The position numbers and the translations under genes were made by a program. The notes under the pieces are model-generated. The model did not search any database. It worked only from the letters and a program-made list of their open reading frames with translations, and was not told the origin of the DNA. A stretch of 64,000 nt of DNA from Verrucomicrobiaceae bacterium. GTDB taxonomy: Bacteria; Verrucomicrobiota; Verrucomicrobiia; Verrucomicrobiales; Verrucomicrobiaceae. The first letter of the stretch is position 1. Each line of letters opens with the position of its first letter. Positions 1 to 64,000 of the stretch are shown piece by piece. The stretch lies in assembly GCA_027490195.1 (NCBI GenBank), contig JAIXYN010000031.1, positions 1 through 64,000 of the forward strand, given 5' to 3'.

Positions 1-49
1 CTCAAAAGGCACGCACAGACGGAAGCAGCGACGCCGAGATGAAATCTGG

Positions 50-70
50 CTCGCCAAGGCGAGTTTTTTT
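50..70 (+). terminator. Probable Rho-independent terminator
   Basis: A short GC-rich inverted repeat (CTCGCC / GGCGAG) is followed at once by seven T residues, the classic form of an intrinsic terminator on the + strand. The loop is tight, so the stem probably opens to 5 bp. It lies only about 70 bases before the sulfatase-like reading frame, which suggests that another transcription unit ends here. Confidence 0.5.
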
Positions 71-139
71 ACCCGAGGTGCGGGCGAGCGCTTCCGGAGG
101 AGTTTTCACACAGCCTGTTTAGGCGGTCCGGAATCGGCT

Positions 140-505
140 AAGGTCGGCACTCCAATCCTCGATGGCGTGAACCTGCTGCCCCTGCTCGAAGGCAAAACCG
201 ACAAGCTTGCCCCGCGCGAACTTTACTTCCGCTTCGGCGTCCAACACGCAGTCCGGCAGGGAGACTGGAAACTCGTCAAAGCCAGCAAAGACATGCAGCC
301 CATGCTCGTGAACCTTGCCACCGATCCCGGCGAGCAAACCGACCTCACCGCCAAGGAGCCCGAGAAAGCCCAGGCCCTGCAAAAACTCTTCGACCAATGG
401 AATGCCACCATGCAAGCCCCCCGCTGGGAGGACCAGCGCTGGAACGGCGAAGAAAGCCGCAAGGAAGGCAAGAAGGAGAAGCGGAAGAAGAAGGGGAAGG
501 AGTAG
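140..505 (+). pseudogene. C-terminal part of a sulfatase (probably truncated)
   Basis: The frame encodes the last ~120 residues of an arylsulfatase-type sulfatase: the DGVNLLPLLEG segment, then a LYFRFG...AVRQGDWKLVK stretch and a LxNLATDPGEQTDL segment, which is the usual end of family S1 sulfatases. The catalytic Cys/Ser-x-Pro-x-Arg part would lie several hundred residues upstream. The 139 bases before it stay open in frame but do not read like a sulfatase and contain a terminator-like hairpin, so the gene looks 5'-truncated or rearranged. The tail is strongly basic (KEGKKEKRKKKGKE). An intact gene interrupted just outside the window cannot be excluded. Confidence 0.55.
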
Positions 506-533
506 AGCGAAAGCTTGTTTGAAATGATGCGGG

Positions 534-584
534 CACTCCTGCCTGCAGCGAGTTTTTCGGGATGCTCGATTGCAGGCAGGAGTG
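534..584. repeat. Hairpin repeat, 14-bp perfect arms
   Basis: CACTCCTGCCTGCA at 534-547 is the exact reverse complement of 571-584, with a 23-base loop. It sits between the sulfatase tail and the BlaI-type repressor. A single arm of the same sequence (GGCACTCCTGCCTG) recurs at 30189-30202, which suggests a dispersed repeat rather than a gene-specific terminator. There is no T tract. Confidence 0.6.
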
Positions 585-655
585 GCCTCATCACTTGGAT
601 CGCACTCGCCAATACGTTAAAAATTTATTGTTTGTGCTTGCCAGGCCGGTTCCCA

Positions 656-675
656 TTCGCTAAAAAAATAGCGAA
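656..675. promoter_or_regulatory. Palindrome abutting the blaI-type start; candidate operator
   Basis: TTCGCTA (656-662) and TAGCGAA (669-675) form a perfect 7-bp dyad around six A residues, ending on the base before the ATG of the repressor gene. BlaI/MecI/CopY-family repressors bind short dyads as dimers and commonly repress their own promoter. The position would block transcription or translation start. That it is the BlaI operator is inference from position and symmetry. Confidence 0.45.
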
Positions 676-1062
676 ATGTCCGACACCACAAATCTGTCCC
701 GGCGCGAGCGCCAGATCATGAACGTTCTGCACGCGGAGGGCAGCGCGACGGTGGCGATCGTACAGGCCCGGCTGCCGGACCCGCCCACGGACATGGCCGT
801 GCGGCGTCTCATGCACATCCTGGAGGAGAAGGGGCATGTGAAGCGCCTGCGCAAAGAAGGCCGCGAGGTCATCTATGCACCCGCACAGTCCAAAGCCCGC
901 GCTGGCATGAACGCCCTGAAGCAGGTGCTGGACACCTTCTTCGGCGGCGCGGTGGATGAGGCGCTGGCCGCCCACCTCACCCGCAAAGACGCCGCGCTCA
1001 CGGATGAGCAGACCGCGCGCATCCAGAAGCTCATCGACGAAGCGAAACGCGAAGGCCGCTGA
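676..1062 (+). CDS. BlaI/MecI/CopY-family transcriptional repressor
   Basis: The 128-residue protein has the length and layout of the BlaI/MecI family. An N-terminal winged helix (LSRRERQIMNVLH ... AVRRLMHILEEKGHVKRLRKEGREVIYAP, about residues 8-70) binds DNA, and a C-terminal helical part (about 80-128) dimerises. In known systems a membrane M56 protease signals cleavage of the repressor and so lifts repression. The next gene downstream encodes an M56 protease, which supports a sensor-repressor pair. A perfect dyad sits directly before the ATG. The pair is separated by a repeat element of about 100 bp instead of the usual short gap. Confidence 0.9.
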   Translation: MSDTTNLSRRERQIMNVLHAEGSATVAIVQARLPDPPTDMAVRRLMHILEEKGHVKRLRKEGREVIYAPAQSKARAGMNALKQVLDTFFGGAVDEALAAHLTRKDAALTDEQTARIQKLIDEAKREGR

Positions 1063-1084
1063 GATGAAAACAAGTTCACATAGA

Positions 1085-1185
1085 CGCGAGAGCGTCATGG
1101 ACTGCTCCAGTCCTCTGGAGCTTTGCGCAGGCCATTGGACGTTCGAAAGCGCCGGAGGCCCGGCGCACTCCAAAACGCTCACGCG
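1085..1185. repeat. 101-bp element with terminal inverted repeats and two hairpins
   Basis: The ends CGCGAGAGCGT (1085-1095) and ACGCTCACGCG (1175-1185) are inverted copies with one mismatch. Inside are two hairpins: GCTCCAG/CTGGAGC around TCCT (1104-1121) and GCGCCGG/CCGGCGC around 4 bases (1149-1166). This looks like a small non-autonomous repeat (REP- or MITE-like) sitting between the repressor and its putative sensor. No second complete copy was seen in this window. Confidence 0.55.
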
Positions 1186-1207
1186 ATTCAGCCTACTCTG
1201 AACTCTC

Positions 1208-4200
1208 ATGAACACGACACCGTTGCTCGATTTGCTTTCCCATACCGCGCTCAAGGGTGCGGCGGTTCTTCTTGTGGCGCTGATTCTTGGCCTAGTTTTG
1301 AGAAGAACGGCCGCCGCACGTCGATACGCATTGTGGATCACCGCCATCGCCACGCTGGCCGTGCTGCCGCTGGCAATGTGGGCTCTGCCAGCCTGGCGTG
1401 TGCTGCCGCGAACGGACGCCGCGCTGGAGTGGCCGGTGTTGGAGCCGCCGATGGTTCTAGAAAATGCAGCCCCCCTTGTTCCGCCGCCGGAGATCACGCC
1501 CTCCTTCCCTGCTGCCGAGTCAGCAACGCCGGGGCCAGCCCAGGCTCCAGCCACGCCCGCCTTCTCCTGGGATGCTGCATGGCAGGATGTGGTAGCGGCA
1601 CTGCCCGGAATGTGGATGCTCGTCGCAGGGTTGCTCCTGCTCCGCCTTGGAAGCAGCGCCTGGCGACTGCGGCATTTGGAGGCCTCCCTGCGCCGGGGTC
1701 AATGCGCCCTGCTGATTCAGACTGCGCGTGAGCTTGGACTCAAGCGCATGCCCATTTTGTTCATCGGCCCCAGCGAATCCGTCCCCATGGTCTGGGGTGT
1801 CTGGAAACCCCGCTTGCTGCTGCCTTCGGGATTCGAAACCTGGAGCACGGAGAAACAACGCGGCGTGCTGCTGCACGAACTCACCCATTTGAAGCGCGGA
1901 GATCCCCTCGCTCTTTGGACAGCGCAATGGGTGAAGGCCCTGCATTGGTTCAATCCCCTCGTCTGGCTCACCCTCCGCCAGCTGCGCGCAGATCAGGAAC
2001 GCGCCTGCGACGATGCTGTGCTGCGCCACGGTGTGCGTGCCAGCGACTACGCGCAGTCCCTGCTCGATCTCAGCCGCCACACCCGCCTCGCTCCCGGGCT
2101 ATCACTCTGCGCGCTCACCATCACCCGCTGCGCTCCCGTCGAAGCCCGCGTGAAAGCCATCCTTGATCCCCAGCGCCGCCGCGAAGGCCTCACCCTGCGC
2201 TGGCTGGCCTCACTGGCCGGTGGTGCCCTGCTCATCACCCTGCCCGTGGCCATGCTGCATGCCATCGATGGCCCTGCCCTGCGCGGCCGCATCTTGGATC
2301 GCAACGGCGTGGTGCTGGCGGAGAGCACGAAGGAGAAGGTGCGCGTTTACCCGCTCAAAGCGTTGGCCTCTCATGTGGTAGGATATACCCGACTGCCCGA
2401 TTCTGACGACAATAGGCTTCATGGGGGGGCCGGGATGGAAAAGAAAGAGGATGCCACACTGAAAGCAGGCAAGGACTTGTCACTCACACTCGACGCACGC
2501 ATTCAGTCACTCACGTTGCAGGCGATGAAGGATGGCAACGTGGAGCGCGGTGCAGCCGTGGTGCTTGATCCACGAACGGGTGAAATTCTGGCCTCCGTTT
2601 CACTGCCAAGTTTCGACCCCAACTTTTTCATTCCAACCATCAGTTTCAACAACTGGGATCGATATCTCAAGGACATCGACATCCCGCTGCTGAACCGCGT
2701 GGTGAAAGGACATGGGCCAGGCGCTGCCTACACACCACTCACTGCGCTGGCAGGCATCGCAGCGGGAATTGGTGACAGCAAGTTCACCTGCGAGGGCAAG
2801 GTGAACTATGGCAACAACGCCATGCTGTGCTGGATTCAGCGACAGAACGGCGGCAAGCATGGCGAACTCGACATGCGCGGTGGTTTCGTCGCGAGCTGCA
2901 ACTGCTTCTGGTACCAGTTTGGCAATGCCGCAGGAATCGAGCAGATCGAATCCATGAGTCACAAAATCGGCTTCGGCACGCGCTACGGCATCTTGGACGA
3001 GGAGAACGCTGGCATCGTGCCGGGTCCGTCTTGGCTGGAGCAGAATCGGCCAAAGGAAAGATGGTCGGCAGGGTACACGGCGAATACTTCGATTGGGTCG
3101 GGCATGGTTTTGGCCTCTCCGCTTCAACTTGCCGTTCTGGCGGCCACGGTGGGCAACAGCGGAAAAGTGCCACAACCCAGCGTGTTGAAAAAAGCGGGAG
3201 CCGCCGCGTGGCGTGCAGATCTCGCGTACGAAGGGCTGGACGTTCCGCAGCTCGAGATCTTGCGTGACGCCATGCGGCTGGTCGTCAACGGCGACAATGG
3301 CACCGGGAAAGCCGCCCGAAGTGATCAAGTCGTCATCGCGGGGCGAACAGGCACCGCACAAAACTGGCGGATCGTGGATAAAAAACGGGTGGAGGACAAC
3401 CACGCCTGGTTCATTGGCTTCGCACCGTTTGACAAGCCCACTCTGGCCTTTGCGATTTTGAAACAAGGCGGCAGGAGCGGTGGCAGCGACTGCGCGCCCA
3501 TCGCCAAACGCATCGTGGAAGAAGCGCTCGCGCTCCCTGCGGATGGTTCGGGAGAGGTGTTGCCGGTGGAGGATTCGTTGACTCCGGAGAGGCTGGCGCA
3601 TCAGCAGTTCGATGCCAAGGCCGACGACTTGCGCGCCATTGTCGAAAACATCAAGCTCGAAGACGCCACGGGATTCAAAGTGGATGAGATCACCGTGCAC
3701 AAGGGGCAGATCATGATTCATGGGACGGCCTCCGGCATGAACCAGGCCCTGGGGTTCAAGGACAAGCTCGCCTCCGCCAAATTCGACGATCCTCTCGAAT
3801 GGTCGTTTCCGCTGCCGCAAACCCTCAAAGATGGGAAGGGCGTGGAATTCCGTGCTCAGGGCGTCTTGATATGGAAGGCGGAGGCTGCAACGACTCCCGA
3901 AGAAGTCAAAACACCGGCGAAAACACCCGCCGCTGAGAGTGTAAACTTCGACTTCGAAGCCGCAGAGATCTCACGCGAGATCAAACAGCTCGCGGATAAA
4001 TTCGGTGTTATCGTTCGGGAATCGAAGATGGGCGGTGGCAGCCTGACTCTTCATGGCGATGGTCCCAGCGCGAATAGGGTGCTGAGTTATCTGGAAAAGC
4101 TCAAAGAGTTGGGCGCGAAACATCAAATCCAGTTGGAAATTCCACCGCCTTTGATTCAGCAGGACCAGACCGCACGGTTTGAAGTTCACGGTGCTTATGG

Positions 4201-4987
4201 AACCACACCTTCGAATGCCACACCTGCCATCAAGGCAAAAGCGCCAACGAATCAGGCCGAGGTCCAGCAGCAGAGCGATGCTGACATCCGCATGAAGCCT
4301 GCGCTGGCAAAGCAGTGGGCGACTTTAAAGCGGGCCGGACTTCTGGCGGATCTGCCTGCAGAAGCGCAGCCTTTTGACACCATTGGGAAAAACGAAGAGC
4401 GGCGAGTCAAAAGCGCGCCGGAACTTCATTTCTTCGTCCGGCGTGAAACTGGGCATCGGTGGTTGCTCGCTTCAGTCTACAGCTCGAAAAACGTGGATGA
4501 AGCGTCTCTCCAGTGGCCTGAACCACCGGAGGCGTTTCAGCGCACCTATGCAATGGCCGGCCATTGCATGATCACGATTCACAGCTCTGACGGCAAGCAC
4601 CTGCACATCATCGTCTCCCAGAAGAAACCGTCTATCCTGATCGCGCCGGATGAATCCCAGGAGCCACAGCCAGCGGGCAGACTGGCCCCTGAGAACCATG
4701 GGAAGGGTCTCACCCAAAGTGAAGCAATGCCTACGCTGAACGTGGCCTTGCAAACGCTGCGCCCGACGATCACGCCGCAGGATGCACAACTGCCCACGTT
4801 TCGGCCGCAACCGATCCAGCACAGAGTGCAAGCACCGGCACCACATTCGGTTCCCACACTCGAAATGCCAGTTCCACTGAACCGTCTCCAGGGAGATCTC
4901 AGCGCAGAATCAGAAAAAGCTCTGTGGCGCAGCTTGGGCAACGGCACTCGCATGCAGCAGGCTTTGGTAGTCAGACCACCGCTGTGA
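1208..4987 (+). CDS. BlaR1-like M56 metallopeptidase fused to a degenerate penicillin-binding domain
   Basis: The 1259-residue membrane protein has three parts. Residues 1-350 are an M56 (BlaR1/MecR1) unit with hydrophobic segments near 15-65, 130-150 and 330-352 and the zinc motif HELTH at 223-227, followed by ERACDD. Residues 358-770 resemble the transpeptidase domain of class B PBPs (RGRILDRNGVVLAES; GAAVVLDPRTGEILA). The SxxK box reads PGAAYTP at 504-510 where PGSTFKP is expected, so serine and lysine are lost; SxN is kept (SCN, 563-565) and KTG is RTG (713-715). Residues 800-1259 are an unrecognised region. The protein follows a BlaI-type repressor, so it is probably its sensor, but acylation by beta-lactams should be impossible as the site stands. 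An undescribed ligand is inferred. Confidence 0.85.
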   Translation: MNTTPLLDLLSHTALKGAAVLLVALILGLVLRRTAAARRYALWITAIATLAVLPLAMWALPAWRVLPRTDAALEWPVLEPPMVLENAAPLVPPPEITPSFPAAESATPGPAQAPATPAFSWDAAWQDVVAALPGMWMLVAGLLLLRLGSSAWRLRHLEASLRRGQCALLIQTARELGLKRMPILFIGPSESVPMVWGVWKPRLLLPSGFETWSTEKQRGVLLHELTHLKRGDPLALWTAQWVKALHWFNPLVWLTLRQLRADQERACDDAVLRHGVRASDYAQSLLDLSRHTRLAPGLSLCALTITRCAPVEARVKAILDPQRRREGLTLRWLASLAGGALLITLPVAMLHAIDGPALRGRILDRNGVVLAESTKEKVRVYPLKALASHVVGYTRLPDSDDNRLHGGAGMEKKEDATLKAGKDLSLTLDARIQSLTLQAMKDGNVERGAAVVLDPRTGEILASVSLPSFDPNFFIPTISFNNWDRYLKDIDIPLLNRVVKGHGPGAAYTPLTALAGIAAGIGDSKFTCEGKVNYGNNAMLCWIQRQNGGKHGELDMRGGFVASCNCFWYQFGNAAGIEQIESMSHKIGFGTRYGILDEENAGIVPGPSWLEQNRPKERWSAGYTANTSIGSGMVLASPLQLAVLAATVGNSGKVPQPSVLKKAGAAAWRADLAYEGLDVPQLEILRDAMRLVVNGDNGTGKAARSDQVVIAGRTGTAQNWRIVDKKRVEDNHAWFIGFAPFDKPTLAFAILKQGGRSGGSDCAPIAKRIVEEALALPADGSGEVLPVEDSLTPERLAHQQFDAKADDLRAIVENIKLEDATGFKVDEITVHKGQIMIHGTASGMNQALGFKDKLASAKFDDPLEWSFPLPQTLKDGKGVEFRAQGVLIWKAEAATTPEEVKTPAKTPAAESVNFDFEAAEISREIKQLADKFGVIVRESKMGGGSLTLHGDGPSANRVLSYLEKLKELGAKHQIQLEIPPPLIQQDQTARFEVHGAYGTTPSNATPAIKAKAPTNQAEVQQQSDADIRMKPALAKQWATLKRAGLLADLPAEAQPFDTIGKNEERRVKSAPELHFFVRRETGHRWLLASVYSSKNVDEASLQWPEPPEAFQRTYAMAGHCMITIHSSDGKHLHIIVSQKKPSILIAPDESQEPQPAGRLAPENHGKGLTQSEAMPTLNVALQTLRPTITPQDAQLPTFRPQPIQHRVQAPAPHSVPTLEMPVPLNRLQGDLSAESEKALWRSLGNGTRMQQALVVRPPL

Positions 4988-5008
4988 TAGGGATGATCAG
5001 CGAAGCGC

Positions 5009-5854
5009 TCACTGCTTCAGCAGCCCACTATCCACCAGCCACTCCGTAAAGCGCGTGGGCCATCTCGCCGCCGCACTCGGCTTGGCATCGGGCTTGTAGC
5101 CGAAGCCGTGTCCAGCATTCGCGAAGATGTGCATCTCCGCCTTCACCCCAGCAGCCTTGTATTTGAGGTAGAGCGTCGCCATGCCTTCGGAGATGTCCGG
5201 GCGGTCGCTGTAACCGGCGGCGATGAAGAGCGGGGGCATGCCCTTCGTGGCATTGAAAAGGCCGGAGGTACCGGGGTAGATGAGGCCCTGAAAGTCCGGA
5301 CGGCTGCTCTGCTGCTCGATGGGATCGGCAGCGTCTTTCTGGCCGGGATCATTCGTCATGGCAGCAAAAGCGGCCAGCTCGCCCCCGGCAGAGAAGCCGA
5401 GAATGCCGATGCGGTCCGGCTGGATGTGCCACTCGGCCGCACGGCTGCGCACGGTGCGGATCGCCCGGCGGGCGTCCGCCATGGCATGATCCTGAATGGT
5501 GTAGGTGCTGCCGGGCTCACGGGCCAGACGGTATTTCAGCACAAAGGCCGCGATGCCTTGATCTCGGAACCATTCGGCCAAAGCGTATCCTTCATGCCCA
5601 AGGCAGAGTTTGGAGTGACCACCCCCGGGGCAGATGATGACGGCGGTGCCGGTGGATTTGTCCGCCGCAGGTACATACGGTGTGATCGTGGGCTGGTGGA
5701 CGTTGCAGACGTTGCTGCCTTCGATCTTCTCCGGCTCGGCGGCACGTGCCTCTGAACCGGGGGCTCCCTCAGACCACAAAGGAAGGGCGGCAGGGGTGTC
5801 AGCGGCGCAGAGGGCGAAAGGCAGAAACAGGCTGGCAAGGAGGGGTCGGATCAT
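5009..5854 (-). CDS. Secreted alpha/beta hydrolase, acetyl-xylan-esterase-like
   Basis: The 281-residue protein has a signal peptide (MIRPLLASLFLPFALCAA). It then shows the BD-FAE/acetyl esterase fold: a PGGGH oxyanion loop, the nucleophile elbow GFSAGG, and a C-terminal catalytic histidine in NAGHGFGY. Proteins of this type remove acetyl groups from plant polysaccharides such as xylan or pectin in the periplasm or outside the cell. The gene stands alone, convergent with the M56 fusion gene and divergent from the rpmH cluster. The precise substrate cannot be told from sequence. Confidence 0.8.
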   Translation of the reverse strand: MIRPLLASLFLPFALCAADTPAALPLWSEGAPGSEARAAEPEKIEGSNVCNVHQPTITPYVPAADKSTGTAVIICPGGGHSKLCLGHEGYALAEWFRDQGIAAFVLKYRLAREPGSTYTIQDHAMADARRAIRTVRSRAAEWHIQPDRIGILGFSAGGELAAFAAMTNDPGQKDAADPIEQQSSRPDFQGLIYPGTSGLFNATKGMPPLFIAAGYSDRPDISEGMATLYLKYKAAGVKAEMHIFANAGHGFGYKPDAKPSAAARWPTRFTEWLVDSGLLKQ

Positions 5855-5906
5855 GGTTTAAATGTAACGCTGAGAAAACCGAAGTTTACTGGAAATCATC
5901 GCATGA

Positions 5907-5934
5907 TTGACAAATCAAAGACTCCCGCTAGTTT
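5907..5934 (+). promoter_or_regulatory. Candidate sigma-70 promoter for the rpmH cluster
   Basis: TTGACA at 5907-5912 and TAGTTT at 5929-5934, 16 bases apart, match the -35/-10 pattern. They lie about 80 bases before rpmH, the first gene of the rpmH-rnpA-yidD-yidC cluster. The -10 box is imperfect, so this is a prediction only. Confidence 0.4.
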
Positions 5935-6011
5935 CGCGCCCCCTTTTCGAGGGGAGGCCGTGATTTGTCCGGTCTGAGCTCCCAGTTTCCCTTTCACCAC
6001 CCCACACGCCC

Positions 6012-6200
6012 ATGCCAAAGACATTCAGGACCTACCAGCCTTCCAAGCGCACGCGCAAGCAGCAGTTTGGTTTCCGCGCACGCACGAAGACCGCGAATGG
6101 TCGCGACATCCTGCGCCGCCGTCGTCGCGCCGGACGCAAACGTCTCCTGCCTAAGGGCGTGGAAATCCACTTCAAGCGTCACACGCAACAGCACACCTAA
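6012..6200 (+). CDS. rpmH: 50S ribosomal protein L34
   Basis: The protein contains the L34 signature [17 protein letters not shown] and [16 protein letters not shown]. At 62 residues it is longer than the usual 44-46: five extra residues lead into the core and a tail of about a dozen residues ([16 protein letters not shown]) follows it. L34 sits in the large subunit near the exit region. It is followed by rnpA, yidD and yidC, the classic bacterial order. No strong Shine-Dalgarno sequence is seen before the ATG. Confidence 0.95.
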
Positions 6201-6224
6201 TTCTGCTGCGGCGCGCTCCTCATC

Positions 6225-6596
6225 ATGCGCCTTCCCTCAAACCTGCGGATGAAACTCGCGTGCGATTTCGCACGCGTGAAATCTCAGGGCAGCAGTCAGG
6301 CCGGAAAATTTCTGGTCCTGGGTGTCCTGCGTGTGGAAGCGCTGGAGGAGTTCCAGTTTGGCCTCATCACCGGGGGCAAGCTTGGCAATGCCGTGGTACG
6401 AAACCGCATCCGCCGTCTGCTGCGCGAGATCGTGCGTGCACATCGTGCAGAGATTGCCCCGGGCTGGCAACTGGTGATCATCGCCCGCTGGCGTGCCCCC
6501 AAGGCCACGCTGGCCGAACTGGAAAATGACTGGCTGCGGCTGGCTCGGCGCATGAATCTGCTCACCCAGAAGCCTCCTGTCCCACCCGCAATATGA
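6225..6596 (+). CDS. rnpA: Ribonuclease P protein component
   Basis: The 123-residue basic protein carries the RnpA signature [18 protein letters not shown] (about residues 58-75), the RNR motif that contacts the P RNA. It assists RNase P RNA in maturing tRNA 5' ends. Its stop overlaps the start of yidD by 4 bases (ATGA), implying translational coupling, and it follows rpmH as in most bacteria. The RNase P RNA gene is not in this window. Confidence 0.93.
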
Positions 6597-6829
6597 AAGG
6601 GCTCATCCGAATTTTCATCCGCGGCTACCAAGTGTTCATCTCCCCCGTCATTCACGCCATTGGCGGTCCCGGCTCCGGATGCCGCTACACCCCGAGCTGC
6701 TCGAGGTATTTTCTCGAGGCCGTGGAAACCCACGGTGTGCTGCGCGGCTGCTGGCTGGGCCTATGCCGCATCGGCCGCTGCCACCCCTGGGGTGGACACG
6801 GGCACGATCCGGTGCCCGAGAAAAAATGA
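6593..6829 (+). CDS. yidD: Membrane protein insertion efficiency factor YidD
   Basis: The 78-residue protein has the compact Cys-rich YidD core: [20 protein letters not shown], and a [18 protein letters not shown] ending. YidD is a small membrane-associated protein that helps YidC/Sec insert inner-membrane proteins. The gene overlaps rnpA by 4 bases and precedes yidC, as usual. Its stop codon lies inside the left arm of an inverted repeat (6825-6977) that separates it from yidC. Confidence 0.93.
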
Positions 6830-6977
6830 CGAAACCAGAATGAGGAATGACGAAATCCCACAAACAGTGTAATCGAAGGCACCGCCGCTCTTCGTCACGG
6901 GTGCGCTCAGCTTTCCTTAACAGGAGTCATTCCGGCTTCGTCACGCATTTGTCATTCCTCATTCTGGTTTCGTCATT
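6825..6977. repeat. Paired inverted repeat, GAATGACGAA family, copy 1
   Basis: The arm at 6825-6854 (core GAATGAGGAATGACGAA) is repeated in inverse orientation at 6949-6977, nearly perfect over about 27 bases, with roughly 95 bases between. The left arm covers the stop codon of yidD. Similar arm pairs occur at 8918-9092 and 22867-22994, so this is a dispersed REP-like family. Folded in RNA it would place a long hairpin between yidD and yidC. Confidence 0.7.
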
Positions 6978-7055
6978 ATTCTTCCACCCCCTGCCCTAGT
7001 CCTCGCCAGAGGCAGCCCCTCTCAGTTACTCCCTTCACCCAAAGCTAAAAATTTC

Positions 7056-8867
7056 ATGGACCGTAAAAGTTGGATCATCGTGACGCTCTGCGTCATCCTC
7101 GCGGGAGTAAACCTGTACTACGTTCAGGAAAACCAAAAGCTGGCGCAGGCCGAGGCGGCGCGCATCAGGCAGGAGCAAGCCGCTAAAAAAGCTGCGGAAA
7201 AACCCGCAGCGCCGACTGCAGCCACCCCTGCCCCCGGCACCACCCCTGCAGCGCCTGCAGCACCCGTGGTGGCTGAAGTGCCGGTGCAAACACACTCCAT
7301 CAAAGTGGGCACCGTCACCTTTGAGCTGACCTCCAAAGGCGGCGGTATTGCCCGCGCCGTGCTGGCGGGTACGGATCAGGTGACTTTGAACAAGAACGGC
7401 CTGGAAGCCATCGGTGCCCTGCGCCGTGAAGCAGCCGGACTGGATGCGCTGGCCTACAAGCTGACAGAAAAGAGCGACAAGAGCGCCACCTTTGAAGGCA
7501 CCACCGCCGAAGGCATCGTGGTGACCAAGGCCTACGCCCTGACCGAAGGCGAGGCCAGCGACGAACATCTCATCGATCTCAAGATCACCCTGAAGAACAC
7601 CGGCACCGCTCAGCATCGCTCCGAGGAGTACTACCTCTACGCCGGTGCTGCGACCGCTGCAAAGCACGACGAGGATCGCTACAACGGCTTTTTCTGGAAC
7701 AATTCTGGAGACGAGGACCACCACTTGTCGAAATACTTTGGCAAGGGCTTCTTCAGCGAAGCGCCGACTGATTACAGGCACTCCTACAACGCGCTGCGCT
7801 ACGCAGGCGTGATGAGCCGCTTCTACACCCACATCATCACCCGCATTGCGGAGAAGGATGCACCTGCCAAGCTCTGGGCCGGCCGACGCAAACTCGCAGA
7901 GCCGATTGATGCTGCGAACGCAGGCAAGGCGGAAATCGAAGACTTCACCTACGACGCCTCAATAGGCCTGCCGGTGGTGGATCTCGCCCCGGGTGCCACG
8001 GTCACGGAAAACTACCAGATCTACCTCGGCCCGAAGGAATATGACCGCCTCAGCAAGATCGGCAAACAACGCAGCGCCGCGATGTTTTACGGCTATTTCT
8101 GGCCTGTCAGCGTCGCCCTCTCCAAGGTCATGCGCTGGATGCACAACATCAGCGGCAGTTGGGGTCTGGCGGTCATTTTGCTGACGATTTTCGTCCGCCT
8201 CTGCCTCTGGCCGATCCATGCGAAATCCACCATGACCATGAAGCGCATGGGGCTGCTGGGTCCGCTGATGAAGGAGCTTCAGGTGAAGTACAAGGACAAT
8301 CCGCAGCAGCAGCAGCTGGAGACGATGAAGCTCTACAAGGACTACGGCGTGAATCCGCTGGGCGGCTGTCTGCCACTGTTCCTGCAGTTCCCCATTTTCA
8401 TCGGTCTCTACAGCGTGCTGGAAGTGGCGGCGGAGCTTCGCGGCCAGTCTTTCTGGTGGGTGCGGGATCTGGCTGCCGCAGACACTCAGGGAGTGTTCAT
8501 GGGCTTCAACATCAATCCGCTCCCGATCATCATGGGTCTGACCATGGTGGCACAGATGAAGCTCACCCCGCAGCCTGCCACGGTGGACAAGACGCAGCAG
8601 CGCATTTTCATGCTGATGCCCCTGTTCTTCCTGTGGATCAGCTATGACTTCGCCGCCGCCCTCGCCTTGTACTGGTCCACCCAGAACATTTTCAGCGTCT
8701 TCCAGACCCGCGTCATGAAACTTTACATGCCTGAGCCCAAACTGGAAAAGGTGTCGCAGAAACCGGCGGCCGCCAAAGCCGCACCGGCCCAGAGCGCCTT
8801 TTTTAACCCGGGCGGACCGGCCAAAAAAGAGAAAAAAGGCCCGAAACCACCGCGCCTGGGAGGCTAG
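7056..8867 (+). CDS. yidC: Membrane protein insertase YidC (Oxa1 family)
   Basis: The 603-residue protein has an N-terminal membrane anchor (MDRKSWIIVTLCVILAGVNL) and an Ala/Pro linker to residue ~75. A large periplasmic domain follows (about 80-330), then the conserved insertase core (about 355-560) with GSWGLAVILLTIFVR, GGCLPLFLQFPIFIGLY and a Lys-rich cytoplasmic tail. The size matches Gram-negative YidC. It inserts and folds inner-membrane proteins with or without SecYEG. It lies in the rpmH-rnpA-yidD-yidC-jag order, with inverted repeats in the gaps on both sides. Confidence 0.96.
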   Translation: MDRKSWIIVTLCVILAGVNLYYVQENQKLAQAEAARIRQEQAAKKAAEKPAAPTAATPAPGTTPAAPAAPVVAEVPVQTHSIKVGTVTFELTSKGGGIARAVLAGTDQVTLNKNGLEAIGALRREAAGLDALAYKLTEKSDKSATFEGTTAEGIVVTKAYALTEGEASDEHLIDLKITLKNTGTAQHRSEEYYLYAGAATAAKHDEDRYNGFFWNNSGDEDHHLSKYFGKGFFSEAPTDYRHSYNALRYAGVMSRFYTHIITRIAEKDAPAKLWAGRRKLAEPIDAANAGKAEIEDFTYDASIGLPVVDLAPGATVTENYQIYLGPKEYDRLSKIGKQRSAAMFYGYFWPVSVALSKVMRWMHNISGSWGLAVILLTIFVRLCLWPIHAKSTMTMKRMGLLGPLMKELQVKYKDNPQQQQLETMKLYKDYGVNPLGGCLPLFLQFPIFIGLYSVLEVAAELRGQSFWWVRDLAAADTQGVFMGFNINPLPIIMGLTMVAQMKLTPQPATVDKTQQRIFMLMPLFFLWISYDFAAALALYWSTQNIFSVFQTRVMKLYMPEPKLEKVSQKPAAAKAAPAQSAFFNPGGPAKKEKKGPKPPRLGG

Positions 8868-8917
8868 AAGCACCCACTTTCCTGCGATCAAGGCAGGGCT
8901 GGTGCTGGTAGAATGCC

Positions 8918-9092
8918 AAATGAGTAAGTCCGAATGACGAACGAATGGCCATGACGAAGATCAAAGAACGGTGTGAAATCGTGCGCCTGGGTCAAACCTC
9001 CGCCAGCCGACAGATTAGCCCCGAAGAAACTGCAAACTTGGTTATTCAAGCTTCGTCATTCTTTAGACATTCGGATTTACTCATTCGTCATT
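8918..9092. repeat. Paired inverted repeat, GAATGACGAA family, copy 2
   Basis: The arm AATGAGTAAGTCCGAATGAC (8919-8938, continuing to 8941) recurs inverted at about 9052-9092 (ATTCGGATTTACTCATT). The gap of about 110 bases is unrelated to that of the other copies. It fills most of the yidC-jag interval and holds no reading frame of note. Confidence 0.65.
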
Positions 9093-9131
9093 TTGGCCGG
9101 TGCCGCTAAATCACCGCTATCATAGCTGACC

Positions 9132-9587
9132 ATGACTGCCCTCGAACACTCACACCATATTCTAGACACGATGCTCGGCTATCTGGGCTTCGTGGTCCAG
9201 ATCGAGGAGGACAACGGCCCTGACGGCCCCACGTTGCAGGTGCTCACGGATGATTCGGACGCGCTCATCGGCCGCCGGGGTGAAACTCTCGAAGACATTC
9301 AGTACTTGGTGAACCGCGTTCTGCAGCGCCACCTCAAGGACGCCCCGCGCGTACGCGTGGACGTGGAGTTCTACCGCTCTATGCGCGAGGACAAGATGGT
9401 GGCCCGCGCCAAGGAGCTGGGCGACCGCGTACGCGCCAACGGCCAGAGCGCCGACCTGCCACCAATGAACAGCTACTACCGCCGCCTCATCCACAACGTC
9501 TTCGTCAACGACCCCGAGGTCATGAGCGTGAGCCAGGACGGCAATGGCCGCTTCAAACGCATCGTGCTCAAACGACGCTCCAGCTAG
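9132..9587 (+). CDS. jag: Jag/KhpB-type RNA-binding protein (KH and R3H domains)
   Basis: The 151-residue protein has a KH domain (LIGRRGETLEDIQYLVNRVL, about residues 44-63) and an R3H domain with PPMNSYYRRLIHN (about 110-123). It lacks the N-terminal Jag_N domain found in Firmicutes, as is common in shorter homologues. KhpB binds RNA and, with KhpA, affects cell-envelope functions. Its place after yidC is the conserved genomic setting. Confidence 0.9.
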   Translation: MTALEHSHHILDTMLGYLGFVVQIEEDNGPDGPTLQVLTDDSDALIGRRGETLEDIQYLVNRVLQRHLKDAPRVRVDVEFYRSMREDKMVARAKELGDRVRANGQSADLPPMNSYYRRLIHNVFVNDPEVMSVSQDGNGRFKRIVLKRRSS

Positions 9588-9732
9588 ACCATTGCCTCTT
9601 CGTCCCCATTGCACGGAGGAAAATCAGCTTCGTTCTTTACTCGCGGTATGGTTTTGAGTTATTTCTCGTAACCCGCGCAAATTGCCGCGCGCCTGCAAAT
9701 CCTGCCCCCTCTTCATCCAACCCCGCATTCCA

Positions 9733-11436
9733 ATGAAATTGAGCCGTTACCAGTCTGTCGTCTTTGCCTTTGCCAGCAGCGTCGGATTTTTGCACGCCGA
9801 CGTCGTGACCCTTAAAGACGGCAAAAAGCTGGAAGGCAACATTCTCTCCGAGACACCTACGTCGATCCGAATGCGTTATCACCTGACCGCGAAGATCATG
9901 GATGAGAAAGACATCCCGCGCAGCGAGATCGCCGAAGGGGGCATCCTCAAGCAAAAACCGGAAGAAGTGGAGATCATCGAGGTTCGGAAGTCCGTTCCCA
10001 CTCCAGACCTGCTGTCGGCGGAAAAGTACGAGCAGCTTATTCAGGACCGCCTGCGTCCTTTCGTGAACCGCTACCCCGGCACCAAGGAAGCGGCTGAAGT
10101 GGAGGCCATGATCAAAGTGGCCCAGGAAGAAAAAGAAAAAGTCGTGGCCGGCGGCGCGAAGCTCGAAGGCAAATGGCTCACCCGTGAAGAGGCCAAGGCG
10201 CAAAGTCTCAACATCAAGGCTTTCTCGATCCGTGCGGCCATGCTGGAGAAAATTGCGGCCAAGGACTTCTCCGGCGCACTCAAGGAATTCGACAAACTCA
10301 GCGACCCCGCCAGCGGCAATACCGCCTCCGTTTATTATCCCAAGGCTGTGGCGGAGATTCTTGTCGTTCTGACATCGTACGACAAGCAGATCGCACAGAT
10401 GGTCCAGGATCAGCCCGCCTTGCAGAAAATCCGTGAGGAAAGTGTCAAAAAGCTCATCGAACCCGACCTGACACGGACGACTGAAGCCATCAAGAAGGAA
10501 AAGGAGACCTGGAGCTTCACCTACGAAAAAGAGCGCAAGACCAGCAAATGGTACACCCCCTACAAGTACGATCTGGAGAGCTTGAAGACGCTCAGCAAAT
10601 CCATCGCCGAAGTAAAGGATAGTCTGAGCACTCTCGACCTTGGCGTCATGACCAAAGTCAACGCGGCCATCGAACGAATGATTATCGCGGATGCCAAGGC
10701 CGGCAAGGACAAGGCCGAACTCACCAAGATGGGTGAGGCCATCATGGAAGGTGAAGCGGAGGCAGCAAACGCCGATGCCAAAAGCAAGGAGTTCTATCGC
10801 GGCGTTTTTACCAGCTACCGCGCACGCCATGCCTACTTTGCCCAGCAGGTGAACACACCTCAGGGACAGACGCAGCCCGCCGCCGCAGGTGCCGCAGGCG
10901 GCTCCTCAGCCATCGCTGGCACAGCTGAACCTGCCATGGATGACAAAGTGGCCGCAGCACTTGCCGCTGCCGCTGCTAGTGGCACTCCTGCTGTGGGTAC
11001 CGCCCAGGCACCGGGAGCCATGCCCACGACACAGCCCAACGGCTACCCAGCCCCGCAGGGCGGCATGCCTCCTGGAGGCCAGCCCCAGCAGCCTGGTTAT
11101 CCTCAGCAGCCTGGCTATGCCCAGCCTCAGCAGCCCGGTTATCCTCAGCAGCCTGGCTATGCCCAGCCTCAGCAGCCCGGTTATCCTCAGCAGCCTGGCT
11201 ATGCCCAGCCTCAGCAACCCGGTTATCCTCAGCAGCAGCCTGGCTATGGCCAGCCCCAGCAGCCCGGTTATCCGCAGCAAGCTCAGCAGCCCGGCTATGG
11301 CCAGCCTCAGGCAGCAGCACCCGTGCCTGCTGAAGAAGAGGGCATGAGCATGATGAACATGATCCTCATTGGCATCGGCGTGGTTGCGCTTGTGCTCCTG
11401 CTCACCCTCCTGGGTGGCAAGAAGAAGAAAAAGTAA
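9733..11436 (+). CDS. Secreted, tail-anchored protein with Gln/Pro/Gly/Tyr repeats
   Basis: I do not recognise a family. The ATG at 9733 gives a clean signal peptide (MKLSRYQSVVFAFASSVGFLHA), so it is preferred to an earlier in-frame start. Residues ~22-390 are charged and helical. Residues ~400-450 are Ala-rich, and about 450-525 are repeats of QQPGYPQQPGYAQP. A final hydrophobic helix (MMNMILIGIGVVALVLLLTLLGG) ends in five or more lysines, the arrangement of a C-terminal membrane anchor with the lysines inside. The repeat region resembles flexible, adhesive or phase-separating linkers, and a surface or envelope role is inferred. Confidence 0.75.
   Translation: MKLSRYQSVVFAFASSVGFLHADVVTLKDGKKLEGNILSETPTSIRMRYHLTAKIMDEKDIPRSEIAEGGILKQKPEEVEIIEVRKSVPTPDLLSAEKYEQLIQDRLRPFVNRYPGTKEAAEVEAMIKVAQEEKEKVVAGGAKLEGKWLTREEAKAQSLNIKAFSIRAAMLEKIAAKDFSGALKEFDKLSDPASGNTASVYYPKAVAEILVVLTSYDKQIAQMVQDQPALQKIREESVKKLIEPDLTRTTEAIKKEKETWSFTYEKERKTSKWYTPYKYDLESLKTLSKSIAEVKDSLSTLDLGVMTKVNAAIERMIIADAKAGKDKAELTKMGEAIMEGEAEAANADAKSKEFYRGVFTSYRARHAYFAQQVNTPQGQTQPAAAGAAGGSSAIAGTAEPAMDDKVAAALAAAAASGTPAVGTAQAPGAMPTTQPNGYPAPQGGMPPGGQPQQPGYPQQPGYAQPQQPGYPQQPGYAQPQQPGYPQQPGYAQPQQPGYPQQQPGYGQPQQPGYPQQAQQPGYGQPQAAAPVPAEEEGMSMMNMILIGIGVVALVLLLTLLGGKKKKK
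11086..11309 (+). repeat. 42-bp coding tandem repeats (QQPGYPQQPGYAQP)
   Basis: Four to five copies of a 42-bp unit lie in frame in the 9733 gene. The first three are almost identical at the DNA level, while the last two drift (insertions of QQ, A to G changes). Such DNA-level identity points to recent expansion, so copy number may vary between strains. Confidence 0.8.
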
Positions 11437-11447
11437 TCTCGCTGCGG

Positions 11448-11473
11448 GTGCGGCGGTCACTGACCTGCCGCAC
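11448..11473 (+). terminator. Strong hairpin after the 9733 gene
   Basis: GTGCGGC (11448-11454) and GCCGCAC (11467-11473) pair perfectly, and the interior GGTC/GACC adds 4 bp. It starts 12 bases after the stop codon. No U-tract follows, so it may be an mRNA-stabilising or Rho-type structure rather than a true intrinsic terminator. Confidence 0.45.
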
Positions 11474-11733
11474 TTCTGCCACTCAATAGGTTTGGCGGAC
11501 GTTAGTTATGCAGCGGTGGCTGGCTGGGCCAGCCTGCCCCTCTCGCGCTGGGCTAGTCCGTGCCCGGCGCGAGGTAGGAGGGCTTGTCCTCAAGCTTCCG
11601 CCGAGTGTCGTCAGGTGGCACTTTCCAGAATTTAATTTTGAAAAAACGCTGCAACACTGGGAAAGGGTTTCAGACAATTCGTTCTGCACCCCCGCTTTTT
11701 GAGCTTAATTCATCTCTCGCAGCATACAGCCAC
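11474..11733. other. Intergenic stretch with short palindromes, no gene seen
   Basis: These 260 bases between the repeat protein and the rplS terminator contain small dyads (for example CTGGCTGGGCCAG near 11518) and no convincing reading frame on either strand. The base composition changes from GC-rich to AT-rich at about 11630. It looks like a mosaic of dispersed repeat fragments. Confidence 0.4.
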
Positions 11734-11765
11734 AAAAAAAGAGAGAGCTTTGCAGCCCTCTCTTT
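11734..11765 (-). terminator. Rho-independent terminator of rplS
   Basis: Read on the minus strand, AAAGAGAG pairs with CTCTCTTT around a short loop and is followed by a run of T residues (A-run at 11734-11740 on the + strand). It starts about 25 bases after the rplS stop. This is the clearest intrinsic terminator in the window. Confidence 0.85.
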
Positions 11766-11789
11766 GATTGAAAATCGAACGCGAAAAAA

Positions 11790-12149
11790 TTAATTGTCGC
11801 TATGGGCCAGTTCCTTGACGGACATGGCATCCTTGCCCTGGCGCTGGCGCAGGTAGTGAAGGCGAGCACGACGCACTTTGCCGTTCTTGGTCACTTCCAC
11901 CTTGGCCACCTTAGGGCTGTGCACGGGGAACACACGCTCCACGCCTTCGCCATAGGAAATTTTGCGGACGGTGAAGGCTTCGTTGATGCCGTAGCCTTTG
12001 CGGGCGATGACAATACCGGCGAAAATCTGGATACGCTCTTTGTCGCCTTCAACGACTCGGGTGTGGACCTTGACGCTGTCACCCACGGTGAAAGCGGTGA
12101 CTTCCTTTTTCAACTGCTCTTGATTGATCTTTTCGATGATGTTGCTCAT
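11790..12149 (-). CDS. rplS: 50S ribosomal protein L19
   Basis: The 119-residue protein matches L19 throughout: [53 protein letters not shown] and [10 protein letters not shown]19 lies at the 30S-50S interface. The gene is alone rather than behind rpsP-rimM-trmD, and is followed by a strong intrinsic terminator. It is divergent from nadC. Confidence 0.96.
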
Positions 12150-12297
12150 GACACGCTCCTATGGCCACGCTACGCAAGGCCATGAATCAGTCAGGCCGGG
12201 GGCGAGGGGCGGGGAAGATGGAGAGTTTTTAAAATTTGGCAACCTGTTTTTCCCCGTACTGGAATCCTCTCCGGTCCAGCCTATCATCTGCCCACCC

Positions 12298-13134
12298 ATG
12301 GAACCCTCCGTTTTAGCCCTGATCCGCGCCGCCATTGCTGAAGATGTCGGCACCGGAGACGTCACCTCCCTCTACTTCATTCCAGCCGATTCACGCTCCC
12401 GGGCCGAGATCGTCGCCCGCGAGCCCGGCATCGTCTCCGGGGCTGAAATCGCCCTGACCGTCTTCAAAGAAATCGATCCCACCCTCGAAGTGGAGGTCCT
12501 TCTTCCCGATGGCAGCCCCTTTGTGCGCGGCAGCGTCCTCATAAAAGCCGCAGGCAGCACCCGCTTCCTGCTCACCGCCGAGCGCACCGCGCTGAATTTC
12601 CTCCAGCGTCTCTGCGGCGTGGCCGCGCAAACGCAGCGCTACGTGGAAGCGGTGAAGCCACACCCCGTGCAGATCTGGGACACCCGCAAAACCACCCCCG
12701 GCTGGCGGCTGATTGAAAAAGCCGCTGTGAAAGACGGTGGCGGCACTAATCACCGCATGGGCCTCTATGACCACGCCATGGTCAAAGACAACCACCTCGC
12801 CGCCAACAGCGACCTGCCCTCCCTCCAGGCCGCTATTCACAAACTGCGCACCGAGCGCCCCGGCGTCCGCATCCAACTCGAAGCTGACACCTTGGAACAG
12901 GTGGCCGGCTTCCTCACGCTCGAAGGTGTGGACATGCTGCTGCTGGACAACATGGGCCCCGAAAAGCTCCGCGAGGCCGTGAAACTCGTGAACGGCAAAC
13001 TCTGGCTGGAGGCCAGCGGTGGCATCACCATCGACACCATCAAGGACGTCGCGGCCACGGGCGTGAACGCGATTTCTGTGGGTGCGCTGACGCATTCTAG
13101 CCGTGCGCTGGATCTTGGGATGGATTTTTATTGA
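12298..13134 (+). CDS. nadC: Nicotinate-nucleotide pyrophosphorylase (carboxylating)
   Basis: The 278-residue protein is a full-length quinolinate phosphoribosyltransferase: EDVGTGDVTS near the start, LTAERTALNFLQRLCGVA, DTRKTTPG, KAAVKDGGGTNHRMGLYD, KDNH and LLLDNMGPE, EASGGI, ISVGALTHS. It converts quinolinate and PRPP to nicotinate mononucleotide in de novo NAD+ synthesis. The ATG at 12298 is chosen because residues before it are not conserved. Its stop codon abuts the stop codon of the convergent gene with no spacer. Confidence 0.95.
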   Translation: MEPSVLALIRAAIAEDVGTGDVTSLYFIPADSRSRAEIVAREPGIVSGAEIALTVFKEIDPTLEVEVLLPDGSPFVRGSVLIKAAGSTRFLLTAERTALNFLQRLCGVAAQTQRYVEAVKPHPVQIWDTRKTTPGWRLIEKAAVKDGGGTNHRMGLYDHAMVKDNHLAANSDLPSLQAAIHKLRTERPGVRIQLEADTLEQVAGFLTLEGVDMLLLDNMGPEKLREAVKLVNGKLWLEASGGITIDTIKDVAATGVNAISVGALTHSSRALDLGMDFY

Positions 13135-14682
13135 TCACTTCACCGGCTCATACTGCCAGGTCCAGTCGCCGAGGTATTCACGCTTGCTCAGCTTGGCTGC
13201 GCCCTTCGCATCCACGGTCACTTTGCCGTCATCGTCCTTGCCATCAAAACCTACGGACCAGAGCTGGTAACGTCCCGCCGGTGTGGTGCGGTAACGCAGC
13301 GGTTTGCCATCGCAGGGATCCAGCAGGATGGCGGGCAGAAACTCCGGTGTGAGCTCCGTCAGCGTCGCCGGATAGTGGGCATGCTTCACAAAGTACCGCT
13401 CCAGTGCCAATGCTGCCAGCGCCTGCTGCCTGCGAACGTCCTGCAGCAGGGCATGACCGCTGACCATCGTCATGGATGGCAGAATGAGCCGGGCCATGAT
13501 ATGGTCGGGATGCCGAAACACGTCGAAGTTCTTGGCGAGATCCTCCACCACCGCATCTCCCTTGCGCACCGACTCCCGCAGACCGACGGTCTTCAAAGGC
13601 TGGATCAAATGCTCCAATTCCAGATCAGCGATCACGCTCTTCCAGTGGTCAAACAGACCGCTAGGGATCGCCCGCCATAAGAAGATGTTTCGGGAATTTC
13701 CATGGTTGATAAAGGCGCTTATCAAAGCGGGATCCACCTCCTTTTGGCCGCTGGCGACCTGCTGTAGAAATTCCACGGCGTTCAGGCCCGAAGCCAGCTC
13801 TCCGCGCAGGGCCCGCAATAGGGCTTCCCTGGGGAGGTCCGGGGTAAAGACGGTCTGTAGCCGTCGCAGATCTTCCTCAGCAAACGCACGTTCCTGCAAG
13901 CCGGCCCACAGTGTCTCCAGGGCCAGAGCTTCCAAGGAGTTCCCCACGAGAAACCCGATCAGCAGAGGCTCCTGCTCACACGCTTGAGCCAGCCGGTGAA
14001 TGGCCACTAAGCTGCGGGCCGCCTCGGCCCCTGCACCTGCGGCCAAGGCGGCGCGTGCACGCAGAGACAACGCCCTCGCCATGTTTTGCATGGCAGGGTA
14101 GTGTGGCACACGCAGGGCAAACAAGAGGTCGGGCATATTCCGCTCCCGCAGGCCGGGCGTCAGCATGGCCTGTGACCGGCTGGCGGTATCATCCGCGAGT
14201 TGTTTCAGCAGAGGAAACTTGACGTCCAACACGCCCAGCACATTGCGGCCAGAGGCCGCAGGCTCGGCGGGCAGGTCCAGATACTTGATGTCACGCAGGA
14301 ACTTCACCCACTCCTGAAACTCGGTGGATTTGCCCAGGCTCAACCCGTTGGCGGAAGGTCCGCTCCCGCTCCATTTCATGGCCTCCAGCGCTTTGCGTTT
14401 GGCTCCCGGCACGCTCTTGCTGTCATCGGGATCAATGACGGTGGCGAGGTCCCGCAGCGGCTCGATGGCGAGAAGATTCTGCACCTCGGGCGGTGTCTCC
14501 GGCAGCAGCTTGCGGTAGTCGAGGGTTTCGCCCTCACGCTCTAGCCTGGCCTTGGCCTCCGCCCAGCGGCGTCTGCCGCTCCAGTTCGTCCAGACATACA
14601 GCAGGACGACGAGGGTGACAAGGCTGATGAAAAGCCACAGGAGGATGCGGAAGAAGCGTTTGGAAAAGAGGCGGCGGATCAT
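13135..14682 (-). CDS. Membrane-anchored protein of unknown function
   Basis: The 515-residue protein begins with basic residues and one transmembrane helix (ILLWLFISLVTLVVLLYVW), followed by a long soluble region with helical, Leu/Ala-rich sequence. Near the C-terminus a segment reads ALERYFVKHAHYPATLTELTPEFLP ... DPCDGKPLRYR, a motif seen in many uncharacterised planctomycete and verrucomicrobial proteins and resembling the tail of type II secretion pseudopilins. No catalytic motif is evident. It lies 28 bases after the putative anti-sigma gene and could be in the same transcript. Confidence 0.7.
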   Translation of the reverse strand: MIRRLFSKRFFRILLWLFISLVTLVVLLYVWTNWSGRRRWAEAKARLEREGETLDYRKLLPETPPEVQNLLAIEPLRDLATVIDPDDSKSVPGAKRKALEAMKWSGSGPSANGLSLGKSTEFQEWVKFLRDIKYLDLPAEPAASGRNVLGVLDVKFPLLKQLADDTASRSQAMLTPGLRERNMPDLLFALRVPHYPAMQNMARALSLRARAALAAGAGAEAARSLVAIHRLAQACEQEPLLIGFLVGNSLEALALETLWAGLQERAFAEEDLRRLQTVFTPDLPREALLRALRGELASGLNAVEFLQQVASGQKEVDPALISAFINHGNSRNIFLWRAIPSGLFDHWKSVIADLELEHLIQPLKTVGLRESVRKGDAVVEDLAKNFDVFRHPDHIMARLILPSMTMVSGHALLQDVRRQQALAALALERYFVKHAHYPATLTELTPEFLPAILLDPCDGKPLRYRTTPAGRYQLWSVGFDGKDDDGKVTVDAKGAAKLSKREYLGDWTWQYEPVK

Positions 14683-14710
14683 GGTAGGAAGTGGTGGAAG
14701 GTGGGAGGAA

Positions 14711-15007
14711 TCAATTGGCGGCCAAGAGGGCTTCGATGACGGCGGCGCGTTGCTGCCACAGCAGTGGCGGGGAGGTGTGGCTCATGTCTGCCGCCTGCGG
14801 TGCGGAGGGTTCAGCGGGGGTGGTGAAGTACATTACCAGCGTGGCCGCCCAGGCTAGGCCCCAGCCGGCCAGCAGCCAGCGCGGGGTGCGTGCCACATGC
14901 GGTGTCTGCGCGGCGGCCTGCAGCATTTCGGCGCGCCACTTCGGCGGGAGCGGGCGACGCTGCAGGGCGCGCAGATCGTTTTCAAAAGGGTCGGGGGTCG
15001 CATTCAT
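14711..15007 (-). CDS. Small membrane protein, putative anti-sigma partner
   Basis: The 98-residue protein has a soluble N-terminal half (PPKWRAEMLQAAA, about residues 20-32) and one membrane helix (LLAGWGLAWAATLVMYF, about 45-61). It overlaps the ECF sigma gene by 4 bases (ATGA), the usual arrangement for an anti-sigma factor. It lacks a recognisable zinc-binding anti-sigma motif, so the role rests on context. Confidence 0.6.
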   Translation of the reverse strand: MNATPDPFENDLRALQRRPLPPKWRAEMLQAAAQTPHVARTPRWLLAGWGLAWAATLVMYFTTPAEPSAPQAADMSHTSPPLLWQQRAAVIEALLAAN

Positions 15008-15510
15008 GACGGTTTCAGTTCATCGTACAGGGGGCGCAGTTCGCTACGCAGCTTCTCCAGGGCGTAGCGGTAGCGGCTGGCGGCGGTGTTCAGCGGGATG
15101 CCCTGCACCTCCGCGATTTCTTCAAAGGTCAGGCCATCCCACAGCTTCAGCTGCGCCACGCTGCGCTGCTCCAGCGGCAGCAACGCCAGCGCACGGGTCA
15201 GGCGCTGGGCGAGCTCTGCCTGGTCCGGGTCCGCATGCGCGGCAAAGACCTCCACCGGTGCGGCCTCCTCCGCATTCCTCCGCACGCGGTGCCGCCGCAG
15301 CCAGTCGATGGCGTGATGGTGTGCCAATCGCAGCAGCCAGGCGCGCAGGTTGGCAATGCCTGGCGGTATGGTCTGACGTGCCAGCTTGATGAAAAACTCC
15401 TGCAGCAGGTCCTTGGCGTCCGCCTCGTTGCCGGTGAAACTGGTGAAATAGTGAAACAAGCCCGCCGCGTGGGCATCGTAGAGTTCGGGCAGTGTCGGGG
15501 CGGCGGGCAT
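15004..15510 (-). CDS. ECF-type RNA polymerase sigma factor
   Basis: The 168-residue protein shows sigma region 2 ([34 protein letters not shown] ... [20 protein letters not shown]) and region 4 ([45 protein letters not shown]). The ATG at 15510 is chosen since the upstream in-frame residues are not sigma-like. ECF sigma factors direct transcription in response to envelope or other stress. It is translationally coupled to a small membrane protein that probably holds it inactive. The cognate promoter was not identified. Confidence 0.9.
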
Positions 15511-15657
15511 GCGGGGGAGTTTCACGGACAGGACGCATGGCGGCGAGATTTTTGTCTGTCCGAATTGACAGATCGGGCTTCCCCGCCAGTCACGGCACAA
15601 AATTACCCTTGTAATCCCCGCTTGTGGGAGCATCCTCAAACCCTACTTTTTTTACGC

Positions 15658-16002
15658 ATGTCACGTCCCCCCAATCGCGGTCCATCACGCGGCGGCCCCG
15701 CCCGCCGCAGCGGCCCACCTCGTCGCAACGGTCCACCTCGCTTCATTCCACCACCACGTCCGCCAGAGCCTGTGGACGCTGGCAAGCAGAAGGAAGAAGC
15801 CATCGAACTCGAAGGCACCATCGCCGCCGTGCTCGCCGGCACCATGTTCCGCGTGAAGCTGCGCAATGGCCACGAAGTGCTCGCTCATATTTCCGGCAAG
15901 ATGCGCAAGAAATTCATCCGTCTTGTCATCGGCGATGCGGTGAAGATCGAAATGTCCCCCTACGACATGGACAAGGCACGCATCGTTTATCGCATCGGCT
16001 AA
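15658..16002 (+). CDS. infA: Translation initiation factor IF-1 with long N-terminal extension
   Basis: Residues ~46-114 are a typical IF-1 S1/OB fold: [66 protein letters not shown]-1 blocks the ribosomal A site during initiation. Before this lie about 45 residues rich in Arg, Pro and Gly ([12 protein letters not shown] ... PPRPPEPVD), absent from the usual 72-residue factor. The extension looks disordered and RNA-binding. The next in-frame ATG lies within the core, so the extension is probably translated. Confidence 0.92.
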
Positions 16003-16026
16003 GCTGACGCAGGCCCACGCGATCTC

Positions 16027-16578
16027 ATGGCTGGAGACATTGTTTATTTCGACCTCGAAACACGTCGCACGGCAAACGATGTCGGCGGCTGGGGTAACAA
16101 GCACATGATGGGCATCTCTGTGGCCTGCACGTTCAGCACCCGGCAGAACGAGTACAGCATCTACACGCAGGAAGAGACACCCGATCTCATCCGCCAGCTC
16201 AAAAACGCCGACCTCGTCGTTGGGTTCAATCACATCGGCTTCGATTACGAAGTGCTCAAAGGTCACGACCTGCTCTTTGATTCTGCCGATCTGCCGCACA
16301 GCCTGGATCTGCTCATCGATCTGGAAAAGGTGCTCGGCCACCGCATCAAGCTCGACGCCGTGGCCGCTGCCACGCTGGGCATGGGCAAGACCGCTGACGG
16401 ACTGGACGCACTCAAATGGTGGCAGCAGGGAGAGGTGGCCAAGATCGCCGAATACTGCTGCTATGACGTGAAGGTGACCAAGTGCGTGCATGAGTACGGT
16501 GTGGAGCACGGCCACGTGAAGTACCACGACCGCAATGGCCGCGAGCAAATCGCCAAGGTGGACTGGAAGAAGCTATGA
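16027..16578 (+). CDS. DnaQ-like 3'-5' exonuclease domain protein
   Basis: The 183-residue protein resembles the RNase H-like exonuclease fold of the YprB/DEDD type. Exo I is YFDLETR (residues 7-13, D and E as metal ligands), Exo II is VGFNHIGFDYEVL (about 65-77), and Exo III is EYCCYDVKVT (about 153-162). It would cut single-stranded DNA or RNA from the 3' end. The start of the next gene overlaps its stop by 4 bases. Substrate and pathway are unknown. Confidence 0.75.
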   Translation: MAGDIVYFDLETRRTANDVGGWGNKHMMGISVACTFSTRQNEYSIYTQEETPDLIRQLKNADLVVGFNHIGFDYEVLKGHDLLFDSADLPHSLDLLIDLEKVLGHRIKLDAVAAATLGMGKTADGLDALKWWQQGEVAKIAEYCCYDVKVTKCVHEYGVEHGHVKYHDRNGREQIAKVDWKKL

Positions 16579-17015
16579 CACCGCTGCTCCGCCTGCTTAT
16601 GCGCGCCGGCTGGGCTCCCCTGGCGGTTCTGATTTTTCATCAGAAGATCATGCGTGCGCCCTGGCGGCAGCAGCTTGATTTCGTCATGCACTACAGCGGC
16701 GGAGTCGCCATCTCGTTCTTCATCTGGCACGCGCTAGACTGCTTTGCGCATCGGTTTGGCCAGCTCACCCCGTTCGCCCGCTACCTCTTCACCTTCGCTC
16801 TCGCCTGCACGGTGGGTTTGTTCTGGGAGTTCGCCGAACTTTTTTCCGATGTCGTGCTTGGCTCGCACATTCAGCATAGCGTCCGCGAAACCATGCGCGA
16901 TCTCATCGCCGATGCGACTGGTGCAGCCACCACGCTGACGCTGACGTGGATGGTGCGCTGCTTCACCGTGAAGCGTGAGGTCAAAGCGGATCAGCCGCCC
17001 GCCAGCCAAGTCTGA
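16575..17015 (+). CDS. Small membrane protein, YjdF/DUF2238-like
   Basis: The 146-residue protein has three to four hydrophobic helices (APLAVLIFH; GGVAISFFIWHALDCF; YLFTFALACTVGLFWEFAELFSD; ATTLTLTWMV). The WEFAELFSD...RETMRDLIADATGA stretch resembles the conserved acidic motif of the YjdF-type integral membrane family. It overlaps the exonuclease-like gene by 4 bases and is convergent with the next, overlapping it by 25 bases. Function unknown. Confidence 0.65.
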   Translation: MTPLLRLLMRAGWAPLAVLIFHQKIMRAPWRQQLDFVMHYSGGVAISFFIWHALDCFAHRFGQLTPFARYLFTFALACTVGLFWEFAELFSDVVLGSHIQHSVRETMRDLIADATGAATTLTLTWMVRCFTVKREVKADQPPASQV

Positions 17016-17227
17016 AATGCAGCCTCCGCGCGCTGAAGCATCTCGGCCTGATTACGCCGCAGATCGCTGAACTGATTCCACGCCGTCAGATCCTGCTTGG
17101 ACCCGGTGCCTTCAATCTCCGCGATGAATTCCGTCACCAGATCCAGTTGGTCGCCGTGCTGCTCACGCAGGTAGGTTTTGCAGGCCACGCCCGTCTCATG
17201 CAGTCGATTTTTGGTTCCCAGTGCCAT
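16991..17227 (-). CDS. Small helical protein of unknown function
   Basis: The ATG at 17227 gives a 78-residue charged, helix-rich protein ([34 protein letters not shown] ... [18 protein letters not shown]). An earlier in-frame start is possible, but the added residues look random. It has no known motif. The 3' ends of this gene and the convergent membrane-protein gene overlap by 25 bases. Its 5' end faces the DUF1501 gene. Confidence 0.5.
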
Positions 17228-17337
17228 GGGGTATCCATAAAGGAGCCTTGGTGCTGTGCAACAAAGACTCCCCAGTTCTGCGGGAACAGAGCTACTTCGA
17301 GCAATCTCAGCCCCCGTGCGCACGTTTCATCCCGCGC

Positions 17338-18756
17338 ATGACCACCCCTGCCTTCCTCGACGTCTCCCGCCGCCAGTTTTTCCGGCAGTCCGGACTGGGA
17401 CTGGGCTCCATGGCGCTGGGGTCGATGCTGGCAAGGGATCTCCCGGCGGCCGCCGCGCTGGCGGGTCCGCGACCGCACTTCGCGCCGAAGGCCAAGCACA
17501 TCATCTACCTGCACATGATCGGCGCGCCTTCGCAGCTCGATCTCTACGACTATAAGCCGCTGCTGCAGAAGATGGACGGCCAGACCTGCCCGGCGGAACT
17601 CACGAAGGGCAAGCGCTTTGCCTTCATCGGCGGGGAGCTGAAGCTGGCGGGCACGGAGTTCAAATTTCAGCGGCATGGCCAGAGCGGCCTCGAACTCAGC
17701 GAGCTGCTGCCGCATCTCGGTACCGTGGCGGACGACATCTGCGTGGTGAAGTCCCTGCATACGAATGAGATCAATCACGCCCCTGCGCAGATGTTTTTGC
17801 ACACGGGCTTTGGCCAGGGCGGCCGGCCCAGCCTGGGCGCATGGGTCACCTACGGTCTCGGCACTGAGAACCGCGACCTTCCCGCCTACGTGGTGCTCCA
17901 GTCCGGGCCTCCCGGCGGCGCGGGCTCCACGCTCTGGAGCACCGGCTTCCTACCCAGCGTGTATCAGGGCATCCCCTTTCGCGGCAGCGGCGAGCCCGTG
18001 CTCTTCCTCGGCAATCCGCCAGGACAAAGCACGAAAGACCGCCGCCTTGTGTTGGATGCGGTGAAGTCGCTCAATGAGCAGCAGCTCGACATCGTGGGAG
18101 ATCCTGAGATCGCCACGCGCATCAGCCAGTACGAGATGGCCTACCGCATGCAGACCAGCGTGCCAGAGCTCATGGACATCACGCGCGAGAACAAGGCCAC
18201 GCTGGACATGTACGGCGCGCAGCCCGGCAAGGCCTCCTTTGCCAACAACTGCCTGCTGGCCCGCCGCCTCATCGAGCGCGGCGTTCGCATGGTGCAGCTC
18301 TTTGACTCCGACTGGGACCACCATGGCGGCCTCAAGCGCGCCCTCACCGCTAAAGCCAAGGACGTGGACCAGCCCATGGCCGCCCTCGTGCGCGACCTCA
18401 AGCAACGTGGCCTGCTCGATGAAACCCTCGTGATCTGGGGTGGCGAATTTGGCCGCACCCCCCTGCGCCAAGGCGCGAACGGCGACGGCGTCAAGACCTC
18501 CCCCGGCCGCGATCACCACAAAGACGCTTACACCGTGTGGATGGCCGGCGGCGGTACCCGACCCGGCACCGCGTATGGCAAGACCGACGACTTCGGCTTC
18601 AACATCGCCGAAAACCCCGTCCACACCCACGACCTCAACGCCACCGTCCTAAACCTCCTCGGCCTCGACCACGAGCGCCTCACCTTCCGCTACCAAGGCC
18701 GCGACTTCCGCCTCACGGACGTGCACGGCGAACTGGTGCCGGGGATTTTGGGGTGA
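17338..18756 (+). CDS. DUF1501 protein (sulfatase-fold, Tat-exported)
   Basis: The ATG at 17338 gives 472 residues starting with a twin-arginine-like leader ([19 protein letters not shown]). The family is related to alkaline phosphatase/sulfatase folds; typical segments are [54 protein letters not shown] and a C-terminal [32 protein letters not shown]. In Planctomycetes and Verrucomicrobia such genes usually sit beside a DUF1549/DUF1553 cytochrome-like gene; here the partner is missing. The last 50 bases are duplicated downstream at 19634-19683. Confidence 0.9.
18707..18756 (+). repeat. 50-bp direct repeat, left copy (3' end of DUF1501 gene)
   Basis: This 50-base segment, ending at the DUF1501 stop codon, matches 19634-19683 at 47 of 50 positions. 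The two copies bracket the toxin-antitoxin cassette. Confidence 0.9.
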
Positions 18757-18852
18757 GGAACTGCGATGATCCCACAGGCTTTCGCAATCTCCTGCCATGA
18801 GCACCTGCAAGACACGGTTGCTTTTTAAGCCGGGTTGAAAGATGCTTCTCCC

Positions 18853-19113
18853 ATGAATGCATCACTCAGTCTCGAGCTGCCATCTGACCTGCTGCAAAGC
18901 GCCCGGATGACCTTGGATGAGGTACGCTTGGAGCTTGCCGTCACGTTGTTCCGACTGGAAAAGCTATCCATGGGCCGGGCAGCGGAGCTTGCGGGACTGC
19001 CTGTGGCTGATTTTCAGGCATGCCTTGCGGCGCGCCGCATCGGACCGCATTACGATGAGCAAGACGCTCTTGAAGACGCGGCATTTTTACAACAGCTGAT
19101 GATGCGTGCATGA
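18853..19113 (+). CDS. UPF0175-type antitoxin
   Basis: The ATG at 18853 gives an 86-residue protein with the UPF0175 layout: a short N-terminal strand (SLSLELPSDL), then ELAVTLFRLEKLSMGRAAELAGLPVADFQACLAARRIGPHYDEQDALEDAAFL, where the middle forms a helix-turn-helix. UPF0175 proteins are antitoxins of DUF3368 PIN-like toxins, and exactly such a gene follows with a 4-base overlap (ATGA). It probably binds the toxin and autoregulates the operon. Confidence 0.85.
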   Translation: MNASLSLELPSDLLQSARMTLDEVRLELAVTLFRLEKLSMGRAAELAGLPVADFQACLAARRIGPHYDEQDALEDAAFLQQLMMRA

Positions 19114-19592
19114 TCGTCGTCGCGGATGCCTCGCCCTTGATCGCACTGAGCCGGATTGGAAAACTGGAATTGCTGCGACTGTTGTTCGGCCGCCTCCTGG
19201 TGCCTCAGGCGGTCTGGCAGGAAGTGGCCTTGGCTGATTCACACCGCGCAGGGGTGCAGGAACTTCTGCACGCAAACTGGGTGGAGCAAAGGCAGGTGGT
19301 GGATGTCGCGCTGGTCCGATTGCTGCGCAGAGATCTGGGCGCTGGAGAGTCGGAAGCCATTGTGCTGGCGCGGGAGGTCAAGGCGGATGTCCTGCTGATT
19401 GACGAACGCCTTGGCAGATCGGCTGCCGCGCGGCTCGGTCTGCCCATGACCGGCTTAGTAGGCATCTTAATTGAAGCCCGAAGACAGGGTCTGCTTCCAG
19501 ACGCAACCTCCGTCATCCATCAGCTCCGTCACGAGGCGGGTTTTTGGATCTCAGATCGTTTGGCCGCGTTGGTGGAAGCAAAAGAGGTATGA
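19110..19592 (+). CDS. DUF3368 PIN-like toxin
   Basis: The 160-residue protein is a PIN-fold nuclease of the DUF3368 group: VVADASPLIALS (first acidic residue, D6), an AVWQEV segment, LGAGESEAIVLA (second acidic) and VLLIDERLGRSAAARLG (third acidic cluster). Such toxins cut RNA and are held by the UPF0175 antitoxin encoded immediately upstream. The pair lies between two copies of a 50-bp repeat, as if inserted as one unit after the DUF1501 gene. Confidence 0.85.
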   Translation: MIVVADASPLIALSRIGKLELLRLLFGRLLVPQAVWQEVALADSHRAGVQELLHANWVEQRQVVDVALVRLLRRDLGAGESEAIVLAREVKADVLLIDERLGRSAAARLGLPMTGLVGILIEARRQGLLPDATSVIHQLRHEAGFWISDRLAALVEAKEV

Positions 19593-19633
19593 TGTAAATT
19601 CTCGAATTCACCGCCTTGCCATGGGGACTTTTT

Positions 19634-19683
19634 TCCGCCTCACGGACGTGCACGGCGAACTGGTGCCGGGGATAGTGGGGTAA
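19634..19683 (+). repeat. 50-bp direct repeat, right copy
   Basis: It copies the 3' end of the DUF1501 gene (18707-18756) including a stop codon (TAA instead of TGA); the three differences lie in the last ten bases. No upstream part of a DUF1501 gene is attached, so only the gene end was duplicated or left behind. Confidence 0.9.
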
Positions 19684-19711
19684 GGTGATGCCTGCAGGGT
19701 ACTTTCCCCCG

Positions 19712-19888
19712 TCAACCCAACGGCTTGGGCACCAGCGCGATCACCCCCAGCACCTTGGAGATTTTCATGCCCAGACGGATGGCGATGGTTTCGGGCGATT
19801 TTCCCCGGGCGAAGAGGCTCTGAATTTCCTTCTCTTTCGGAGTCAGGCTGTCCTTCTCTTTTGGGGTCGAGTTGGGTTTGTTTGTCAT
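19712..19888 (-). CDS. Small helix-turn-helix protein (LuxR/sigma-4-like)
   Basis: The ATG at 19888 gives 58 residues: a charged start (TNKPNSTPKEKD), then LTPKEKEIQSLFARGKSPETIAIRLGMKISKV, which has the spacing of a LuxR/sigma region 4 helix-turn-helix (LTxxExxIxxLxAxGxSxxxIAxxLGxxxxxV). In-frame starts up to 19957 exist. There is no receiver or other domain. It may be a short regulator or the remnant of a larger one. Confidence 0.5.
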   Translation of the reverse strand: MTNKPNSTPKEKDSLTPKEKEIQSLFARGKSPETIAIRLGMKISKVLGVIALVPKPLG

Positions 19889-20105
19889 GCAGATGCTGAC
19901 AGCAACACCGCTGCCCGCGTTCATTGAATGATTCTGATCGTTTCTGCATCCCGCCAACCACCTTCCCTGGCCGGGCCTTAGCCGGACTTCGTTCGACTAA
20001 ACAAAAATTGCCAATGCCACGAACTGCTGGCGTGGGTTCTGCGAGGGGGTATCGTACTGCCCTGCCATGTTCGGCAGGGTCTTTTTACCCCCCTTTTACT
20101 CTCTC

Positions 20106-21959
20106 ATGTGCGGAATCGTTGGATACATCGGCAATCGTCAGGCTAGCTCAATCCTTTTGGACGGGCTGCGCCGTCTGGAATATCGCGGCTACGACTCGGC
20201 TGGCATGGCCCTCAATGGCGGCGGCGAGGACCTTCGGATCGTGAAACGCGCCGGTCGGATCGACAATCTGCGTGTGGCCGTGACGGAGGCGAATTTGCTG
20301 GGCACCATGGGCATCTCCCACACCCGCTGGGCCACCCACGGCCCGGCCACAGACGTCAATGCCCACCCGCACCCGGACCAGTCCGGCAAGCTGGTGCTCG
20401 TTCACAATGGCGTGATCGAAAACTACCAGACGCTGCGCGATCAGCTGATCGCCAAAGGCCACACCTTTCAGTCGCAAACAGACACCGAGGTGCTCTCCCA
20501 CCTGGTAGGCACCTACTTTGACGCTTCTACCGAGAAGGACGGCACCCTGCGTCTGGTGAATGCGCTAAAAGCCGCTCTGGCCCGCGTGAAGGGCACCTAC
20601 GGCATCGCCGTCATGCATGGGGATCTCCCCGGAGTCATCGTCGGCGCGCGCCTGGGCAGCCCGCTGATCGTCGGTCTCGGGAAACACGAGCATTTCCTGG
20701 CCAGCGACGTCTCCGCCGTGGTAGCCCATACCCGGGACGTGGTCTATCTGAATGACTACGACATCGTCACCATCACCAAAGACAGCTACGACGTGCAATC
20801 CCACCAGGGCGTGCCCGCCGAGGTGAAGGTGAGCCGCGTGGAGTTCAGCGCGGATGACGCCGAAAAGGGCGAGTTCCCGCATTTCATGCTCAAGGAGATC
20901 TACGAGCAGCCCAATTCCTTGCGCAATGCGATGCGCGGTCGCCTTTCCCGCGACGAGTGCACCGCCATCATGGGCGGGCTGAACATGAGCCCGAAGGAGC
21001 TGGTGCAGATCGACCGCATCATCCTCGCCGGCTGCGGCACGGCCTACCACGCCGCCATGGTGGGCGAGTATTTGATCGAATCCCTCGCCCGTGTACCGAC
21101 GGAAGTCGAAATCGCCAGCGAGTTCCGCTACCGCAACGTTCCCACGAACAGGAACACACTGCAGTTCGTCATGAGCCAGAGCGGCGAAACGATCGACACC
21201 CTCGCGGCCATGCGTGAAGGACAGCGCAAGGGCATCCGCTGCCTCGGCATCGTGAACACCGTGGGCAGCACCATCGCCCGCGAGAGCGACGGCGGCGTTT
21301 ACATTCACGCCGGGCCGGAAATCGGTGTGGCGGCCACCAAGACCTTCACCTCCCAGGTCACCATCCTCACCCTCCTCAGCATGCTGCTGGGCCGCATCCA
21401 CCACCTTTCCAGCGTGGATGGCCTGGAAATGATCGACCAGCTCGAAGCGATGCCGGACAAGATCGCGCAGATCCTCAAGCAGGCGGACAAGATCAAGGCC
21501 ATCGCCGAGAAGCACTGCCACGCCGAGGGCATGCTCTTCATGGGCCGCCAGATGAACTACCCCGTGGCGCTGGAAGGCGCGCTGAAGATGAAGGAAATCA
21601 GCTACATCTACGCCAGCGGTCACCCGAGCGCGGAGCTGAAGCACGGCGTCATCGCCTTGGTGAAGCCGGACATGCCTTCCGTGTTCATCGCCCCGGGTGA
21701 TGCCGTTTTCGACAAGAACGTGAGCAACATCGAGGAAGTGCGCGCCCGCAAAGGCCCCGTGATCGCCGTGACCACCGAAGGCCGCACCGAGCTGGAGCGC
21801 ATCACCGATGACGTGATCTACGTGCCCGACTGCCCGTCCTACCTGACGCCCATTTTAAACGTGGTTCCCCTGCAGCTTTTGTCCTACTACACCGCCGTCG
21901 CGCGCGGCTGTGATGTCGATAAACCAAGAAATCTCGCCAAAAGTGTTACAGTGGAGTAA
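20106..21959 (+). CDS. glmS: Glutamine--fructose-6-phosphate aminotransferase
   Basis: The ATG at 20106 places Cys2 (MCGIVGYIG) at the mature N-terminus, as required for the class II glutaminase domain. The protein is 617 residues: glutaminase about 2-220 (RGYDSAGMA, SHTRWATHG, HNGVIENY) and two SIS domains about 290-600 (CGTAYHAAMVGEYLIE, SQSGETIDT, YASGHPSAELKHGVIALV, ending LAKSVTVE). It makes glucosamine-6-phosphate for peptidoglycan and LPS. No glmS ribozyme-like sequence was recognised upstream. Confidence 0.97.
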   Translation: MCGIVGYIGNRQASSILLDGLRRLEYRGYDSAGMALNGGGEDLRIVKRAGRIDNLRVAVTEANLLGTMGISHTRWATHGPATDVNAHPHPDQSGKLVLVHNGVIENYQTLRDQLIAKGHTFQSQTDTEVLSHLVGTYFDASTEKDGTLRLVNALKAALARVKGTYGIAVMHGDLPGVIVGARLGSPLIVGLGKHEHFLASDVSAVVAHTRDVVYLNDYDIVTITKDSYDVQSHQGVPAEVKVSRVEFSADDAEKGEFPHFMLKEIYEQPNSLRNAMRGRLSRDECTAIMGGLNMSPKELVQIDRIILAGCGTAYHAAMVGEYLIESLARVPTEVEIASEFRYRNVPTNRNTLQFVMSQSGETIDTLAAMREGQRKGIRCLGIVNTVGSTIARESDGGVYIHAGPEIGVAATKTFTSQVTILTLLSMLLGRIHHLSSVDGLEMIDQLEAMPDKIAQILKQADKIKAIAEKHCHAEGMLFMGRQMNYPVALEGALKMKEISYIYASGHPSAELKHGVIALVKPDMPSVFIAPGDAVFDKNVSNIEEVRARKGPVIAVTTEGRTELERITDDVIYVPDCPSYLTPILNVVPLQLLSYYTAVARGCDVDKPRNLAKSVTVE

Positions 21960-21982
21960 AGTAATGTGGTTCGCTCCCCACC

Positions 21983-22795
21983 ATGCCCGCTCCTCCGTCC
22001 CGTTCCCGCCGTACGATTTGCCTCGTAGCTGTGGGGCTGTGCCTCGGTGGGACGCCTGTTTGGGCAGATGAACGAGGCCCGGGCGACGGCGCACCCTCCA
22101 TCGTCTTGGGGGATCAGACACCGGCGGATTTCCTCGACCTGATCGGCCAGCGCACGAAGGCGCGCTGGCGGCTGCTGTTTCGCCCGCCGCCACCCACGCC
22201 GCCCACAGATCGCGGGCGTGCCGCCCTGATTCTCGGCGGTCTGATGGCGGACAGCTTCCTCATCTGGCAGGCGGGGGATTCCCAGCAGTTCCGCAACAAC
22301 AACCAGGAAGTCCTCAGCTACTGCCGTACCCTGGGTCTGGGTGAAAAACTCCTGCCCCGCCTTATGGCACAGGGCAAAATGGCCGAAAGCAGCGAGTGGA
22401 AGGAACTGCGTCACGAGATCGTGGATAGCCACCAGGTGCTGATTCGCATGCTGCGGGATCAAAAGGACGACGACCTCGCGGTCATGATTGATCTGGGGCT
22501 CTGGCTAAGGCTGCTCGAGATCGTCTCCACCGTGGTCGTGGAAAATGACACCGTGGAAGCGCGGCCGCTGTGCATCGGCTCCCCAGCGATCCTTCAAGAG
22601 ATCCGTGATGACTTCAACCGCCTCGGTTCTCCCAAACATGAAGAGGCCATGATTAAGCACATTGGCGCTGCCATTGAGGAAATCAGCGTTCTCTGGCGCG
22701 GTGCCACTTCCGCACCGCCCACAGCGGAGCAGGTCACCAAGACCCACGAAAAGCTCCAGGAGATCATGCAGATGATGGTGGAAAAGCAGCCGTAG
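21983..22795 (+). CDS. Secreted protein of unknown function
   Basis: The 270-residue protein starts with a signal peptide (SRRTICLVAVGLCLGGTPVWA). It continues with a mostly helical domain (LILGGLMADSFLIWQAGD, QVLIRMLRDQKDDDLAVMIDLGLWLRLLEIVSTVVVENDT) and a helical C-terminus (EQVTKTHEKLQEIMQMM). It follows glmS by 23 bases and may share its transcript. No known domain was recognised. The hydrophilic ends and central amphipathic helices fit a periplasmic helical bundle. Confidence 0.6.
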   Translation: MPAPPSRSRRTICLVAVGLCLGGTPVWADERGPGDGAPSIVLGDQTPADFLDLIGQRTKARWRLLFRPPPPTPPTDRGRAALILGGLMADSFLIWQAGDSQQFRNNNQEVLSYCRTLGLGEKLLPRLMAQGKMAESSEWKELRHEIVDSHQVLIRMLRDQKDDDLAVMIDLGLWLRLLEIVSTVVVENDTVEARPLCIGSPAILQEIRDDFNRLGSPKHEEAMIKHIGAAIEEISVLWRGATSAPPTAEQVTKTHEKLQEIMQMMVEKQP

Positions 22796-22866
22796 AATGT
22801 CCTGCTTGGTGGCACGGACATTCGTGTTCGTTCATTGTCAGGCGCTCGCTTCAACGGAGCTGCTTT

Positions 22867-22994
22867 GAAAACGACGAATGAGTAAATCCGAATGACGAAA
22901 CTCGAAGGCTGACGCAAGTTCACACCCTCCTCGGGCACATGCAGCCTCACCGCCCTGAGCCGTGCGTTTTGTCATTCTTGAGTCATTCGTCTTT
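22867..22994. repeat. Paired inverted repeat, GAATGACGAA family, copy 3
   Basis: The left arm, 22867-22902, contains GACGAATGAGTAAATCC then GAATGACGAA. The right arm, 22965-22994, is its imperfect inverse (GTCATTCTTGAGTCATTCGTC). The right arm ends at the base before the GTG start of the FAD gene, so its mRNA would carry the hairpin in its leader. Confidence 0.6.
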
Positions 22995-24041
22995 GTGCAA
23001 ACCATTCTCATCATCGGCCAGGGACTTGCCGGCACGGCGCTGGCCTGGCGCTTGTTGGAGCGTGGGGTACCTTTTCTCATCGTGGACCGCGACGAGGCCG
23101 TCACCTGCTCCAAAGTAGCCGCAGGCTTGATCACGCCCATCACCGGCATGCGGCTCACGGTGAGCTGGCGCTATGACTTGTTTTATCGCGAAGCCCTGAG
23201 CTTCTACCGCCGCTGTGGCCGGCGTCTTGGCCAGCGCTGTTTCTTTCCGCGCGGCTACGTGCGGCTGCTCAAGAACGAAGCAGAGATTGCCAAATGGCAC
23301 AAACGCCGGCGCGATCCCGACATGCTGCCCTTCCTGCACCCGCAGCCGCCAATACTGGACGCGGAGGTCATTCACGACCCCGCCAACGGCTTCCAGCAGC
23401 GCCACGCCGCCTGGCTGGACACCGCCACCTACCTCCAGACCAGCCGCAACTTCTTCGCCACCCTCGGTTCCTGGCTTCAGGCAGACGTGCAACCCGCCGA
23501 CGTGCGTGACGACGAAACAGGCGTCGAGTGGCAGGGCCACCGCTTCTCCCACGTCATATGGGCGCAGGGCTGGAGCGCGAAAAAGCACCCCCTCTTTAAC
23601 TGGCTGCCGTTTCAGTCCGCACGCGGCACCGTCCTCACGGTGCAGGCCGATGTCCAGGGCGAGCAGCGTGTCCTCAACCGCGGCTGCTGGCTCCTCCCCC
23701 GCCCGGACGGCACCCTGCGCGCCGGATCGACCTACGAATGGAAGTTTGACGACCCGCACACCCCTGCCGCCGAACCAGTGCAGCAGCTCAAAGCCAACCT
23801 GAGCAGCCTGCTTAAGGTGCCTGCCACCATCACCGCCTCGCAGACCGCCGTGCGGCCCATCATCAAGAACCAGCAGGCTCTCATGGGCACCCACCCCGCG
23901 CACCCCCGCGTCGCCTTCCTCAATGGCCTCGGCTCCAAAGGCTCCCTCCGCAGCCCCTGGCTCGCCCGCCATCTCATCGAGCATTTGCTGGACGGCACCG
24001 CGCTGGACCCCGAGCTCGATTTGCAGAAGAACCAGGTGTGA
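22995..24041 (+). CDS. FAD-dependent oxidoreductase (DAO superfamily)
   Basis: The GTG at 22995 gives 348 residues starting directly at the FAD-binding Rossmann motif (ILIIGQGLAGTALAWRLLERG, GxGxxG) with an acidic strand end (LIVDRD). An earlier ATG at 22962 lies inside a repeat and is unlikely. The C-terminal half (GCWLLPRPDGTLRAGSTYEW ... RPIIKNQQALMG ... FLNGLGSKGSLRSPWLARHLI) is typical of DAO-like oxidases related to glycine oxidase and the MnmC C-terminal domain. The natural substrate is unknown. No MnmC methyltransferase part is attached. Confidence 0.8.
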   Translation: MQTILIIGQGLAGTALAWRLLERGVPFLIVDRDEAVTCSKVAAGLITPITGMRLTVSWRYDLFYREALSFYRRCGRRLGQRCFFPRGYVRLLKNEAEIAKWHKRRRDPDMLPFLHPQPPILDAEVIHDPANGFQQRHAAWLDTATYLQTSRNFFATLGSWLQADVQPADVRDDETGVEWQGHRFSHVIWAQGWSAKKHPLFNWLPFQSARGTVLTVQADVQGEQRVLNRGCWLLPRPDGTLRAGSTYEWKFDDPHTPAAEPVQQLKANLSSLLKVPATITASQTAVRPIIKNQQALMGTHPAHPRVAFLNGLGSKGSLRSPWLARHLIEHLLDGTALDPELDLQKNQV

Positions 24042-24075
24042 GGGGGGGGCGCAGCGAGACTGTCGGCAGCACGCC

Positions 24076-26220
24076 CTATTCCACCTCCTGCTTCGCCAAA
24101 GTGTGGGCAAAGGGGCTCGTGGAGGCGAGATTGTACTGACGGATGGCGGTGGCCCAGAACGGCGCGAGCTCATGGTCAGCGGCGCTCCAGATGCGGTAGT
24201 GCAGATTGGTCACGGTATCCGTGTCGTGCATCAGCGCCTTCAATTCCTGCGCATTGAGCGTCTGCGGGCCCTGCGTGATCAAACGATGGCTGATCTCCTT
24301 GAGGTAGGTGGATGACACCTCAATGGTGCGGCGGCGGCGCAGCAGGCTGACGTGCAGACCGTTCACGTAGGGATCCAGACAGACCTGCATGAGGCCGTAA
24401 TGGCGCTCCAGCTCGGGAGAGAGCTGGATGCGGTCTTTGATCTCCTCCAGATTTTGCTGCATGTTTTTCAGCACGGTCGGCGGCTCATGCTCCTCCGGTG
24501 TGAGGAAGAGGCCCAGGCGCCGTCCGCTGCGGCCGCTGGAAACCATGGCCGCTACGAGGATGGAAACGACCAACGAGAACAAGATGGGGCTGATCCAGAT
24601 CAGGAACGCCTTTGAGACAAACCAACCGAGCACTCCCCAGGCAACACCGAGCAGCGTGACGCTGAGGAAGGTGAAGAGGATCTCGCTCCAGTTCAGGCCG
24701 CCGTCCGTCTTGCGGCGCTGGGTGACCCAGCTCACGCTTTTGCCGATCAGCGTATAGACCACAAAGCGCGAATGAAAGATCATCAGCACCGGCGCCATGA
24801 GCGTGAAGACCACGGTGTCCAGCAGGCTGCTGAAGAACGTGAGGAAGCGCAGCTTCAGCGGCTTAAACATGCGCCCCGTGATGACTTCATCCAGCAGGAT
24901 CACCGTCTTCGGCAGGAAGATGAGCATCGCCGTGACGCCCAGGAGAATGCGCTCCGCCAGGATGGCCTGCGGCTGCACGTGCGGCGTGGGCGTGGCGGCC
25001 AGCAGCGTGGCCAGCACGAGAAACAAAAACCACAGCAGCGAGCTCACATAGCTCAGGATGCCGTGCAGGAAATTGATGCGGCTCATCGGGTGCCAGCCTT
25101 TGGCAAACAGCAGCCAGAGGTGCTGCATGTTGCCTTGGCACCAGCGGCGGTCACGCTTGAGCATGTCCACCAGCGTGGGCGGTCCTTCTTCATAGCTGCC
25201 ACGCGTGGTGGGCAGCAGCCGCACGGCGTACCCGGCTTTGCGCATCAGCGCGGCCTCCACGAAGTCATGGCTGAGAATGTGCCCGCCGAAAGGTGCATTG
25301 GCAGGCAGCGGTGGCAGCGCGCAGTGCTCAATGAACGGAGCCAGACGCAGGATGGCGTTGTGTCCCCAGAAGTTCGCTTCCCCGCATTGCCAGTAGTCCA
25401 GCCCGGCCATGAAAGGCGGACCGTAGAGCGCCTGCGCAAACTGCATGACGCGGCCAAGGAGCGTGTCTGCGGCGATCTGCTTTGGAAACGTCTGCACGAT
25501 GCCGATGCCCGGATTTTTCTCCATGATGCGCACCAGACTGGTGAGCAGCGCGCCGGACATCAGGCTGTCCGCATCCAGCACCACCATGTAGCGGTAGCGC
25601 TTGCCCCAGCGGCGGCAGAAGTCGGAGACGTTGCCGCTCTTGCGGTTGATCTGCTTGCGGCGGCGGCGGTAAAAGATGCGGCCAAAGGCCTTGAGCTGGC
25701 GGCACAGCTCCAGCCACGCGGTTTCCTCCTCGATCCACTGGCTGGCCTTGTCGGAATCGCTCAGGATGAAAAAGTCAAAGTTGGCCGCCTGTCCCGTGGC
25801 TTCCAGCGAGAGGTAGATGCTTCGCAGGCCCTCATACACGCGCGTCACATCCTCATTGAACACCGGCATGATGATGGCGGTGCTGGCTGTGATGGGCTGC
25901 TCATAATCATCCGCCGTCAGGGAAAGCCACAGGCTGAGCGAGTCCGGCTTCGGCCGGTTCATCAGCCACACGCCGAAGAGGGCCGTCCAGAAGCCGACAT
26001 TGAGCTGGTAATACAGCGGGATAAAGACCAGCAGCAGCCCCCATTCGGAAAGCCGCATGCCGTTTTCCGAAAGGAAGATGTAGGACAGCCAGGCACCCAC
26101 AATGGTGCCTAGGCCGACGAGTGAGAAGAACGTGGCACGACGCGTGCGGGAGACATGCTTGGGCGGCATCCCTGCGGTCATCGCGATGTTCGCGGTCTGG
26201 CTGCCAATGGGTGCGCTCAT
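24076..26220 (-). CDS. opgH: Glucan biosynthesis glucosyltransferase OpgH
   Basis: The 714-residue inner-membrane protein carries the GT2 signature of OpgH/MdoH: ALIM-type start ASTAIIMPVFNEDVTRVYEGL, FILSDSD, FYRRRRKQINRKSGN, YMVVLDADS, LSHDFVEAALMRKAGY and RDRRWCQGNMQ. Hydrophobic segments lie near 28-80 and 395-570. The enzyme makes and exports the beta-1,2-linked backbone of osmoregulated periplasmic glucans. It is shorter than the E. coli protein (~850) at the N-terminus, and the preceding gene may supply that part. No opgG is adjacent. Confidence 0.92.
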   Translation of the reverse strand: MSAPIGSQTANIAMTAGMPPKHVSRTRRATFFSLVGLGTIVGAWLSYIFLSENGMRLSEWGLLLVFIPLYYQLNVGFWTALFGVWLMNRPKPDSLSLWLSLTADDYEQPITASTAIIMPVFNEDVTRVYEGLRSIYLSLEATGQAANFDFFILSDSDKASQWIEEETAWLELCRQLKAFGRIFYRRRRKQINRKSGNVSDFCRRWGKRYRYMVVLDADSLMSGALLTSLVRIMEKNPGIGIVQTFPKQIAADTLLGRVMQFAQALYGPPFMAGLDYWQCGEANFWGHNAILRLAPFIEHCALPPLPANAPFGGHILSHDFVEAALMRKAGYAVRLLPTTRGSYEEGPPTLVDMLKRDRRWCQGNMQHLWLLFAKGWHPMSRINFLHGILSYVSSLLWFLFLVLATLLAATPTPHVQPQAILAERILLGVTAMLIFLPKTVILLDEVITGRMFKPLKLRFLTFFSSLLDTVVFTLMAPVLMIFHSRFVVYTLIGKSVSWVTQRRKTDGGLNWSEILFTFLSVTLLGVAWGVLGWFVSKAFLIWISPILFSLVVSILVAAMVSSGRSGRRLGLFLTPEEHEPPTVLKNMQQNLEEIKDRIQLSPELERHYGLMQVCLDPYVNGLHVSLLRRRRTIEVSSTYLKEISHRLITQGPQTLNAQELKALMHDTDTVTNLHYRIWSAADHELAPFWATAIRQYNLASTSPFAHTLAKQEVE

Positions 26221-26795
26221 CCGAATAGGGAGTAAAGGTAGCCCAGCACGCTGCCCACGATGATGACAAGCACCGAATAGCGCAGGATGGGATGGCGGCC
26301 GAGGCGGTCAAAGGTGTCGTCCGCCACATCGGTGAACATACCGAGGTCGATGTCACGCGGGGTCATCTTGCTCACCTGCATGCCGGGGCCGGAGGTTCGG
26401 ATGGCCGAGCGCATGGCCTCCGCCATGTCGTCAGGCATGTTCTGCTCATCCAAGAAGAACTGCGGCCAACGCGAAGGCCCGCCAGCGAGGTGGAAGCCTA
26501 GACGCCCCGTGGCTTCCAGCTGCGCTTCATTGAGATTGAGATCACTGTAGATAGAGCCCAGCCACTCCCGCAGCATGAACCGCGCCTGCTCAATCGAGTG
26601 CGCCGTGGGCGTGCGGGAGGGGTCCACAGCATGGGCCTTGGCCGCGTTTCGCAGTGTTTCTAGAATAAGCTGCGTACGGCGGATGCGGTTGTGAAGCTGG
26701 TACGAACGGAAGTAATCGGCGAGGCGTGCATACGCCTCGTTCCATTCTTCCTCGGTGCCAGTCGCGGGGGCAAACTGAATGTTGACTGCTTCCAT
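26217..26795 (-). CDS. Single-pass membrane protein coupled to opgH
   Basis: The 192-residue protein is soluble and helical to about residue 165 and ends with a membrane helix (ILRYSVLVIIVGSVLGYLYSLFG). It overlaps the opgH start by 4 bases, so the two are translated together. No domain was recognised. Since this OpgH lacks the usual N-terminal cytosolic region, the protein may be a split-off regulatory or assembly subunit, but no sequence similarity was established. Confidence 0.65.
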   Translation of the reverse strand: MEAVNIQFAPATGTEEEWNEAYARLADYFRSYQLHNRIRRTQLILETLRNAAKAHAVDPSRTPTAHSIEQARFMLREWLGSIYSDLNLNEAQLEATGRLGFHLAGGPSRWPQFFLDEQNMPDDMAEAMRSAIRTSGPGMQVSKMTPRDIDLGMFTDVADDTFDRLGRHPILRYSVLVIIVGSVLGYLYSLFG

Positions 26796-26939
26796 GTAGG
26801 TTCAAATCCGAACCGCATGGAGAATGCGCAGTTTTGATGCCGAGGAAAGCGGAGGATTGCGGATTCCGCATTTTTGGCAGCAAGAAGCAGCCGCCCGGGA
26901 CAAGGCGCCCCGGGAAACTCACTCCTCACCTCCTTCCGC

Positions 26940-28277
26940 CTACGCGATCACCTCAGTGAGCAACCGCCCGCCGTTCACGATGTCCACGGGACGCACGTTT
27001 TCGACGACGATGCGCTTGCTGGCGTTGATTCCGAGCAGGCGGTACATCGTTCGGGCAAGGTCTTCGGGGCCCACGGGATTTTCATCCGGCTCGCCGCCGA
27101 GGGCGTCGGACTTGCCATAGACAAAACCTTTCTTCATGCCGCCACCAGCCATGGCCACGGAGAAGACACGCGGGTAGTGGTCGCGACCGTTCGTGCTGTT
27201 GATGCGCGGCGTGCGGCCAAATTCAGAACTCACAAGCACCAGCGTAGTGTCGAGCATACCGCGTTCATCCAAGTCTTTGATCAAGCGTGCAAAGGCCACA
27301 TCAAACTGCGGGGCCTGGCTTTCAAACGCGCCCTTGATGTTCGAGTGGTGGTCCCAGCCGCCGTAGTTCACGGACACCATGCGCACGCCAGCCTCCACGA
27401 GGCGGCGTGAGAGCAGGAAGCGCTGACCGGCGGCGTTGCGGCCGTACTCATCGCGCAGCTTGGCGGGCTCGGCGTTGAGGTTGAAGGCTTCGCGGGCTTT
27501 GTCAGAGCTAATGAGCTTGTACGCAGCCTGATAGAAATTGTCCATGGCGCTGAGGCCGTCCGATTTTTCGGTGGTGCGGAAGTGCTCGTCCACGGCGGAG
27601 AGCAGGTTGCGCCGGCGGTCAAAGCGCTTGGGATCGATCTCCTTCGGCGCGGCGAGGTCGCGCACCACAAATCCTTTGTCCGCTGGATCGCTGCCCAGCG
27701 CAAAGGGGCCAAAGGCGCTGCTCATGTAGCCGCTCCCTTGATCAGGCGCGATCACGCTGGGCACGGCCACGTAGGGCGGCAGATTGTTCCGCGCTCCCTG
27801 CTCGTGCGAGATGATGGAGCCGAAGCTGGGGAACTTGATGGCCGGGCTCGGACGGTAGCCGGTGAACATGTTGTGCGTGCCACGCTCATGCGCCGCCTCG
27901 CCATGCGTCACGGAGCGGATCAGCGTGATCTTGTCCAGAATTTTGGCAATGTTCACAAACTGCCCGCCCACAAATTCCCCCGTCACGCCTTTGACCGGAC
28001 TGAAGGGCCCGCGATAATCCGGCGAGGCAAACGGCTTCGGATCCCAGGACTCATGCTGCGCCATGCCGCCCGGCAGGTAGATATGAATGATCGAGGTGGC
28101 GATAGGCTTGTAACTCTCCACCGCCGGCATCGCCAGATCCGCCGCCTGGAGCTTGAGCAAATTCGGCAAAGTAAGACCTAAACCCGCCATGGCCCCCACC
28201 TGCAAAAAGTCACGCCGCCCCTGAGCGGTGTTGAAGAGATTGCTGTGATTGCCGGAGCAGAGACGATGCATTTTCAT
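26940..28277 (-). CDS. DUF1501 protein (sulfatase-fold, exported)
   Basis: The 445-residue protein has a Tat-like leader (GRRDFLQVGAMAGLGLTLPNLLKL). DUF1501 motifs follow: IIHIYLPGGMAQHESWDPKP, MFTGYRP, VNYGGWDHHSNI, LVLVSSEFGRTPRIN, GRDHYPRVFSVAMAGGGMKKGFVYG and a terminal LARTMYRLLGI. It is of a different subtype from the DUF1501 protein at 17.3 kb (AQHESWDPK versus [10 protein letters not shown]). No DUF1549/DUF1553 partner is adjacent. The hydrolytic substrate of this family is unproven. Confidence 0.9.
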   Translation of the reverse strand: MKMHRLCSGNHSNLFNTAQGRRDFLQVGAMAGLGLTLPNLLKLQAADLAMPAVESYKPIATSIIHIYLPGGMAQHESWDPKPFASPDYRGPFSPVKGVTGEFVGGQFVNIAKILDKITLIRSVTHGEAAHERGTHNMFTGYRPSPAIKFPSFGSIISHEQGARNNLPPYVAVPSVIAPDQGSGYMSSAFGPFALGSDPADKGFVVRDLAAPKEIDPKRFDRRRNLLSAVDEHFRTTEKSDGLSAMDNFYQAAYKLISSDKAREAFNLNAEPAKLRDEYGRNAAGQRFLLSRRLVEAGVRMVSVNYGGWDHHSNIKGAFESQAPQFDVAFARLIKDLDERGMLDTTLVLVSSEFGRTPRINSTNGRDHYPRVFSVAMAGGGMKKGFVYGKSDALGGEPDENPVGPEDLARTMYRLLGINASKRIVVENVRPVDIVNGGRLLTEVIA

Positions 28278-28431
28278 GGTGAGAATTCAGGTGGGTTACA
28301 TCCGAATCTACCATGCGAGAGCGGGTCATGTTACGCCCGCAGGCCATTCTACCAATGCAGGCACAATGATGCGCAAGGGAGGCATAGGAGTGCAGCAATG
28401 CCAAAGGATGAGGAAGAGCATCAAGCCCCGC

Positions 28432-29067
28432 TCACTCCCACCCTCTTATCTTCACATGCACCTGCGCCACGCGTCCCATGTAGTGGTCCATGGAAAAATC
28501 CTTCGCGGCTTTGAGCATGTGCGCCTTGGCCTTCACATCATCACCCGTCGCTTCGAAAAAGAGGCCCAGATACAAGTGCGCGTAGCAGCGGTGATTGCGC
28601 AGGCGTTCGCCTTCGCCTTCCTCAGCAGCTTTCAGTACGGCCTCCTCGCTGCCTTTGCCGGCAAAGAGTTCATGCACCTCCTTCATCGGAATCCGGCTGT
28701 CCCCTTCGATGGGAATAAAAACCTTCCTCGCCGCCTCCACGCCCTCCCCTTTGGCGATGCACAGGAAATGCCACGCGGCATTCTCCACATCATTGCCGTT
28801 CACCGTTTGGTGCACTTCAAACTGTTCGCGCCCGCCTTTGAAATCTCCCGCGTAGTACTGCGAAAGCCCACGCTGCCAGAGCTGCGGCTTGGACTCCGGC
28901 ACCAGCGCAATGAGCTGATCAAACGCCGCCACGGATTCCTTCGGTTTCGCCGCAAAGAAGAGATCCACGCCCTGCTGGAAAAGCGCGTTGGGGGAAGGTT
29001 TGGCTTCCTGCGCTTTGGCATGGGAAATCAAACCGAGCAGGAGCAGCAAAGGAATAAGTCGTTTCAT
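28432..29067 (-). CDS. Secreted TPR-like protein
   Basis: The 211-residue protein has a signal peptide (MKRLIPLLLLLGLISHAKA) and tetratricopeptide-like helical pairs: ALFQQGVDLFFAAKPKESVAAFDQLIALVPE, LWQRGLSQYYAGDFKGGREQFEVHQ, and AHLYLGLFFEATGDDVKAKAHMLKAAKDF near the C-terminus. It probably acts as a periplasmic scaffold. The upstream gene on the same strand ends about 40 bases away. Confidence 0.75.
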   Translation of the reverse strand: MKRLIPLLLLLGLISHAKAQEAKPSPNALFQQGVDLFFAAKPKESVAAFDQLIALVPESKPQLWQRGLSQYYAGDFKGGREQFEVHQTVNGNDVENAAWHFLCIAKGEGVEAARKVFIPIEGDSRIPMKEVHELFAGKGSEEAVLKAAEEGEGERLRNHRCYAHLYLGLFFEATGDDVKAKAHMLKAAKDFSMDHYMGRVAQVHVKIRGWE

Positions 29068-29107
29068 GGCAGCTTCAAACGTGCGTAGCAGCAGCCTTCG
29101 CGCAAAA

Positions 29108-30193
29108 TCATCGCAGCCACGCCAGCGGCAGCGGCACGATCAGCGCGAGATCCGCCAGCACCCGGTACGCATCCACCGAGAAGCGCCGTCGCAAACCCTG
29201 CACCACGGAGTGCAGCACCACAGCGCCCAGGGCTGCGCGGGCGGGGCCCTGCAGCGTGTGCTGCAGCATGTCCATCTCGATTCCCCACAGCACGGCCAGG
29301 GTAAAAACCAGCGTGCCCAGCATCAGCCGCGTGTGTTTGCGATCATCCAGCAAACCGGCTTCGCGGCACGAGATTCCGTGCAGATTGCAGGCAAAGAGCA
29401 GCGTCAGCAGCACGCACTCCGTCACCGGCTCCTTGATGTTCTCCGGCATGGCGAAAAAGCGCGAGCTCGTGGTGCAGCCCATGGCAAACAGCAGCGCGGC
29501 CGTCATTTCCTTCGGCAGCACATTCCCCATGCGAATGTCCAGCTGCCGCAGAAACGACAGCGCCATCACCCCCAGCACAAAGAGGCTCAGCGTGAACTTC
29601 GACTCGCTGGTGATCGGCATGCGCGAGATGAGCATGATGCCCCCCAGCCCCGCGCAAGAAACAAACACATCCCGCGTCACACGACTGCCCTGCGCCGACC
29701 ACGACGCCAGATACAGCGCCACCAGCAGCCCCAGGCTCACCGCCTGCCACAGCACGCCTTCGGGAATGACATACAGCGCCATCCACCCCAGCGCCAGCAG
29801 CACCGTCGGAATCACCCCCAGCAGCACCACACGGCGGTGACGGTGGTAAAACACATGGCGCACATCCAGCTCCGCTACATTTTTCACCGCAAAGGTGTCC
29901 AGCGTGCGGTCCAGCAAATAAACCACCCAGCAGGCCAGCCCGAGCCCCACATTCAGCATCGGTGTCAGGCGGATGCCATGCGCATGCGCCAGCGCCCCCT
30001 GCCACAGCACCGCTACCACCGGCGCTTCCAGGCTCAGCACATGCGGCCACAGCCACCAGGGCGTAGGTTTCACAGGCGCGGATTCACTGGCTGGGAGGGC
30101 TGCGGTCAAGACCTGCTCTTTAGTGCCGGGAGCACAAAGTGAAAAGAGAAACGTGCAAAGCGCTCTGCCACCTCCGGAAAGTACGATAGGCAC
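29108..30193 (-). CDS. Multi-pass membrane protein, UbiA-superfamily-like
   Basis: The protein has about eight hydrophobic helices and a YLLDRTLDTF motif after the second, which resembles the first Asp-rich motif of UbiA-type prenyltransferases (NDxxDxxxD); the second expected Asp motif is not evident. Catalytic activity is therefore doubtful. The first ~40 residues overlap a dispersed repeat arm (30189-30202) and read poorly, so translation may start at the TTG at 30109 or the GTG at 30073. A TPR protein follows on the same strand. Confidence 0.6.
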   Translation of the reverse strand: MPIVLSGGGRALCTFLFSLCAPGTKEQVLTAALPASESAPVKPTPWWLWPHVLSLEAPVVAVLWQGALAHAHGIRLTPMLNVGLGLACWVVYLLDRTLDTFAVKNVAELDVRHVFYHRHRRVVLLGVIPTVLLALGWMALYVIPEGVLWQAVSLGLLVALYLASWSAQGSRVTRDVFVSCAGLGGIMLISRMPITSESKFTLSLFVLGVMALSFLRQLDIRMGNVLPKEMTAALLFAMGCTTSSRFFAMPENIKEPVTECVLLTLLFACNLHGISCREAGLLDDRKHTRLMLGTLVFTLAVLWGIEMDMLQHTLQGPARAALGAVVLHSVVQGLRRRFSVDAYRVLADLALIVPLPLAWLR

Positions 30194-30350
30194 TCCTGCC
30201 TGTCGATCAGCGCCCCCGCCACCTCCCTACTCCCCCGCGCCGCCCACCGCGGCGTGGTCCGCACTCTCTCCCCACGTGAAACTTCACTCTCCGTCCGAAG
30301 TGAGGTTGCGGTGCGAATCGCAAGCGACACTTTATACAACACACCCCTTC

Positions 30351-32114
30351 ATGATTGGCGACGACTACTTCGAACTGCGTTCACGCATTGGCACAGACCT
30401 GCTGGCTCTGTCCGCAGCCCTGCGTGAATCCGGTGGCGATGCCGAAGCCGCCGCCATCCTGGACAATCTCATCGCCAGCCTCAAGGAGCCCTTCGTCTTC
30501 GTCGTCGTCGGCGAGGTCAACGTCGGCAAATCCACCTTCCTCAACGCCCTCTTCGGCCAGGATTTCTCCAGCACCGGCGTCGTCCCCACCACCGGCAAGA
30601 TCCTCTTCTTCCGCCATGGCGAAGAGCACAGCGTCGTCCCCGTGACCCCCACGCTGGATGAAATCTACGCTCCGGTCGATTTCCTCCGCGACTTCCACAT
30701 CGTGGACACCCCCGGCACCAACTCCGTCGAAAACGAGCACCAGCTCATCACCGAGCGCTTCGTCCCCATCGCAGATCTCGTCATCTTCGTCTTCTCCGCC
30801 ATGAACCCCTGGGGCGCCTCCGCCTGGCAGTTCCTGGAAAAGGTGCACCGCGAGTGGATGCGCCACGTCATCTTCGTTTTGCAGCAAAGCGATCTCCGCA
30901 GCCCCGAGGAAATCCAGGTCATCACAGACTACATGGGCCAGCTCACGCGCCAGCGCTTCGGCCGTGATTTCCCCCTCTACGCCGTCTCCGCCAAGAAAGC
31001 CTTCCTCGCCCGCAATGCCGGCATCGAGCGCGAGCGCCTCCTGCAGGACAGCGGCTTTCACGCTCTGGAGGCCCACATCTCCTCCATCGTCCGGCACAAT
31101 GCCGCCCGGCTCAACAAGCTCGCCAGCACCATGCGCCTGGCGCGCCAGATCCTCGAGGGCATGCGCGAACGCCACGTCGCCACCATGCATCAGGCCAAGC
31201 GCAAGACCGTCGTCCTTCAGGAACTCCAATCCGAGCGCGAGCTCCAAGTGGACCGCACTCTGAAGAAAATCCTCCCCGCCCTCGATGCCACCGAGCGCGA
31301 CTACCACGAGTCCGTCATGCGCGTCGCCGGCCTCGCCAATGACGCCCTCACCACACGGAAGGCCTTTCAGCGCAAAGGTGCCGAAGACGACAACGAAAAC
31401 GCCGCCCGCCCGCAGAGCCTCGACCACCGCCTCTTTCAGGAACTCCAGCACCGCACCGGAGATCGCTGGCGCCAGGTCAGCCTCGTCCTCGAAGAAGACG
31501 TCCATCAGTTCGAGCGCTTCCTCTACGCCCAAGGTCGCGGCATCCTGTTCCCCACCGATGTCGTCCTGCCCTCCCACGACTACGGCGAAGAAGAGAGCGA
31601 GCTCCGCCGCCGCTTCGGCACCCACGTGGACTCTTCCCTGCGCCGCTTCGTCATCGGCCTCAAGCTCGATGAAGACATCGAGCCCGGCCTCGAAAGCGCT
31701 CGCGTCACCGCCCGCTGGCTCCCCCGCCTCATCCTCCCCGTCATCATCGGCACTGCCCTCTGTGGCTGGTTGGATGACATGATCAGCGCAGCCATCGCCT
31801 TCGGTGCCGGTCTCCTCCTCCTCGCCGTCGTTTACCTGCTCACCCAGATCCGCCTGGCCAATTCGCGCAACGCCATCCTCGACAAATTGGAAGAATCCTC
31901 CGCCACCCTGCGCGTCATGCTCTCCAAGCAGGTCACCGAAGACGTCAGCCACAGCTTCACCAAGTTCCTCGACACCCTCAACCCCGCCCAGGCCAATGCC
32001 GCCCATGTGGAGCGCGAGCAGTCCACCCACGTCGAGCACCTCCGCCACCTCGCCGAATCCTTCGACGTCCTCGACCAGCAGATCAAAGTGCTCACACCCA
32101 CCGGCGGAACATAG
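30351..32114 (+). CDS. Bacterial dynamin-like GTPase
   Basis: The ATG at 30351 gives 587 residues. The G1 P-loop is GEVNVGKST (54-62), G2 is VVPTT, and G3 is DTPGTNS (119-125). The G4 position reads QQSD instead of the usual (T/N)KxD. A long helical stalk follows (about 240-490), then two hydrophobic helices (LPRLILPVIIGTALCGWL; AAIAFGAGLLLLAVVYLL, about 455-500) that would insert in the membrane, and a helical end. Dynamin-like proteins remodel or fuse membranes and some protect against phage damage. The gene is single and divergent from the UbiA-like gene. Confidence 0.85.
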   Translation: MIGDDYFELRSRIGTDLLALSAALRESGGDAEAAAILDNLIASLKEPFVFVVVGEVNVGKSTFLNALFGQDFSSTGVVPTTGKILFFRHGEEHSVVPVTPTLDEIYAPVDFLRDFHIVDTPGTNSVENEHQLITERFVPIADLVIFVFSAMNPWGASAWQFLEKVHREWMRHVIFVLQQSDLRSPEEIQVITDYMGQLTRQRFGRDFPLYAVSAKKAFLARNAGIERERLLQDSGFHALEAHISSIVRHNAARLNKLASTMRLARQILEGMRERHVATMHQAKRKTVVLQELQSERELQVDRTLKKILPALDATERDYHESVMRVAGLANDALTTRKAFQRKGAEDDNENAARPQSLDHRLFQELQHRTGDRWRQVSLVLEEDVHQFERFLYAQGRGILFPTDVVLPSHDYGEEESELRRRFGTHVDSSLRRFVIGLKLDEDIEPGLESARVTARWLPRLILPVIIGTALCGWLDDMISAAIAFGAGLLLLAVVYLLTQIRLANSRNAILDKLEESSATLRVMLSKQVTEDVSHSFTKFLDTLNPAQANAAHVEREQSTHVEHLRHLAESFDVLDQQIKVLTPTGGT

Positions 32115-32115
32115 A

Positions 32116-32475
32116 GTTGGCAGTGGTTGGCGATGGTTTGCCGTGGTTGGCAGTTGTTACCCGAAGAGCCCCGAAGCCCAGCCGCCGTTGGGCCGTGAAT
32201 CAGTAGCTAGTGAGCCAGCCTTACCGTAAACTCTCGCGTCACTTGCCAGAGATCGGTCCTATACGTCCTATCAGATCTATCCAGCGTTTCATTCGCCCCA
32301 AAGCCCACGCCCGCCCCGCGTCATCTCCGCCAATTTTCAATTCTCAGTTTTCAGTTCCCAGTTTTCAGTCCTCTCCCCAGCCTCGGCGATCCAGCACCCA
32401 GCCTCTTCCCCAAACAATCGTCACCAACGGTTCAGCCACCGTCAACAACCGTAAACTCCGGCCTCTCTTCGTCCC
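32116..32475. repeat. Intergenic region with two 10-bp-phased arrays
   Basis: The 360 bases between the GTPase gene and queG hold no gene. At 32116-32160 a unit like TTGGCAGTGG repeats four times with a 10-base period. At 32411-32460 a unit like GTCAACAACC (with variants) repeats five times in the opposite sense, also every 10 bases. In between, at 32336-32370, TTTTCAGTTCCCAGTTTTCAG-type short direct repeats occur. The same 10-mer family recurs inside and after queG. Confidence 0.7.
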
Positions 32476-33795
32476 ATGACACCCGCGACGCTCAAGTCCG
32501 CCCTCATCGCCCAAGCCCGCGCCCTCGGCTTTGACGACTGCCGCATCGCCCCCGCGCAGCCCGCCGCGCACCGCGCCCTCTTCCAGCAGTGGCTCGCCGA
32601 AGGCAAACACGGCGACATGGCCTGGCTCGCCCGCAACCCCGAGCGCCGTACCGATCCCACCCTCGTCCTCCCCGGCGCCAAATCCGTCATCGTCCTCGCC
32701 CTCAACTACTACCAAGGCGGCACCTCCTATCCCTCCGGCTCCGACCAATCTTCCACCGACTCCCCATCGTCCTCGTCCTCCTACTCGAACTCGTCCTCGA
32801 TCAATCCGCTCCGCCATCCCCCTGCGCCCCGCGCCTCTCAGCCATCCTCAGGCCTCCGAGATCCAGCCTCCCCTCCGGACTGGGAGCGCCGGTATTTTAC
32901 CGGCTCCGGAACCCCCGCCACACCCCCCCCCTCCGCCTCCGCTATCCAGCCTCCGGCTCCCCAACAACTGTCAACAACCGTCAACCACCGTCAACCACCG
33001 TCAACTCCCTTCCGCATCGCCCGCTACGCCTGGAACAACGACTACCACGACCTCATCGAGGCCAAGCTCCGCACCCTCGCCGACTTCCTCACCGCCCACG
33101 GCGGCACCCAGCGCCCCTACGTGGACACCGGCCCCGTCCTCGAGCGCGACTTCGCCAGCGAATCCGGCCTCGGCTGGGGTGGCAAAAGCACCATGCAGAT
33201 CCACCGCCACCTCGGCACCTGGTTCTTCCTCGCAGACATCCTCACCACCCTCGATCTCCCCCCCGACGCCCCCGCCACCGACCACTGCGGCAAATGCACC
33301 CGCTGCATCACCGCCTGCCCCACCCAGGCCATCACCGCCCCCCGGCGCATGGACGCCCGCCGCTGCATCTCCTACCTCACCATCGAAAGCAAAGGCCCCA
33401 TCCCCCTCGAATTCCGCCACGCCATCGGCGATCGCATCTACGGCTGCGACACCTGCCTCGACGCCTGCCCCTGGAACCGCCACGCCCAGGCCTCCCATGA
33501 GGCCACCTTCCAGGCCCGCACCACCCTATTCCAGCACACCCTCCGCGACTTCCTCACCCTCACCGACGACACCTTCCGCGCCCTCTTCGCCAAATCCCCC
33601 ATCAAACGCATCAAACGCCCCGCCTTCCTCCGCAACGTCTGCGTCGCCCTCGGCAACACCGGCACTCTGGAAGACGTGCCCGCGCTAGAAGCTGCGGCGG
33701 CAGATGAGAATCCCTTGATTGCCGAACACGCCCAGTGGGCGGTGGCGGAGATCCGCGCGCGGGCCGCTGAGGGCCAAGCCGTTGACAATGGTTGA
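32476..33795 (+). CDS. queG: Epoxyqueuosine reductase with large in-frame insertion
   Basis: The 439-residue protein has the QueG features: LGFDDCRIAP near the start, WLAEGKHGDMAWLARN, an ARYAWNNDYHDLIEAKL segment, DTGPVLERDFASESGLGWGGKS, two ferredoxin-type clusters (CGKCTRCITACP and CDTCLDACPWN) and a HEAT-like C-terminus. It reduces epoxyqueuosine to queuosine in tRNA using cobalamin and 4Fe-4S centres. Between about residues 93 and 177, where family members have a short linker, lies a low-complexity Ser/Pro-rich insertion encoded partly by a 10-bp repeat array (32961-33009). The frame is preserved. Confidence 0.92.
   Translation: MTPATLKSALIAQARALGFDDCRIAPAQPAAHRALFQQWLAEGKHGDMAWLARNPERRTDPTLVLPGAKSVIVLALNYYQGGTSYPSGSDQSSTDSPSSSSSYSNSSSINPLRHPPAPRASQPSSGLRDPASPPDWERRYFTGSGTPATPPPSASAIQPPAPQQLSTTVNHRQPPSTPFRIARYAWNNDYHDLIEAKLRTLADFLTAHGGTQRPYVDTGPVLERDFASESGLGWGGKSTMQIHRHLGTWFFLADILTTLDLPPDAPATDHCGKCTRCITACPTQAITAPRRMDARRCISYLTIESKGPIPLEFRHAIGDRIYGCDTCLDACPWNRHAQASHEATFQARTTLFQHTLRDFLTLTDDTFRALFAKSPIKRIKRPAFLRNVCVALGNTGTLEDVPALEAAAADENPLIAEHAQWAVAEIRARAAEGQAVDNG
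32961..33009 (+). repeat. 10-bp-phased array inside queG
   Basis: Four to five consecutive units of GTCAACMACC follow one another every 10 bases within the coding sequence of queG. The array matches those at 32411-32460 and 33873-33920. Ten is not a multiple of three, so the frame rotates through the units (QLSTTVNHRQPPST). Confidence 0.85.
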
Positions 33796-33920
33796 CGGTT
33801 GTTGACCGTAGCTGAACGGTGGTTTGTCCGACTCAGCGGCTCCGCCGCTTCCTTCCGGCTCTTCCCTTCTGGCCAACCACTGTAAACAACAGTCAACAAC
33901 CGTAAACCACCGTCAACTCC
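33781..33920. repeat. Two opposed 10-bp-phased arrays after queG
   Basis: 33781-33822 carries units of GTTGACRRTG on the + strand and overlaps the queG stop region. 33873-33920 carries the complementary sense (GTCAACAACC type) after a 50-base spacer. Together they form a large imperfect inverted repeat that could fold into a hairpin just after queG. Confidence 0.75.
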
Positions 33921-33992
33921 GCAAAGGCCCCCTTTCGCCGTTCCCCTTGACTTCCTCCCCTCGCCCACTACCCTCCCACCGCTTTCGAGCAT

Positions 33993-34067
33993 GGCGAGGT
34001 AGCAAAGTGGTAATGCACTGGTCTGCAAAACCGGTATGCGCGGGTTCAATTCCCGCCCTCGCCTCCA
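33993..34067 (+). tRNA. tRNA-Cys (GCA)
   Basis: A full cloverleaf is readable. The acceptor stem GGCGAGG pairs with CCTCGCC (34057-34063), the discriminator is T and CCA is encoded. The anticodon arm CTGGT/ACCGG has loop CTGCAAA and anticodon GCA. The T arm GCGGG/CCCGC has loop TTCAATT. It borders the accessory region that begins just downstream, a common place for integration. Confidence 0.95.
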
Positions 34068-34128
34068 TTTCATTTCACTCCTTTTAGCCCGGGCAGTCGC
34101 ATCGTGAACCTCAACTCGATTCCCTCTG

Positions 34129-34698
34129 GTGAGCAATGCCTACACAGTGCTTTGGAACAGTGACCGGGTCAGGATCGCCAAAAAGCACGACCTCATCGGC
34201 AGGCCCATCGACTTCCTCTTTGGCGGCCCACACACCACCCAGCCCAGTTTCATCAAAGCGGGCGTGAAGGCGGGAGAAATCGTGTATCCCGTTTCCGTTC
34301 GAGACGGCGCTCTTCACATTCTCTCGCAGGTACGCGTCAGGGCGATTGTGACAGTGGATGACTTCATCGCTGAGCATCCCGATCTCTATCCTCCCGAGAC
34401 TCATGCGCCACGCGCTTTCGAAACCCTCGACAAGGGGGTCGAGTTACACCCATGGCTTCGCGCCTTAAACTGGACCGGGTCAGATCATGTCCTGCTGGCA
34501 GAGAGATCCACCCCGTTCAGTCTCGAAACCGTCCTACCTCCCGAAATGCTGACGCGTTTGACCTTCCGTTTCAACAAGGCCGACTGGCCCGTCAGTGGCG
34601 TCGCTGAAAGCCGCCTCACCACCACCGTCGGCCTTCAGGGCATCCATCGCTTGTCATTCTCTTCTGCATGGGACTTTGCCAGCCTGTTTCCAACATGA
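34129..34698 (+). CDS. Protein of unknown function between the two tRNA-Cys copies
   Basis: The GTG at 34129 opens a 189-residue frame with balanced composition and mixed alpha/beta character (AYTVLWNSDRVRIAKKHDLIGRPIDFLFGG; GEIVYPVSVRDGALHILSQVRVRAIVTVDDFI). The start is uncertain. The GEIVYPVSVRDGALHILSQVRV part is vaguely like small beta-barrel folds such as PUA/ASCH, but no firm match can be claimed. It lies in the segment bounded by the real and the decayed tRNA-Cys. Confidence 0.6.
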   Translation: MSNAYTVLWNSDRVRIAKKHDLIGRPIDFLFGGPHTTQPSFIKAGVKAGEIVYPVSVRDGALHILSQVRVRAIVTVDDFIAEHPDLYPPETHAPRAFETLDKGVELHPWLRALNWTGSDHVLLAERSTPFSLETVLPPEMLTRLTFRFNKADWPVSGVAESRLTTTVGLQGIHRLSFSSAWDFASLFPT

Positions 34699-35018
34699 CC
34701 TCATCCCAGGAAAGTGGGTTAAGGGCGCAAAGAATGGATATGTTAACCTCCCTCCCATTTCCCCTGCCCTGCCATCACTTTCGTGCATGCCGAGGTAGCA
34801 GAGTGGGAATGCTGGTCTGCAATACCAGTTTGCTCGGATTCAAATTCCGCCGTCACCTCATTAGTAATTCGAACTCAGATCAATGCCTTTTTGAAGGCTG
34901 AAATATCTACTTCTCCAGACCTTGAAGCGCTTGATAGTGTTGCGATCAGGATCAAGTTCCGGTGCGTTCCAGCCGTACCCCAGACTACAGTTCCTGGAAT
35001 GAACGAGGGAGAACTGGC
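34699..35018. other. Intergenic, includes decayed tRNA-Cys; otherwise no gene seen
   Basis: About 320 bases. The first part, roughly 34750-34788, resembles the sequence upstream of tRNA-Cys at 33993. Then come the tRNA-like remnant and an AT-richer stretch leading to the 3' end of the NAD+ synthetase gene. Open frames here are short and look random. Confidence 0.5.
34789..34861 (+). pseudogene. Decayed second copy of tRNA-Cys
   Basis: The segment aligns with tRNA-Cys over its whole length, and the resemblance continues about 30 bases upstream (CTTTCGTGCATGCCGAGGTAG versus CTTTCGAGCATGGCGAGGTAG). The anticodon arm CTGGT/ACCAG with GCA is intact, but the acceptor stem pairs at only about four of seven positions and CCA is lost. 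It is probably not functional. Confidence 0.75.
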
Positions 35019-35759
35019 TTACACTGGAGAGAAAATTGGGGGAAATGTTCTTTTGTGAGCAGTCAGGCGGTTGAGCCTGTGTGTACGGTCTAAGTCTACA
35101 GTGTCAACATTCGTCTCATCCACCACAGCCCATTCCCTGTTAAGTATCGAGTCCAGGGTATCTTCTGAAATGCCCCACTCCGATTCCGCACTCTGGAAAT
35201 GCACACACCCAGAAGCTTTTCGATTGATCAATGCGTTCGAAAAGCCGTAGCCTGCTCCCAATTCTCTAATCTCACTTTTGGAGAGCTTGGCGAGAGGCAG
35301 CACATCGCCGAGTGCTGCATGCTTCTGAAAGTAACCGATTCCGAACTCCGTCCGATTCATTGTTCCGATAACCAATAACTTGCGGGAATTTGCAAATGTA
35401 TAAAGTGCCATGGAACGAAGGCGGGTCCGAACGTTGGAGCGAATCACGGGGTCGTCTACATGTAGTAGTTGTATCCCGGTCTGGTAGAGCGCAGATAAAT
35501 CAAACTCCATGCTATTGATTTTGTGCTCTGCGCAAAAACCGGACATGTCCCCCCCATCGGTCCGGCCATCATAATCGATGGGTAGACTGAGCGCGGTAAA
35601 CGTTTTTCCGACCATGGTGGCTGCAATACTTCCAGCTTTGGCACATACGGCAGAATCAATACCCCCGGAAACACCTACAACATAACCGTTCATCCCGCTG
35701 TTGGCCAGATAATCGGCGAGCCACAATTCTATCTTGCCGCGAATCATTTCTATTTTCAT
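35019..35759 (-). CDS. nadE: NAD+ synthetase (ammonia-dependent type) in a TIR operon
   Basis: The 246-residue protein matches NadE: the PP-loop SGGIDS (31-36) in VVGVSGGIDSAV, NVRTRLRSMALYTFAN, GTMNRTEFGIGYF, and GDVLPLAKLSKSEIREL, with a C-terminal acidic helix. NadE adenylates nicotinate adenine dinucleotide and converts it to NAD+ with ammonia. There is no glutaminase domain. It is the third gene of a minus-strand operon, 4 bases after the 324-aa gene, whose first gene encodes a TIR protein. Whether it replenishes NAD+, makes a signal or has another substrate is not known. The housekeeping NadE may be elsewhere. Confidence 0.85.
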   Translation of the reverse strand: MKIEMIRGKIELWLADYLANSGMNGYVVGVSGGIDSAVCAKAGSIAATMVGKTFTALSLPIDYDGRTDGGDMSGFCAEHKINSMEFDLSALYQTGIQLLHVDDPVIRSNVRTRLRSMALYTFANSRKLLVIGTMNRTEFGIGYFQKHAALGDVLPLAKLSKSEIRELGAGYGFSNALINRKASGCVHFQSAESEWGISEDTLDSILNREWAVVDETNVDTVDLDRTHRLNRLTAHKRTFPPIFSPV

Positions 35760-35763
35760 ATTA

Positions 35764-36738
35764 TTATACTCTATTTTGGATGTCTTGAACTATCTTATAA
35801 AAAGCGTTCCAATCGGACTCTGTGCGATCAAGCGATAGTCTTTGCGCCACCCTGCACATTAGGTCACCCCATCGGTCAGGGTTTGCCCTCATGGAATCGA
35901 AAACCGGTGGCCAAATCACTTGCGATAGCAATCCCATCTCGATCGCCGCGAATGGCCAAGGGCATGGCCGGCCATCAGGAGTGTTTGTCAAAAGATCAGC
36001 ATCCTCCAAACCCAAATTTTCCAAGGAAACATGGCAGTCGCGTTTTCTTCGTCGCGGAAAGATATGTGCACACACGATGTGGGGGGATTCGTGTTGTGGA
36101 GAAAGCACAAGGTTACATGAGTCTCTGCAGTAGCTTTTGACCACCATCCACACACACCGGCCAACACCTTGCGCATCTCCTGTTATCTTAACACCGTTTA
36201 TCGGATAATGGTCTGGACCAAAGATTTCAATTTGGACGGTGCCTTCAGGATGATTATTCTGCATCCCTGCGCAAGGAATGGAGTAAAAACTTTCCCCGTT
36301 AGCGTGTGACATCAATGGTAGTGATTGGAAATGGCAGCTAGTCAGGGATCTGGCTCCGCCATTACAAGGGTTATGCCAAACGACTCGGCCAGTTTCTAGG
36401 GAAAAAAGACAGGCATTTACGATGTGACTTTCTTTCAAGCCTGGGGAAACACGATTGCCAAATTCATCGAACGGGACCAGCACGAACCGATCACGTATGA
36501 GAGGATCCTGGTCTCGAGTGCACACGAAAAATCCGTCGGAATTTTGCTCCCATTTTGCAAATATCTCTGGAGCTTTTGATTTTGGAATACCGCTGATTTC
36601 TGGGTGACGACGGTATGAAGATTCAACAATGTTGAAATGAAAAGCATAGCCGGGAATGGGCAAATGAAGCCAAGTTTGTAGCCAATCGTTGGGATACGTG
36701 GTGTCCAACAGCCTGCGGAGTGTATCATTGAATGCCAT
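35764..36738 (-). CDS. Unrecognised 324-aa protein of the TIR/NadE operon
   Basis: No family was recognised. The protein is globular, without signal peptide or membrane helices, and has many Cys and His residues (about 12 Cys), for example CGxARSLTSCHFQ-like and GRCVWMVVKSYCRDSC segments. The central part (SCHFQSLPLMSHANGESFYSIPC ... TVQIEIFG) is loosely reminiscent of a sensory beta-sheet domain such as GAF, a weak impression only. It starts 2 bases after the stop of the TIR-NACHT gene and ends 4 bases before nadE, so it surely belongs to the same transcript. Confidence 0.7.
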   Translation of the reverse strand: MAFNDTLRRLLDTTYPNDWLQTWLHLPIPGYAFHFNIVESSYRRHPEISGIPKSKAPEIFAKWEQNSDGFFVCTRDQDPLIRDRFVLVPFDEFGNRVSPGLKESHIVNACLFSLETGRVVWHNPCNGGARSLTSCHFQSLPLMSHANGESFYSIPCAGMQNNHPEGTVQIEIFGPDHYPINGVKITGDAQGVGRCVWMVVKSYCRDSCNLVLSPQHESPHIVCAHIFPRRRKRDCHVSLENLGLEDADLLTNTPDGRPCPWPFAAIEMGLLSQVIWPPVFDSMRANPDRWGDLMCRVAQRLSLDRTESDWNAFYKIVQDIQNRV

Positions 36739-36740
36739 GC

Positions 36741-39509
36741 TTATTGAATTGTTCTAGCGAGACGAAAACCCACCAACTTGTGTCGTTCCTCAGGATTGTT
36801 TACACCTCGGTACGTTGATCGGACGCTTCCGGGAGGACGCTCGTACCAAGATGCGCCCCGAAGAATCTTCAAATTCTGGTCGCCATCACCGCCGATTCCA
36901 TAGGCTACAAACCAGTTGCTGCACCACTCCCACACATTTCCCAATAAGTCGCAGACTCCTTGCGGAGAGTTTCCCAGGGGGAACAGCCCAACTGCCGTTG
37001 CGTGTCCAATAAATCCTCCATGATTGCAGTGGTTGCTTGTTGTTGTTGGTTCAGAATCCCCCCAAGGATATGAACGATCTTTTCCCCGGGCCAGAAACTC
37101 CCACTCTTCTTCGGTTGGAAGTCGAGCACCGACGAATTTGCAGTAAGCAGCCGCCTCGAACCAACTAACTCCTACCACAGGCCGGTTCGGGAATCGGACT
37201 TGCTCATTCCATCGTTTGGGTCTCGAATTGGTTCTGAACTGCCCATCGCTCCAAAACTCCTTGGACTCATATCCACCGGATTTAATAAATGTCCCGTATT
37301 CCTCCACTGTGACCAGATATTTACTAACCTCAAAAGAACCAACTATAACCTCGTGCACTGGTTGTTCATTGGAAAGCGCTCTAGAATGGTAGCTTGGCCT
37401 CTTGGAGCAGGATGCTTGTGCCCCCATCAAAAAACTTCCCCCATCAATGTTTATCCATGTGGTGTTATCGATGCGCTTATCGCCACACTGACCGATTACG
37501 TTACTGACGACGACACGGTCCTCAATGGTGATTTCTTGAAAGCTTTTTTCAGAATAAACCGAATCGGATACGGAATTCACCAAAGCCTGGATCGCATCGG
37601 TCTGTAAAAACGACTGCGGGCGTGCGACTTGTGAGACGAGGTCGCCGATCGTTTTTAAGGCTTTGACACGCTCGTGAAGTTGTTGCGATTGACAGGGCGA
37701 AAGTCTATTTAACAATCCTTGGAGTCGCCTTGGAGCATCTTGTTCGAGTAGCGCTCCAAGAAAACCTGCAATCGACGCCTGCAGGGTGTCAGCAAAACCG
37801 ACACTGGTGAACATGGTGACAATTTCGTCGTCGGTTAATGTGGTAAGCCCTGATGCTGCGAAGAACTCTCGCAAGAGCGGCATTTTGAAGCGAACGGCAT
37901 CGGCCTTCAATTCAATCAGTTCACTGCCCCTCGCTTCTTCTCGCAAATAACACTCCATGTCGAAGTCTTCAAGGCCTGGATAGGAAGAGCAGGCCTCCGA
38001 ACAATCGGATAATCGAATGGTATCGACACCTTCTTTGCCAAACTGTATCGCCAACGCAATTGCACGGAGAATGTTGAAGCGCTTGGATGAAGTCAAACCA
38101 CTTTTCAATTTGCGCGAGTCCAAGAGCCATTGGCAGATGGAGGATAACACCTCCGAATAAAAAGTTAGATTGGCCTGTCCTGTTAAATAGAGAACAGAGA
38201 AGAATGCCAACGTCATTGGCAAGGTCAACAAGGTCCTGATCGGGGAGTCTCGGTTCAACTCCTGCTCTACAAATTTTAAAAGAGAATTGGTCCCGCGTTT
38301 TTCAAGACTCTGAATAAATTCAATGACATCACATTTTTGTAACTCCGAGATTTGCCAAAGGGAAAAACCTGAGAAATCGTTTTGACCTATTTGCAGTCTT
38401 GCGGTGACAAGAACGCAAAGTTTAGGGAAATGTTCATCAAACAAATTTAAAAGCGGCAGCACCTCGTTGGTTTGGTCTTGAAGAGGCAACTCGTCTAATC
38501 CATCTAGGATCAATATGGCGTTCCCGTTCTCCAAAAGCGTTTGAATGTGCTTGCTTGATAAGCCCCAAGACTGACGCTCGCTCAAGGAACTAAGAAATTG
38601 AACAAGGTGATCTGGGTTGGCGATATCTCGCAAAGGCACAATGGGTGCGTTGCTACTCACATCGATTGGAGAAAGTAGAAGTGGAATACGCTTGTCTTCT
38701 GGATTTACGATCTTGTTGGAACCGGCGCTCTCAGGATTGAGGCTGTTCTTGCAAAGTTCGTATGCTACCAAGCGAGTGAAAGTAGTTTTTCCGCTGCCAG
38801 GCCTTCCTTCAATGAGCGATCTGCGCTCCGAAAGAACCGTCTTAAGCGGGAGTTTTCGCGCTTCCGAAGTATGTCCATTGCCTCCGACCGTAGTTACTCC
38901 AGAAAGAGGAATAAACGGTTTGACGTCACTTTTACCTAATGTGCGGAAGAACTGGGCGCTCCACGTGTCAGATTCTTCGAGCTTTGCGAAAAGCCATTTT
39001 CTATATACTGTGAACGAATTTGCCGAGCCGATGAAAGCGCTATCTTCGCCGCGCGATGTATAGTGATCCTTCGCCTTATCCTCATTGATAGCGAGCCGCT
39101 CTAAAATCAATTGAGCGCACTCTTCTGCGGATTTATTATCCAGCTCGGCATATCCTGCACCGTAGAATCCATTTGGCTCCACCTTCTCAAAGCGGCAGAG
39201 CATCACTTTTTTCGATTCTTCCTTTTTGCTGAACTCAAGGATAGCAGACCATTCCAAGCCAGCCCATTCGCTGTGAAGATAGGCCGGAGAAAGGATCGCA
39301 ACCGTGAGGTCAGACTGTTCGTAATACAGCTTCGGAAGATAACTTTTGAGCATGGCCCGAGCGAACTCCGCCTCATGATACTTGTCGTAAAGGATGGCTT
39401 TCTGTCCACCAACGGCTTTCGCGAGTTCTGCAGCCACATCATGGACAAACTCGCGCTTCTCTCCAGAGAATGAGAGCGAGATGCGAAAACGACAGGTAGT
39501 GGGGCTCAT
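36741..39509 (-). CDS. TIR-NACHT-FGE-fold protein, putative immune NLR-like sensor
   Basis: The 922-residue protein has three domains. Residues ~7-130 are a TIR domain (RISLSFSGEKREFVHDVAAEL; VAILSPAYLHSEWAGLEW), with E86 the probable NADase glutamate. Residues ~205-560 are a NACHT-type STAND NTPase with Walker A GRPGSGKTT (235-243) and Walker B ILILDGLDEL. Residues ~683-922 have the FGE/SUMF1 fold (IDGGSFLMGA, PVVGVSWFEAAAYCKFVGARLPTEEEWEFLAR, GNVWEWCSNW, VGFRLAR). Both catalytic cysteines of true FGE are absent (YRG, GFRLA), so this part is probably a binding domain. Bacterial TIR-STAND proteins sense phage and destroy NAD+. It is the first gene of the operon. Confidence 0.88.
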   Translation of the reverse strand: MSPTTCRFRISLSFSGEKREFVHDVAAELAKAVGGQKAILYDKYHEAEFARAMLKSYLPKLYYEQSDLTVAILSPAYLHSEWAGLEWSAILEFSKKEESKKVMLCRFEKVEPNGFYGAGYAELDNKSAEECAQLILERLAINEDKAKDHYTSRGEDSAFIGSANSFTVYRKWLFAKLEESDTWSAQFFRTLGKSDVKPFIPLSGVTTVGGNGHTSEARKLPLKTVLSERRSLIEGRPGSGKTTFTRLVAYELCKNSLNPESAGSNKIVNPEDKRIPLLLSPIDVSSNAPIVPLRDIANPDHLVQFLSSLSERQSWGLSSKHIQTLLENGNAILILDGLDELPLQDQTNEVLPLLNLFDEHFPKLCVLVTARLQIGQNDFSGFSLWQISELQKCDVIEFIQSLEKRGTNSLLKFVEQELNRDSPIRTLLTLPMTLAFFSVLYLTGQANLTFYSEVLSSICQWLLDSRKLKSGLTSSKRFNILRAIALAIQFGKEGVDTIRLSDCSEACSSYPGLEDFDMECYLREEARGSELIELKADAVRFKMPLLREFFAASGLTTLTDDEIVTMFTSVGFADTLQASIAGFLGALLEQDAPRRLQGLLNRLSPCQSQQLHERVKALKTIGDLVSQVARPQSFLQTDAIQALVNSVSDSVYSEKSFQEITIEDRVVVSNVIGQCGDKRIDNTTWINIDGGSFLMGAQASCSKRPSYHSRALSNEQPVHEVIVGSFEVSKYLVTVEEYGTFIKSGGYESKEFWSDGQFRTNSRPKRWNEQVRFPNRPVVGVSWFEAAAYCKFVGARLPTEEEWEFLARGKDRSYPWGDSEPTTTSNHCNHGGFIGHATAVGLFPLGNSPQGVCDLLGNVWEWCSNWFVAYGIGGDGDQNLKILRGASWYERPPGSVRSTYRGVNNPEERHKLVGFRLARTIQ

Positions 39510-40203
39510 GACAATATGATGCGACGGGAAATCTCAACGCCTGATGAGACGATGTGAGCCACGCCATCTGAAAGTTCTTTACTCATTGTCCGCACGACGA
39601 CAACCGTATTTTCAAGGAGAAGTGGGAAGCGGCCCGTGAATTAATGCGTGAGGCAAATACAAACCACGCGCTCTCAATCACTTATACCAGCTCTGACCAG
39701 CCACATCTGACGCGTGATAAGCAAGAAAAACGTCTCCGGCACAAAGCCGCCGAGACACCCAGCCTCCCAAGCTCACCCATCACCCGATCCCATCCACCCC
39801 TGCGCATTTTTACCGCCAATCTTTTACCAGCCTCCCAATCTCATCTTCTCCTCAGCGTCTTCCCTTTCTCCCCACCGCAGCTCCGCCTCCTGACAGGGAC
39901 AGGGTGCCAGCCATTCACCATCCACAGCCTCTCCTGGAGAGTGGGTTCAAAATCTGCGGGCGAAAAACATGGCGGGATGCTGCTTGCAACCAATCATGCA
40001 GCTCATGGGTACAGCGTTCTTTTTGAGGCCTTCTCTTTTGCTTGGCGGCATGAGGTCTAGCTCTGCTCGGTTCCGCAAACACCCACGGCTCCGCACGGCA
40101 CTCCTTGAGCTCCGCAGACCCCGTGCCCGCTCGTGCTTGCCAGCCGTTGGGTAGGCAAGTTCCTTTTCAGCGAAAGCCGCCTGCTGCGGACGCGGATTGA
40201 TCC
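39510..40203. other. Intergenic region at the right edge of the TIR island
   Basis: About 690 bases with no supported gene. The first ~100 bases should hold the promoter of the TIR operon, but no clear -35/-10 pair was identified. From about 39750 the sequence becomes C/T-rich with short reiterations (for example CCTCCCAAGCTCACCC), like the spacer at 32.3 kb. No tRNA fragment or att-like repeat matching the left edge was found. Confidence 0.4.
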
Positions 40204-41028
40204 TTATTCGGGGCCAGGTTCATATTCACATCCATCTATGACGATAGGTGCCGGAGGTTCCGGCAGGGGTGTGGTGGTGGTAGCGGCATTATTATTGATG
40301 CCTGTGTTCAGGGTGTTGTCACGAATGACGATGTTACCTTTCACCAAGTCACCGCTCGTGAGCAGTTTCTGCTGCTCATAGATTGCTTGATCGATTTGAT
40401 ATTGATTCGGCTGGCTGGCATCCTTGGCGCTGATGAGCTTCGAGGTTTTGAGCAAGCGCTCAAGATCAACCGTCTGGACATCAGGCATCGTAGGGCTGCC
40501 ATCTTGCATTTCGATCATTTGGCCCGCTTTCAGCGTCTTAAATTCACTGCGGTCGTTGTTTAAAAAGATGGTGCACTCGCCTTCGATCACGATGAGTTTG
40601 ATGACGCCACCCGGGTGATATTCGATGAGAACCGTGGTGCCGGTGACCGCTGCGGTGACCCCCGCAGTGCGAATCTTGGCCCCGCCCTGATTCTTTGGCA
40701 CCTGCAGCATCATGGTGCCTTCATTCAGGTCCAGTGTGCGCGCTTCACCACGCAGGGTGAAACGGGAGTTGGCACCCAGACGGGTCAATGTTTTGTCAGG
40801 GAAGCGCAACTCGGCGCGGGATTCCTTGCCAGTGGCCACGGTGGTGACGGGGTCAATGTTCTGACCGACGGTGGCCGCTTTAGGCGCTGCCTCGCCTTTC
40901 AAAATTTGCACTTCATTGGTGAGTCGCGTGATTTCGGCACGGGTGAAACCTCCCGCGAAGGCAGGAGCGGCAAACCAGAGTGCCAAGCCGCATCCGGCGA
41001 GCCGTTGAAGAGGGGATATTGTTTTCAT
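40204..41028 (-). CDS. FecR-domain secreted protein
   Basis: The 274-residue protein has a signal peptide (LAGCGLALWFAAPAFA) and a FecR domain: VTTVATGKESRAELRFPDKTLTRLGANSRFTL ... GTMMLQVPKNQGGAKIRTAGVTAAVTGTTVLIEY ... EGECTIFLNN. A short coiled segment near 22-45 and a Thr/Pro-rich tail complete it. Here FecR stands without an ECF sigma partner; it sits behind an outer-membrane barrel gene and is divergent from a CHASE2 cyclase, a combination found in several phyla. It probably acts in the periplasm as a ligand-binding or scaffold unit. Confidence 0.85.
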   Translation of the reverse strand: MKTISPLQRLAGCGLALWFAAPAFAGGFTRAEITRLTNEVQILKGEAAPKAATVGQNIDPVTTVATGKESRAELRFPDKTLTRLGANSRFTLRGEARTLDLNEGTMMLQVPKNQGGAKIRTAGVTAAVTGTTVLIEYHPGGVIKLIVIEGECTIFLNNDRSEFKTLKAGQMIEMQDGSPTMPDVQTVDLERLLKTSKLISAKDASQPNQYQIDQAIYEQQKLLTSGDLVKGNIVIRDNTLNTGINNNAATTTTPLPEPPAPIVIDGCEYEPGPE

Positions 41029-41046
41029 CGCGTTTGATGTGCTGAA

Positions 41047-42000
41047 TTAAAATTGGATTTTAGCCATCAGGTTCAACCCACCGAGCTGGCTCTGATAATC
41101 AAAGAAGCTGTTGTTGCTGTTGTTGACCGTAAAGTAGTAGCCAGCACTGACCTCGAAGTTTTTACACACCTTGTAGGTCAGAGTGCTGCCCATGATCTGA
41201 AACCAGTCAGCGCGACCGCCAAAATTAAAGTAGTCGTAGTATGCCAGACGATAATTGGTGGAGAGCACCCACTTGCTGGAGAACTTCAGGCTGTGCCCGA
41301 GCTGCAGAGAGTGCTCATGACGCTGCAGTCGGCTGGGAGCAGCAGAAACCCCAAAACTGCTGCTGATGCCCGCATTGATGCTGTTCATGCGGTCGATCAG
41401 AAACGTTTTCTGCAATCCCACACGGATGTTATGGGCTTCATAGGTTGGGTCGCTGAATTGCCTGGTGATGCGCTGGTAGTAGTAGTGCAGGTGGAATACT
41501 GAATTTTTCAGTTCGGGCAGGATGGCCAACATGCCCAGACTAGCCTCAGCATTTTCGTAATTGAGCTGGTGCATGGAGTCATAACGGAACCAGTGCTGGC
41601 CTAGATAAGCGTCACCGTAGTAGCGGCCAGCAAGGCGCTGCTGCCAGCCGAGATTCACGCCCGTGGCAAGAAAGTAGTCCTGCGCTTTTTGGGTGGCCTG
41701 ATTGGCTGCGTTATCCGTCCAGTAGTAGCTGCTATCCAGCCAGAACTTGAAGGAATTCGGATTCACACGCGGCTTGAGCAGAAGCTGCTGTCCGAGATCG
41801 GAGTCGCCCGGAGAGCGGTTGGCAAAAGAGTTCTCGTCCTCAAGGCCTTCTGGCTGGTCTCCCGTGGACTGGCCGAGAGTACCCGTCTGCGTTGCCGTAG
41901 CTGCGCGAGCGGGGTCCAGTTGTGTTTGGGCTTGCAGGCTGCCGCCAAGAAAGGCTAGAACTCCCAGGAGAAGAAGAATTGAAGGAACACGAGAAAGCAT
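41047..42000 (-). CDS. Outer-membrane beta-barrel protein
   Basis: The 317-residue protein has a signal peptide (MLSRVPSILLLLGVLAFLGGSLQA) and then an Asn/Gln/Thr-rich region. From about residue 85 it shows alternating aromatic strands (FKFWLDSSYYWTD, YFLATGVNLGWQQRL, HYYYQRITRQF, NYRLAYYDYFNFG, ITLTYKV-like) and ends in KIQF, the aromatic C-terminal residue expected by the BAM complex. It is followed 18 bases later by the FecR gene. Confidence 0.75.
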   Translation of the reverse strand: MLSRVPSILLLLGVLAFLGGSLQAQTQLDPARAATATQTGTLGQSTGDQPEGLEDENSFANRSPGDSDLGQQLLLKPRVNPNSFKFWLDSSYYWTDNAANQATQKAQDYFLATGVNLGWQQRLAGRYYGDAYLGQHWFRYDSMHQLNYENAEASLGMLAILPELKNSVFHLHYYYQRITRQFSDPTYEAHNIRVGLQKTFLIDRMNSINAGISSSFGVSAAPSRLQRHEHSLQLGHSLKFSSKWVLSTNYRLAYYDYFNFGGRADWFQIMGSTLTYKVCKNFEVSAGYYFTVNNSNNSFFDYQSQLGGLNLMAKIQF

Positions 42001-42102
42001 GATGGAAAGCGTGAGTTCAGGATATTAATTTAGGCCTATTGGATTTGCGTTATAATACTTAGCATTTTCAATTCCAACGGCGCCAGTAGAATTGCCACCT
42101 TT

Positions 42103-44286
42103 TTGAAGAACCTGTCAACACCACCATCGTCACATGCCCGCCAGAGAGCCAAACAAGCTCCTCGTGGCCTCGGCGAGTTCCGCGTGATCTCTACTCTTGT
42201 GGTTTTATCCGCAGTTCTCGTGGCGCTGCTCTATGAGCTACCGGAGTCGCGCTTATGGTTGGAATCGCTTGAGCGGCTGACGCTGGACGCCCTGCACCGC
42301 AACGGCAGAAAGACGCCTGTGCGGGATGATCTGGTGGTGCTCGGAATCGATGACGCCAGTCTCAAGCTGGACGCCGCCTGGCCGGAAGACATTGAGGCGT
42401 CACCCACGCTTCAAGCGATGCAAAAACAGTGGCCCTGGCCGCGCCAAGCATGGGCGCATATTTTGGACCGCCTGTTCAAAGCCGGCGCACGCCAGGTCTT
42501 TATGGATGTCACCTTCAAGAGTCCCTCGGACCGTCCTGAAAACGACCTTGTGCTGCGCGAGGCCTTGGAACGTTATCGTGGCAAGGTGGTGCTGGGCATC
42601 AAATATGAAGACTCCACGGTTGGCGGAGCCACGGCCACTGCCCTCATGCTGCCGACCCCAGCCGTCACTGGACCCAACCCAGATACGGCGAATCTAGGGC
42701 TACTCACGCTCTGGCCTGATAGCGATGAATGCATCCGCAGCGTGCATTGGCAGGTCACGGCTGCCGAAGCCGAAGCCCTGCAAAGCGGCTTTGCGACCCT
42801 GCCAAATCCAACGGATGAACGGCATCCGGCCGCCAGCCTCGTGATGGCACGCAATATCACACCCATCGATCTGACGAAGCTGCCCAGCTCATCCCGTATC
42901 CGCTTTTGTGGTGCTGGGGCCTATCCAGCTTTTTCCCTGTTTGAAATGTTCATCCCAAGCATGTGGGAGGCAAATCTAGCCAAAGGGGAAGTGTTTCGTG
43001 GCAAAACCGTGCTCATCGGTGCCACCGCGACGGATCTGCAAGACATTCAGAAAACGCCCCTTGGCCAAATCGCAGGAGTGCAGGTGCATGCGCACGCGGT
43101 GACGGCACTGCTTTCGAATTCGTTCGTCCATGCAGCACCGCCTTGGTTTCGCGGGCTCAGCATCTTACTCGCGGCGCTGCTGGCCTGGTGCATTCTCTAC
43201 GGACTGCGAACCCCCATCCTGTGCGTGGTGGCATTGGCCGCTGCGGGCTTCATTTGGCAGTGGCTGTGCACGGGCTGTTTTGACTGGCTGGATGTGGAAT
43301 GCAGTTCCCAGCCGTTTCTCTTTGGGCTGTCTTTGAGTGGCATGACCGGACTGACCGGTAATCTGGTGCTGCAGCGGCGGGAATCGCGCAAGCTTCAGCG
43401 TTTTCTTACTCGCTACACAGCCCCTGAGTTTGTCGATGAGATGCTGGCTGACCGCGCCGGGCTCTACAGCACGCTCGGCGGCGTGGAACGCACGGTGACG
43501 ATCTTCTTCTCCGATGTGCGTGGCTTTACCAGCATGTCCGAAAACATGACGCCTAAGCAGGTGGTCACCCAGTTGAATCAATACCTCAGCCGCATGGTCG
43601 CCTGCGTGTTTCAAAATCGAGGATTGGTGGACAAATTCATTGGTGATGCCGTGATGGCTCTCTGGGGCAGTGCGAGCGCAATGGGAAATGAAGAGAGCTA
43701 CCGGCAAAACGCCATTCAGGCGGTGACCGCAGCGCTAGCCATGCGCAAGGCCTTGGAAGAGTTGAATGCTGGTTGGCGCGAGGAAGGCATCGGCGAGTTG
43801 AAATTTGGCATGGGCGTTCATCAGGGGGAGGTCATCGTCGGCAATATCGGCTCTGAGGCACCTTATGAAAAAATGGATCTCACGGTCATTGGGGATGCTG
43901 TGAATCTCGCTTCGCGCCTGGAAGGCATTACCAAACAGTATGGCGTTGATCTGATCGTGAGTGAGAGCGTTCGCTCCCATCTGTGCGACAGCTTTGTCTG
44001 CCGCTCGGCTGACCTTGTGGCAGTCAAAGGCAAAGCCAAACCCGTCGAGGTCTTCAGTGTGATCGGGCCACTTCAGGAAAACGAACCAGCAGGCTTGGCC
44101 GCCTATGAAAACGGCGTCCGGCTGTACCGTGCAGGAAGCTTTGCTGAAGCGATCACTGCCTTTGCCAAAGCCTGCCACGAAGGACTGAATGATTCGCTCA
44201 CGCAAATGTATCAGCAGCGCTGTGATGAATTGATCCGGGTCCCGCCTGCCGACTGGACTGGCGTGTACATCATGCAGTCCAAGTGA
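42103..44286 (+). CDS. CHASE2-domain adenylate/guanylate cyclase
   Basis: The 727-residue protein starts at a TTG. A first membrane helix (VISTLVVLSAVLVALLYEL) leads into a periplasmic CHASE2 sensor (about 60-345: VVLGIDDASL, WPWPRQAWAHILDRL, GKTVLIGATATDLQD). Two to three further helices (about 350-425) precede a class III cyclase domain (about 440-640: TIFFSDVRGFTSMSE, DKFIGDAVMALWG, VIGDAVNLASRLE). A short TPR-like tail ends the protein. It makes a cyclic nucleotide from ATP or GTP in response to an external signal. The divergent barrel and FecR genes probably belong to the same sensing unit. Confidence 0.9.
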   Translation: MKNLSTPPSSHARQRAKQAPRGLGEFRVISTLVVLSAVLVALLYELPESRLWLESLERLTLDALHRNGRKTPVRDDLVVLGIDDASLKLDAAWPEDIEASPTLQAMQKQWPWPRQAWAHILDRLFKAGARQVFMDVTFKSPSDRPENDLVLREALERYRGKVVLGIKYEDSTVGGATATALMLPTPAVTGPNPDTANLGLLTLWPDSDECIRSVHWQVTAAEAEALQSGFATLPNPTDERHPAASLVMARNITPIDLTKLPSSSRIRFCGAGAYPAFSLFEMFIPSMWEANLAKGEVFRGKTVLIGATATDLQDIQKTPLGQIAGVQVHAHAVTALLSNSFVHAAPPWFRGLSILLAALLAWCILYGLRTPILCVVALAAAGFIWQWLCTGCFDWLDVECSSQPFLFGLSLSGMTGLTGNLVLQRRESRKLQRFLTRYTAPEFVDEMLADRAGLYSTLGGVERTVTIFFSDVRGFTSMSENMTPKQVVTQLNQYLSRMVACVFQNRGLVDKFIGDAVMALWGSASAMGNEESYRQNAIQAVTAALAMRKALEELNAGWREEGIGELKFGMGVHQGEVIVGNIGSEAPYEKMDLTVIGDAVNLASRLEGITKQYGVDLIVSESVRSHLCDSFVCRSADLVAVKGKAKPVEVFSVIGPLQENEPAGLAAYENGVRLYRAGSFAEAITAFAKACHEGLNDSLTQMYQQRCDELIRVPPADWTGVYIMQSK

Positions 44287-44389
44287 AGCATTTCTCACCC
44301 GTTGCCTGCGCCACGCTTCATCACCACCAGCGCATCACCGGGCATCAGCATCGCGGTGGGGTTGAGATTCGAATCTTCGCCAACGCGGT

Positions 44390-45691
44390 TCACTTGACCC
44401 AGATCAGCACCGGCAAGGTCCCCGCTTTCAGGCTGGTATCGCCCGGCTTTACGCCTGCATCTGCTGCTTCACCAGGAATCAGCGGCATGCGTTCGCTGCG
44501 TAGGATCGTGGCACCGCCGAGTGCGAGGGGCAGCACCACGTCATTCTTGCTCGCATGCCACGCAGCAAAGACGCGCGGAGCGTCGGGTTTTTCAGAGCTG
44601 AACTCGAATAGGTAGCCGTCTTGCTCGGATTTCAGCAGCGCATGAGTGAAGCGATAGTCCGCGAGATGTTTGAGCATCCAGGCGACGGCGTGATACGCTG
44701 GCTTCGGCTGGTAGTTTCGCGTGATGCCGGAGCAGGCATGAAAGGCTGGCTTGTCTTCGTCATTGAAGAAATACAGGAAGGCTTTGTCGATGCCCATCTC
44801 GGCAAAGAGCAGATAGCTTCGCACGATCCACATCGCCTGCTCTTCATCGGAGCAGGTGATGAACTTCGCCATTTCCCCCTTCGGGTCCGGCTTCTGCGTG
44901 CTGCAGTCCCAGCCGAACTCGCTCACCCACATCTCACGCTTCGGCGCATGCGCATTGCGCCAGTCGAGCATGTCCTGAATGTGGCTCAGATATGGCACGG
45001 TCTTGTCTTCTGGAAAGCTGCGCCGCCATGTCGGCCAGCCATCCTTGATCGCGTAGCGATGAATGCGCAGCACATCAATCAGCGGCAGATGGGGTTTGAA
45101 AATGGCGGCTCCTTTCCAATATCGATCACTGCCGCCGGCCTCGGTGTTGCAGGTGGCGATTTTGAGCTGCGAATTTCCTTCACGAATGCCCTCTGCCATC
45201 GCCTGAAAAATGCGCAGATAGGTCGCATCATCAAGCAGGCCCGGCTCATTGCCGAGTTCCACCCATTCGACAAACGGATACTTGCCGCCTGGCCCGAAGT
45301 TCATCGCAAACCCCTTCGCGTAGGCGCGTGCATCGCGCTCGATGTCCTTCCAGTCCTCACGCTTGATGTCATCAAACTGCAGGCACACGCTGATGCGCAG
45401 CCCGTGCTTGTGCCAGTCACCGTACACTTTTTCCCATGACACCCGGTTTTTCGCAAATGGCCACTCCGGCATGACCGACGTGTCCGCGCCCAGATCCCAC
45501 TTCACCGGGTGGTAATCCCGCACGATACGGCATACCGGCGCATACAGCTCCGGTTTGAAATTCACGGTATGACCGCACAGACCGACGAAATCACGAAACA
45601 AGGGCCGCTCCACCGGCTGGGCAGCAACTTGGGTGATGGCTCCCAGTGCAGCAAGCACCAGCGCGAAACATGGGAAAAAGGGAATCTGCAT
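44390..45691 (-). CDS. Glycoside hydrolase, clan A (GH39-like)
   Basis: The ATG at 45691 gives a signal peptide (MQIPFFPCFALVLAALGAITQVAA) and a 433-residue enzyme; earlier in-frame residues look random. The (beta/alpha)8 signature of clan A is visible: VEWVELGNEPGLLDD (acid/base Glu) and MWVSEFGWD (nucleophile Glu). DVLRIHRYAIKDGWPTW lies between. The substrate is unknown; GH39 and related families attack xylosides and other plant or algal glycans. It is divergent from the beta-lactamase-fold gene. Confidence 0.75.
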   Translation of the reverse strand: MQIPFFPCFALVLAALGAITQVAAQPVERPLFRDFVGLCGHTVNFKPELYAPVCRIVRDYHPVKWDLGADTSVMPEWPFAKNRVSWEKVYGDWHKHGLRISVCLQFDDIKREDWKDIERDARAYAKGFAMNFGPGGKYPFVEWVELGNEPGLLDDATYLRIFQAMAEGIREGNSQLKIATCNTEAGGSDRYWKGAAIFKPHLPLIDVLRIHRYAIKDGWPTWRRSFPEDKTVPYLSHIQDMLDWRNAHAPKREMWVSEFGWDCSTQKPDPKGEMAKFITCSDEEQAMWIVRSYLLFAEMGIDKAFLYFFNDEDKPAFHACSGITRNYQPKPAYHAVAWMLKHLADYRFTHALLKSEQDGYLFEFSSEKPDAPRVFAAWHASKNDVVLPLALGGATILRSERMPLIPGEAADAGVKPGDTSLKAGTLPVLIWVK

Positions 45692-45806
45692 AAGCCGGAG
45701 AATGCCGTGTTTGCTTTTTCGTGTCACGGTTTTATCGCCGGGGCGGATTAAACAATCTTCTGACATTTTCCCTCTGGCAGACCTTCGAGAAGGAGCGCAA
45801 TCTTGC

Positions 45807-46673
45807 ATGATGTCCGAGGATGTTTCTTCATCGACTTCAGAGACACGCCGCACCTGGCTGCAGCGTGGCCTGCTGGCATTGCCTGCCTCGCTTGCCGGCT
45901 GTGTGGCACCCGCCACCTCGGTGCTGGGTGTCTCCGCACGCAAAACGCGTGCCCAGTGGGAGTATCACAATCGCTTCCTCGCCTCGGGTGCCCGGCTGCG
46001 ATTTCGCTCTCATAGTGCGCATGGCAGGCCCTTCACAGCGGGCATGGAGTCTGTGTATCGCACTCACAAGCGTGATCCGCGCATTGGCTATGCGGTCAAA
46101 AATCTCGCGACAGGTCATTACCTCGCTGAGTTCCAAGCCGACAAGCTCTTCGTGGGCGGGTCAATGCCCAAACCCGCGGTGGCCGCAGTGCTGCTGGAGA
46201 AGCGCCGTGGGAATCTGACACGCGAAGAGTTTCAGAACATCGTGTATGCCTGTGATCAGAGCATCAACGCCTCCTGGTACTACCTGATGGCCCGGCTCAC
46301 GCATGCCGATGAGCAGTTCTTCGAGCAGAAATACCATCTGCCGAATGTGGAGATCCTCAGCAACTGGCAGTCACCGCGCTTTTACGCGGAGTTTTACGAG
46401 CGCTGCGTGAACTACCGCTTCGAGTATGGCTGCGAGCTGCTGCTGGAGGCAATGCGGCGCGATCAGTACGGCCTTGGCCGCTGGGTCATGCCCGCCAGCA
46501 TCACGTACATCGGCGGCAAGACGGGCAACTACGGCGAATGGGATCACGAGTCGCTGTTCTTTTATTACCGCAACACGCCGTACGCGATTGTGCTCTACAC
46601 CCGTGGCAACTTCGCTGGTGGCAACCAGCTAGGGTGCATGATGGGCGGCCTGTTCCACGAATATTGCGCGTGA
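45807..46673 (+). CDS. Serine beta-lactamase-fold protein (class A-like)
   Basis: The 288-residue protein has a Tat-like leader with a lipobox-like LAGC (RRTWLQRGLLALPASLAGC). All three motifs of the penicilloyl-serine family are present: SMPK (119-122), SIN (152-154) and KTG (238-240). This marks it as a probable beta-lactamase or DD-peptidase exported to the periplasm. The omega-loop glutamate of class A enzymes is not obvious, so beta-lactam hydrolysis cannot be assumed. The start is one of two adjacent ATGs. Confidence 0.75.
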   Translation: MMSEDVSSSTSETRRTWLQRGLLALPASLAGCVAPATSVLGVSARKTRAQWEYHNRFLASGARLRFRSHSAHGRPFTAGMESVYRTHKRDPRIGYAVKNLATGHYLAEFQADKLFVGGSMPKPAVAAVLLEKRRGNLTREEFQNIVYACDQSINASWYYLMARLTHADEQFFEQKYHLPNVEILSNWQSPRFYAEFYERCVNYRFEYGCELLLEAMRRDQYGLGRWVMPASITYIGGKTGNYGEWDHESLFFYYRNTPYAIVLYTRGNFAGGNQLGCMMGGLFHEYCA

Positions 46674-46698
46674 GCTTCACGGCTTGAGCCGGTCAGCT

Positions 46699-46986
46699 TT
46701 AGCGTTCCTTTTCCGGCAGCACCTCTACTTGGATGTCCCGCACTTCGAGAGAAGCCGTCGAGGCAGGTGGAGCAGGCTCCAGCCAGATGTCGCGTTTGGT
46801 CCCAGACGAAAGCTTGCGCCGCAGGGTGTAATACAGGGCCGCAACGGCGGAAACCGCCAGACCTCCCACGGCCACCGCAGCACCGACCATCAGCACAAAT
46901 GCGATGAGACCTATGGCCACGACCGCAATCACACCCAGCAGCAGCATGGCAGGCAGTCCCCGGATTTGGAATGTCCTCGGTCTCAT
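46699..46986 (-). CDS. Small two-helix membrane protein
   Basis: The 95-residue protein has a long hydrophobic region (LPAMLLLGVIAVVAIGLIAFVLMVGAAVAVGGLAVSAVAALYY; two helices) and a charged C-terminal tail with acidic strands (ASLEVRDIQVEVLP). Function unknown. It is convergent with the beta-lactamase-fold gene. Confidence 0.55.
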   Translation of the reverse strand: MRPRTFQIRGLPAMLLLGVIAVVAIGLIAFVLMVGAAVAVGGLAVSAVAALYYTLRRKLSSGTKRDIWLEPAPPASTASLEVRDIQVEVLPEKER

Positions 46987-47055
46987 GGGCGTAACATGCG
47001 GCCTGTGCCAGGGATGACAACTCAGATATGACTCTTAGTGGTTCCAGAACCCGGG

Positions 47056-48534
47056 CTACTTTGTAGTCACTCCCGCCTCACCCACTTCCCAGCCAAGGCC
47101 GCCTGCACGAATGGCCACGGCAGTGGCATTGTCCGGCCATGGGGCGCTGAGCTGGTCTTTGAAATAGGTTTCCCAGGTGATCCATTTGCCGTTGATCTGC
47201 GCCTGCATCACCCACCAGCGCGTGGCGTTCATCCAGCGTATGTCACTGTGCTGCCAGGCGACCGTGAGCTTGCCGCCGGGCGTGATTTTGCCAACGGCAG
47301 GGGCGGGTAGCTGCGACTGGCTGAGCCATGGCGATGCCGGCGGGATAGCATGCGAGGTGTAAGCGCGCTGCTTGGTGTACGTGCCGAGCTTGCCGAGGTC
47401 CTTGTGCAGGGAGCCAAAGTTCCAGTGAAAGTGGCCGGGGGTCATTTTCAGGCCGCGCTCACGCAGCACGCTCATCTGGTGGAGGATCTCGCCCGCATTG
47501 CGGTCATCACCGACCTTGGAAGAGTTCATTCCGGGCCAGATGTGGCGGCCCTGGGTGTTCTGCTCCAGCCACCAGTCGTAGTAGGTGATGAAGCCGAGCT
47601 TCGGGCGGTCAATCGTCCAGTAGAGCTGCGGCGTGAGGTAGTCCACCCAGCCCTGCTGCAGCCACTTGCGCGAGTCCGCGCCGAGATCTTCAAAGGGATC
47701 CAAGCCACCACCGGTGCCTTCAGGAAAATTGGGCCGCCACAAACCGAAGGGGCTGATGCCAAACTTCACGTGCCGCTTCTCCGCCTTGATGCCCTCGTAG
47801 ATGAGGCGCACGGTCTCATCCACATTCTGCCGCCGCCATGCCGTGAGCTCCAGCGCGCCGCCAGCCGCTTTGTAGCGCGCATAGGTGTTGCTGTCGGGAA
47901 ACTCGATCTTCTTTTTGGCCGCATCCGTGAGCGGATACGGGTAAAAGTAATCGTCGATGTGAATGCCATCCACATCGTAGCGGCGCGTGACATCCATGAT
48001 CACCGCGATGGCCTGCGCGCGCACCTCGGGGATGCCAGGGTCCATCCACGTGTCAGGGCCGTATTTCATCGTCCATTCGGGATGTTTGCGCACGATGTGA
48101 CCCGCGCTGGGCGCACGCTTCTCTCCGGCAAGGGCACGAAAGGGATTGAACCAAGCATGCAGTTCCATGCCGTGCTTGTGCGCTTCCTGCACCGCAAACT
48201 CCAGGGGGTCCCACAAAGGCGAGGGTGCCACACCCATCTGTCCCGTCAGGAAAGGCGACCAGGGTTCAATTTGCGAGGGATACATGGCATCGCCCGCCGG
48301 ACGCACCTGAAAGATGAGGGCGTTCAGGCCCACGTCCGCCGCTGAGACGATGAGCGTCTTCAACTGCTCCTTCTGTTTCGCCACCGGCAGCCCCGGCTCG
48401 CTGGGCCAGTTGATGCAATGCACCGTCGCAAGCCATGATCCACGCAGCTCCCGCGCCGGCAGCGGCACGCTGGTCTGGGCGTGCAGCGTGACGGTGAGCA
48501 GCAAAGAGATCGGAAGCAGAAATTTCAAAAGCAT
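47056..48534 (-). CDS. Glycosyl-hydrolase-like 10 (DUF187) family protein
   Basis: The ATG at 48534 gives a signal peptide (MLLKFLLPISLLLTVTLHA) and an SD-like GAGGG before it; a TTG at 48543 is the alternative. The GHL10 fold is clear: RELRGSWLATVHCINWP, IFQVRPAGDAMYPS, HAWFNPFRAL, GIHIDDYFYP (Asp pair), KFGISPFGLWRP and WVDYLTPQLYWTI. Members such as YngK and digestive lipoproteins cleave glycans in the periplasm or at the surface. About 490 residues, the usual length. Confidence 0.85.
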   Translation of the reverse strand: MLLKFLLPISLLLTVTLHAQTSVPLPARELRGSWLATVHCINWPSEPGLPVAKQKEQLKTLIVSAADVGLNALIFQVRPAGDAMYPSQIEPWSPFLTGQMGVAPSPLWDPLEFAVQEAHKHGMELHAWFNPFRALAGEKRAPSAGHIVRKHPEWTMKYGPDTWMDPGIPEVRAQAIAVIMDVTRRYDVDGIHIDDYFYPYPLTDAAKKKIEFPDSNTYARYKAAGGALELTAWRRQNVDETVRLIYEGIKAEKRHVKFGISPFGLWRPNFPEGTGGGLDPFEDLGADSRKWLQQGWVDYLTPQLYWTIDRPKLGFITYYDWWLEQNTQGRHIWPGMNSSKVGDDRNAGEILHQMSVLRERGLKMTPGHFHWNFGSLHKDLGKLGTYTKQRAYTSHAIPPASPWLSQSQLPAPAVGKITPGGKLTVAWQHSDIRWMNATRWWVMQAQINGKWITWETYFKDQLSAPWPDNATAVAIRAGGLGWEVGEAGVTTK

Positions 48535-48606
48535 GGCCCTCAAGAAAACGCTTCACGAACGATGTGTCGCTGAATTTTTCCAAAGTGTGCCGTATTGATG
48601 CACTGC

Positions 48607-49626
48607 ATGTCATTCCGAACACTTTCCAACCTCGCCCTGGCACTCATTCTGGCCTCCTGCTCGTCCCAGCGCTCACCGATTGTTCCCGGTGCCAAACCCA
48701 AGGACCATGGAGCTATTGGCGCAACCGAAGGCCCGGCTTGGAAAGACGGCTCACTCTATTTCACCGACGGTAAGCACATCAACCGCATGGCGCCGGATGG
48801 AAAGACCACCGTCTTCCGCCACAATGCCTCCAACGGCCTGCTCTTCGACAAAGAAGGTCGCCTCATCGCCTGCGAGTCCGGCCTGCGCCGTGTGACGCGC
48901 ACAGAGAAAGACGGCAGCATCACCGTGCTGGCGGATCGGTTTGAAGGGAAGCGCTTCAACTCACCGAATGATCTCTGCATGGATTCGAAGGGGCGGATCT
49001 ATTTTACGGACCCCCGCTATGGACCGCGCACGGGGATGGAGATCTGGGAAACACGCGTCGGCAAGTACGGTCCAGCATCGAAAGCCGGATCCAATATCGA
49101 ATTTGTCGAAGGCGTCTATCGCATCAACCGTGAGGCCAAATTACCTGATGGTCTTTGCGCTTTCGCCTATGAGATTCCCAACGTTGATCGCATCCATTGC
49201 GACGGTTCCGAACGCCCCAACGGCATCCTCATCTCGCCAGACGACCAGTATCTCTACATCGCCGACAACAATAACAACACCCACGGCGGCTCCCGCAAAC
49301 TCCTGCGCTACTCACTCGACAAAAATGGCGACGTCAAACCCGGCTCACGCAAAGTCATCTTCGACTGGAAAGACGGCCGCGGCCCCGATGGTATGAAGAT
49401 GGACAGCGCCGGCCGCATCTCCGTGGCCGCAGGTACGAACAAACCCACCGAGTTCGAAACCACGCGCTTCAAGGCGGGTTGCTACATCCTCTCTCCCTCC
49501 GGCCGCCTGCTCGATTTCATCCCCGTCGGTCCTGATGAGTGCTGCAACTGCGCTTTCGGAGGGAAGGACGGCAAGACGCTTTTCATCACCTCAGGCAGTC
49601 ATCTCTGGAGTGTGCCGCTCCGTTGA
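48607..49626 (+). CDS. SMP-30/gluconolactonase-type lipoprotein
   Basis: The protein begins with a lipoprotein signal (SNLALALILASC; Cys near residue 17). It continues as a beta-propeller of the SMP-30 family: GATEGPAWKDGSLYFTDG, NGLLFDKEGRLIACE, NSPNDLCMDSKGRIYFTDPRYG, PNGILISPDDQYLYIADN, GPDGMKMDSAGRISVA. The Glu, Asn and Asp metal ligands are in these segments. Such enzymes hydrolyse sugar lactones. In-frame starts at 48595 (TTG) and 48598 (ATG) are possible. The DUF1552 gene follows after 28 bases. Confidence 0.85.
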   Translation: MSFRTLSNLALALILASCSSQRSPIVPGAKPKDHGAIGATEGPAWKDGSLYFTDGKHINRMAPDGKTTVFRHNASNGLLFDKEGRLIACESGLRRVTRTEKDGSITVLADRFEGKRFNSPNDLCMDSKGRIYFTDPRYGPRTGMEIWETRVGKYGPASKAGSNIEFVEGVYRINREAKLPDGLCAFAYEIPNVDRIHCDGSERPNGILISPDDQYLYIADNNNNTHGGSRKLLRYSLDKNGDVKPGSRKVIFDWKDGRGPDGMKMDSAGRISVAAGTNKPTEFETTRFKAGCYILSPSGRLLDFIPVGPDECCNCAFGGKDGKTLFITSGSHLWSVPLR

Positions 49627-49654
49627 ACTCCGCCACTTTCCGCTTCTCCGTTTT

Positions 49655-50899
49655 ATGAATCTCAATCTGCACCACCCCCTTTCGCGCCGCACGCTGCTGC
49701 GTGGCACGGGCATCACGCTTGCGCTGCCGTTTCTCGAATCCATGCTGCGCGCAGGCCAGACGGCCACTGTTCCGCGGCGCATGGTCGCCATCGAAACGAA
49801 CATGGGCATCATCCCGCAGTTTTTCTTTCCAGAGAAAAGCGGGCGTGATTATGTGCTCTCGCCCTACCTGCAGAAGCTGGCGCAGCATCGTGAAAAGATG
49901 ACGGTCTTCTCCGGCGTGAGCCTGCCCGGCGTCACGGGAGGACATGCGGCGGAGAAATGCTTTCTCACCGGCACGCCGCATCCTGATCGCGGTGGCTTCC
50001 GCAATTGGGTCTCGCTTGATCAATTGGCCGCCGAGCATGTGGGCGTGGCCACGCGCCATCCTTCGCTCTCTCTTGCGATGGTGAGTGATGGCTCGCCAAC
50101 ACTCAGCTACACGCGCAGCGGCGCACCGATCCCGGCGGAGAAAAGCCCGAGCAAGCTCTTCCAAAAACTCTTCGTGCAGGGCAAAGCCAGCGAGGTGGAG
50201 GCCAATGTGGAGGCGCTGCGCCAGGGCCGCAGCATGCTGGATTTCGTCGGTGGTCAGTCCAAGCGGCTCAATCAGACGCTCACCCACGCCGATAAGCAGC
50301 GCATGGATGAGTACTTCACCTCCGTGCGTGAACTGGAGCAGCGTCTGCATGCCGCTGAAGAGTGGGAGTACAAACCCAAACCCGTGATCAAAACCTCCGC
50401 TCCTGCGGACATCGACGACGCGCGTGAGTTTGTGGCGAAGACGAAGCTCATGTTGGACGTGATGAAGCTGGCGCTGGAAACCGACTCCACGCGCATCATC
50501 ACGCTCTTCATCGACACCGGAGTCATTCACAACATCACCCACCACGGCAACCGCCCCGAGGCCCTGGCCGAATTGCGTGCGAAGGAAGAGGCGCAGTTTG
50601 ACGCGCTCAATGGTTTCCTCACGGCGCTCGACGGCACCAAGGAAGAAGGCCAGACCCTGCTCGACCGTACGCAGGTGCTCTATGGCACCCCGATGGGCAG
50701 TGCGAACTCGCACAGCAATGTGAATCTGCCAGTGCTGCTGGCCGGTGGCGGCTTCAAGCATGGTCAGCATTTGGCCTTCGACACGCAGAACAACTACCCA
50801 CTGAGCAATCTCTACCTCTCCATGCTGCATCGTCTCGGCATCGAGACGGATGAGTTCTCCACCGCCAAGGGCACGATGAAGGGGCTGGAACTGGCATGA
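49655..50899 (+). CDS. DUF1552 protein, Tat-exported
   Basis: The ATG at 49655 gives 414 residues with a Tat-type leader (SRRTLLRGTGITLALPFLESM). DUF1552 features: RRMVAIETNMGIIPQFFFPE, HREKMTVFSGVSLPGVTGGHAAEKCFLTG, SYEYF-like MDEYFTSVRELEQRL, DTDSTRIITLF, GTPMGSANSHSNVNLPVLLAGGG. It overlaps the DUF1592 gene by 4 bases; DUF1552 and DUF1592/1588/1585 genes form conserved pairs in Planctomycetes and Verrucomicrobia. The biochemical function is not established. Confidence 0.9.
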   Translation: MNLNLHHPLSRRTLLRGTGITLALPFLESMLRAGQTATVPRRMVAIETNMGIIPQFFFPEKSGRDYVLSPYLQKLAQHREKMTVFSGVSLPGVTGGHAAEKCFLTGTPHPDRGGFRNWVSLDQLAAEHVGVATRHPSLSLAMVSDGSPTLSYTRSGAPIPAEKSPSKLFQKLFVQGKASEVEANVEALRQGRSMLDFVGGQSKRLNQTLTHADKQRMDEYFTSVRELEQRLHAAEEWEYKPKPVIKTSAPADIDDAREFVAKTKLMLDVMKLALETDSTRIITLFIDTGVIHNITHHGNRPEALAELRAKEEAQFDALNGFLTALDGTKEEGQTLLDRTQVLYGTPMGSANSHSNVNLPVLLAGGGFKHGQHLAFDTQNNYPLSNLYLSMLHRLGIETDEFSTAKGTMKGLELA

Positions 50900-53466
50900 T
50901 GAAACCCCTCGCCATCGCCCTGCTCGCCTGCGGTCTGCATGCCGCCGAGCCTGCCGCTGCTTTTTTCGACACACATTGCATCGACTGCCACGATGCGGAC
51001 ACCCACAAAGGCAATCTCGACCTCACGGCTTTGAAGCAAAACTTGAGTGATGCCGAGAACTTCGCCAAGTGGGTAAAGATTCACGATCTCATCGAGTCGG
51101 GTGAGATGCCGCCGAAGAAAAAGGTGCGCCCGCCAGCCGCAGATGTCAGCGCCGTGACCGGCTGGCTGAATGAAGCGCTCATCAAGGCCGAACGCATTGA
51201 TGCCGCAGGGCGCACAGGCGTGCGCCGTCTCACACGCAGCGAGTATGAAAACACCGTGCGCGATCTCTTCGATCTGCCCGGCATCGCCTTGCAGGCAGGG
51301 CTGCCCGCCGATGGTTCGGCCCATGGTTTCGACAACAACAGCGACGCCCTGGACATCTCGCATGTGAATCTGGCGCGCTACATCGAGGCGGCTGATAAGA
51401 CGCTGGACATGGCCATCGCCACCCGGCCCACCGCTCCCGCGTCGGAGATCGTGCGCCTCTCCCTCGCGCGCAATTACGAGCCCGACATCATGCTCATGCA
51501 GGGAGATGCCATGCTGCTGCGCGACAAGAAGATCGATCCTGCCTTTCCACCTGCGGGTGAGTACAGTCACGTCAACCAAGGCGCGCATGAGCAACTCGGC
51601 ATTTTTGACCGCATGAGCAGCGTGGGAGTCTTCCGGCATGAAGATGAGTCATGGAACGCCTACTTCCGCCACTTCGCCGCGCTCTATCCGGGCCGCTATC
51701 GCGTGCGCGCCTCGTTCTATAGCTTCCAGTGGGATCAGGGCAAGATTCTGCCCTCACGCGGCACCGAGGCCGCACGGCTTTCCGTGGTGCAGTTCAATGA
51801 CAACGGCCGTGGTGGCCAGCATCCGAGCTACGTGCTGGGTTACTACGATGCGCCTTCTCTGGAATCGAAGGTTCACAATTTGGATGTGTGGCTGAATTTC
51901 AAAGAGACGCTCGGCTTCAATGTCGCCTCGCTCGCGCCGGTTGTGCTGTATCGCGTCGGCACCTGGGGGCAGAAAGATCGCACCATGGGTTACACCGGGC
52001 CGTGCATTGCGAATGACTGGGTGGAGATCGAAGGCCCGCTGAATGACGTGTGGCCGCCGCGCAGCCACACACTGCTCTTTGGCGATCTGCCGCTCACGGA
52101 GTTCAAAGGCTCGCGGCCTCCGGCGCGCAAACCGCTCAAGCAGGAAGTCGTCGGCACCAAGAACAAACCCGAACCGGAGAAAGGCATCTGGACCGTGGAG
52201 CCCGCAGAACCCCTCGCAGCGGCAGACCGCCTGCTCGCCCACTTTTTGCCCAAAGCCTTCCGTCGGCCTGTCGGGGATGATGTGCGCCAGCAATACGTCG
52301 CCCAGGTGGATGTTCGTCTCAAAGCGGGCGACTGCTTTGAAACCGCGATGCGCTGGGTCTACCGCGCCGCTTTGTGCTCGCCAGATTTTCTTTATCACAT
52401 CGAGCCCGCCAACAAACTCGATGATCAGGCCCTTGCTTCACGTTTGTCTTACTTCCTCTGGAACTCCGCGCCGGATGCCGAACTGCAACAGCATCCGCGA
52501 GACTTTAAAAAACAGGTCGAGCGCCTGCTCAAAGACCCCAAATCCCAGCGCTTCATCGACGACTTCCTCGGTCAGTGGCTCAAGCTGCGCTCCATCGGTG
52601 CCAATGATCCTGACAAGAAACTCTACCCCGAGTTCAGCCCATATTTGCAAGACAGCATGGTCGCCGAAACACGCGCCTACTTCCGCGAACTCATCGAGCA
52701 AAACCTTGATGCCGGTTCTCTGGTGCAGTCAGACTTTGCCATGCTCAATGAGAAGCTCGCTGTGCATTACGGCATCTCCGGCGTGAGCGGTCCGAAGATC
52801 CGCCGCGTGGCGTTGCCCAAAGATTGCGCGCGCGGTGGTTTCCTCACCCAGGCCGCGGTGCTGAAGGTCACGGCTAATGGCACCACCACCTCGCCCGTGG
52901 TGCGCGGTGCTTTTGTGATGGCACGGCTGCTGGGCAAACCACCTGAGCCCCCGCCGCCGAATGTGCCCGCTGTGGAGCCGGATGTGCAGGGAGCCACCAC
53001 CATCCGCGAACTGCTCGACAAACACCGCGCCGACGCCACCTGCGCCTCCTGCCACGCGAAGATTGATCCTCCGGGATTCGCGATGGAGTCCTTCGATGTC
53101 ATCGGCGGATTCCGTGACCGCTATCGCTCGCTCAATGAGAAAGGCGATCCCGCACCACGTGGCAGCATCGACCCCAAGATTGCCATCAGCTTCAAGCTAG
53201 GCCCCAAAGTCGATGCAAGCGGGCAGTTCGCCGACGAGCGCAAGTTCGGCGGCATCGCCGATTTCAAAAGCATGCTCGCTGCCGACAAGCACCAGCTCCT
53301 GCGCAACCTCGCACAGCAGCTCGTCATCTATGCCACTGGCCGAGACGTCGCCTTCAGTGACCGTGCAGCGTTGAACGACATCGTGGCGCGCACCGAAAAG
53401 CAGGGCGGCGGCATCCGCACCCTGCTGCATGAAATCGTCCTCAGCCCCCTCTTCCAAACCCGCTGA
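50896..53466 (+). CDS. DUF1592/DUF1588/DUF1585 cytochrome-like protein
   Basis: The 856-residue protein has a signal peptide and an N-terminal cytochrome-type haem site CIDCHD (28-33). The PSCyt family blocks follow: RRLTRSEYENTVRDLF (DUF1587), FDNNSDALDIS, FLPKAFRRPVGDD (DUF1595), LASRLSYFLWNSAPDAELQ (DUF1592), GGFLTQAAVLKVTANGTTTSPVVRGAFVM (DUF1588) with TCASCHAKIDPPGFAMESFD, and RNLAQQLVIYATGRDV (DUF1585). It is probably periplasmic and partnered with the DUF1552 protein. Its stop overlaps the next start by one base. Confidence 0.92.
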   Translation: MMKPLAIALLACGLHAAEPAAAFFDTHCIDCHDADTHKGNLDLTALKQNLSDAENFAKWVKIHDLIESGEMPPKKKVRPPAADVSAVTGWLNEALIKAERIDAAGRTGVRRLTRSEYENTVRDLFDLPGIALQAGLPADGSAHGFDNNSDALDISHVNLARYIEAADKTLDMAIATRPTAPASEIVRLSLARNYEPDIMLMQGDAMLLRDKKIDPAFPPAGEYSHVNQGAHEQLGIFDRMSSVGVFRHEDESWNAYFRHFAALYPGRYRVRASFYSFQWDQGKILPSRGTEAARLSVVQFNDNGRGGQHPSYVLGYYDAPSLESKVHNLDVWLNFKETLGFNVASLAPVVLYRVGTWGQKDRTMGYTGPCIANDWVEIEGPLNDVWPPRSHTLLFGDLPLTEFKGSRPPARKPLKQEVVGTKNKPEPEKGIWTVEPAEPLAAADRLLAHFLPKAFRRPVGDDVRQQYVAQVDVRLKAGDCFETAMRWVYRAALCSPDFLYHIEPANKLDDQALASRLSYFLWNSAPDAELQQHPRDFKKQVERLLKDPKSQRFIDDFLGQWLKLRSIGANDPDKKLYPEFSPYLQDSMVAETRAYFRELIEQNLDAGSLVQSDFAMLNEKLAVHYGISGVSGPKIRRVALPKDCARGGFLTQAAVLKVTANGTTTSPVVRGAFVMARLLGKPPEPPPPNVPAVEPDVQGATTIRELLDKHRADATCASCHAKIDPPGFAMESFDVIGGFRDRYRSLNEKGDPAPRGSIDPKIAISFKLGPKVDASGQFADERKFGGIADFKSMLAADKHQLLRNLAQQLVIYATGRDVAFSDRAALNDIVARTEKQGGGIRTLLHEIVLSPLFQTR

Positions 53467-54005
53467 TGAAACCCTTGCTCCTCCTCTTCAGCCTCATCGC
53501 GCTGCACCTGCATGCGGATGAATCCAAACACCGCCTCATCGGCCTCAGCGAACCTTCACGTGAGCAAGACCTGCGTGAGCAGGTCAAGACCATGCCCGAG
53601 GTGGACGTTGCTGCCTTCAACTTCGACACCGCCGAAGTCACCTTACGCTACGATCCAGCGAAGTTAATGCCCGGCTACAACCCAAAGAAGCCGCCAGGGC
53701 CGGAAGCCATCACCCGGCGTCTGGAAGATCTCCTGCGCGCTGCTTCCAATGGCACCTTCACCTTGGCCCCCTTGTCCGCCCTCCCGGCAGACAAGCTGCA
53801 GAAGATCGAAATCCAGTGCGGCCTCCTTGACTGCAAAGGCTGCCGCTTCGGTGCCTACATCACCATCGCCAAACTCGACGGCGTCGAACGCGCCACTATC
53901 AACGAGAGCGCGCTACTCACCGCGTGGATTGATCCCGCGAAGACCAATCGCGAAGCGCTCGAAGCTGCTTTGAAAAAAGGCCGAGTTGAACTCAAAACGC
54001 CATGA
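53466..54005 (+). CDS. Exported HMA-like metal-binding protein
   Basis: The 179-residue protein has a signal peptide (MKPLLLLFSLIALHLHA). The C-terminal half resembles an HMA fold with a Cys pair, CGLLDCKGC (C118, C123, C126), then ITIAKLDGVERATINESALLTAWIDPAKTNREALEAALKK. The N-terminal half repeats the strand-helix pattern without Cys. It is translationally coupled (1-base overlap) to the DUF1592 gene and overlaps the next gene by 4 bases. A metal-carrier role for the haem-type protein upstream is speculative. Confidence 0.65.
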   Translation: MKPLLLLFSLIALHLHADESKHRLIGLSEPSREQDLREQVKTMPEVDVAAFNFDTAEVTLRYDPAKLMPGYNPKKPPGPEAITRRLEDLLRAASNGTFTLAPLSALPADKLQKIEIQCGLLDCKGCRFGAYITIAKLDGVERATINESALLTAWIDPAKTNREALEAALKKGRVELKTP

Positions 54006-54862
54006 AGACCACCATCCTCTTTGGGCTCGTAGCACTCAGTTTGTGCGCTGAAGAACTGCCTGATATCCGCAGCGTTCCGGCTGATCTCGAAGTACCTGCC
54101 TTGAGCGCTGGCCCACCGGCTGCCGGCAAGCGCGTCAAAGTGGGACTGCATGTGCTCTACTTACCGACCGATTGGAAACCGGGCGCAAAGATGCCGGTGA
54201 TCGTCGAGCTCGCTGGCAATGGCCGCTACACCAACAAGTTCGGCGATGTCAGCACCGGGCTGCCTGAAGGCAGCAATCTCGGCTACGGCCTCTCTGCCGG
54301 TCGCGGTTTCATCTGGCTGTGCTCGCCGTATTTGAACGAGAAGGGCGATGAAATCGCGATCACCTGGTGGGGCAATCCACCGACCTATGATCCGCAGCCG
54401 ACACTGAAATACCTGCGCGAAACCGTAAAGTCCGTGTGCCGCGACTACGGCGGAGATGCATCAAAGGTCGTGCTCTGCGGCTTCTCACGCGGAGCCATCG
54501 CCTGCAACTACCTCGGCCTCCACGACGACGAAACCGCCAGCCTGTGGTGCGGGTTTCTTTTCTACAGCCATTACGACGGCGTCAAAACTTGGCCCTATCC
54601 CCATTCAGATCGTGAATCCGCCCTGGTCCGCCTGAAACGTCTTGGCAATCGCCCCCAGTTCATCTGCGGCGAAGCCTCGAATGCGCAGGAAACCGAAGCC
54701 TATCTACGCCCGCTGCTCCCGCAGGCAGATCTGACCTTCCTGAGCACCGGCTTCCGCAATCACAACGATGCCTGGACTCTGCGGCCCAGCCCTGCGCGTG
54801 CGAAGGCCAAGGAGTGGCTGCAGCGTGTCATTTCTGACCGCCGAGCAGATCCCAAGCCTTGA
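54002..54862 (+). CDS. Exported alpha/beta hydrolase
   Basis: The 286-residue protein has a short signal peptide and the alpha/beta-hydrolase core: KMPVIVELAGNGRYTN, VVLCGFSRGAIACNYLGL with the nucleophile elbow GFSRG, and a C-terminal NHNDAWTL where the catalytic His is expected. It is the last gene of the DUF1552 operon. Its 3' end overlaps that of the retron reverse transcriptase, encoded on the other strand, by 35 bases. Confidence 0.75.
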   Translation: MKTTILFGLVALSLCAEELPDIRSVPADLEVPALSAGPPAAGKRVKVGLHVLYLPTDWKPGAKMPVIVELAGNGRYTNKFGDVSTGLPEGSNLGYGLSAGRGFIWLCSPYLNEKGDEIAITWWGNPPTYDPQPTLKYLRETVKSVCRDYGGDASKVVLCGFSRGAIACNYLGLHDDETASLWCGFLFYSHYDGVKTWPYPHSDRESALVRLKRLGNRPQFICGEASNAQETEAYLRPLLPQADLTFLSTGFRNHNDAWTLRPSPARAKAKEWLQRVISDRRADPKP

Positions 54863-56417
54863 AGAGTTTCATGCCTTGCTGCGGGTTGATCATCTTCACG
54901 TAGCCAAGCATGCCGCTGACCCAGCCGGCAAAGTTGTCATGGCCAATGCGGTTCTGCGCAGGCAGACCGGTTTTATCCGCCTGATGCAGGATCGCACGCA
55001 GCCGGCGGCGGGTTTTGCGGTCCACATTGCAGCGGTCATTCACCACGATGCCGGTGACGCTTTGCTGAGCGTTGCGGCGCTGGATGCGGGTCTTGGCGGT
55101 GTTGACCTCGAAGTGCTCATCCTTCACGATGTGGTGCAGGCGGCTGAGGATCAATGCGGTGGCCTTGGCGGGTTCACCACGGCTCGAGAAGGTCAGGTCA
55201 TCTGCATAGCGCGTGTAAGTCCAGCCGTGCTTGGCGGCGAGGGCGGCAAAGCGCAGGTCGAGCTTCCGGGCGCAGAGATTGCTCAGCGCAGGGCTGGTGC
55301 AGGCACCCTGCGGCAGCGCACGCAAACCGTTGGCGACGTGATAGGTCTGCCCGTCATACGTCACAGTGCGGCGCGGGCACTCCGTGCAAAGCAGGGCCAG
55401 GACCGTGGCCACCGCAGGTGAGTAGCCAAGCTGCTGAAAGATGCCGCGCACGCGTGGGAAGGTGATGCTGGGGAAAAAGTCCTTCAAATCAGCGTTCAAG
55501 ACCACATCCTTGCCGGTGTGTGACCGTGCGTTTGTCAGCGTGCTGCGCTCACGCACAAAGCCGTGAGCCACACCGCTCACAGGCACGTGTTCGAGGATGT
55601 TTTGCAAAATCCAGCTCTGGGCACGGGCGAGATCGGCATGCGGTGTGGAGATTTCACGCATGCCCCCGCTCTTTTTCGGAATTTGAAAGCGGATGTAGTG
55701 CGTGACCACGGCCACTTCGGCATGAAAGGCCAGCCAGCGTAGGCGTTTCACCGGCAGTTCCAATGCGGTGGCGAGTTCCGCCGGAGTGGAGAGGATCGGC
55801 AGCTTTGCCTCCTGCAATTTTTCGATGTGAGATCGCCGGTCCGCGAGGCCACCGGAGACACCCCGGCCCAGGAAGATGATGTCCGTGGCTTTGCGCTGGA
55901 CGATGGCCTCCTCGCGCGCTGCTTTGCGCTGGGCGGCCTCTGCTTTCTTCTGGCGTTTAAGCTCGGCTTTCGCGGCTTTGTCCGCACTGACGGCAGCCAT
56001 GCCCTGATGATGCACGCCTTCATAGCTGGGGCGGAGCTCTTCCATCTTCAGGCCGATCTCGTGGATCTCCGCCAACGCCTCCGGCGTGATGAATCCTTCG
56101 CCCACCATCGCGCGGTCGATCATGAGCGTACGCTCGTCCGTGACTGGTGGGATGACGCTCTGGCGGCCAAAGGCGAAGAGATTGCTCCACAGTGGGCGGC
56201 CCATGGCCTTGGCCTGCTTCTTGGTCTCAGCGCCGGAGATACCGGTGAAGATGTCGGAGTCGAGCTGCGTCAGTGTCCTAGGTTTGACCGGTTTTGGAGC
56301 CGTGCGGGCCTGTGGCACGGTGTTGTGCCGTGGACTGGTGGAAGGCCGGGGAAGCGGCGGAGGCGTACTCGGAGTGGAGCCGCCGAGAAGCCGTCGGATG
56401 AAGCTTAGTAGTCCCAT
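54828..56417 (-). CDS. Retron-type reverse transcriptase
   Basis: The ATG at 56417 gives 529 residues. An N-terminal region of about 200 residues is Pro-rich then coiled-coil (AAKAELKRQKKAEAAQRKAAREEA). The RT follows: LNADLKDFFPSI (catalytic Asp), LPQGACTSPALSNL, YADDLTFSS (YADD, 404-407). The two retron hallmarks are present: NARSH (NAxxH, 296-300) in region X and VTG (454-456) in region Y. It would copy the adjacent ncRNA (56457-56678) into msDNA. Upstream on the same strand are SWIM and HEAT-repeat genes, fitting a type XIII retron as I recall that class. Confidence 0.92.
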   Translation of the reverse strand: MGLLSFIRRLLGGSTPSTPPPLPRPSTSPRHNTVPQARTAPKPVKPRTLTQLDSDIFTGISGAETKKQAKAMGRPLWSNLFAFGRQSVIPPVTDERTLMIDRAMVGEGFITPEALAEIHEIGLKMEELRPSYEGVHHQGMAAVSADKAAKAELKRQKKAEAAQRKAAREEAIVQRKATDIIFLGRGVSGGLADRRSHIEKLQEAKLPILSTPAELATALELPVKRLRWLAFHAEVAVVTHYIRFQIPKKSGGMREISTPHADLARAQSWILQNILEHVPVSGVAHGFVRERSTLTNARSHTGKDVVLNADLKDFFPSITFPRVRGIFQQLGYSPAVATVLALLCTECPRRTVTYDGQTYHVANGLRALPQGACTSPALSNLCARKLDLRFAALAAKHGWTYTRYADDLTFSSRGEPAKATALILSRLHHIVKDEHFEVNTAKTRIQRRNAQQSVTGIVVNDRCNVDRKTRRRLRAILHQADKTGLPAQNRIGHDNFAGWVSGMLGYVKMINPQQGMKLFKAWDLLGGQK

Positions 56418-56456
56418 GGGTGTGTTCAGACCGAAGGAGATGTTTCGTGATTTTCC

Positions 56457-56678
56457 GGGAGGGGCGCATGCGTCACTGACTACTTGCTCAGGACCAAGTC
56501 CGTTCACTCAGGCCACTGTCGCCTCCCGACGCGTGCGAACGTTCGGGTTGCCTTGGCCAAGCGTCGGGAGGCGACAGTGGCCATCCGAACAACGGGCTTG
56601 GGGATGCATGGACGGGCAGCTTCATTCGCGGCGGAACACCGCAAGGATGGTCTCAGTGAGCATGCGTCCCCTCTCGGG
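56457..56678 (-). ncRNA. Retron ncRNA (msr-msd) with a1/a2 pairing
   Basis: The gap of 303 bases between the SWIM and RT genes contains the expected retron fold. The ends pair: 56459-56480 (GAGGGG.CGCATGC.TCACTGA pattern) is nearly the reverse complement of 56653-56676, giving a1/a2. Nearer the RT lies a perfect 22-bp stem, 56511-56532 with 56561-56582, around a 28-base loop containing CGAACGTTCG; this is the expected msd hairpin. Between a1 and it, GCGG/CCGC at 56631-56642 gives an msr stem-loop. The order a1-msr-msd-a2-RT on the minus strand is that of known retrons. The exact ends and branching G are not determined. Confidence 0.82.
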
Positions 56679-56720
56679 AAATGTGGAAAGATCGTGTTTC
56701 GGTGGTGGCGGCCTCCGGGG

Positions 56721-58421
56721 TCAGGGGTTGGTGCGAAACCCGGACCAGAGCCTCTCATACAGAGACGGCGTGCCTGGGTCAACGGGGTTCAAAAGTTTGC
56801 GGCGGAAGGCGATGAGGTGCCGGCAGGGGCCTTTCCTCAGTCCGCCTTTGAAATGATGAGAGCAGTCGCACTTGGCGCGGCGCATCATGCCGTCGCGGTC
56901 CAGCAGCAGCTCCACTTCGCGTTTTTGCACCGTGCCTGTGTGCAGCTTGGTGTCATTGGGAGCATCGGTGCTGCTGTGCACGAGCACATCGCGGTCGGGG
57001 ATATCGCGTGCGGCCACGGCCTCCGCATTGGGTGGGCCCATCTGCTCTTCTCCCATCACCTGTGGCATGATCTGACGCCAGCGGTAAACCTGATGCGGCA
57101 GATCAAAGATGACCTGGCCGGAATGCGCCAGATGCTTCAGCGCCGCAGTTGTGATGGGGGCCGAGGCCGCACTGGCGCTGACGAGCATGGCAAGATCTGC
57201 CGAATGCTTCTGGCGGAGTGTGGCGGCGACTTTTTCGATCACATCCGGGCCCGGCTCCTGCGGTGGCAGCAGAAGGTCCAATGCGCTGCCGTGGGTCCAG
57301 TCATTCGTAGTCCAGCCGGAGAGACCCAGCGTGAGCTTCATCGGGCCCATGTGCGCGATCCACATGGAGGGCAGGCCGGTGCCGAGCAGGCAGACCTCCA
57401 CGCGATCTATCAGCGGCAGCAGACGTGCCAGGGCCAGCAGGCGGCGCACGCCCCAGACGCGGATGGGCTCCATGGACTGCGCACACGGCGGCGCAGCGCG
57501 GTCAACGATGCGCTGCTCCCAGGGCTCCAGCACCAGCTCGGGTGCACGGCCTTCCACCAGTTCAAACCGTAGCGCGCGCGGGCTGCGCGGGGCCTTGTGC
57601 CGGCGCAGCCAGGCGAGGAGGGAGTACAGTCCCTGCCGCGAGAGTATCACCCGCCGCATGGGCAGAGTCATGGCGCCCTGAAGCTGCATGAAGCCGCGCA
57701 GCCAGCCGGTGGGGAGGTCGATCTTTTCTTCGCGATAATCCTCGCCGCCCTGCACTTTGACTTCAAAGCCTGAGGGATCGACGTGAAAGCGCGCGGGCTG
57801 GTAGGTACGAAGAGTCTGGAAGTGGTGAAAGAGATCCCAGGAGTAATCCACATTCGTCGTGCCGCACTGCACGCCTGCTGCGGGGGTGAAGCACTCGTCA
57901 CGCTCGACGCTCAGGCAGCCATAGCTTGACTCATCTGCGCTGAAGCACTCAAAGAACACCACGTCTGGCGCCACGGTGATGACGGGATCGCAAGGCATGA
58001 GCAGACGCCACAGCTCCTGATCATGGCGGCGTAGGTGGTCGGAGTACTTCAGCCGGGCACTCCAGTAGCTTTTGCGCGCGCGGTCGAACTTTTTTTCAAA
58101 ATCGTGCGGCAGCGGCTGCTTGTGCTTTGCCTGCATTTCCTGAGTGGCCTCGCGCACTGCTTCGGCGCGGATGGCGCTCTGGCGCTGCTGCTCGGCCTTC
58201 CGCCATTCTTCGTAGGCGGTTTTGTCGCGGGGTTTGAAGCGCAGGTCATTGATCACCACATCATGCAGCGCGGAGATGGCTTCCCGGAAGTGAAGGGGAT
58301 TTTTCAGTGCGGCATCAAAGGCCACCGCGTCCCGCTTCAAGTTGGGCGAGAGGGACACAATCTGCCCGCCACCCGAATCGGCGACATGACTGCGACCGCG
58401 ATAGGCAAAAGTGATGTTCAT
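56721..58421 (-). CDS. SWIM zinc-finger protein of the retron
   Basis: The 566-residue protein ends with a SWIM motif CDCSHHFKGGLRKGPCRHL (CxCx12CxH, from residue ~518). The region before it (about 440-510) may contain a winged helix (ALKHLAHSGQVIFDLPHQVYRWRQIMP). The N-terminal part is charged and helical (AYEEWRKAEQQRQSAIRAEAVREATQEM). SWIM domains bind DNA or proteins. Its 3' end precedes the ncRNA by about 40 bases and its start overlaps the HEAT-repeat gene by 4 bases. It matches the WHSWIM component of type XIII retrons as I recall them. Confidence 0.8.
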   Translation of the reverse strand: MNITFAYRGRSHVADSGGGQIVSLSPNLKRDAVAFDAALKNPLHFREAISALHDVVINDLRFKPRDKTAYEEWRKAEQQRQSAIRAEAVREATQEMQAKHKQPLPHDFEKKFDRARKSYWSARLKYSDHLRRHDQELWRLLMPCDPVITVAPDVVFFECFSADESSYGCLSVERDECFTPAAGVQCGTTNVDYSWDLFHHFQTLRTYQPARFHVDPSGFEVKVQGGEDYREEKIDLPTGWLRGFMQLQGAMTLPMRRVILSRQGLYSLLAWLRRHKAPRSPRALRFELVEGRAPELVLEPWEQRIVDRAAPPCAQSMEPIRVWGVRRLLALARLLPLIDRVEVCLLGTGLPSMWIAHMGPMKLTLGLSGWTTNDWTHGSALDLLLPPQEPGPDVIEKVAATLRQKHSADLAMLVSASAASAPITTAALKHLAHSGQVIFDLPHQVYRWRQIMPQVMGEEQMGPPNAEAVAARDIPDRDVLVHSSTDAPNDTKLHTGTVQKREVELLLDRDGMMRRAKCDCSHHFKGGLRKGPCRHLIAFRRKLLNPVDPGTPSLYERLWSGFRTNP

Positions 58422-60169
58422 GCGGCGGCCTTGATTGAGTTTTCCACCGCAGGATGCAGCACCAGCTCTGGCAGCGCCTGCGCCACAGCTGGTTCCAATT
58501 CTGGACGAGAGGCGATCAGCGTCATCACTGCGGCCAACGCCGCACGTGCCTCGGGACCGCGAATGGACCGCACGGCGGCCACGAGCACCGGCAGCAGCTT
58601 TTCATCCGGCGTTTTCGTGAGCGCATTCACGATCTGCCGCAGCGCCTTCAATTTCTGCCTGCCGCCGCGATGCACGTCCAGCAGCACACTGGTCCACACC
58701 GGAGCCAGATCATCCGCACCCACCGGCGGGTTTTCGGCACGCACTGCGAGTGCGTCGATCATGCGGCTGCGCAGATCCACATACGGCGTCTCGGCCAGAC
58801 GGCTCCACAGTGCGGCATCATGCCAGCCTGGGGAGTTCTCCAGCTCCATCCATGCCCATGCGCCCTCGCGGATGCCGGCATTGGCACTGTCAAAGAATCG
58901 GCATACCACCGGCATCTGATACACCTCCGCCGTGCCAAGCTGCGCCAGCGCCCAACGGACGATTTCTCCGCCAAGGCCAAGACACTGCGCCCGCCACAGA
59001 CCCGCGATCACACCCCGCTCAGCCGCATCACGTGGCGCTGCCTTTTCTAGGAGTCGCAGCCCCAGTCGCGCAATCGGCGTGGCCTTTGCCAGCGCGATCT
59101 CCACGCGCTGCGCCAGCGAAACGCGCTCATCGCGCACATGCTTCAGCATCGCATCACACAAGAGCTGGGCCACACGCGGATTCTCGCACTTCAGCAGTTT
59201 CAGCCAGGTCTCCAGCGGCCAGTTCGCCGCTTCCGTGCACTCGGACAGCAGTCTCGCCCCATAGCTTTGCACTTCCTCATCGGCATGCGCGAGCATGCGT
59301 GTCAGAACGTCCGCCGAAGGTGCATTCGTGACCGTTTTGGCCAGCTCCTGATGCCAGGCCAGCGCCCAGACCCGCACCACACGCGACTGCGCCGTCACGA
59401 TCAGCTCCAGCGCTGCCACCGCACCGTCCGGCGTGCGCCAGTGCTGTGAAAACGCCGGGCCTGGCCGCAGATCCGCCAGCGTTCGGCCCTCCTTAAGTAT
59501 CGCCCGCAGAGGGCTGAATTCCACGGCATCGCTCTCGCCATGCAGCGCGTGCATGAGGCTCCAGCTGTCGAGCAAATTCTCTCCGGCGGCGAGATCCTCA
59601 TCCTGAAACGCCGCCAACCCCGGCACCACAGCCGCCAGGTAGCGCGGCCCGTCCTTGAAGCCCAGCTTGCGGAAGTACCGCCACACGCGCCGCTGCAGGT
59701 AGTAGCGCGTGCGGTATTTGAAGATGCGGAATTTTTCCAGCTTCTTCGGTGTGAGGTATTTCGACATCGTGGCCGAGAAAACATTGCGCGGTGTTTGGAG
59801 CACCTCGGACTGGAACATGGTCCGGGAAGCCCGGTCCCATTGAAATTCTTTGCCGCGCCTGCGCCGCACGAGCCGGTCAAATGCCACAAAGCACCGTGCC
59901 ATCACGGCATCATCACCACGTGCCTCGGCAGATTTGAAGAGCCGCTTCACCACTACCTGATGGCCCGGCTTGTCGAAGGGCAGTTCAAAATAGCTCTGCA
60001 TCATTGTCCGGGCCCACGGACGCGGATCATTCTTCCATTTCTCCGCCAGCCCCGCGAGCGCCTTGGGTTCCTTCAGGGTGCGAATCGTCTCAAGGAAGGC
60101 ATCAGCGCCAGCACTGAGTTGCTCCTCAGCCAGCAGATGCATTCCCCGTTGATCGCTCGAATTTCCCAC
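58418..60169 (-). CDS. HEAT/ARM-repeat protein of the retron
   Basis: The 583-residue protein is almost wholly helical, with repeated helix pairs rich in Leu/Ala (for example LTRMLAHADEEVQSYGARLLSEC; VAQLLCDAMLKHVRDERVSLAQRVEIALAKATPIARLGLRLL; LRQIVNALTKTPDEKLLPVLVAAVRSIRGPEARAALAAVM), typical of HEAT/ARM solenoids. An Arg/Lys-rich region (FRIFKYRTRYYLQRRVWRYFRKLG, about 155-180) could touch nucleic acid. It heads the operon. The start is GTG at 60169; the ATG at 60142 is an alternative. Confidence 0.8.
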   Translation of the reverse strand: MGNSSDQRGMHLLAEEQLSAGADAFLETIRTLKEPKALAGLAEKWKNDPRPWARTMMQSYFELPFDKPGHQVVVKRLFKSAEARGDDAVMARCFVAFDRLVRRRRGKEFQWDRASRTMFQSEVLQTPRNVFSATMSKYLTPKKLEKFRIFKYRTRYYLQRRVWRYFRKLGFKDGPRYLAAVVPGLAAFQDEDLAAGENLLDSWSLMHALHGESDAVEFSPLRAILKEGRTLADLRPGPAFSQHWRTPDGAVAALELIVTAQSRVVRVWALAWHQELAKTVTNAPSADVLTRMLAHADEEVQSYGARLLSECTEAANWPLETWLKLLKCENPRVAQLLCDAMLKHVRDERVSLAQRVEIALAKATPIARLGLRLLEKAAPRDAAERGVIAGLWRAQCLGLGGEIVRWALAQLGTAEVYQMPVVCRFFDSANAGIREGAWAWMELENSPGWHDAALWSRLAETPYVDLRSRMIDALAVRAENPPVGADDLAPVWTSVLLDVHRGGRQKLKALRQIVNALTKTPDEKLLPVLVAAVRSIRGPEARAALAAVMTLIASRPELEPAVAQALPELVLHPAVENSIKAAA

Positions 60170-60282
60170 GCTCCCGTGAGTTTGGAAAAGAAGCTAAAAC
60201 GCGTCAATGAAAACCGGCAGGCGCCTTCAAAATTGTCTTTTCCCCAAGGCGCTACGAATTGTCGGTACCAGCGCTCCTTAGT

Positions 60283-60834
60283 TCACGCCACGCGTTGCCT
60301 CGCAGCTTCAGCCACGACTTGTTCCAGAACCGCGTGGGTTTTTACGATCCATTTTTCCTCCATCGGCGTGTCCCAGAGCAGCTTGCGCACCTTGGCTTCA
60401 TCAAGCCGATCCGTGGCGAAAAGGAATGACAGCAGCCGAATGTCCTTGGGCCGTCCGGCAAAGAGCTTGGCCACAGCCATGTCGTGCGGATCGAGAGCAA
60501 ACACCCGCGGGCAACCTTCCAAGGGCACCAGCCGATCACGGAAGTCTGGAGGGAAATTGTCGAAAGCGGCGGGGCGAACAATGTCGGCGTAATACTTATA
60601 GTGCTCGAAGAAGCCGCTGTCCTTCCCAAGAGTTTCACTGAGCAAGTTTCCCAACGACTGGTCCCATGGATCCAGAATGAAATCAGCATCTAAAGTCTGC
60701 TCGTAGCTATCGGTCTCCTCTGGCAGATTTGGATGCGTACAAAGGGCGGAAGAAGAACCAAAAACAACAATACGGGCCTCTGGCGCGATGGCGGAGACAG
60801 ACGCAGCCAAATGCTTTAATGACGAGAAGCGCAT
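60283..60834 (-). CDS. Nucleotidyltransferase-fold protein (DUF6036-like)
   Basis: The 183-residue protein shows a minimal nucleotidyltransferase fold: IVVFGSSSALCT (GS motif) and later LDADFIL (D-x-D), with FALDPHDMAVAKLFAGRPKDIRLL at the end of the domain. The upstream gene overlaps it by 19 bases. Such pairs are frequently toxin-antitoxin modules in which the transferase modifies RNA or the partner. Activity is not proven. Confidence 0.7.
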   Translation of the reverse strand: MRFSSLKHLAASVSAIAPEARIVVFGSSSALCTHPNLPEETDSYEQTLDADFILDPWDQSLGNLLSETLGKDSGFFEHYKYYADIVRPAAFDNFPPDFRDRLVPLEGCPRVFALDPHDMAVAKLFAGRPKDIRLLSFLFATDRLDEAKVRKLLWDTPMEEKWIVKTHAVLEQVVAEAARQRVA

Positions 60835-61145
60835 AAAAATTGTTTTTTTTCTGTGCGACTGAGCAGGCCGGGAAAAGGAGCGAAACCCTTCAAAAGGCGA
60901 GTTTCTTCATCATCCGCACGCAGCACTTCACCGAGCCTGGACATGCCGGCCTGGGTTTCGAGAGCACTTATAATGAGCTGCTGCCAGGAAAGAAGCTGTC
61001 TTGCCCCATGATGATCAATGGAGAGCCAGCGCTGAACAGTCGCCTGAGCCCTGCGCAACAACTCAGGATCCCGCTCAAACTTGTCCGCGAGGTAGCAGAA
61101 ATACGCGTGTTCCAGCTTGTCGCCCGTGTCGTCGTGCTCGTGCAT
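60816..61145 (-). CDS. Small helical partner of the nucleotidyltransferase
   Basis: The ATG at 61145 gives 109 residues, helix-rich and charged (KLEHAYFCYLADKFERDPELLRRAQATVQRWLSI; LSWQQLIISALETQAGMSRLGEVLRADDEE). It overlaps the nucleotidyltransferase gene by 19 bases and precedes it on the same strand. This fits an antitoxin or adaptor. No known family was recognised. Confidence 0.6.
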   Translation of the reverse strand: MHEHDDTGDKLEHAYFCYLADKFERDPELLRRAQATVQRWLSIDHHGARQLLSWQQLIISALETQAGMSRLGEVLRADDEETRLLKGFAPFPGLLSRTEKKQFLCASRH

Positions 61146-61188
61146 GGGCGGAAGATAGTGGACAGAGGACGTGCTGCCAAGGGTCACT

Positions 61189-61728
61189 TTAGCGAGCGGC
61201 CAGGACATTCGCCACCGCCTGGAGGATCGTCTCCACCTCCGCCAGCCGCCCGACGCCTTCATAACCGCAGGCGAGCATGCCGGAGGCGGGTTCAACGAAC
61301 TGCGCACCAAAACCGCGCAGGGTCTCCACATTCCTCTGCGTGGCGGGGTGCTGCCACATCTTACCGTTCATGGCGGGGGCGATCAAAATCGGGGCGCGGG
61401 TGGCCAGGGCGATGGCGGTGAGGGCGTCGTGGGCGAAGCCGTTCGCCATGGAAGCCAGAATATTGGCGGTGGCGGGGGCGATCAGGAGCAAATCGGCCTC
61501 GTCGGCGAGCTGGATGTGCCCGGGCTGCCAGCCTTCTTTTTCGGCAAACAGGTCGGTGATGACCGGGTTTTTAGACAGCGTTCCCAGTGTGAGGGGCGTA
61601 ACAAATTCCAGCGCCGATTTCGTCAGCACGCAGGTCACCCCATGGCCAGCCTTGGTGAGCTGACTGGCGAGGTCCGCCGCCTTGTAGGCTGCGATGGAAC
61701 CGGTGACGCCGAGGATGATGCGGGACAT
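61189..61728 (-). CDS. coaC: Phosphopantothenoylcysteine decarboxylase-type flavoprotein
   Basis: The ATG at 61728 gives 179 residues: VTGSIAAYKAADLASQLTKAGHGVTCVLTKSALEFVTPLTLGTLS, HIQLADEADLLLIAPATANILASMANGFAHDALTAIALATRAPILIAPAMNGKMWQHPATQRN and GMLACGYEGVGRLAE. These are the CoaC (Dfp N-terminal) signatures including the active-site PAMNGKMW and ACGYEGxGR. It decarboxylates 4'-phosphopantothenoylcysteine in CoA synthesis. The CoaB half is not fused here. Confidence 0.9.
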   Translation of the reverse strand: MSRIILGVTGSIAAYKAADLASQLTKAGHGVTCVLTKSALEFVTPLTLGTLSKNPVITDLFAEKEGWQPGHIQLADEADLLLIAPATANILASMANGFAHDALTAIALATRAPILIAPAMNGKMWQHPATQRNVETLRGFGAQFVEPASGMLACGYEGVGRLAEVETILQAVANVLAAR

Positions 61729-61833
61729 AAACCCACGATAAACGCGAAAATCCGCCCGCAAAGCCCGAACTACGATGGTGCTTGCCATCCTGCCCGCGAG
61801 AAAGCACATTCCCCACCCCTACCCCCTGACTGA

Positions 61834-62322
61834 ATGCGTTGCCCCAAATGTGGAAGCTCCCAGGATAAAGTCATCGACTCCCGCGAGGCGAGGGAGGGGC
61901 ACGCCATCCGCCGCCGCCGGGAATGCATGAAGTGCGATTTTCGCTTCACGACCTATGAGATCGTAGAGCGCGAGGAACTGCGCGTGGTGAAGCGCAACGG
62001 CGCCCGCGAGAACTTCAACCGCGACAAGCTGCTGGGCGGCGTGCGCAAGTCCTGCGAAAAGCGCCCGGTAAAGATGGAACAGCTGGAGCAGCTGGTGGAT
62101 GACATCGCCAACGAGCTGGAAGAGGAAGGCTACCGCGAAATCCCCAGCACGGTGATCGGTGCGAAGGTGATGCGCCGCCTGGAGGCCATCGACCATGTGG
62201 CCTACGTGCGCTACGCCTCGGTGTACCGCCAGTTCGAGGACGTAGGCGAGTTCATCGACGAGATCAAGAGCCTCGGCGAACGCCGTCCGCGCGACGGCAA
62301 GCAGCCGGAACTTTTCCGTTAA
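61834..62322 (+). CDS. nrdR: Transcriptional repressor NrdR
   Basis: The 162-residue protein matches NrdR: zinc ribbon MRCPKCGSSQDKVIDSREAREGHAIRRRRECMKCDFRFTTYE (Cys at 3, 6, 31 and 34), then an ATP-cone (LRVVKRNGARENFNRDKLLGGVRKSCEKRPV ... REIPSTVIGAKVMRRL). It senses ATP/dATP and represses ribonucleotide reductase genes. No NrdR box was sought systematically. The HIT gene follows after 6 bases. Confidence 0.95.
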   Translation: MRCPKCGSSQDKVIDSREAREGHAIRRRRECMKCDFRFTTYEIVEREELRVVKRNGARENFNRDKLLGGVRKSCEKRPVKMEQLEQLVDDIANELEEEGYREIPSTVIGAKVMRRLEAIDHVAYVRYASVYRQFEDVGEFIDEIKSLGERRPRDGKQPELFR

Positions 62323-62328
62323 TCCGCC

Positions 62329-62682
62329 ATGAGTGAGAAGACTATTTTTCAAAAGATCATCGACCGCGAAATCCCCGCCCCGCTCGTCTATGAGGACGAT
62401 CTGGTGGCCGCCTTCAACGACGTTAATCCCCAGGCTCCGATCCATGTGCTGATCGTGCCGAAAAAGCTGATCCCACGGGTCGGCGAGGCCGTGGCCGAAG
62501 ACCAGGCCACACTGGGCGCTCTGCTGCTCGCAGCGGGGAAAATTGCCGACAAGCTGGGCATTAAAGACCGCAGCAAAGGCTTCCGCCTCGTGATCAATCA
62601 CGGCAAGGATGCAGGTGAGTCCGTGCCCCACCTGCATGTGCATCTGCTGGCAGGCCGCAGCCTAGAATGGCCGCCCGGCTGA
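62329..62682 (+). CDS. HIT-family nucleotide hydrolase
   Basis: The 117-residue protein has the histidine triad in ESVPHLHVHLLAG and the HINT-type core (TIFQKIIDREIPAPLVYEDDLVAAFNDVNPQAPIHVLIVPKK). Such proteins hydrolyse nucleoside phosphoramidates. It follows nrdR closely, so the two are probably cotranscribed. The typical C-terminal WPPG is present. Confidence 0.93.
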   Translation: MSEKTIFQKIIDREIPAPLVYEDDLVAAFNDVNPQAPIHVLIVPKKLIPRVGEAVAEDQATLGALLLAAGKIADKLGIKDRSKGFRLVINHGKDAGESVPHLHVHLLAGRSLEWPPG

Positions 62683-62726
62683 TTTTTTTTGCAACTTTGG
62701 ACCGTCCCGGCTGTTTTTTTGAGATC

Positions 62727-63155
62727 ATGGACCCCCTCTCGCCCCAAGACCCCATCGCCAAGCTGCTGGCCCAGGCCCGTGCGGTCGAGGTGCGAACTCA
62801 TTTTGCCCAGAATGTGGTGCGTGCCGCCCGCCAGACCCCTCAGGATTGCGGCTGGCTCGCTGCTTTGCGTACCTGGTGGGAAGATGTCTCCTTTGCGGCT
62901 CCTGCTGCCAAATGGGCTTTCGCCGCGGTTTCCGTGGCTGCCATCGCTCTGGCGCTCGTGATTTTCCAAACTCAGCCTGCTGCCGAGGCTCCGCTGGCCC
63001 AGCAGGAAGTGCCTCAGATGGCCGCCCCTGACCTGCCACTGCTCGCTGCGGCGGCGGAAACGCCTTGGGAGGCGACCTTCGACACCCAAGCGCTGCTGGC
63101 GGTGGATGACACGTCCCAGCTCACGGACAGCGAGATCGGTTTCCTGCTCTATTAG
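62727..63155 (+). CDS. Single-pass membrane protein of unknown function
   Basis: The ATG at 62727 gives 142 residues: a soluble N-terminal half (DPIAKLLAQARAVEVRTHFAQNVVRAARQ), one membrane helix (AKWAFAAVSVAAIALALVIF, about 72-91) and an Ala/acidic periplasmic tail ending DSEIGFLLY. The layout resembles small anti-sigma or regulatory membrane proteins, but no sigma gene is adjacent. Confidence 0.65.
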   Translation: MDPLSPQDPIAKLLAQARAVEVRTHFAQNVVRAARQTPQDCGWLAALRTWWEDVSFAAPAAKWAFAAVSVAAIALALVIFQTQPAAEAPLAQQEVPQMAAPDLPLLAAAAETPWEATFDTQALLAVDDTSQLTDSEIGFLLY

Positions 63156-63211
63156 CCGGCGGGTGTCGTGTGACGAAATCGTTGGAACTTGCTAACGGAC
63201 GAAGCCTGCGG

Positions 63212-63229
63212 TCATGCCAAATGGCATGA
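63212..63229. promoter_or_regulatory. Palindrome at the start of the glycosyltransferase gene
   Basis: TCATGCCA and TGGCATGA form a perfect 8-bp dyad with a 2-base spacer. It overlaps the first possible ATG (63226) of the glycosyltransferase gene. A regulator-binding site is possible, but a chance dyad is not excluded. Confidence 0.35.
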
Positions 63230-64000
63230 TGGATTCATCCGCCATGCCATTATGGAATGATCAGCGCTGCCGCCAGCATGGCTGGTGGGTGCTGCTGGTG
63301 CTCGCTCTCCTGCTCTATCTGCCGGGCACGGCGACAATTCCGCTGATGGATCGTGACGAGCCGCGCTTTGCCCATGCTACGGTGGAAATGATGGATCGGG
63401 ACACGTGGACGATCCCCTATTTCAATGGCGCGTATCGTTTCGACAAACCACCGCTGACCTACTGGTGGATGCGGCTGCACTACGCATTGTTGGGCGTGAA
63501 CGAACTGGCGGCACGCCTGCACAGCATGGTGGCCGTTTATCTGACAGCCCTAGTCGTGGCGGGCATGGCGCGAAAACTGACCCGGGATTCCTGCGCGGGA
63601 CTATTGGCTGGCGTGGCCTGGCTCACCAGCCTGCAGTCACTGGTGCATGGCCGCCTATGCGTGGCGGACATGCCGATGATCCTGCTGGTGGCGCTCGCAT
63701 GCCGGGCGCTGGTGGAGCTGCTGACAGAGCCACCCCTCCAGCGCTGGAGTGGCTCGTTTTGGTGCCTTTGGCTATCCCTCGGCGCTGGGTTTCTGGCGAA
63801 GGGGCCCATCGCCTGGTTCGTACCCGCGTTGGCTCTTCTGCTGTGGCGCTGGCTCTTGTGGAAGAAGCCGCTGCCGTGGAGCAGGCTGCAGGCGGTGCCT
63901 GGCCTGTGCATCGCTGTGGCGATGGTGGCCGCCTGGGGCATACCGGCTTTGATCGAGACCAATGGGGCTTTCTGGAAGACCGGCATGGGCGAGCATGTGG
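63226..64000 (+). CDS. ArnT-like membrane glycosyltransferase (N-terminal part)
   Basis: The frame runs off the window end. The visible part starts with a hydrophobic helix (WWVLLVLALLLYLPG), then the GT83/PMT-type motif IPLMDRDEPRFAHATVEMMDRDTWTIPYFNGAYRFDKPPLTYW, and further membrane helices (LLAGVAWLTSLQSLVHGRLCVADMPMILLVALACRALVELL; WLSLGAGFLAKGPIAWFVPALALLLW). The acidic residues in MDRDEPR are catalytic in ArnT relatives, which move lipid-linked sugars to lipid A or other acceptors. Starts at 63226, 63229 and 63244 are in frame. Confidence 0.85.
   Translation, partial: MMDSSAMPLWNDQRCRQHGWWVLLVLALLLYLPGTATIPLMDRDEPRFAHATVEMMDRDTWTIPYFNGAYRFDKPPLTYWWMRLHYALLGVNELAARLHSMVAVYLTALVVAGMARKLTRDSCAGLLAGVAWLTSLQSLVHGRLCVADMPMILLVALACRALVELLTEPPLQRWSGSFWCLWLSLGAGFLAKGPIAWFVPALALLLWRWLLWKKPLPWSRLQAVPGLCIAVAMVAAWGIPALIETNGAFWKTGMGEHV

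Follow-up and report, generated by a model that had tools for sequence, protein, structure and literature searches.

We identified, in the 64,000-nucleotide stretch analyzed here (the window), a TIR-STAND immune locus whose make-up is unique so far. Three closely spaced genes encode a putative immune receptor of a known kind (TIR-NACHT-FGE), an orphan protein and a protein with the fold of the NAD+ synthetase NadE, and it is this altered NadE, lacking residues of the ammonia site and of the P2 loop, that makes the locus interesting. The gene set is probably antiviral, and the insert carrying the receptor was probably acquired horizontally. The features of the locus are as follows.

36741–39509, minus strand: gene 1, TIR-NACHT-FGE protein (ORF, 922 aa; Pfam TIR_2, NACHT and FGE-sulfatase above cut-off)
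39111–39479, minus strand: TIR domain, aa 11–133 of gene 1 (Pfam)
38364–38831, minus strand: NACHT NTPase switch, about aa 227–382 of gene 1 (Pfam NACHT; AAA_22 below cut-off)
36753–37466, minus strand: FGE/C-type-lectin-fold domain, aa 682–919 of gene 1, probable sensor (Pfam FGE-sulfatase)
35764–36738, minus strand: gene 2, orphan protein (ORF, 324 aa, 12 Cys and 13 His)
35019–35759, minus strand: gene 3, NadE-fold protein with altered ammonia-site and P2-loop residues (ORF, 246 aa; Pfam NAD_synthase)
33993–34067, plus strand: tRNA-Cys (gca) (ARAGORN)
34743–34859, plus strand: decayed second copy of the tRNA-Cys gene with its leader (direct repeats; no ARAGORN tRNA call)

The ORF coordinates bear out an earlier note, made from the sequence alone, that three minus-strand genes are separated by 2 and 4 bases. 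Its further claim of a single transcript stands as far as this spacing suggests co-transcription; promoter- and terminator-like sites at the operon, being no commoner than in shuffled sequence, do not add to it. The A+T-rich island that it placed beside tRNA-Cys is confirmed by the ARAGORN call and by base composition: G+C is 47–49% across 35–40 kb versus about 60% for most of the window, and third-position G+C is 0.46–0.52 in genes 1–3 versus 0.63–0.84 in the closest surrounding genes. Two direct repeats, one of 70 nt (76%) and the other of 48 nt (81%), at spacings of 796 and 794, link the tRNA-Cys gene to its decayed copy, which may be the trace of an insertion or a duplication that once took place between tRNA and operon. 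To the right of the operon lies a FecR block that is conserved in three relatives and partly in three more; the corresponding stretches from FecR-bearing relatives, some ending soon past FecR, show neither the tRNA nor the operon, so they demonstrate no empty site. At a distance of 15–20 kb from the operon there is a further defence system, a retron of type XIII.

Gene 1 has the domains of a TIR-STAND receptor, as had been proposed, with all three Pfam matches above cut-off (TIR_2, E 9e-11; NACHT, E 2e-9; FGE-sulfatase, E 1e-52). The TIR domain is fused to a NACHT NTPase carrying both Walker A (GRPGSGKTT) and Walker B (DGLDEL), and the FGE domain is C-terminal, behind the NTPase. Within the TIR domain, Glu86 (in the stretch SEWAGLEW), which we take to be the NADase glutamate, is invariant among five aligned TIR-STAND proteins, and gene 1 likely destroys NAD, judging from its domain families. 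Its TIR subfamily was found at 39 loci in several phyla, joined to many modules; four relatives have a TIR-STAND-TPR architecture, three of them from other members of the genus and one from the genome studied here. FGE proteins also occur at 4 of the 39 loci, accompanied at 3 of those 4 by a YMDD-type reverse transcriptase (by motif). Searches of a further 55 genomes, most of them from the genus or order, returned only TIR-domain relatives plus one NACHT stretch at 30% identity; no plasmid record covered 80% of gene 1, and no relative came from viral scans that used the TIR-NACHT part or A2 as query. We also considered whether the locus is the target of a diversity-generating retroelement and rejected this: 400 bases of the gene 1 3' end match only themselves, with E 0.001 as threshold, in a genome that is 95% complete, so no template repeat was found, and of the two reverse transcriptases (PF00078) in this genome one belongs to type XIII retron families and the other is, by eye, of the group II intron type.

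Gene 3 combines the N-type ATP pyrophosphatase fold and SGGxDS P-loop of NadE with the loss of residues that NadEs keep. It matches Pfam NAD_synthase (E 1e-35), its translation contains both SGGIDS and GTMNRTEFGIGYF, and its structure model (mean pLDDT 83.9, dropping to 61 around aa 181–190) agrees with NadE chains over its whole length (Z 19.9–28.8, 18–30% identity), reaching Z 28.8 over 243 residues at an rmsd of 2.2 for H. pylori NadE (1xng); this agreement is partly built in, because the model was made from an alignment with canonical NadEs. Structure comparison shows the same fold in GMP synthetase and LarE. As a reference we used 109 distinct NadE homologues, of which 72 are viral and mutually related and the 37 cellular ones agree. 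Gene 3 keeps S31, G32, G33, D35, S36, N109, R113, R115, T133, E138 and G142 (each in 109/109), and it retains Tyr143, His235-Lys236, the P-loop and the ATP residues. By an alignment that requires one-residue gaps at the ammonia-site and P2 regions, it has lost T145, D149 and Y199 (each kept by 109/109), G148 and L186 (108/109 each) and D191 (107/109). The lost Thr and Gly-Asp lie directly behind GTMNRTEFGIGYF and the lost Asp and Tyr in the P2-loop region; the changes are Asp149 to Ala, Asp191 to Ala (also seen in one of the 109 homologues) and Tyr199 to Glu, leaving the protein with neither the ammonia-site Asp nor the Asp–Tyr pair of P2-loop closure. The earlier description of a NadE with all visible core motifs was thus wrong. 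An assembly frameshift as the source of the losses was set aside on inspection by eye only.

The lost positions can be placed on characterized enzymes. Through the homologue alignment, D149 aligns with Asp497 of the M. tuberculosis enzyme, described in PMC6946656 as the last ammonia-transfer site, with a human counterpart, Asp530, termed strictly conserved. In the human enzyme, however, it is Cys531, beside Asp530, that occupies the last ammonia position, so the role of the ammonia-site Asp varies (PMC6946656). Human Asp587 and Tyr595 form a hydrogen bond that the same source counts among three contacts closing the P2 loop; positions 191 and 199 of gene 3, spaced eight, fit these two residues. 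Near relatives of gene 3 were found neither within its phylum (288 genomes, counting its own; best 30%, 53 bits) nor in 392 genomes of the phylum of locus L179 (best 33%, 95 bits), where L208 and L209, the two best matches, lack none of the residues lost from gene 3. A viral scan with gene 3 alone gave no match, the best plasmid matches (about 32% identity) are annotated NAD+ synthases or unannotated, and in 18 of the 39 genomes of TIR relatives gene 3 has no match above 40 bits.

The second gene had been called an unknown protein, and no collection that we tried yields a believable relative. Gene 2 has no match in Pfam (also at E up to 10), PADLOC or NCBIfam, and its best PHROGs match has E 0.4; the best PDB match (E 0.011) consists of three very weak stretches on one chain and was put down to chance. 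Exact 8-residue patterns, which make a weak test, matched nothing in viral or genome contigs, tblastn gave no match in plasmids and phages, and gene 2 was not found at the 39 TIR loci or at 80 viral NadE loci. Across 288 (own included), 398 and 386 genomes of three phyla, we recovered only gene 2 itself and two weak matches (20 and 21 bits), rejected as chance because they run antisense to long ORFs (L008, >1000 aa; L221, 691 aa) and contain internal stops. A single-sequence structure model (mean pLDDT 36) was useless. Gene 2 looks coding: its G+C by codon position (0.54/0.43/0.46) resembles that of the adjacent genes, and each of the five alternative frames contains 8–20 stops.

To determine whether the set recurs, a check proposed in the earlier note, which would have taken a complete lack of recurrence as a refutation, we examined gene neighbourhoods. 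Neither NadE nor gene 2 stands beside the TIR subfamily of gene 1 at any of the 39 loci (short flanks, partial sampling), nor at any of 11 TIR/NACHT loci of seven relatives and its own genome, three of which are the same contigs as L165, L180 and L183 among the 39. At the TIR/NACHT loci NadE was sought by profile, which recovered the control L052; blastp with gene 3 missed even the genome's own NadE. A functional link between genes 1–3 is not refuted, because relatives of the whole locus may be unsampled, but it is without comparative support: with no whole-set relative found, comparison supports neither joint working nor conservation of the losses. The statement that no described system has this set agrees with the literature searched, in which we found none. 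These results bear on the view that the TIR-NACHT-FGE gene stands alone at a tRNA-Cys insertion hotspot, with genes 2 and 3 behind it either as passengers or in decay. Besides the 0/39 count, no annotated neighbour of a NACHT-FGE relative on a Thiodictyon plasmid corresponds to either partner, 16 of 38 listed TIR genes lack a directly adjacent same-strand frame of at least 70 aa (a slightly inflated count that wrongly takes in L176, whose next frame overlaps beyond the limit, and some contig ends), and the decayed tRNA-Cys copy suggests turnover at the site. The tight gaps, common strand, similar base composition and open frames speak against mere passengers, and we consider this explanation very unlikely.

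Three other explanations assign gene 3 a different activity. SARM1 is a TIR NADase. NMNAT1, an NAD+ biosynthetic enzyme, blocks SARM1-mediated NAD+ depletion (PMC5063586), a precedent for gene 3 being an active, divergent synthetase, acting either as a recovery enzyme for NAD+ or as a brake on the TIR domain; the whole-length NadE fold and the retained P-loop, ATP residues, Tyr143 and His235-Lys236 also fit such a role. Against it stand the loss of Asp149, Thr145, Tyr199 and Asp191 and a separate full-length NadE in the same genome (G000:C92). With this second NadE, gene 3 is not the genome's only one, so that the case of a sole NAD+ synthetase placed here by chance, which the earlier note had named as refuting its proposal, does not apply; together with the lost key residues the second NadE makes it improbable that gene 3 simply produces NAD+. 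The working NAD+ maker first proposed is not supported, and we regard the active-enzyme explanation as unlikely. The combination of retained adenylation-half residues with a lost ammonia site would also suit an enzyme that uses ATP to adenylate a carboxylate and transfers it to an acceptor other than ammonia, either a metabolite or gene 2, yielding a signal or a modified protein, and GMP synthetase and LarE offer examples of the same fold; yet gene 2 is without a recognisable domain, no product, acceptor or receptor is known, and we consider this explanation less likely again. Alternatively, gene 3 may be a dominant-negative NadE, an ammonia-dead subunit that keeps its nucleotide-binding residues and poisons phage or host NadE, halting NAD+ repair during TIR attack. 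Viral contigs account for 467 of the 600 NadE pattern matches listed, 30 phage records have NadE relatives (tblastn), and the NadE substrate site is built at the dimer interface (PMC6946656), but hetero-dimers are doubtful because gene 3 is just 24–39% identical to aligned NadEs, and we rate this explanation as improbable as the passenger one.

We therefore favor, tentatively and at somewhat less than an even chance, a horizontally acquired antiviral-type operon in which a TIR-STAND receptor is served by a NadE-fold nucleotide-binding partner, with gene 2 as adaptor or target. Each step of its mechanism we infer, those of gene 1 from its family: the FGE domain would sense an invader, the NACHT domain would then assemble and the TIR domain would cleave NAD+. 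Gene 3, with its ammonia-site Asp and loop-closing residues gone, would no longer be an ordinary NAD+ synthetase. Binding of ATP and of an NAD-like dinucleotide should persist, with adenylation of the dinucleotide as a possibility, and the protein would most likely be the receptor's nucleotide-binding partner, either a gauge of NAD or its precursor or a brake. Loss of invariant residues can, however, also signal decay of gene 3. More narrowly, a NadE fold without its ammonia site may be an immune subunit that gauges NAD or its precursors for the receptor or poisons NAD+ re-synthesis, an idea that we find doubtful, though better than any of the alternatives above. If re-synthesis by phage or host NadE were poisoned, NAD+ would be depleted beyond repair, and gene 3 would be the opposite of a recovery enzyme.

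The animal TIR NADase SARM1 is controlled by NAD metabolism. If gene 3 takes part, a NAD-biosynthesis fold has been recruited into a bacterial TIR immune system, in parallel to that control, raising the question of whether a cell that destroys its NAD+ has a dedicated part for reading or blocking NAD+ re-synthesis. If the genes are merely neighbours, the locus is one further TIR-STAND receptor.

Among known systems, Swarozyc (DUF4062, TIR-like NADases; PMC13174449) likewise has NADase effectors, some of which lie in operons next to diverse enzymes; its effector is DUF4062 rather than TIR_2, and the words "NadE" and "synthetase" are absent from the main text of that source. Gene 3 shares the whole-length fold, P-loop and ATP residues of ammonia-dependent NadE and differs in the six lost residues. 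Its best sequence match among solved structures is Francisella NMN synthetase (3fiu, by title; NadE family), a title suggesting that the NadE family can change substrate; 3fiu keeps the GDG and SAGLW...TDE motifs that gene 3 has lost. PMC10907252 describes, as putative antigen sensors, STAND proteins that end in a C-type lectin domain (FGE-type in one case) and of which some carry TIR. These targets of diversity-generating retroelements resemble gene 1 in their central NTPase (NACHT or another STAND type), C-terminal lectin fold and sometimes N-terminal TIR; the locus described here differs in that no template repeat was found, in the retron and group II intron types of its genome's reverse transcriptases, and in the addition of orphan and NadE-like genes. 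Gene 1 also has the effector-NTPase-sensor layout of the bacterial NACHT/TIR-STAND antiphage receptors (bNACHT, Avs), from which it is set apart by weak PADLOC matches only (E 4e-4 and 0.01), an FGE sensor and two accessory genes.

The window carries three adjoining frames on the minus strand, arranged head to tail with gaps of 2 and 4 bases as the earlier note had described, and they lie in a region with the following features.

34129-34698: 189-aa frame of no known family, between the intact and the decayed tRNA-Cys copies
34743-34859, plus strand: decayed second tRNA-Cys copy with leader, between tRNA-Cys and the operon
35019-35759, minus strand: gene 3, matching NAD_synthase
35764-36738, minus strand: gene 2, matching no family
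36741-39509, minus strand: gene 1, with TIR, NACHT and FGE domains
54828-60169, minus strand: complete-looking type XIII retron, with RT, SWIM and HEAT proteins by PADLOC

This architecture agrees with the earlier description except for one correction, which concerns the core motifs of gene 3. The A+T richness noted for the island was likewise confirmed, with a G+C content of 47-49% against about 60% across most of the window; third-position G+C is 0.46-0.52 in the operon genes versus 0.63-0.84 in the nearest genes, and the positional base composition of gene 2 is that of a coding frame. The tRNA-Cys lies about 950 bases from the operon end, and the decayed copy matches the intact one (33947-34065) at 76% over 70 nt and 81% over 48 nt. 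To the right of the operon, three relatives share a FecR / porin-like / cyclase block whose proteins are 77-82% identical, three further relatives share part of it, and the stretches examined in these relatives show neither the operon nor any tRNA. The insert was therefore probably gained horizontally at a tRNA-linked site. The type XIII retron (RT_XIII, E 6e-163; SWIM_XIII, 4e-181; HEAT-ARM_XIII, 1e-221) gives the region a second defence system. The genome also encodes a second reverse transcriptase (G000:C89:16050-16694), which by eye belongs to the group II intron type.

Gene 3 is predicted to adopt the NadE fold over its full length (mean pLDDT 83.9, lower near the P2 region), and the model, built from an alignment that included canonical NadEs, superposes on 1xng with Z 28.8 and an rmsd of 2.2 over 243 residues. 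We aligned it with 117 NadE homologues, 109 of them distinct (37 cellular and 72 viral). The P-loop residues S31, G32, G33, D35 and S36 are retained, as are N109, R113, R115, T133, E138 and G142, all present in 109/109 homologues. Gene 3 had been read as a NadE with all visible core motifs, a reading that fails at six positions that the homologues keep: T145 (109/109), G148 (108/109), D149 (109/109), L186 (108/109), D191 (107/109) and Y199 (109/109). The T, GD, L, D and Y are kept in all five solved NadEs checked (3fiu, 2e18, 3p52, 1xng and 4f4h). Using the GD motif of the genome's own NadE, which aligns with the M. tuberculosis enzyme, as a bridge, D149 corresponds to the residue named as the last ammonia-transfer site of that enzyme in excerpts of PMC6946656 (position 497 of the 6ofc chain, by counting along the alignment to the seventh residue after Trp490). 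The same paper calls the human counterpart, Asp530, strictly conserved, places the last ammonia position there at the neighbouring Cys531, and lists the Asp587-Tyr595 hydrogen bond as one of three contacts closing the P2 loop. D191 and Y199 share the eight-residue spacing of Asp587 and Tyr595 and appear to fit them, and L186 appears to fit Leu575 of the human P2 loop, a mapping that rests on position and spacing. Judged by its residues, gene 3 has retained the nucleotide/adenylation end and lost the ammonia/closing end, and it is not an ordinary NadE. A separate full-length NadE is encoded elsewhere in the genome, leaving gene 3 free to change. Among viral NadE relatives, the ammonia-site Asp is kept in 80/80 examined (IMG/VR L082-L161).

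Failure of the three genes to co-occur in other genomes had been set beforehand as a refuting condition, and the outcome of our partial sampling so far speaks against conserved linkage. Across 39 loci with TIR relatives (3.8-21.4 kb of sequence each, 0.55 Mb in total), profile searches found NadE in 0/39; as a control, the same profile recovers the NadE encoded by the genome itself. A gene 2 relative was likewise present in 0/39. Seven relatives and the genome itself gave 11 loci with TIR or NACHT, which were negative as well; three of these 11 share their contigs with L165, L180 and L183 of the 39. For gene 2, no credible match other than itself turned up among 288 genomes of its phylum, and phages and plasmids gave none; nor was one seen in 398 Pseudomonadota genomes (the phylum of L176, Methylomonas) or 386 Cyanobacteria genomes (the phylum of L166, Nodosilinea), and an empty result of this kind shows nothing when it lacks a control. 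For gene 3, 288 genomes of its own phylum and 392 of Planctomycetota (the phylum of L179, Pirellula) held no standout relative of the same subfamily, the closest being a canonical NadE (L208) at 31-33% identity. These negative searches place the three-gene set so far in one genome only, and sampling of this extent leaves room for a linkage that may be conserved.

From their families, the FGE end of gene 1 would be predicted to sense an invader, the NACHT domain to assemble and the TIR domain to cleave NAD+. A link between NMNAT1 and SARM1 is described in excerpts of PMC5063586. The likeliest role of gene 3 is either to bind nucleotides as a partner of the receptor or to act as an altered adenylating enzyme; that it simply restores NAD+ as a recovery enzyme is less likely because of the residues lost. 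A bolder reading is that gene 3 poisons NAD+ repair, in favour of which the NadE substrate site forms at the dimer interface (excerpts of PMC6946656), NadE is frequent in viral contigs (467/600 pattern matches among those listed), and 30 phage records carry it. Gene 3 may also be decaying or hitchhiking.

Four STAND proteins that carry TPR repeats have TIR domains 52-57% identical to that of gene 1; three of them come from other members of the genus and the fourth is encoded in this genome itself. TIR-derived patterns, scanned over the genomes of 84,980 species, yielded the 39 loci, which, going by their record titles, are spread over Planctomycetota, Acidobacteriota, Cyanobacteria, Pseudomonadota, Verrucomicrobiota and others and fuse the TIR to differing modules. 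FGE proteins occur in four of them (L175, L176, L179 and L188), and L179 additionally encodes a TIR-NACHT-FGE protein whose TIR differs by eye. L176, L179 and L188 also carry, by motif, a YMDD-type reverse transcriptase, which we take from that motif to be of the diversity-generating retroelement type. An AAA protein (Pfam AAA_5) directly follows the TIR gene in L175, L185 and L188, with the MoxR family bpMoxR exceeding its cut-off in L185 only, and a similar AAA-like frame follows it by eye in L176.

Excerpts of PMC10907252 describe STAND proteins that end in a C-type-lectin domain (of FGE type in one locus), some of which also have a TIR, as targets of diversity-generating retroelements and putative antigen sensors, and an FGE-type domain is noted in cyanobacterial ternary conflict systems (excerpts of PMC7159879). 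Gene 1 resembles the STAND proteins described with lectin or FGE ends and is therefore a known kind of protein. No described system with this set of three genes appeared among the best literature matches, a coverage that has most subscription journals and bioRxiv outside its scope. Unlike for the retroelement targets of PMC10907252, as its excerpts present them, the genome offers no template repeat for the FGE end of gene 1. The locus is real and its receptor type is known, to which it adds one orphan protein and one altered NadE.
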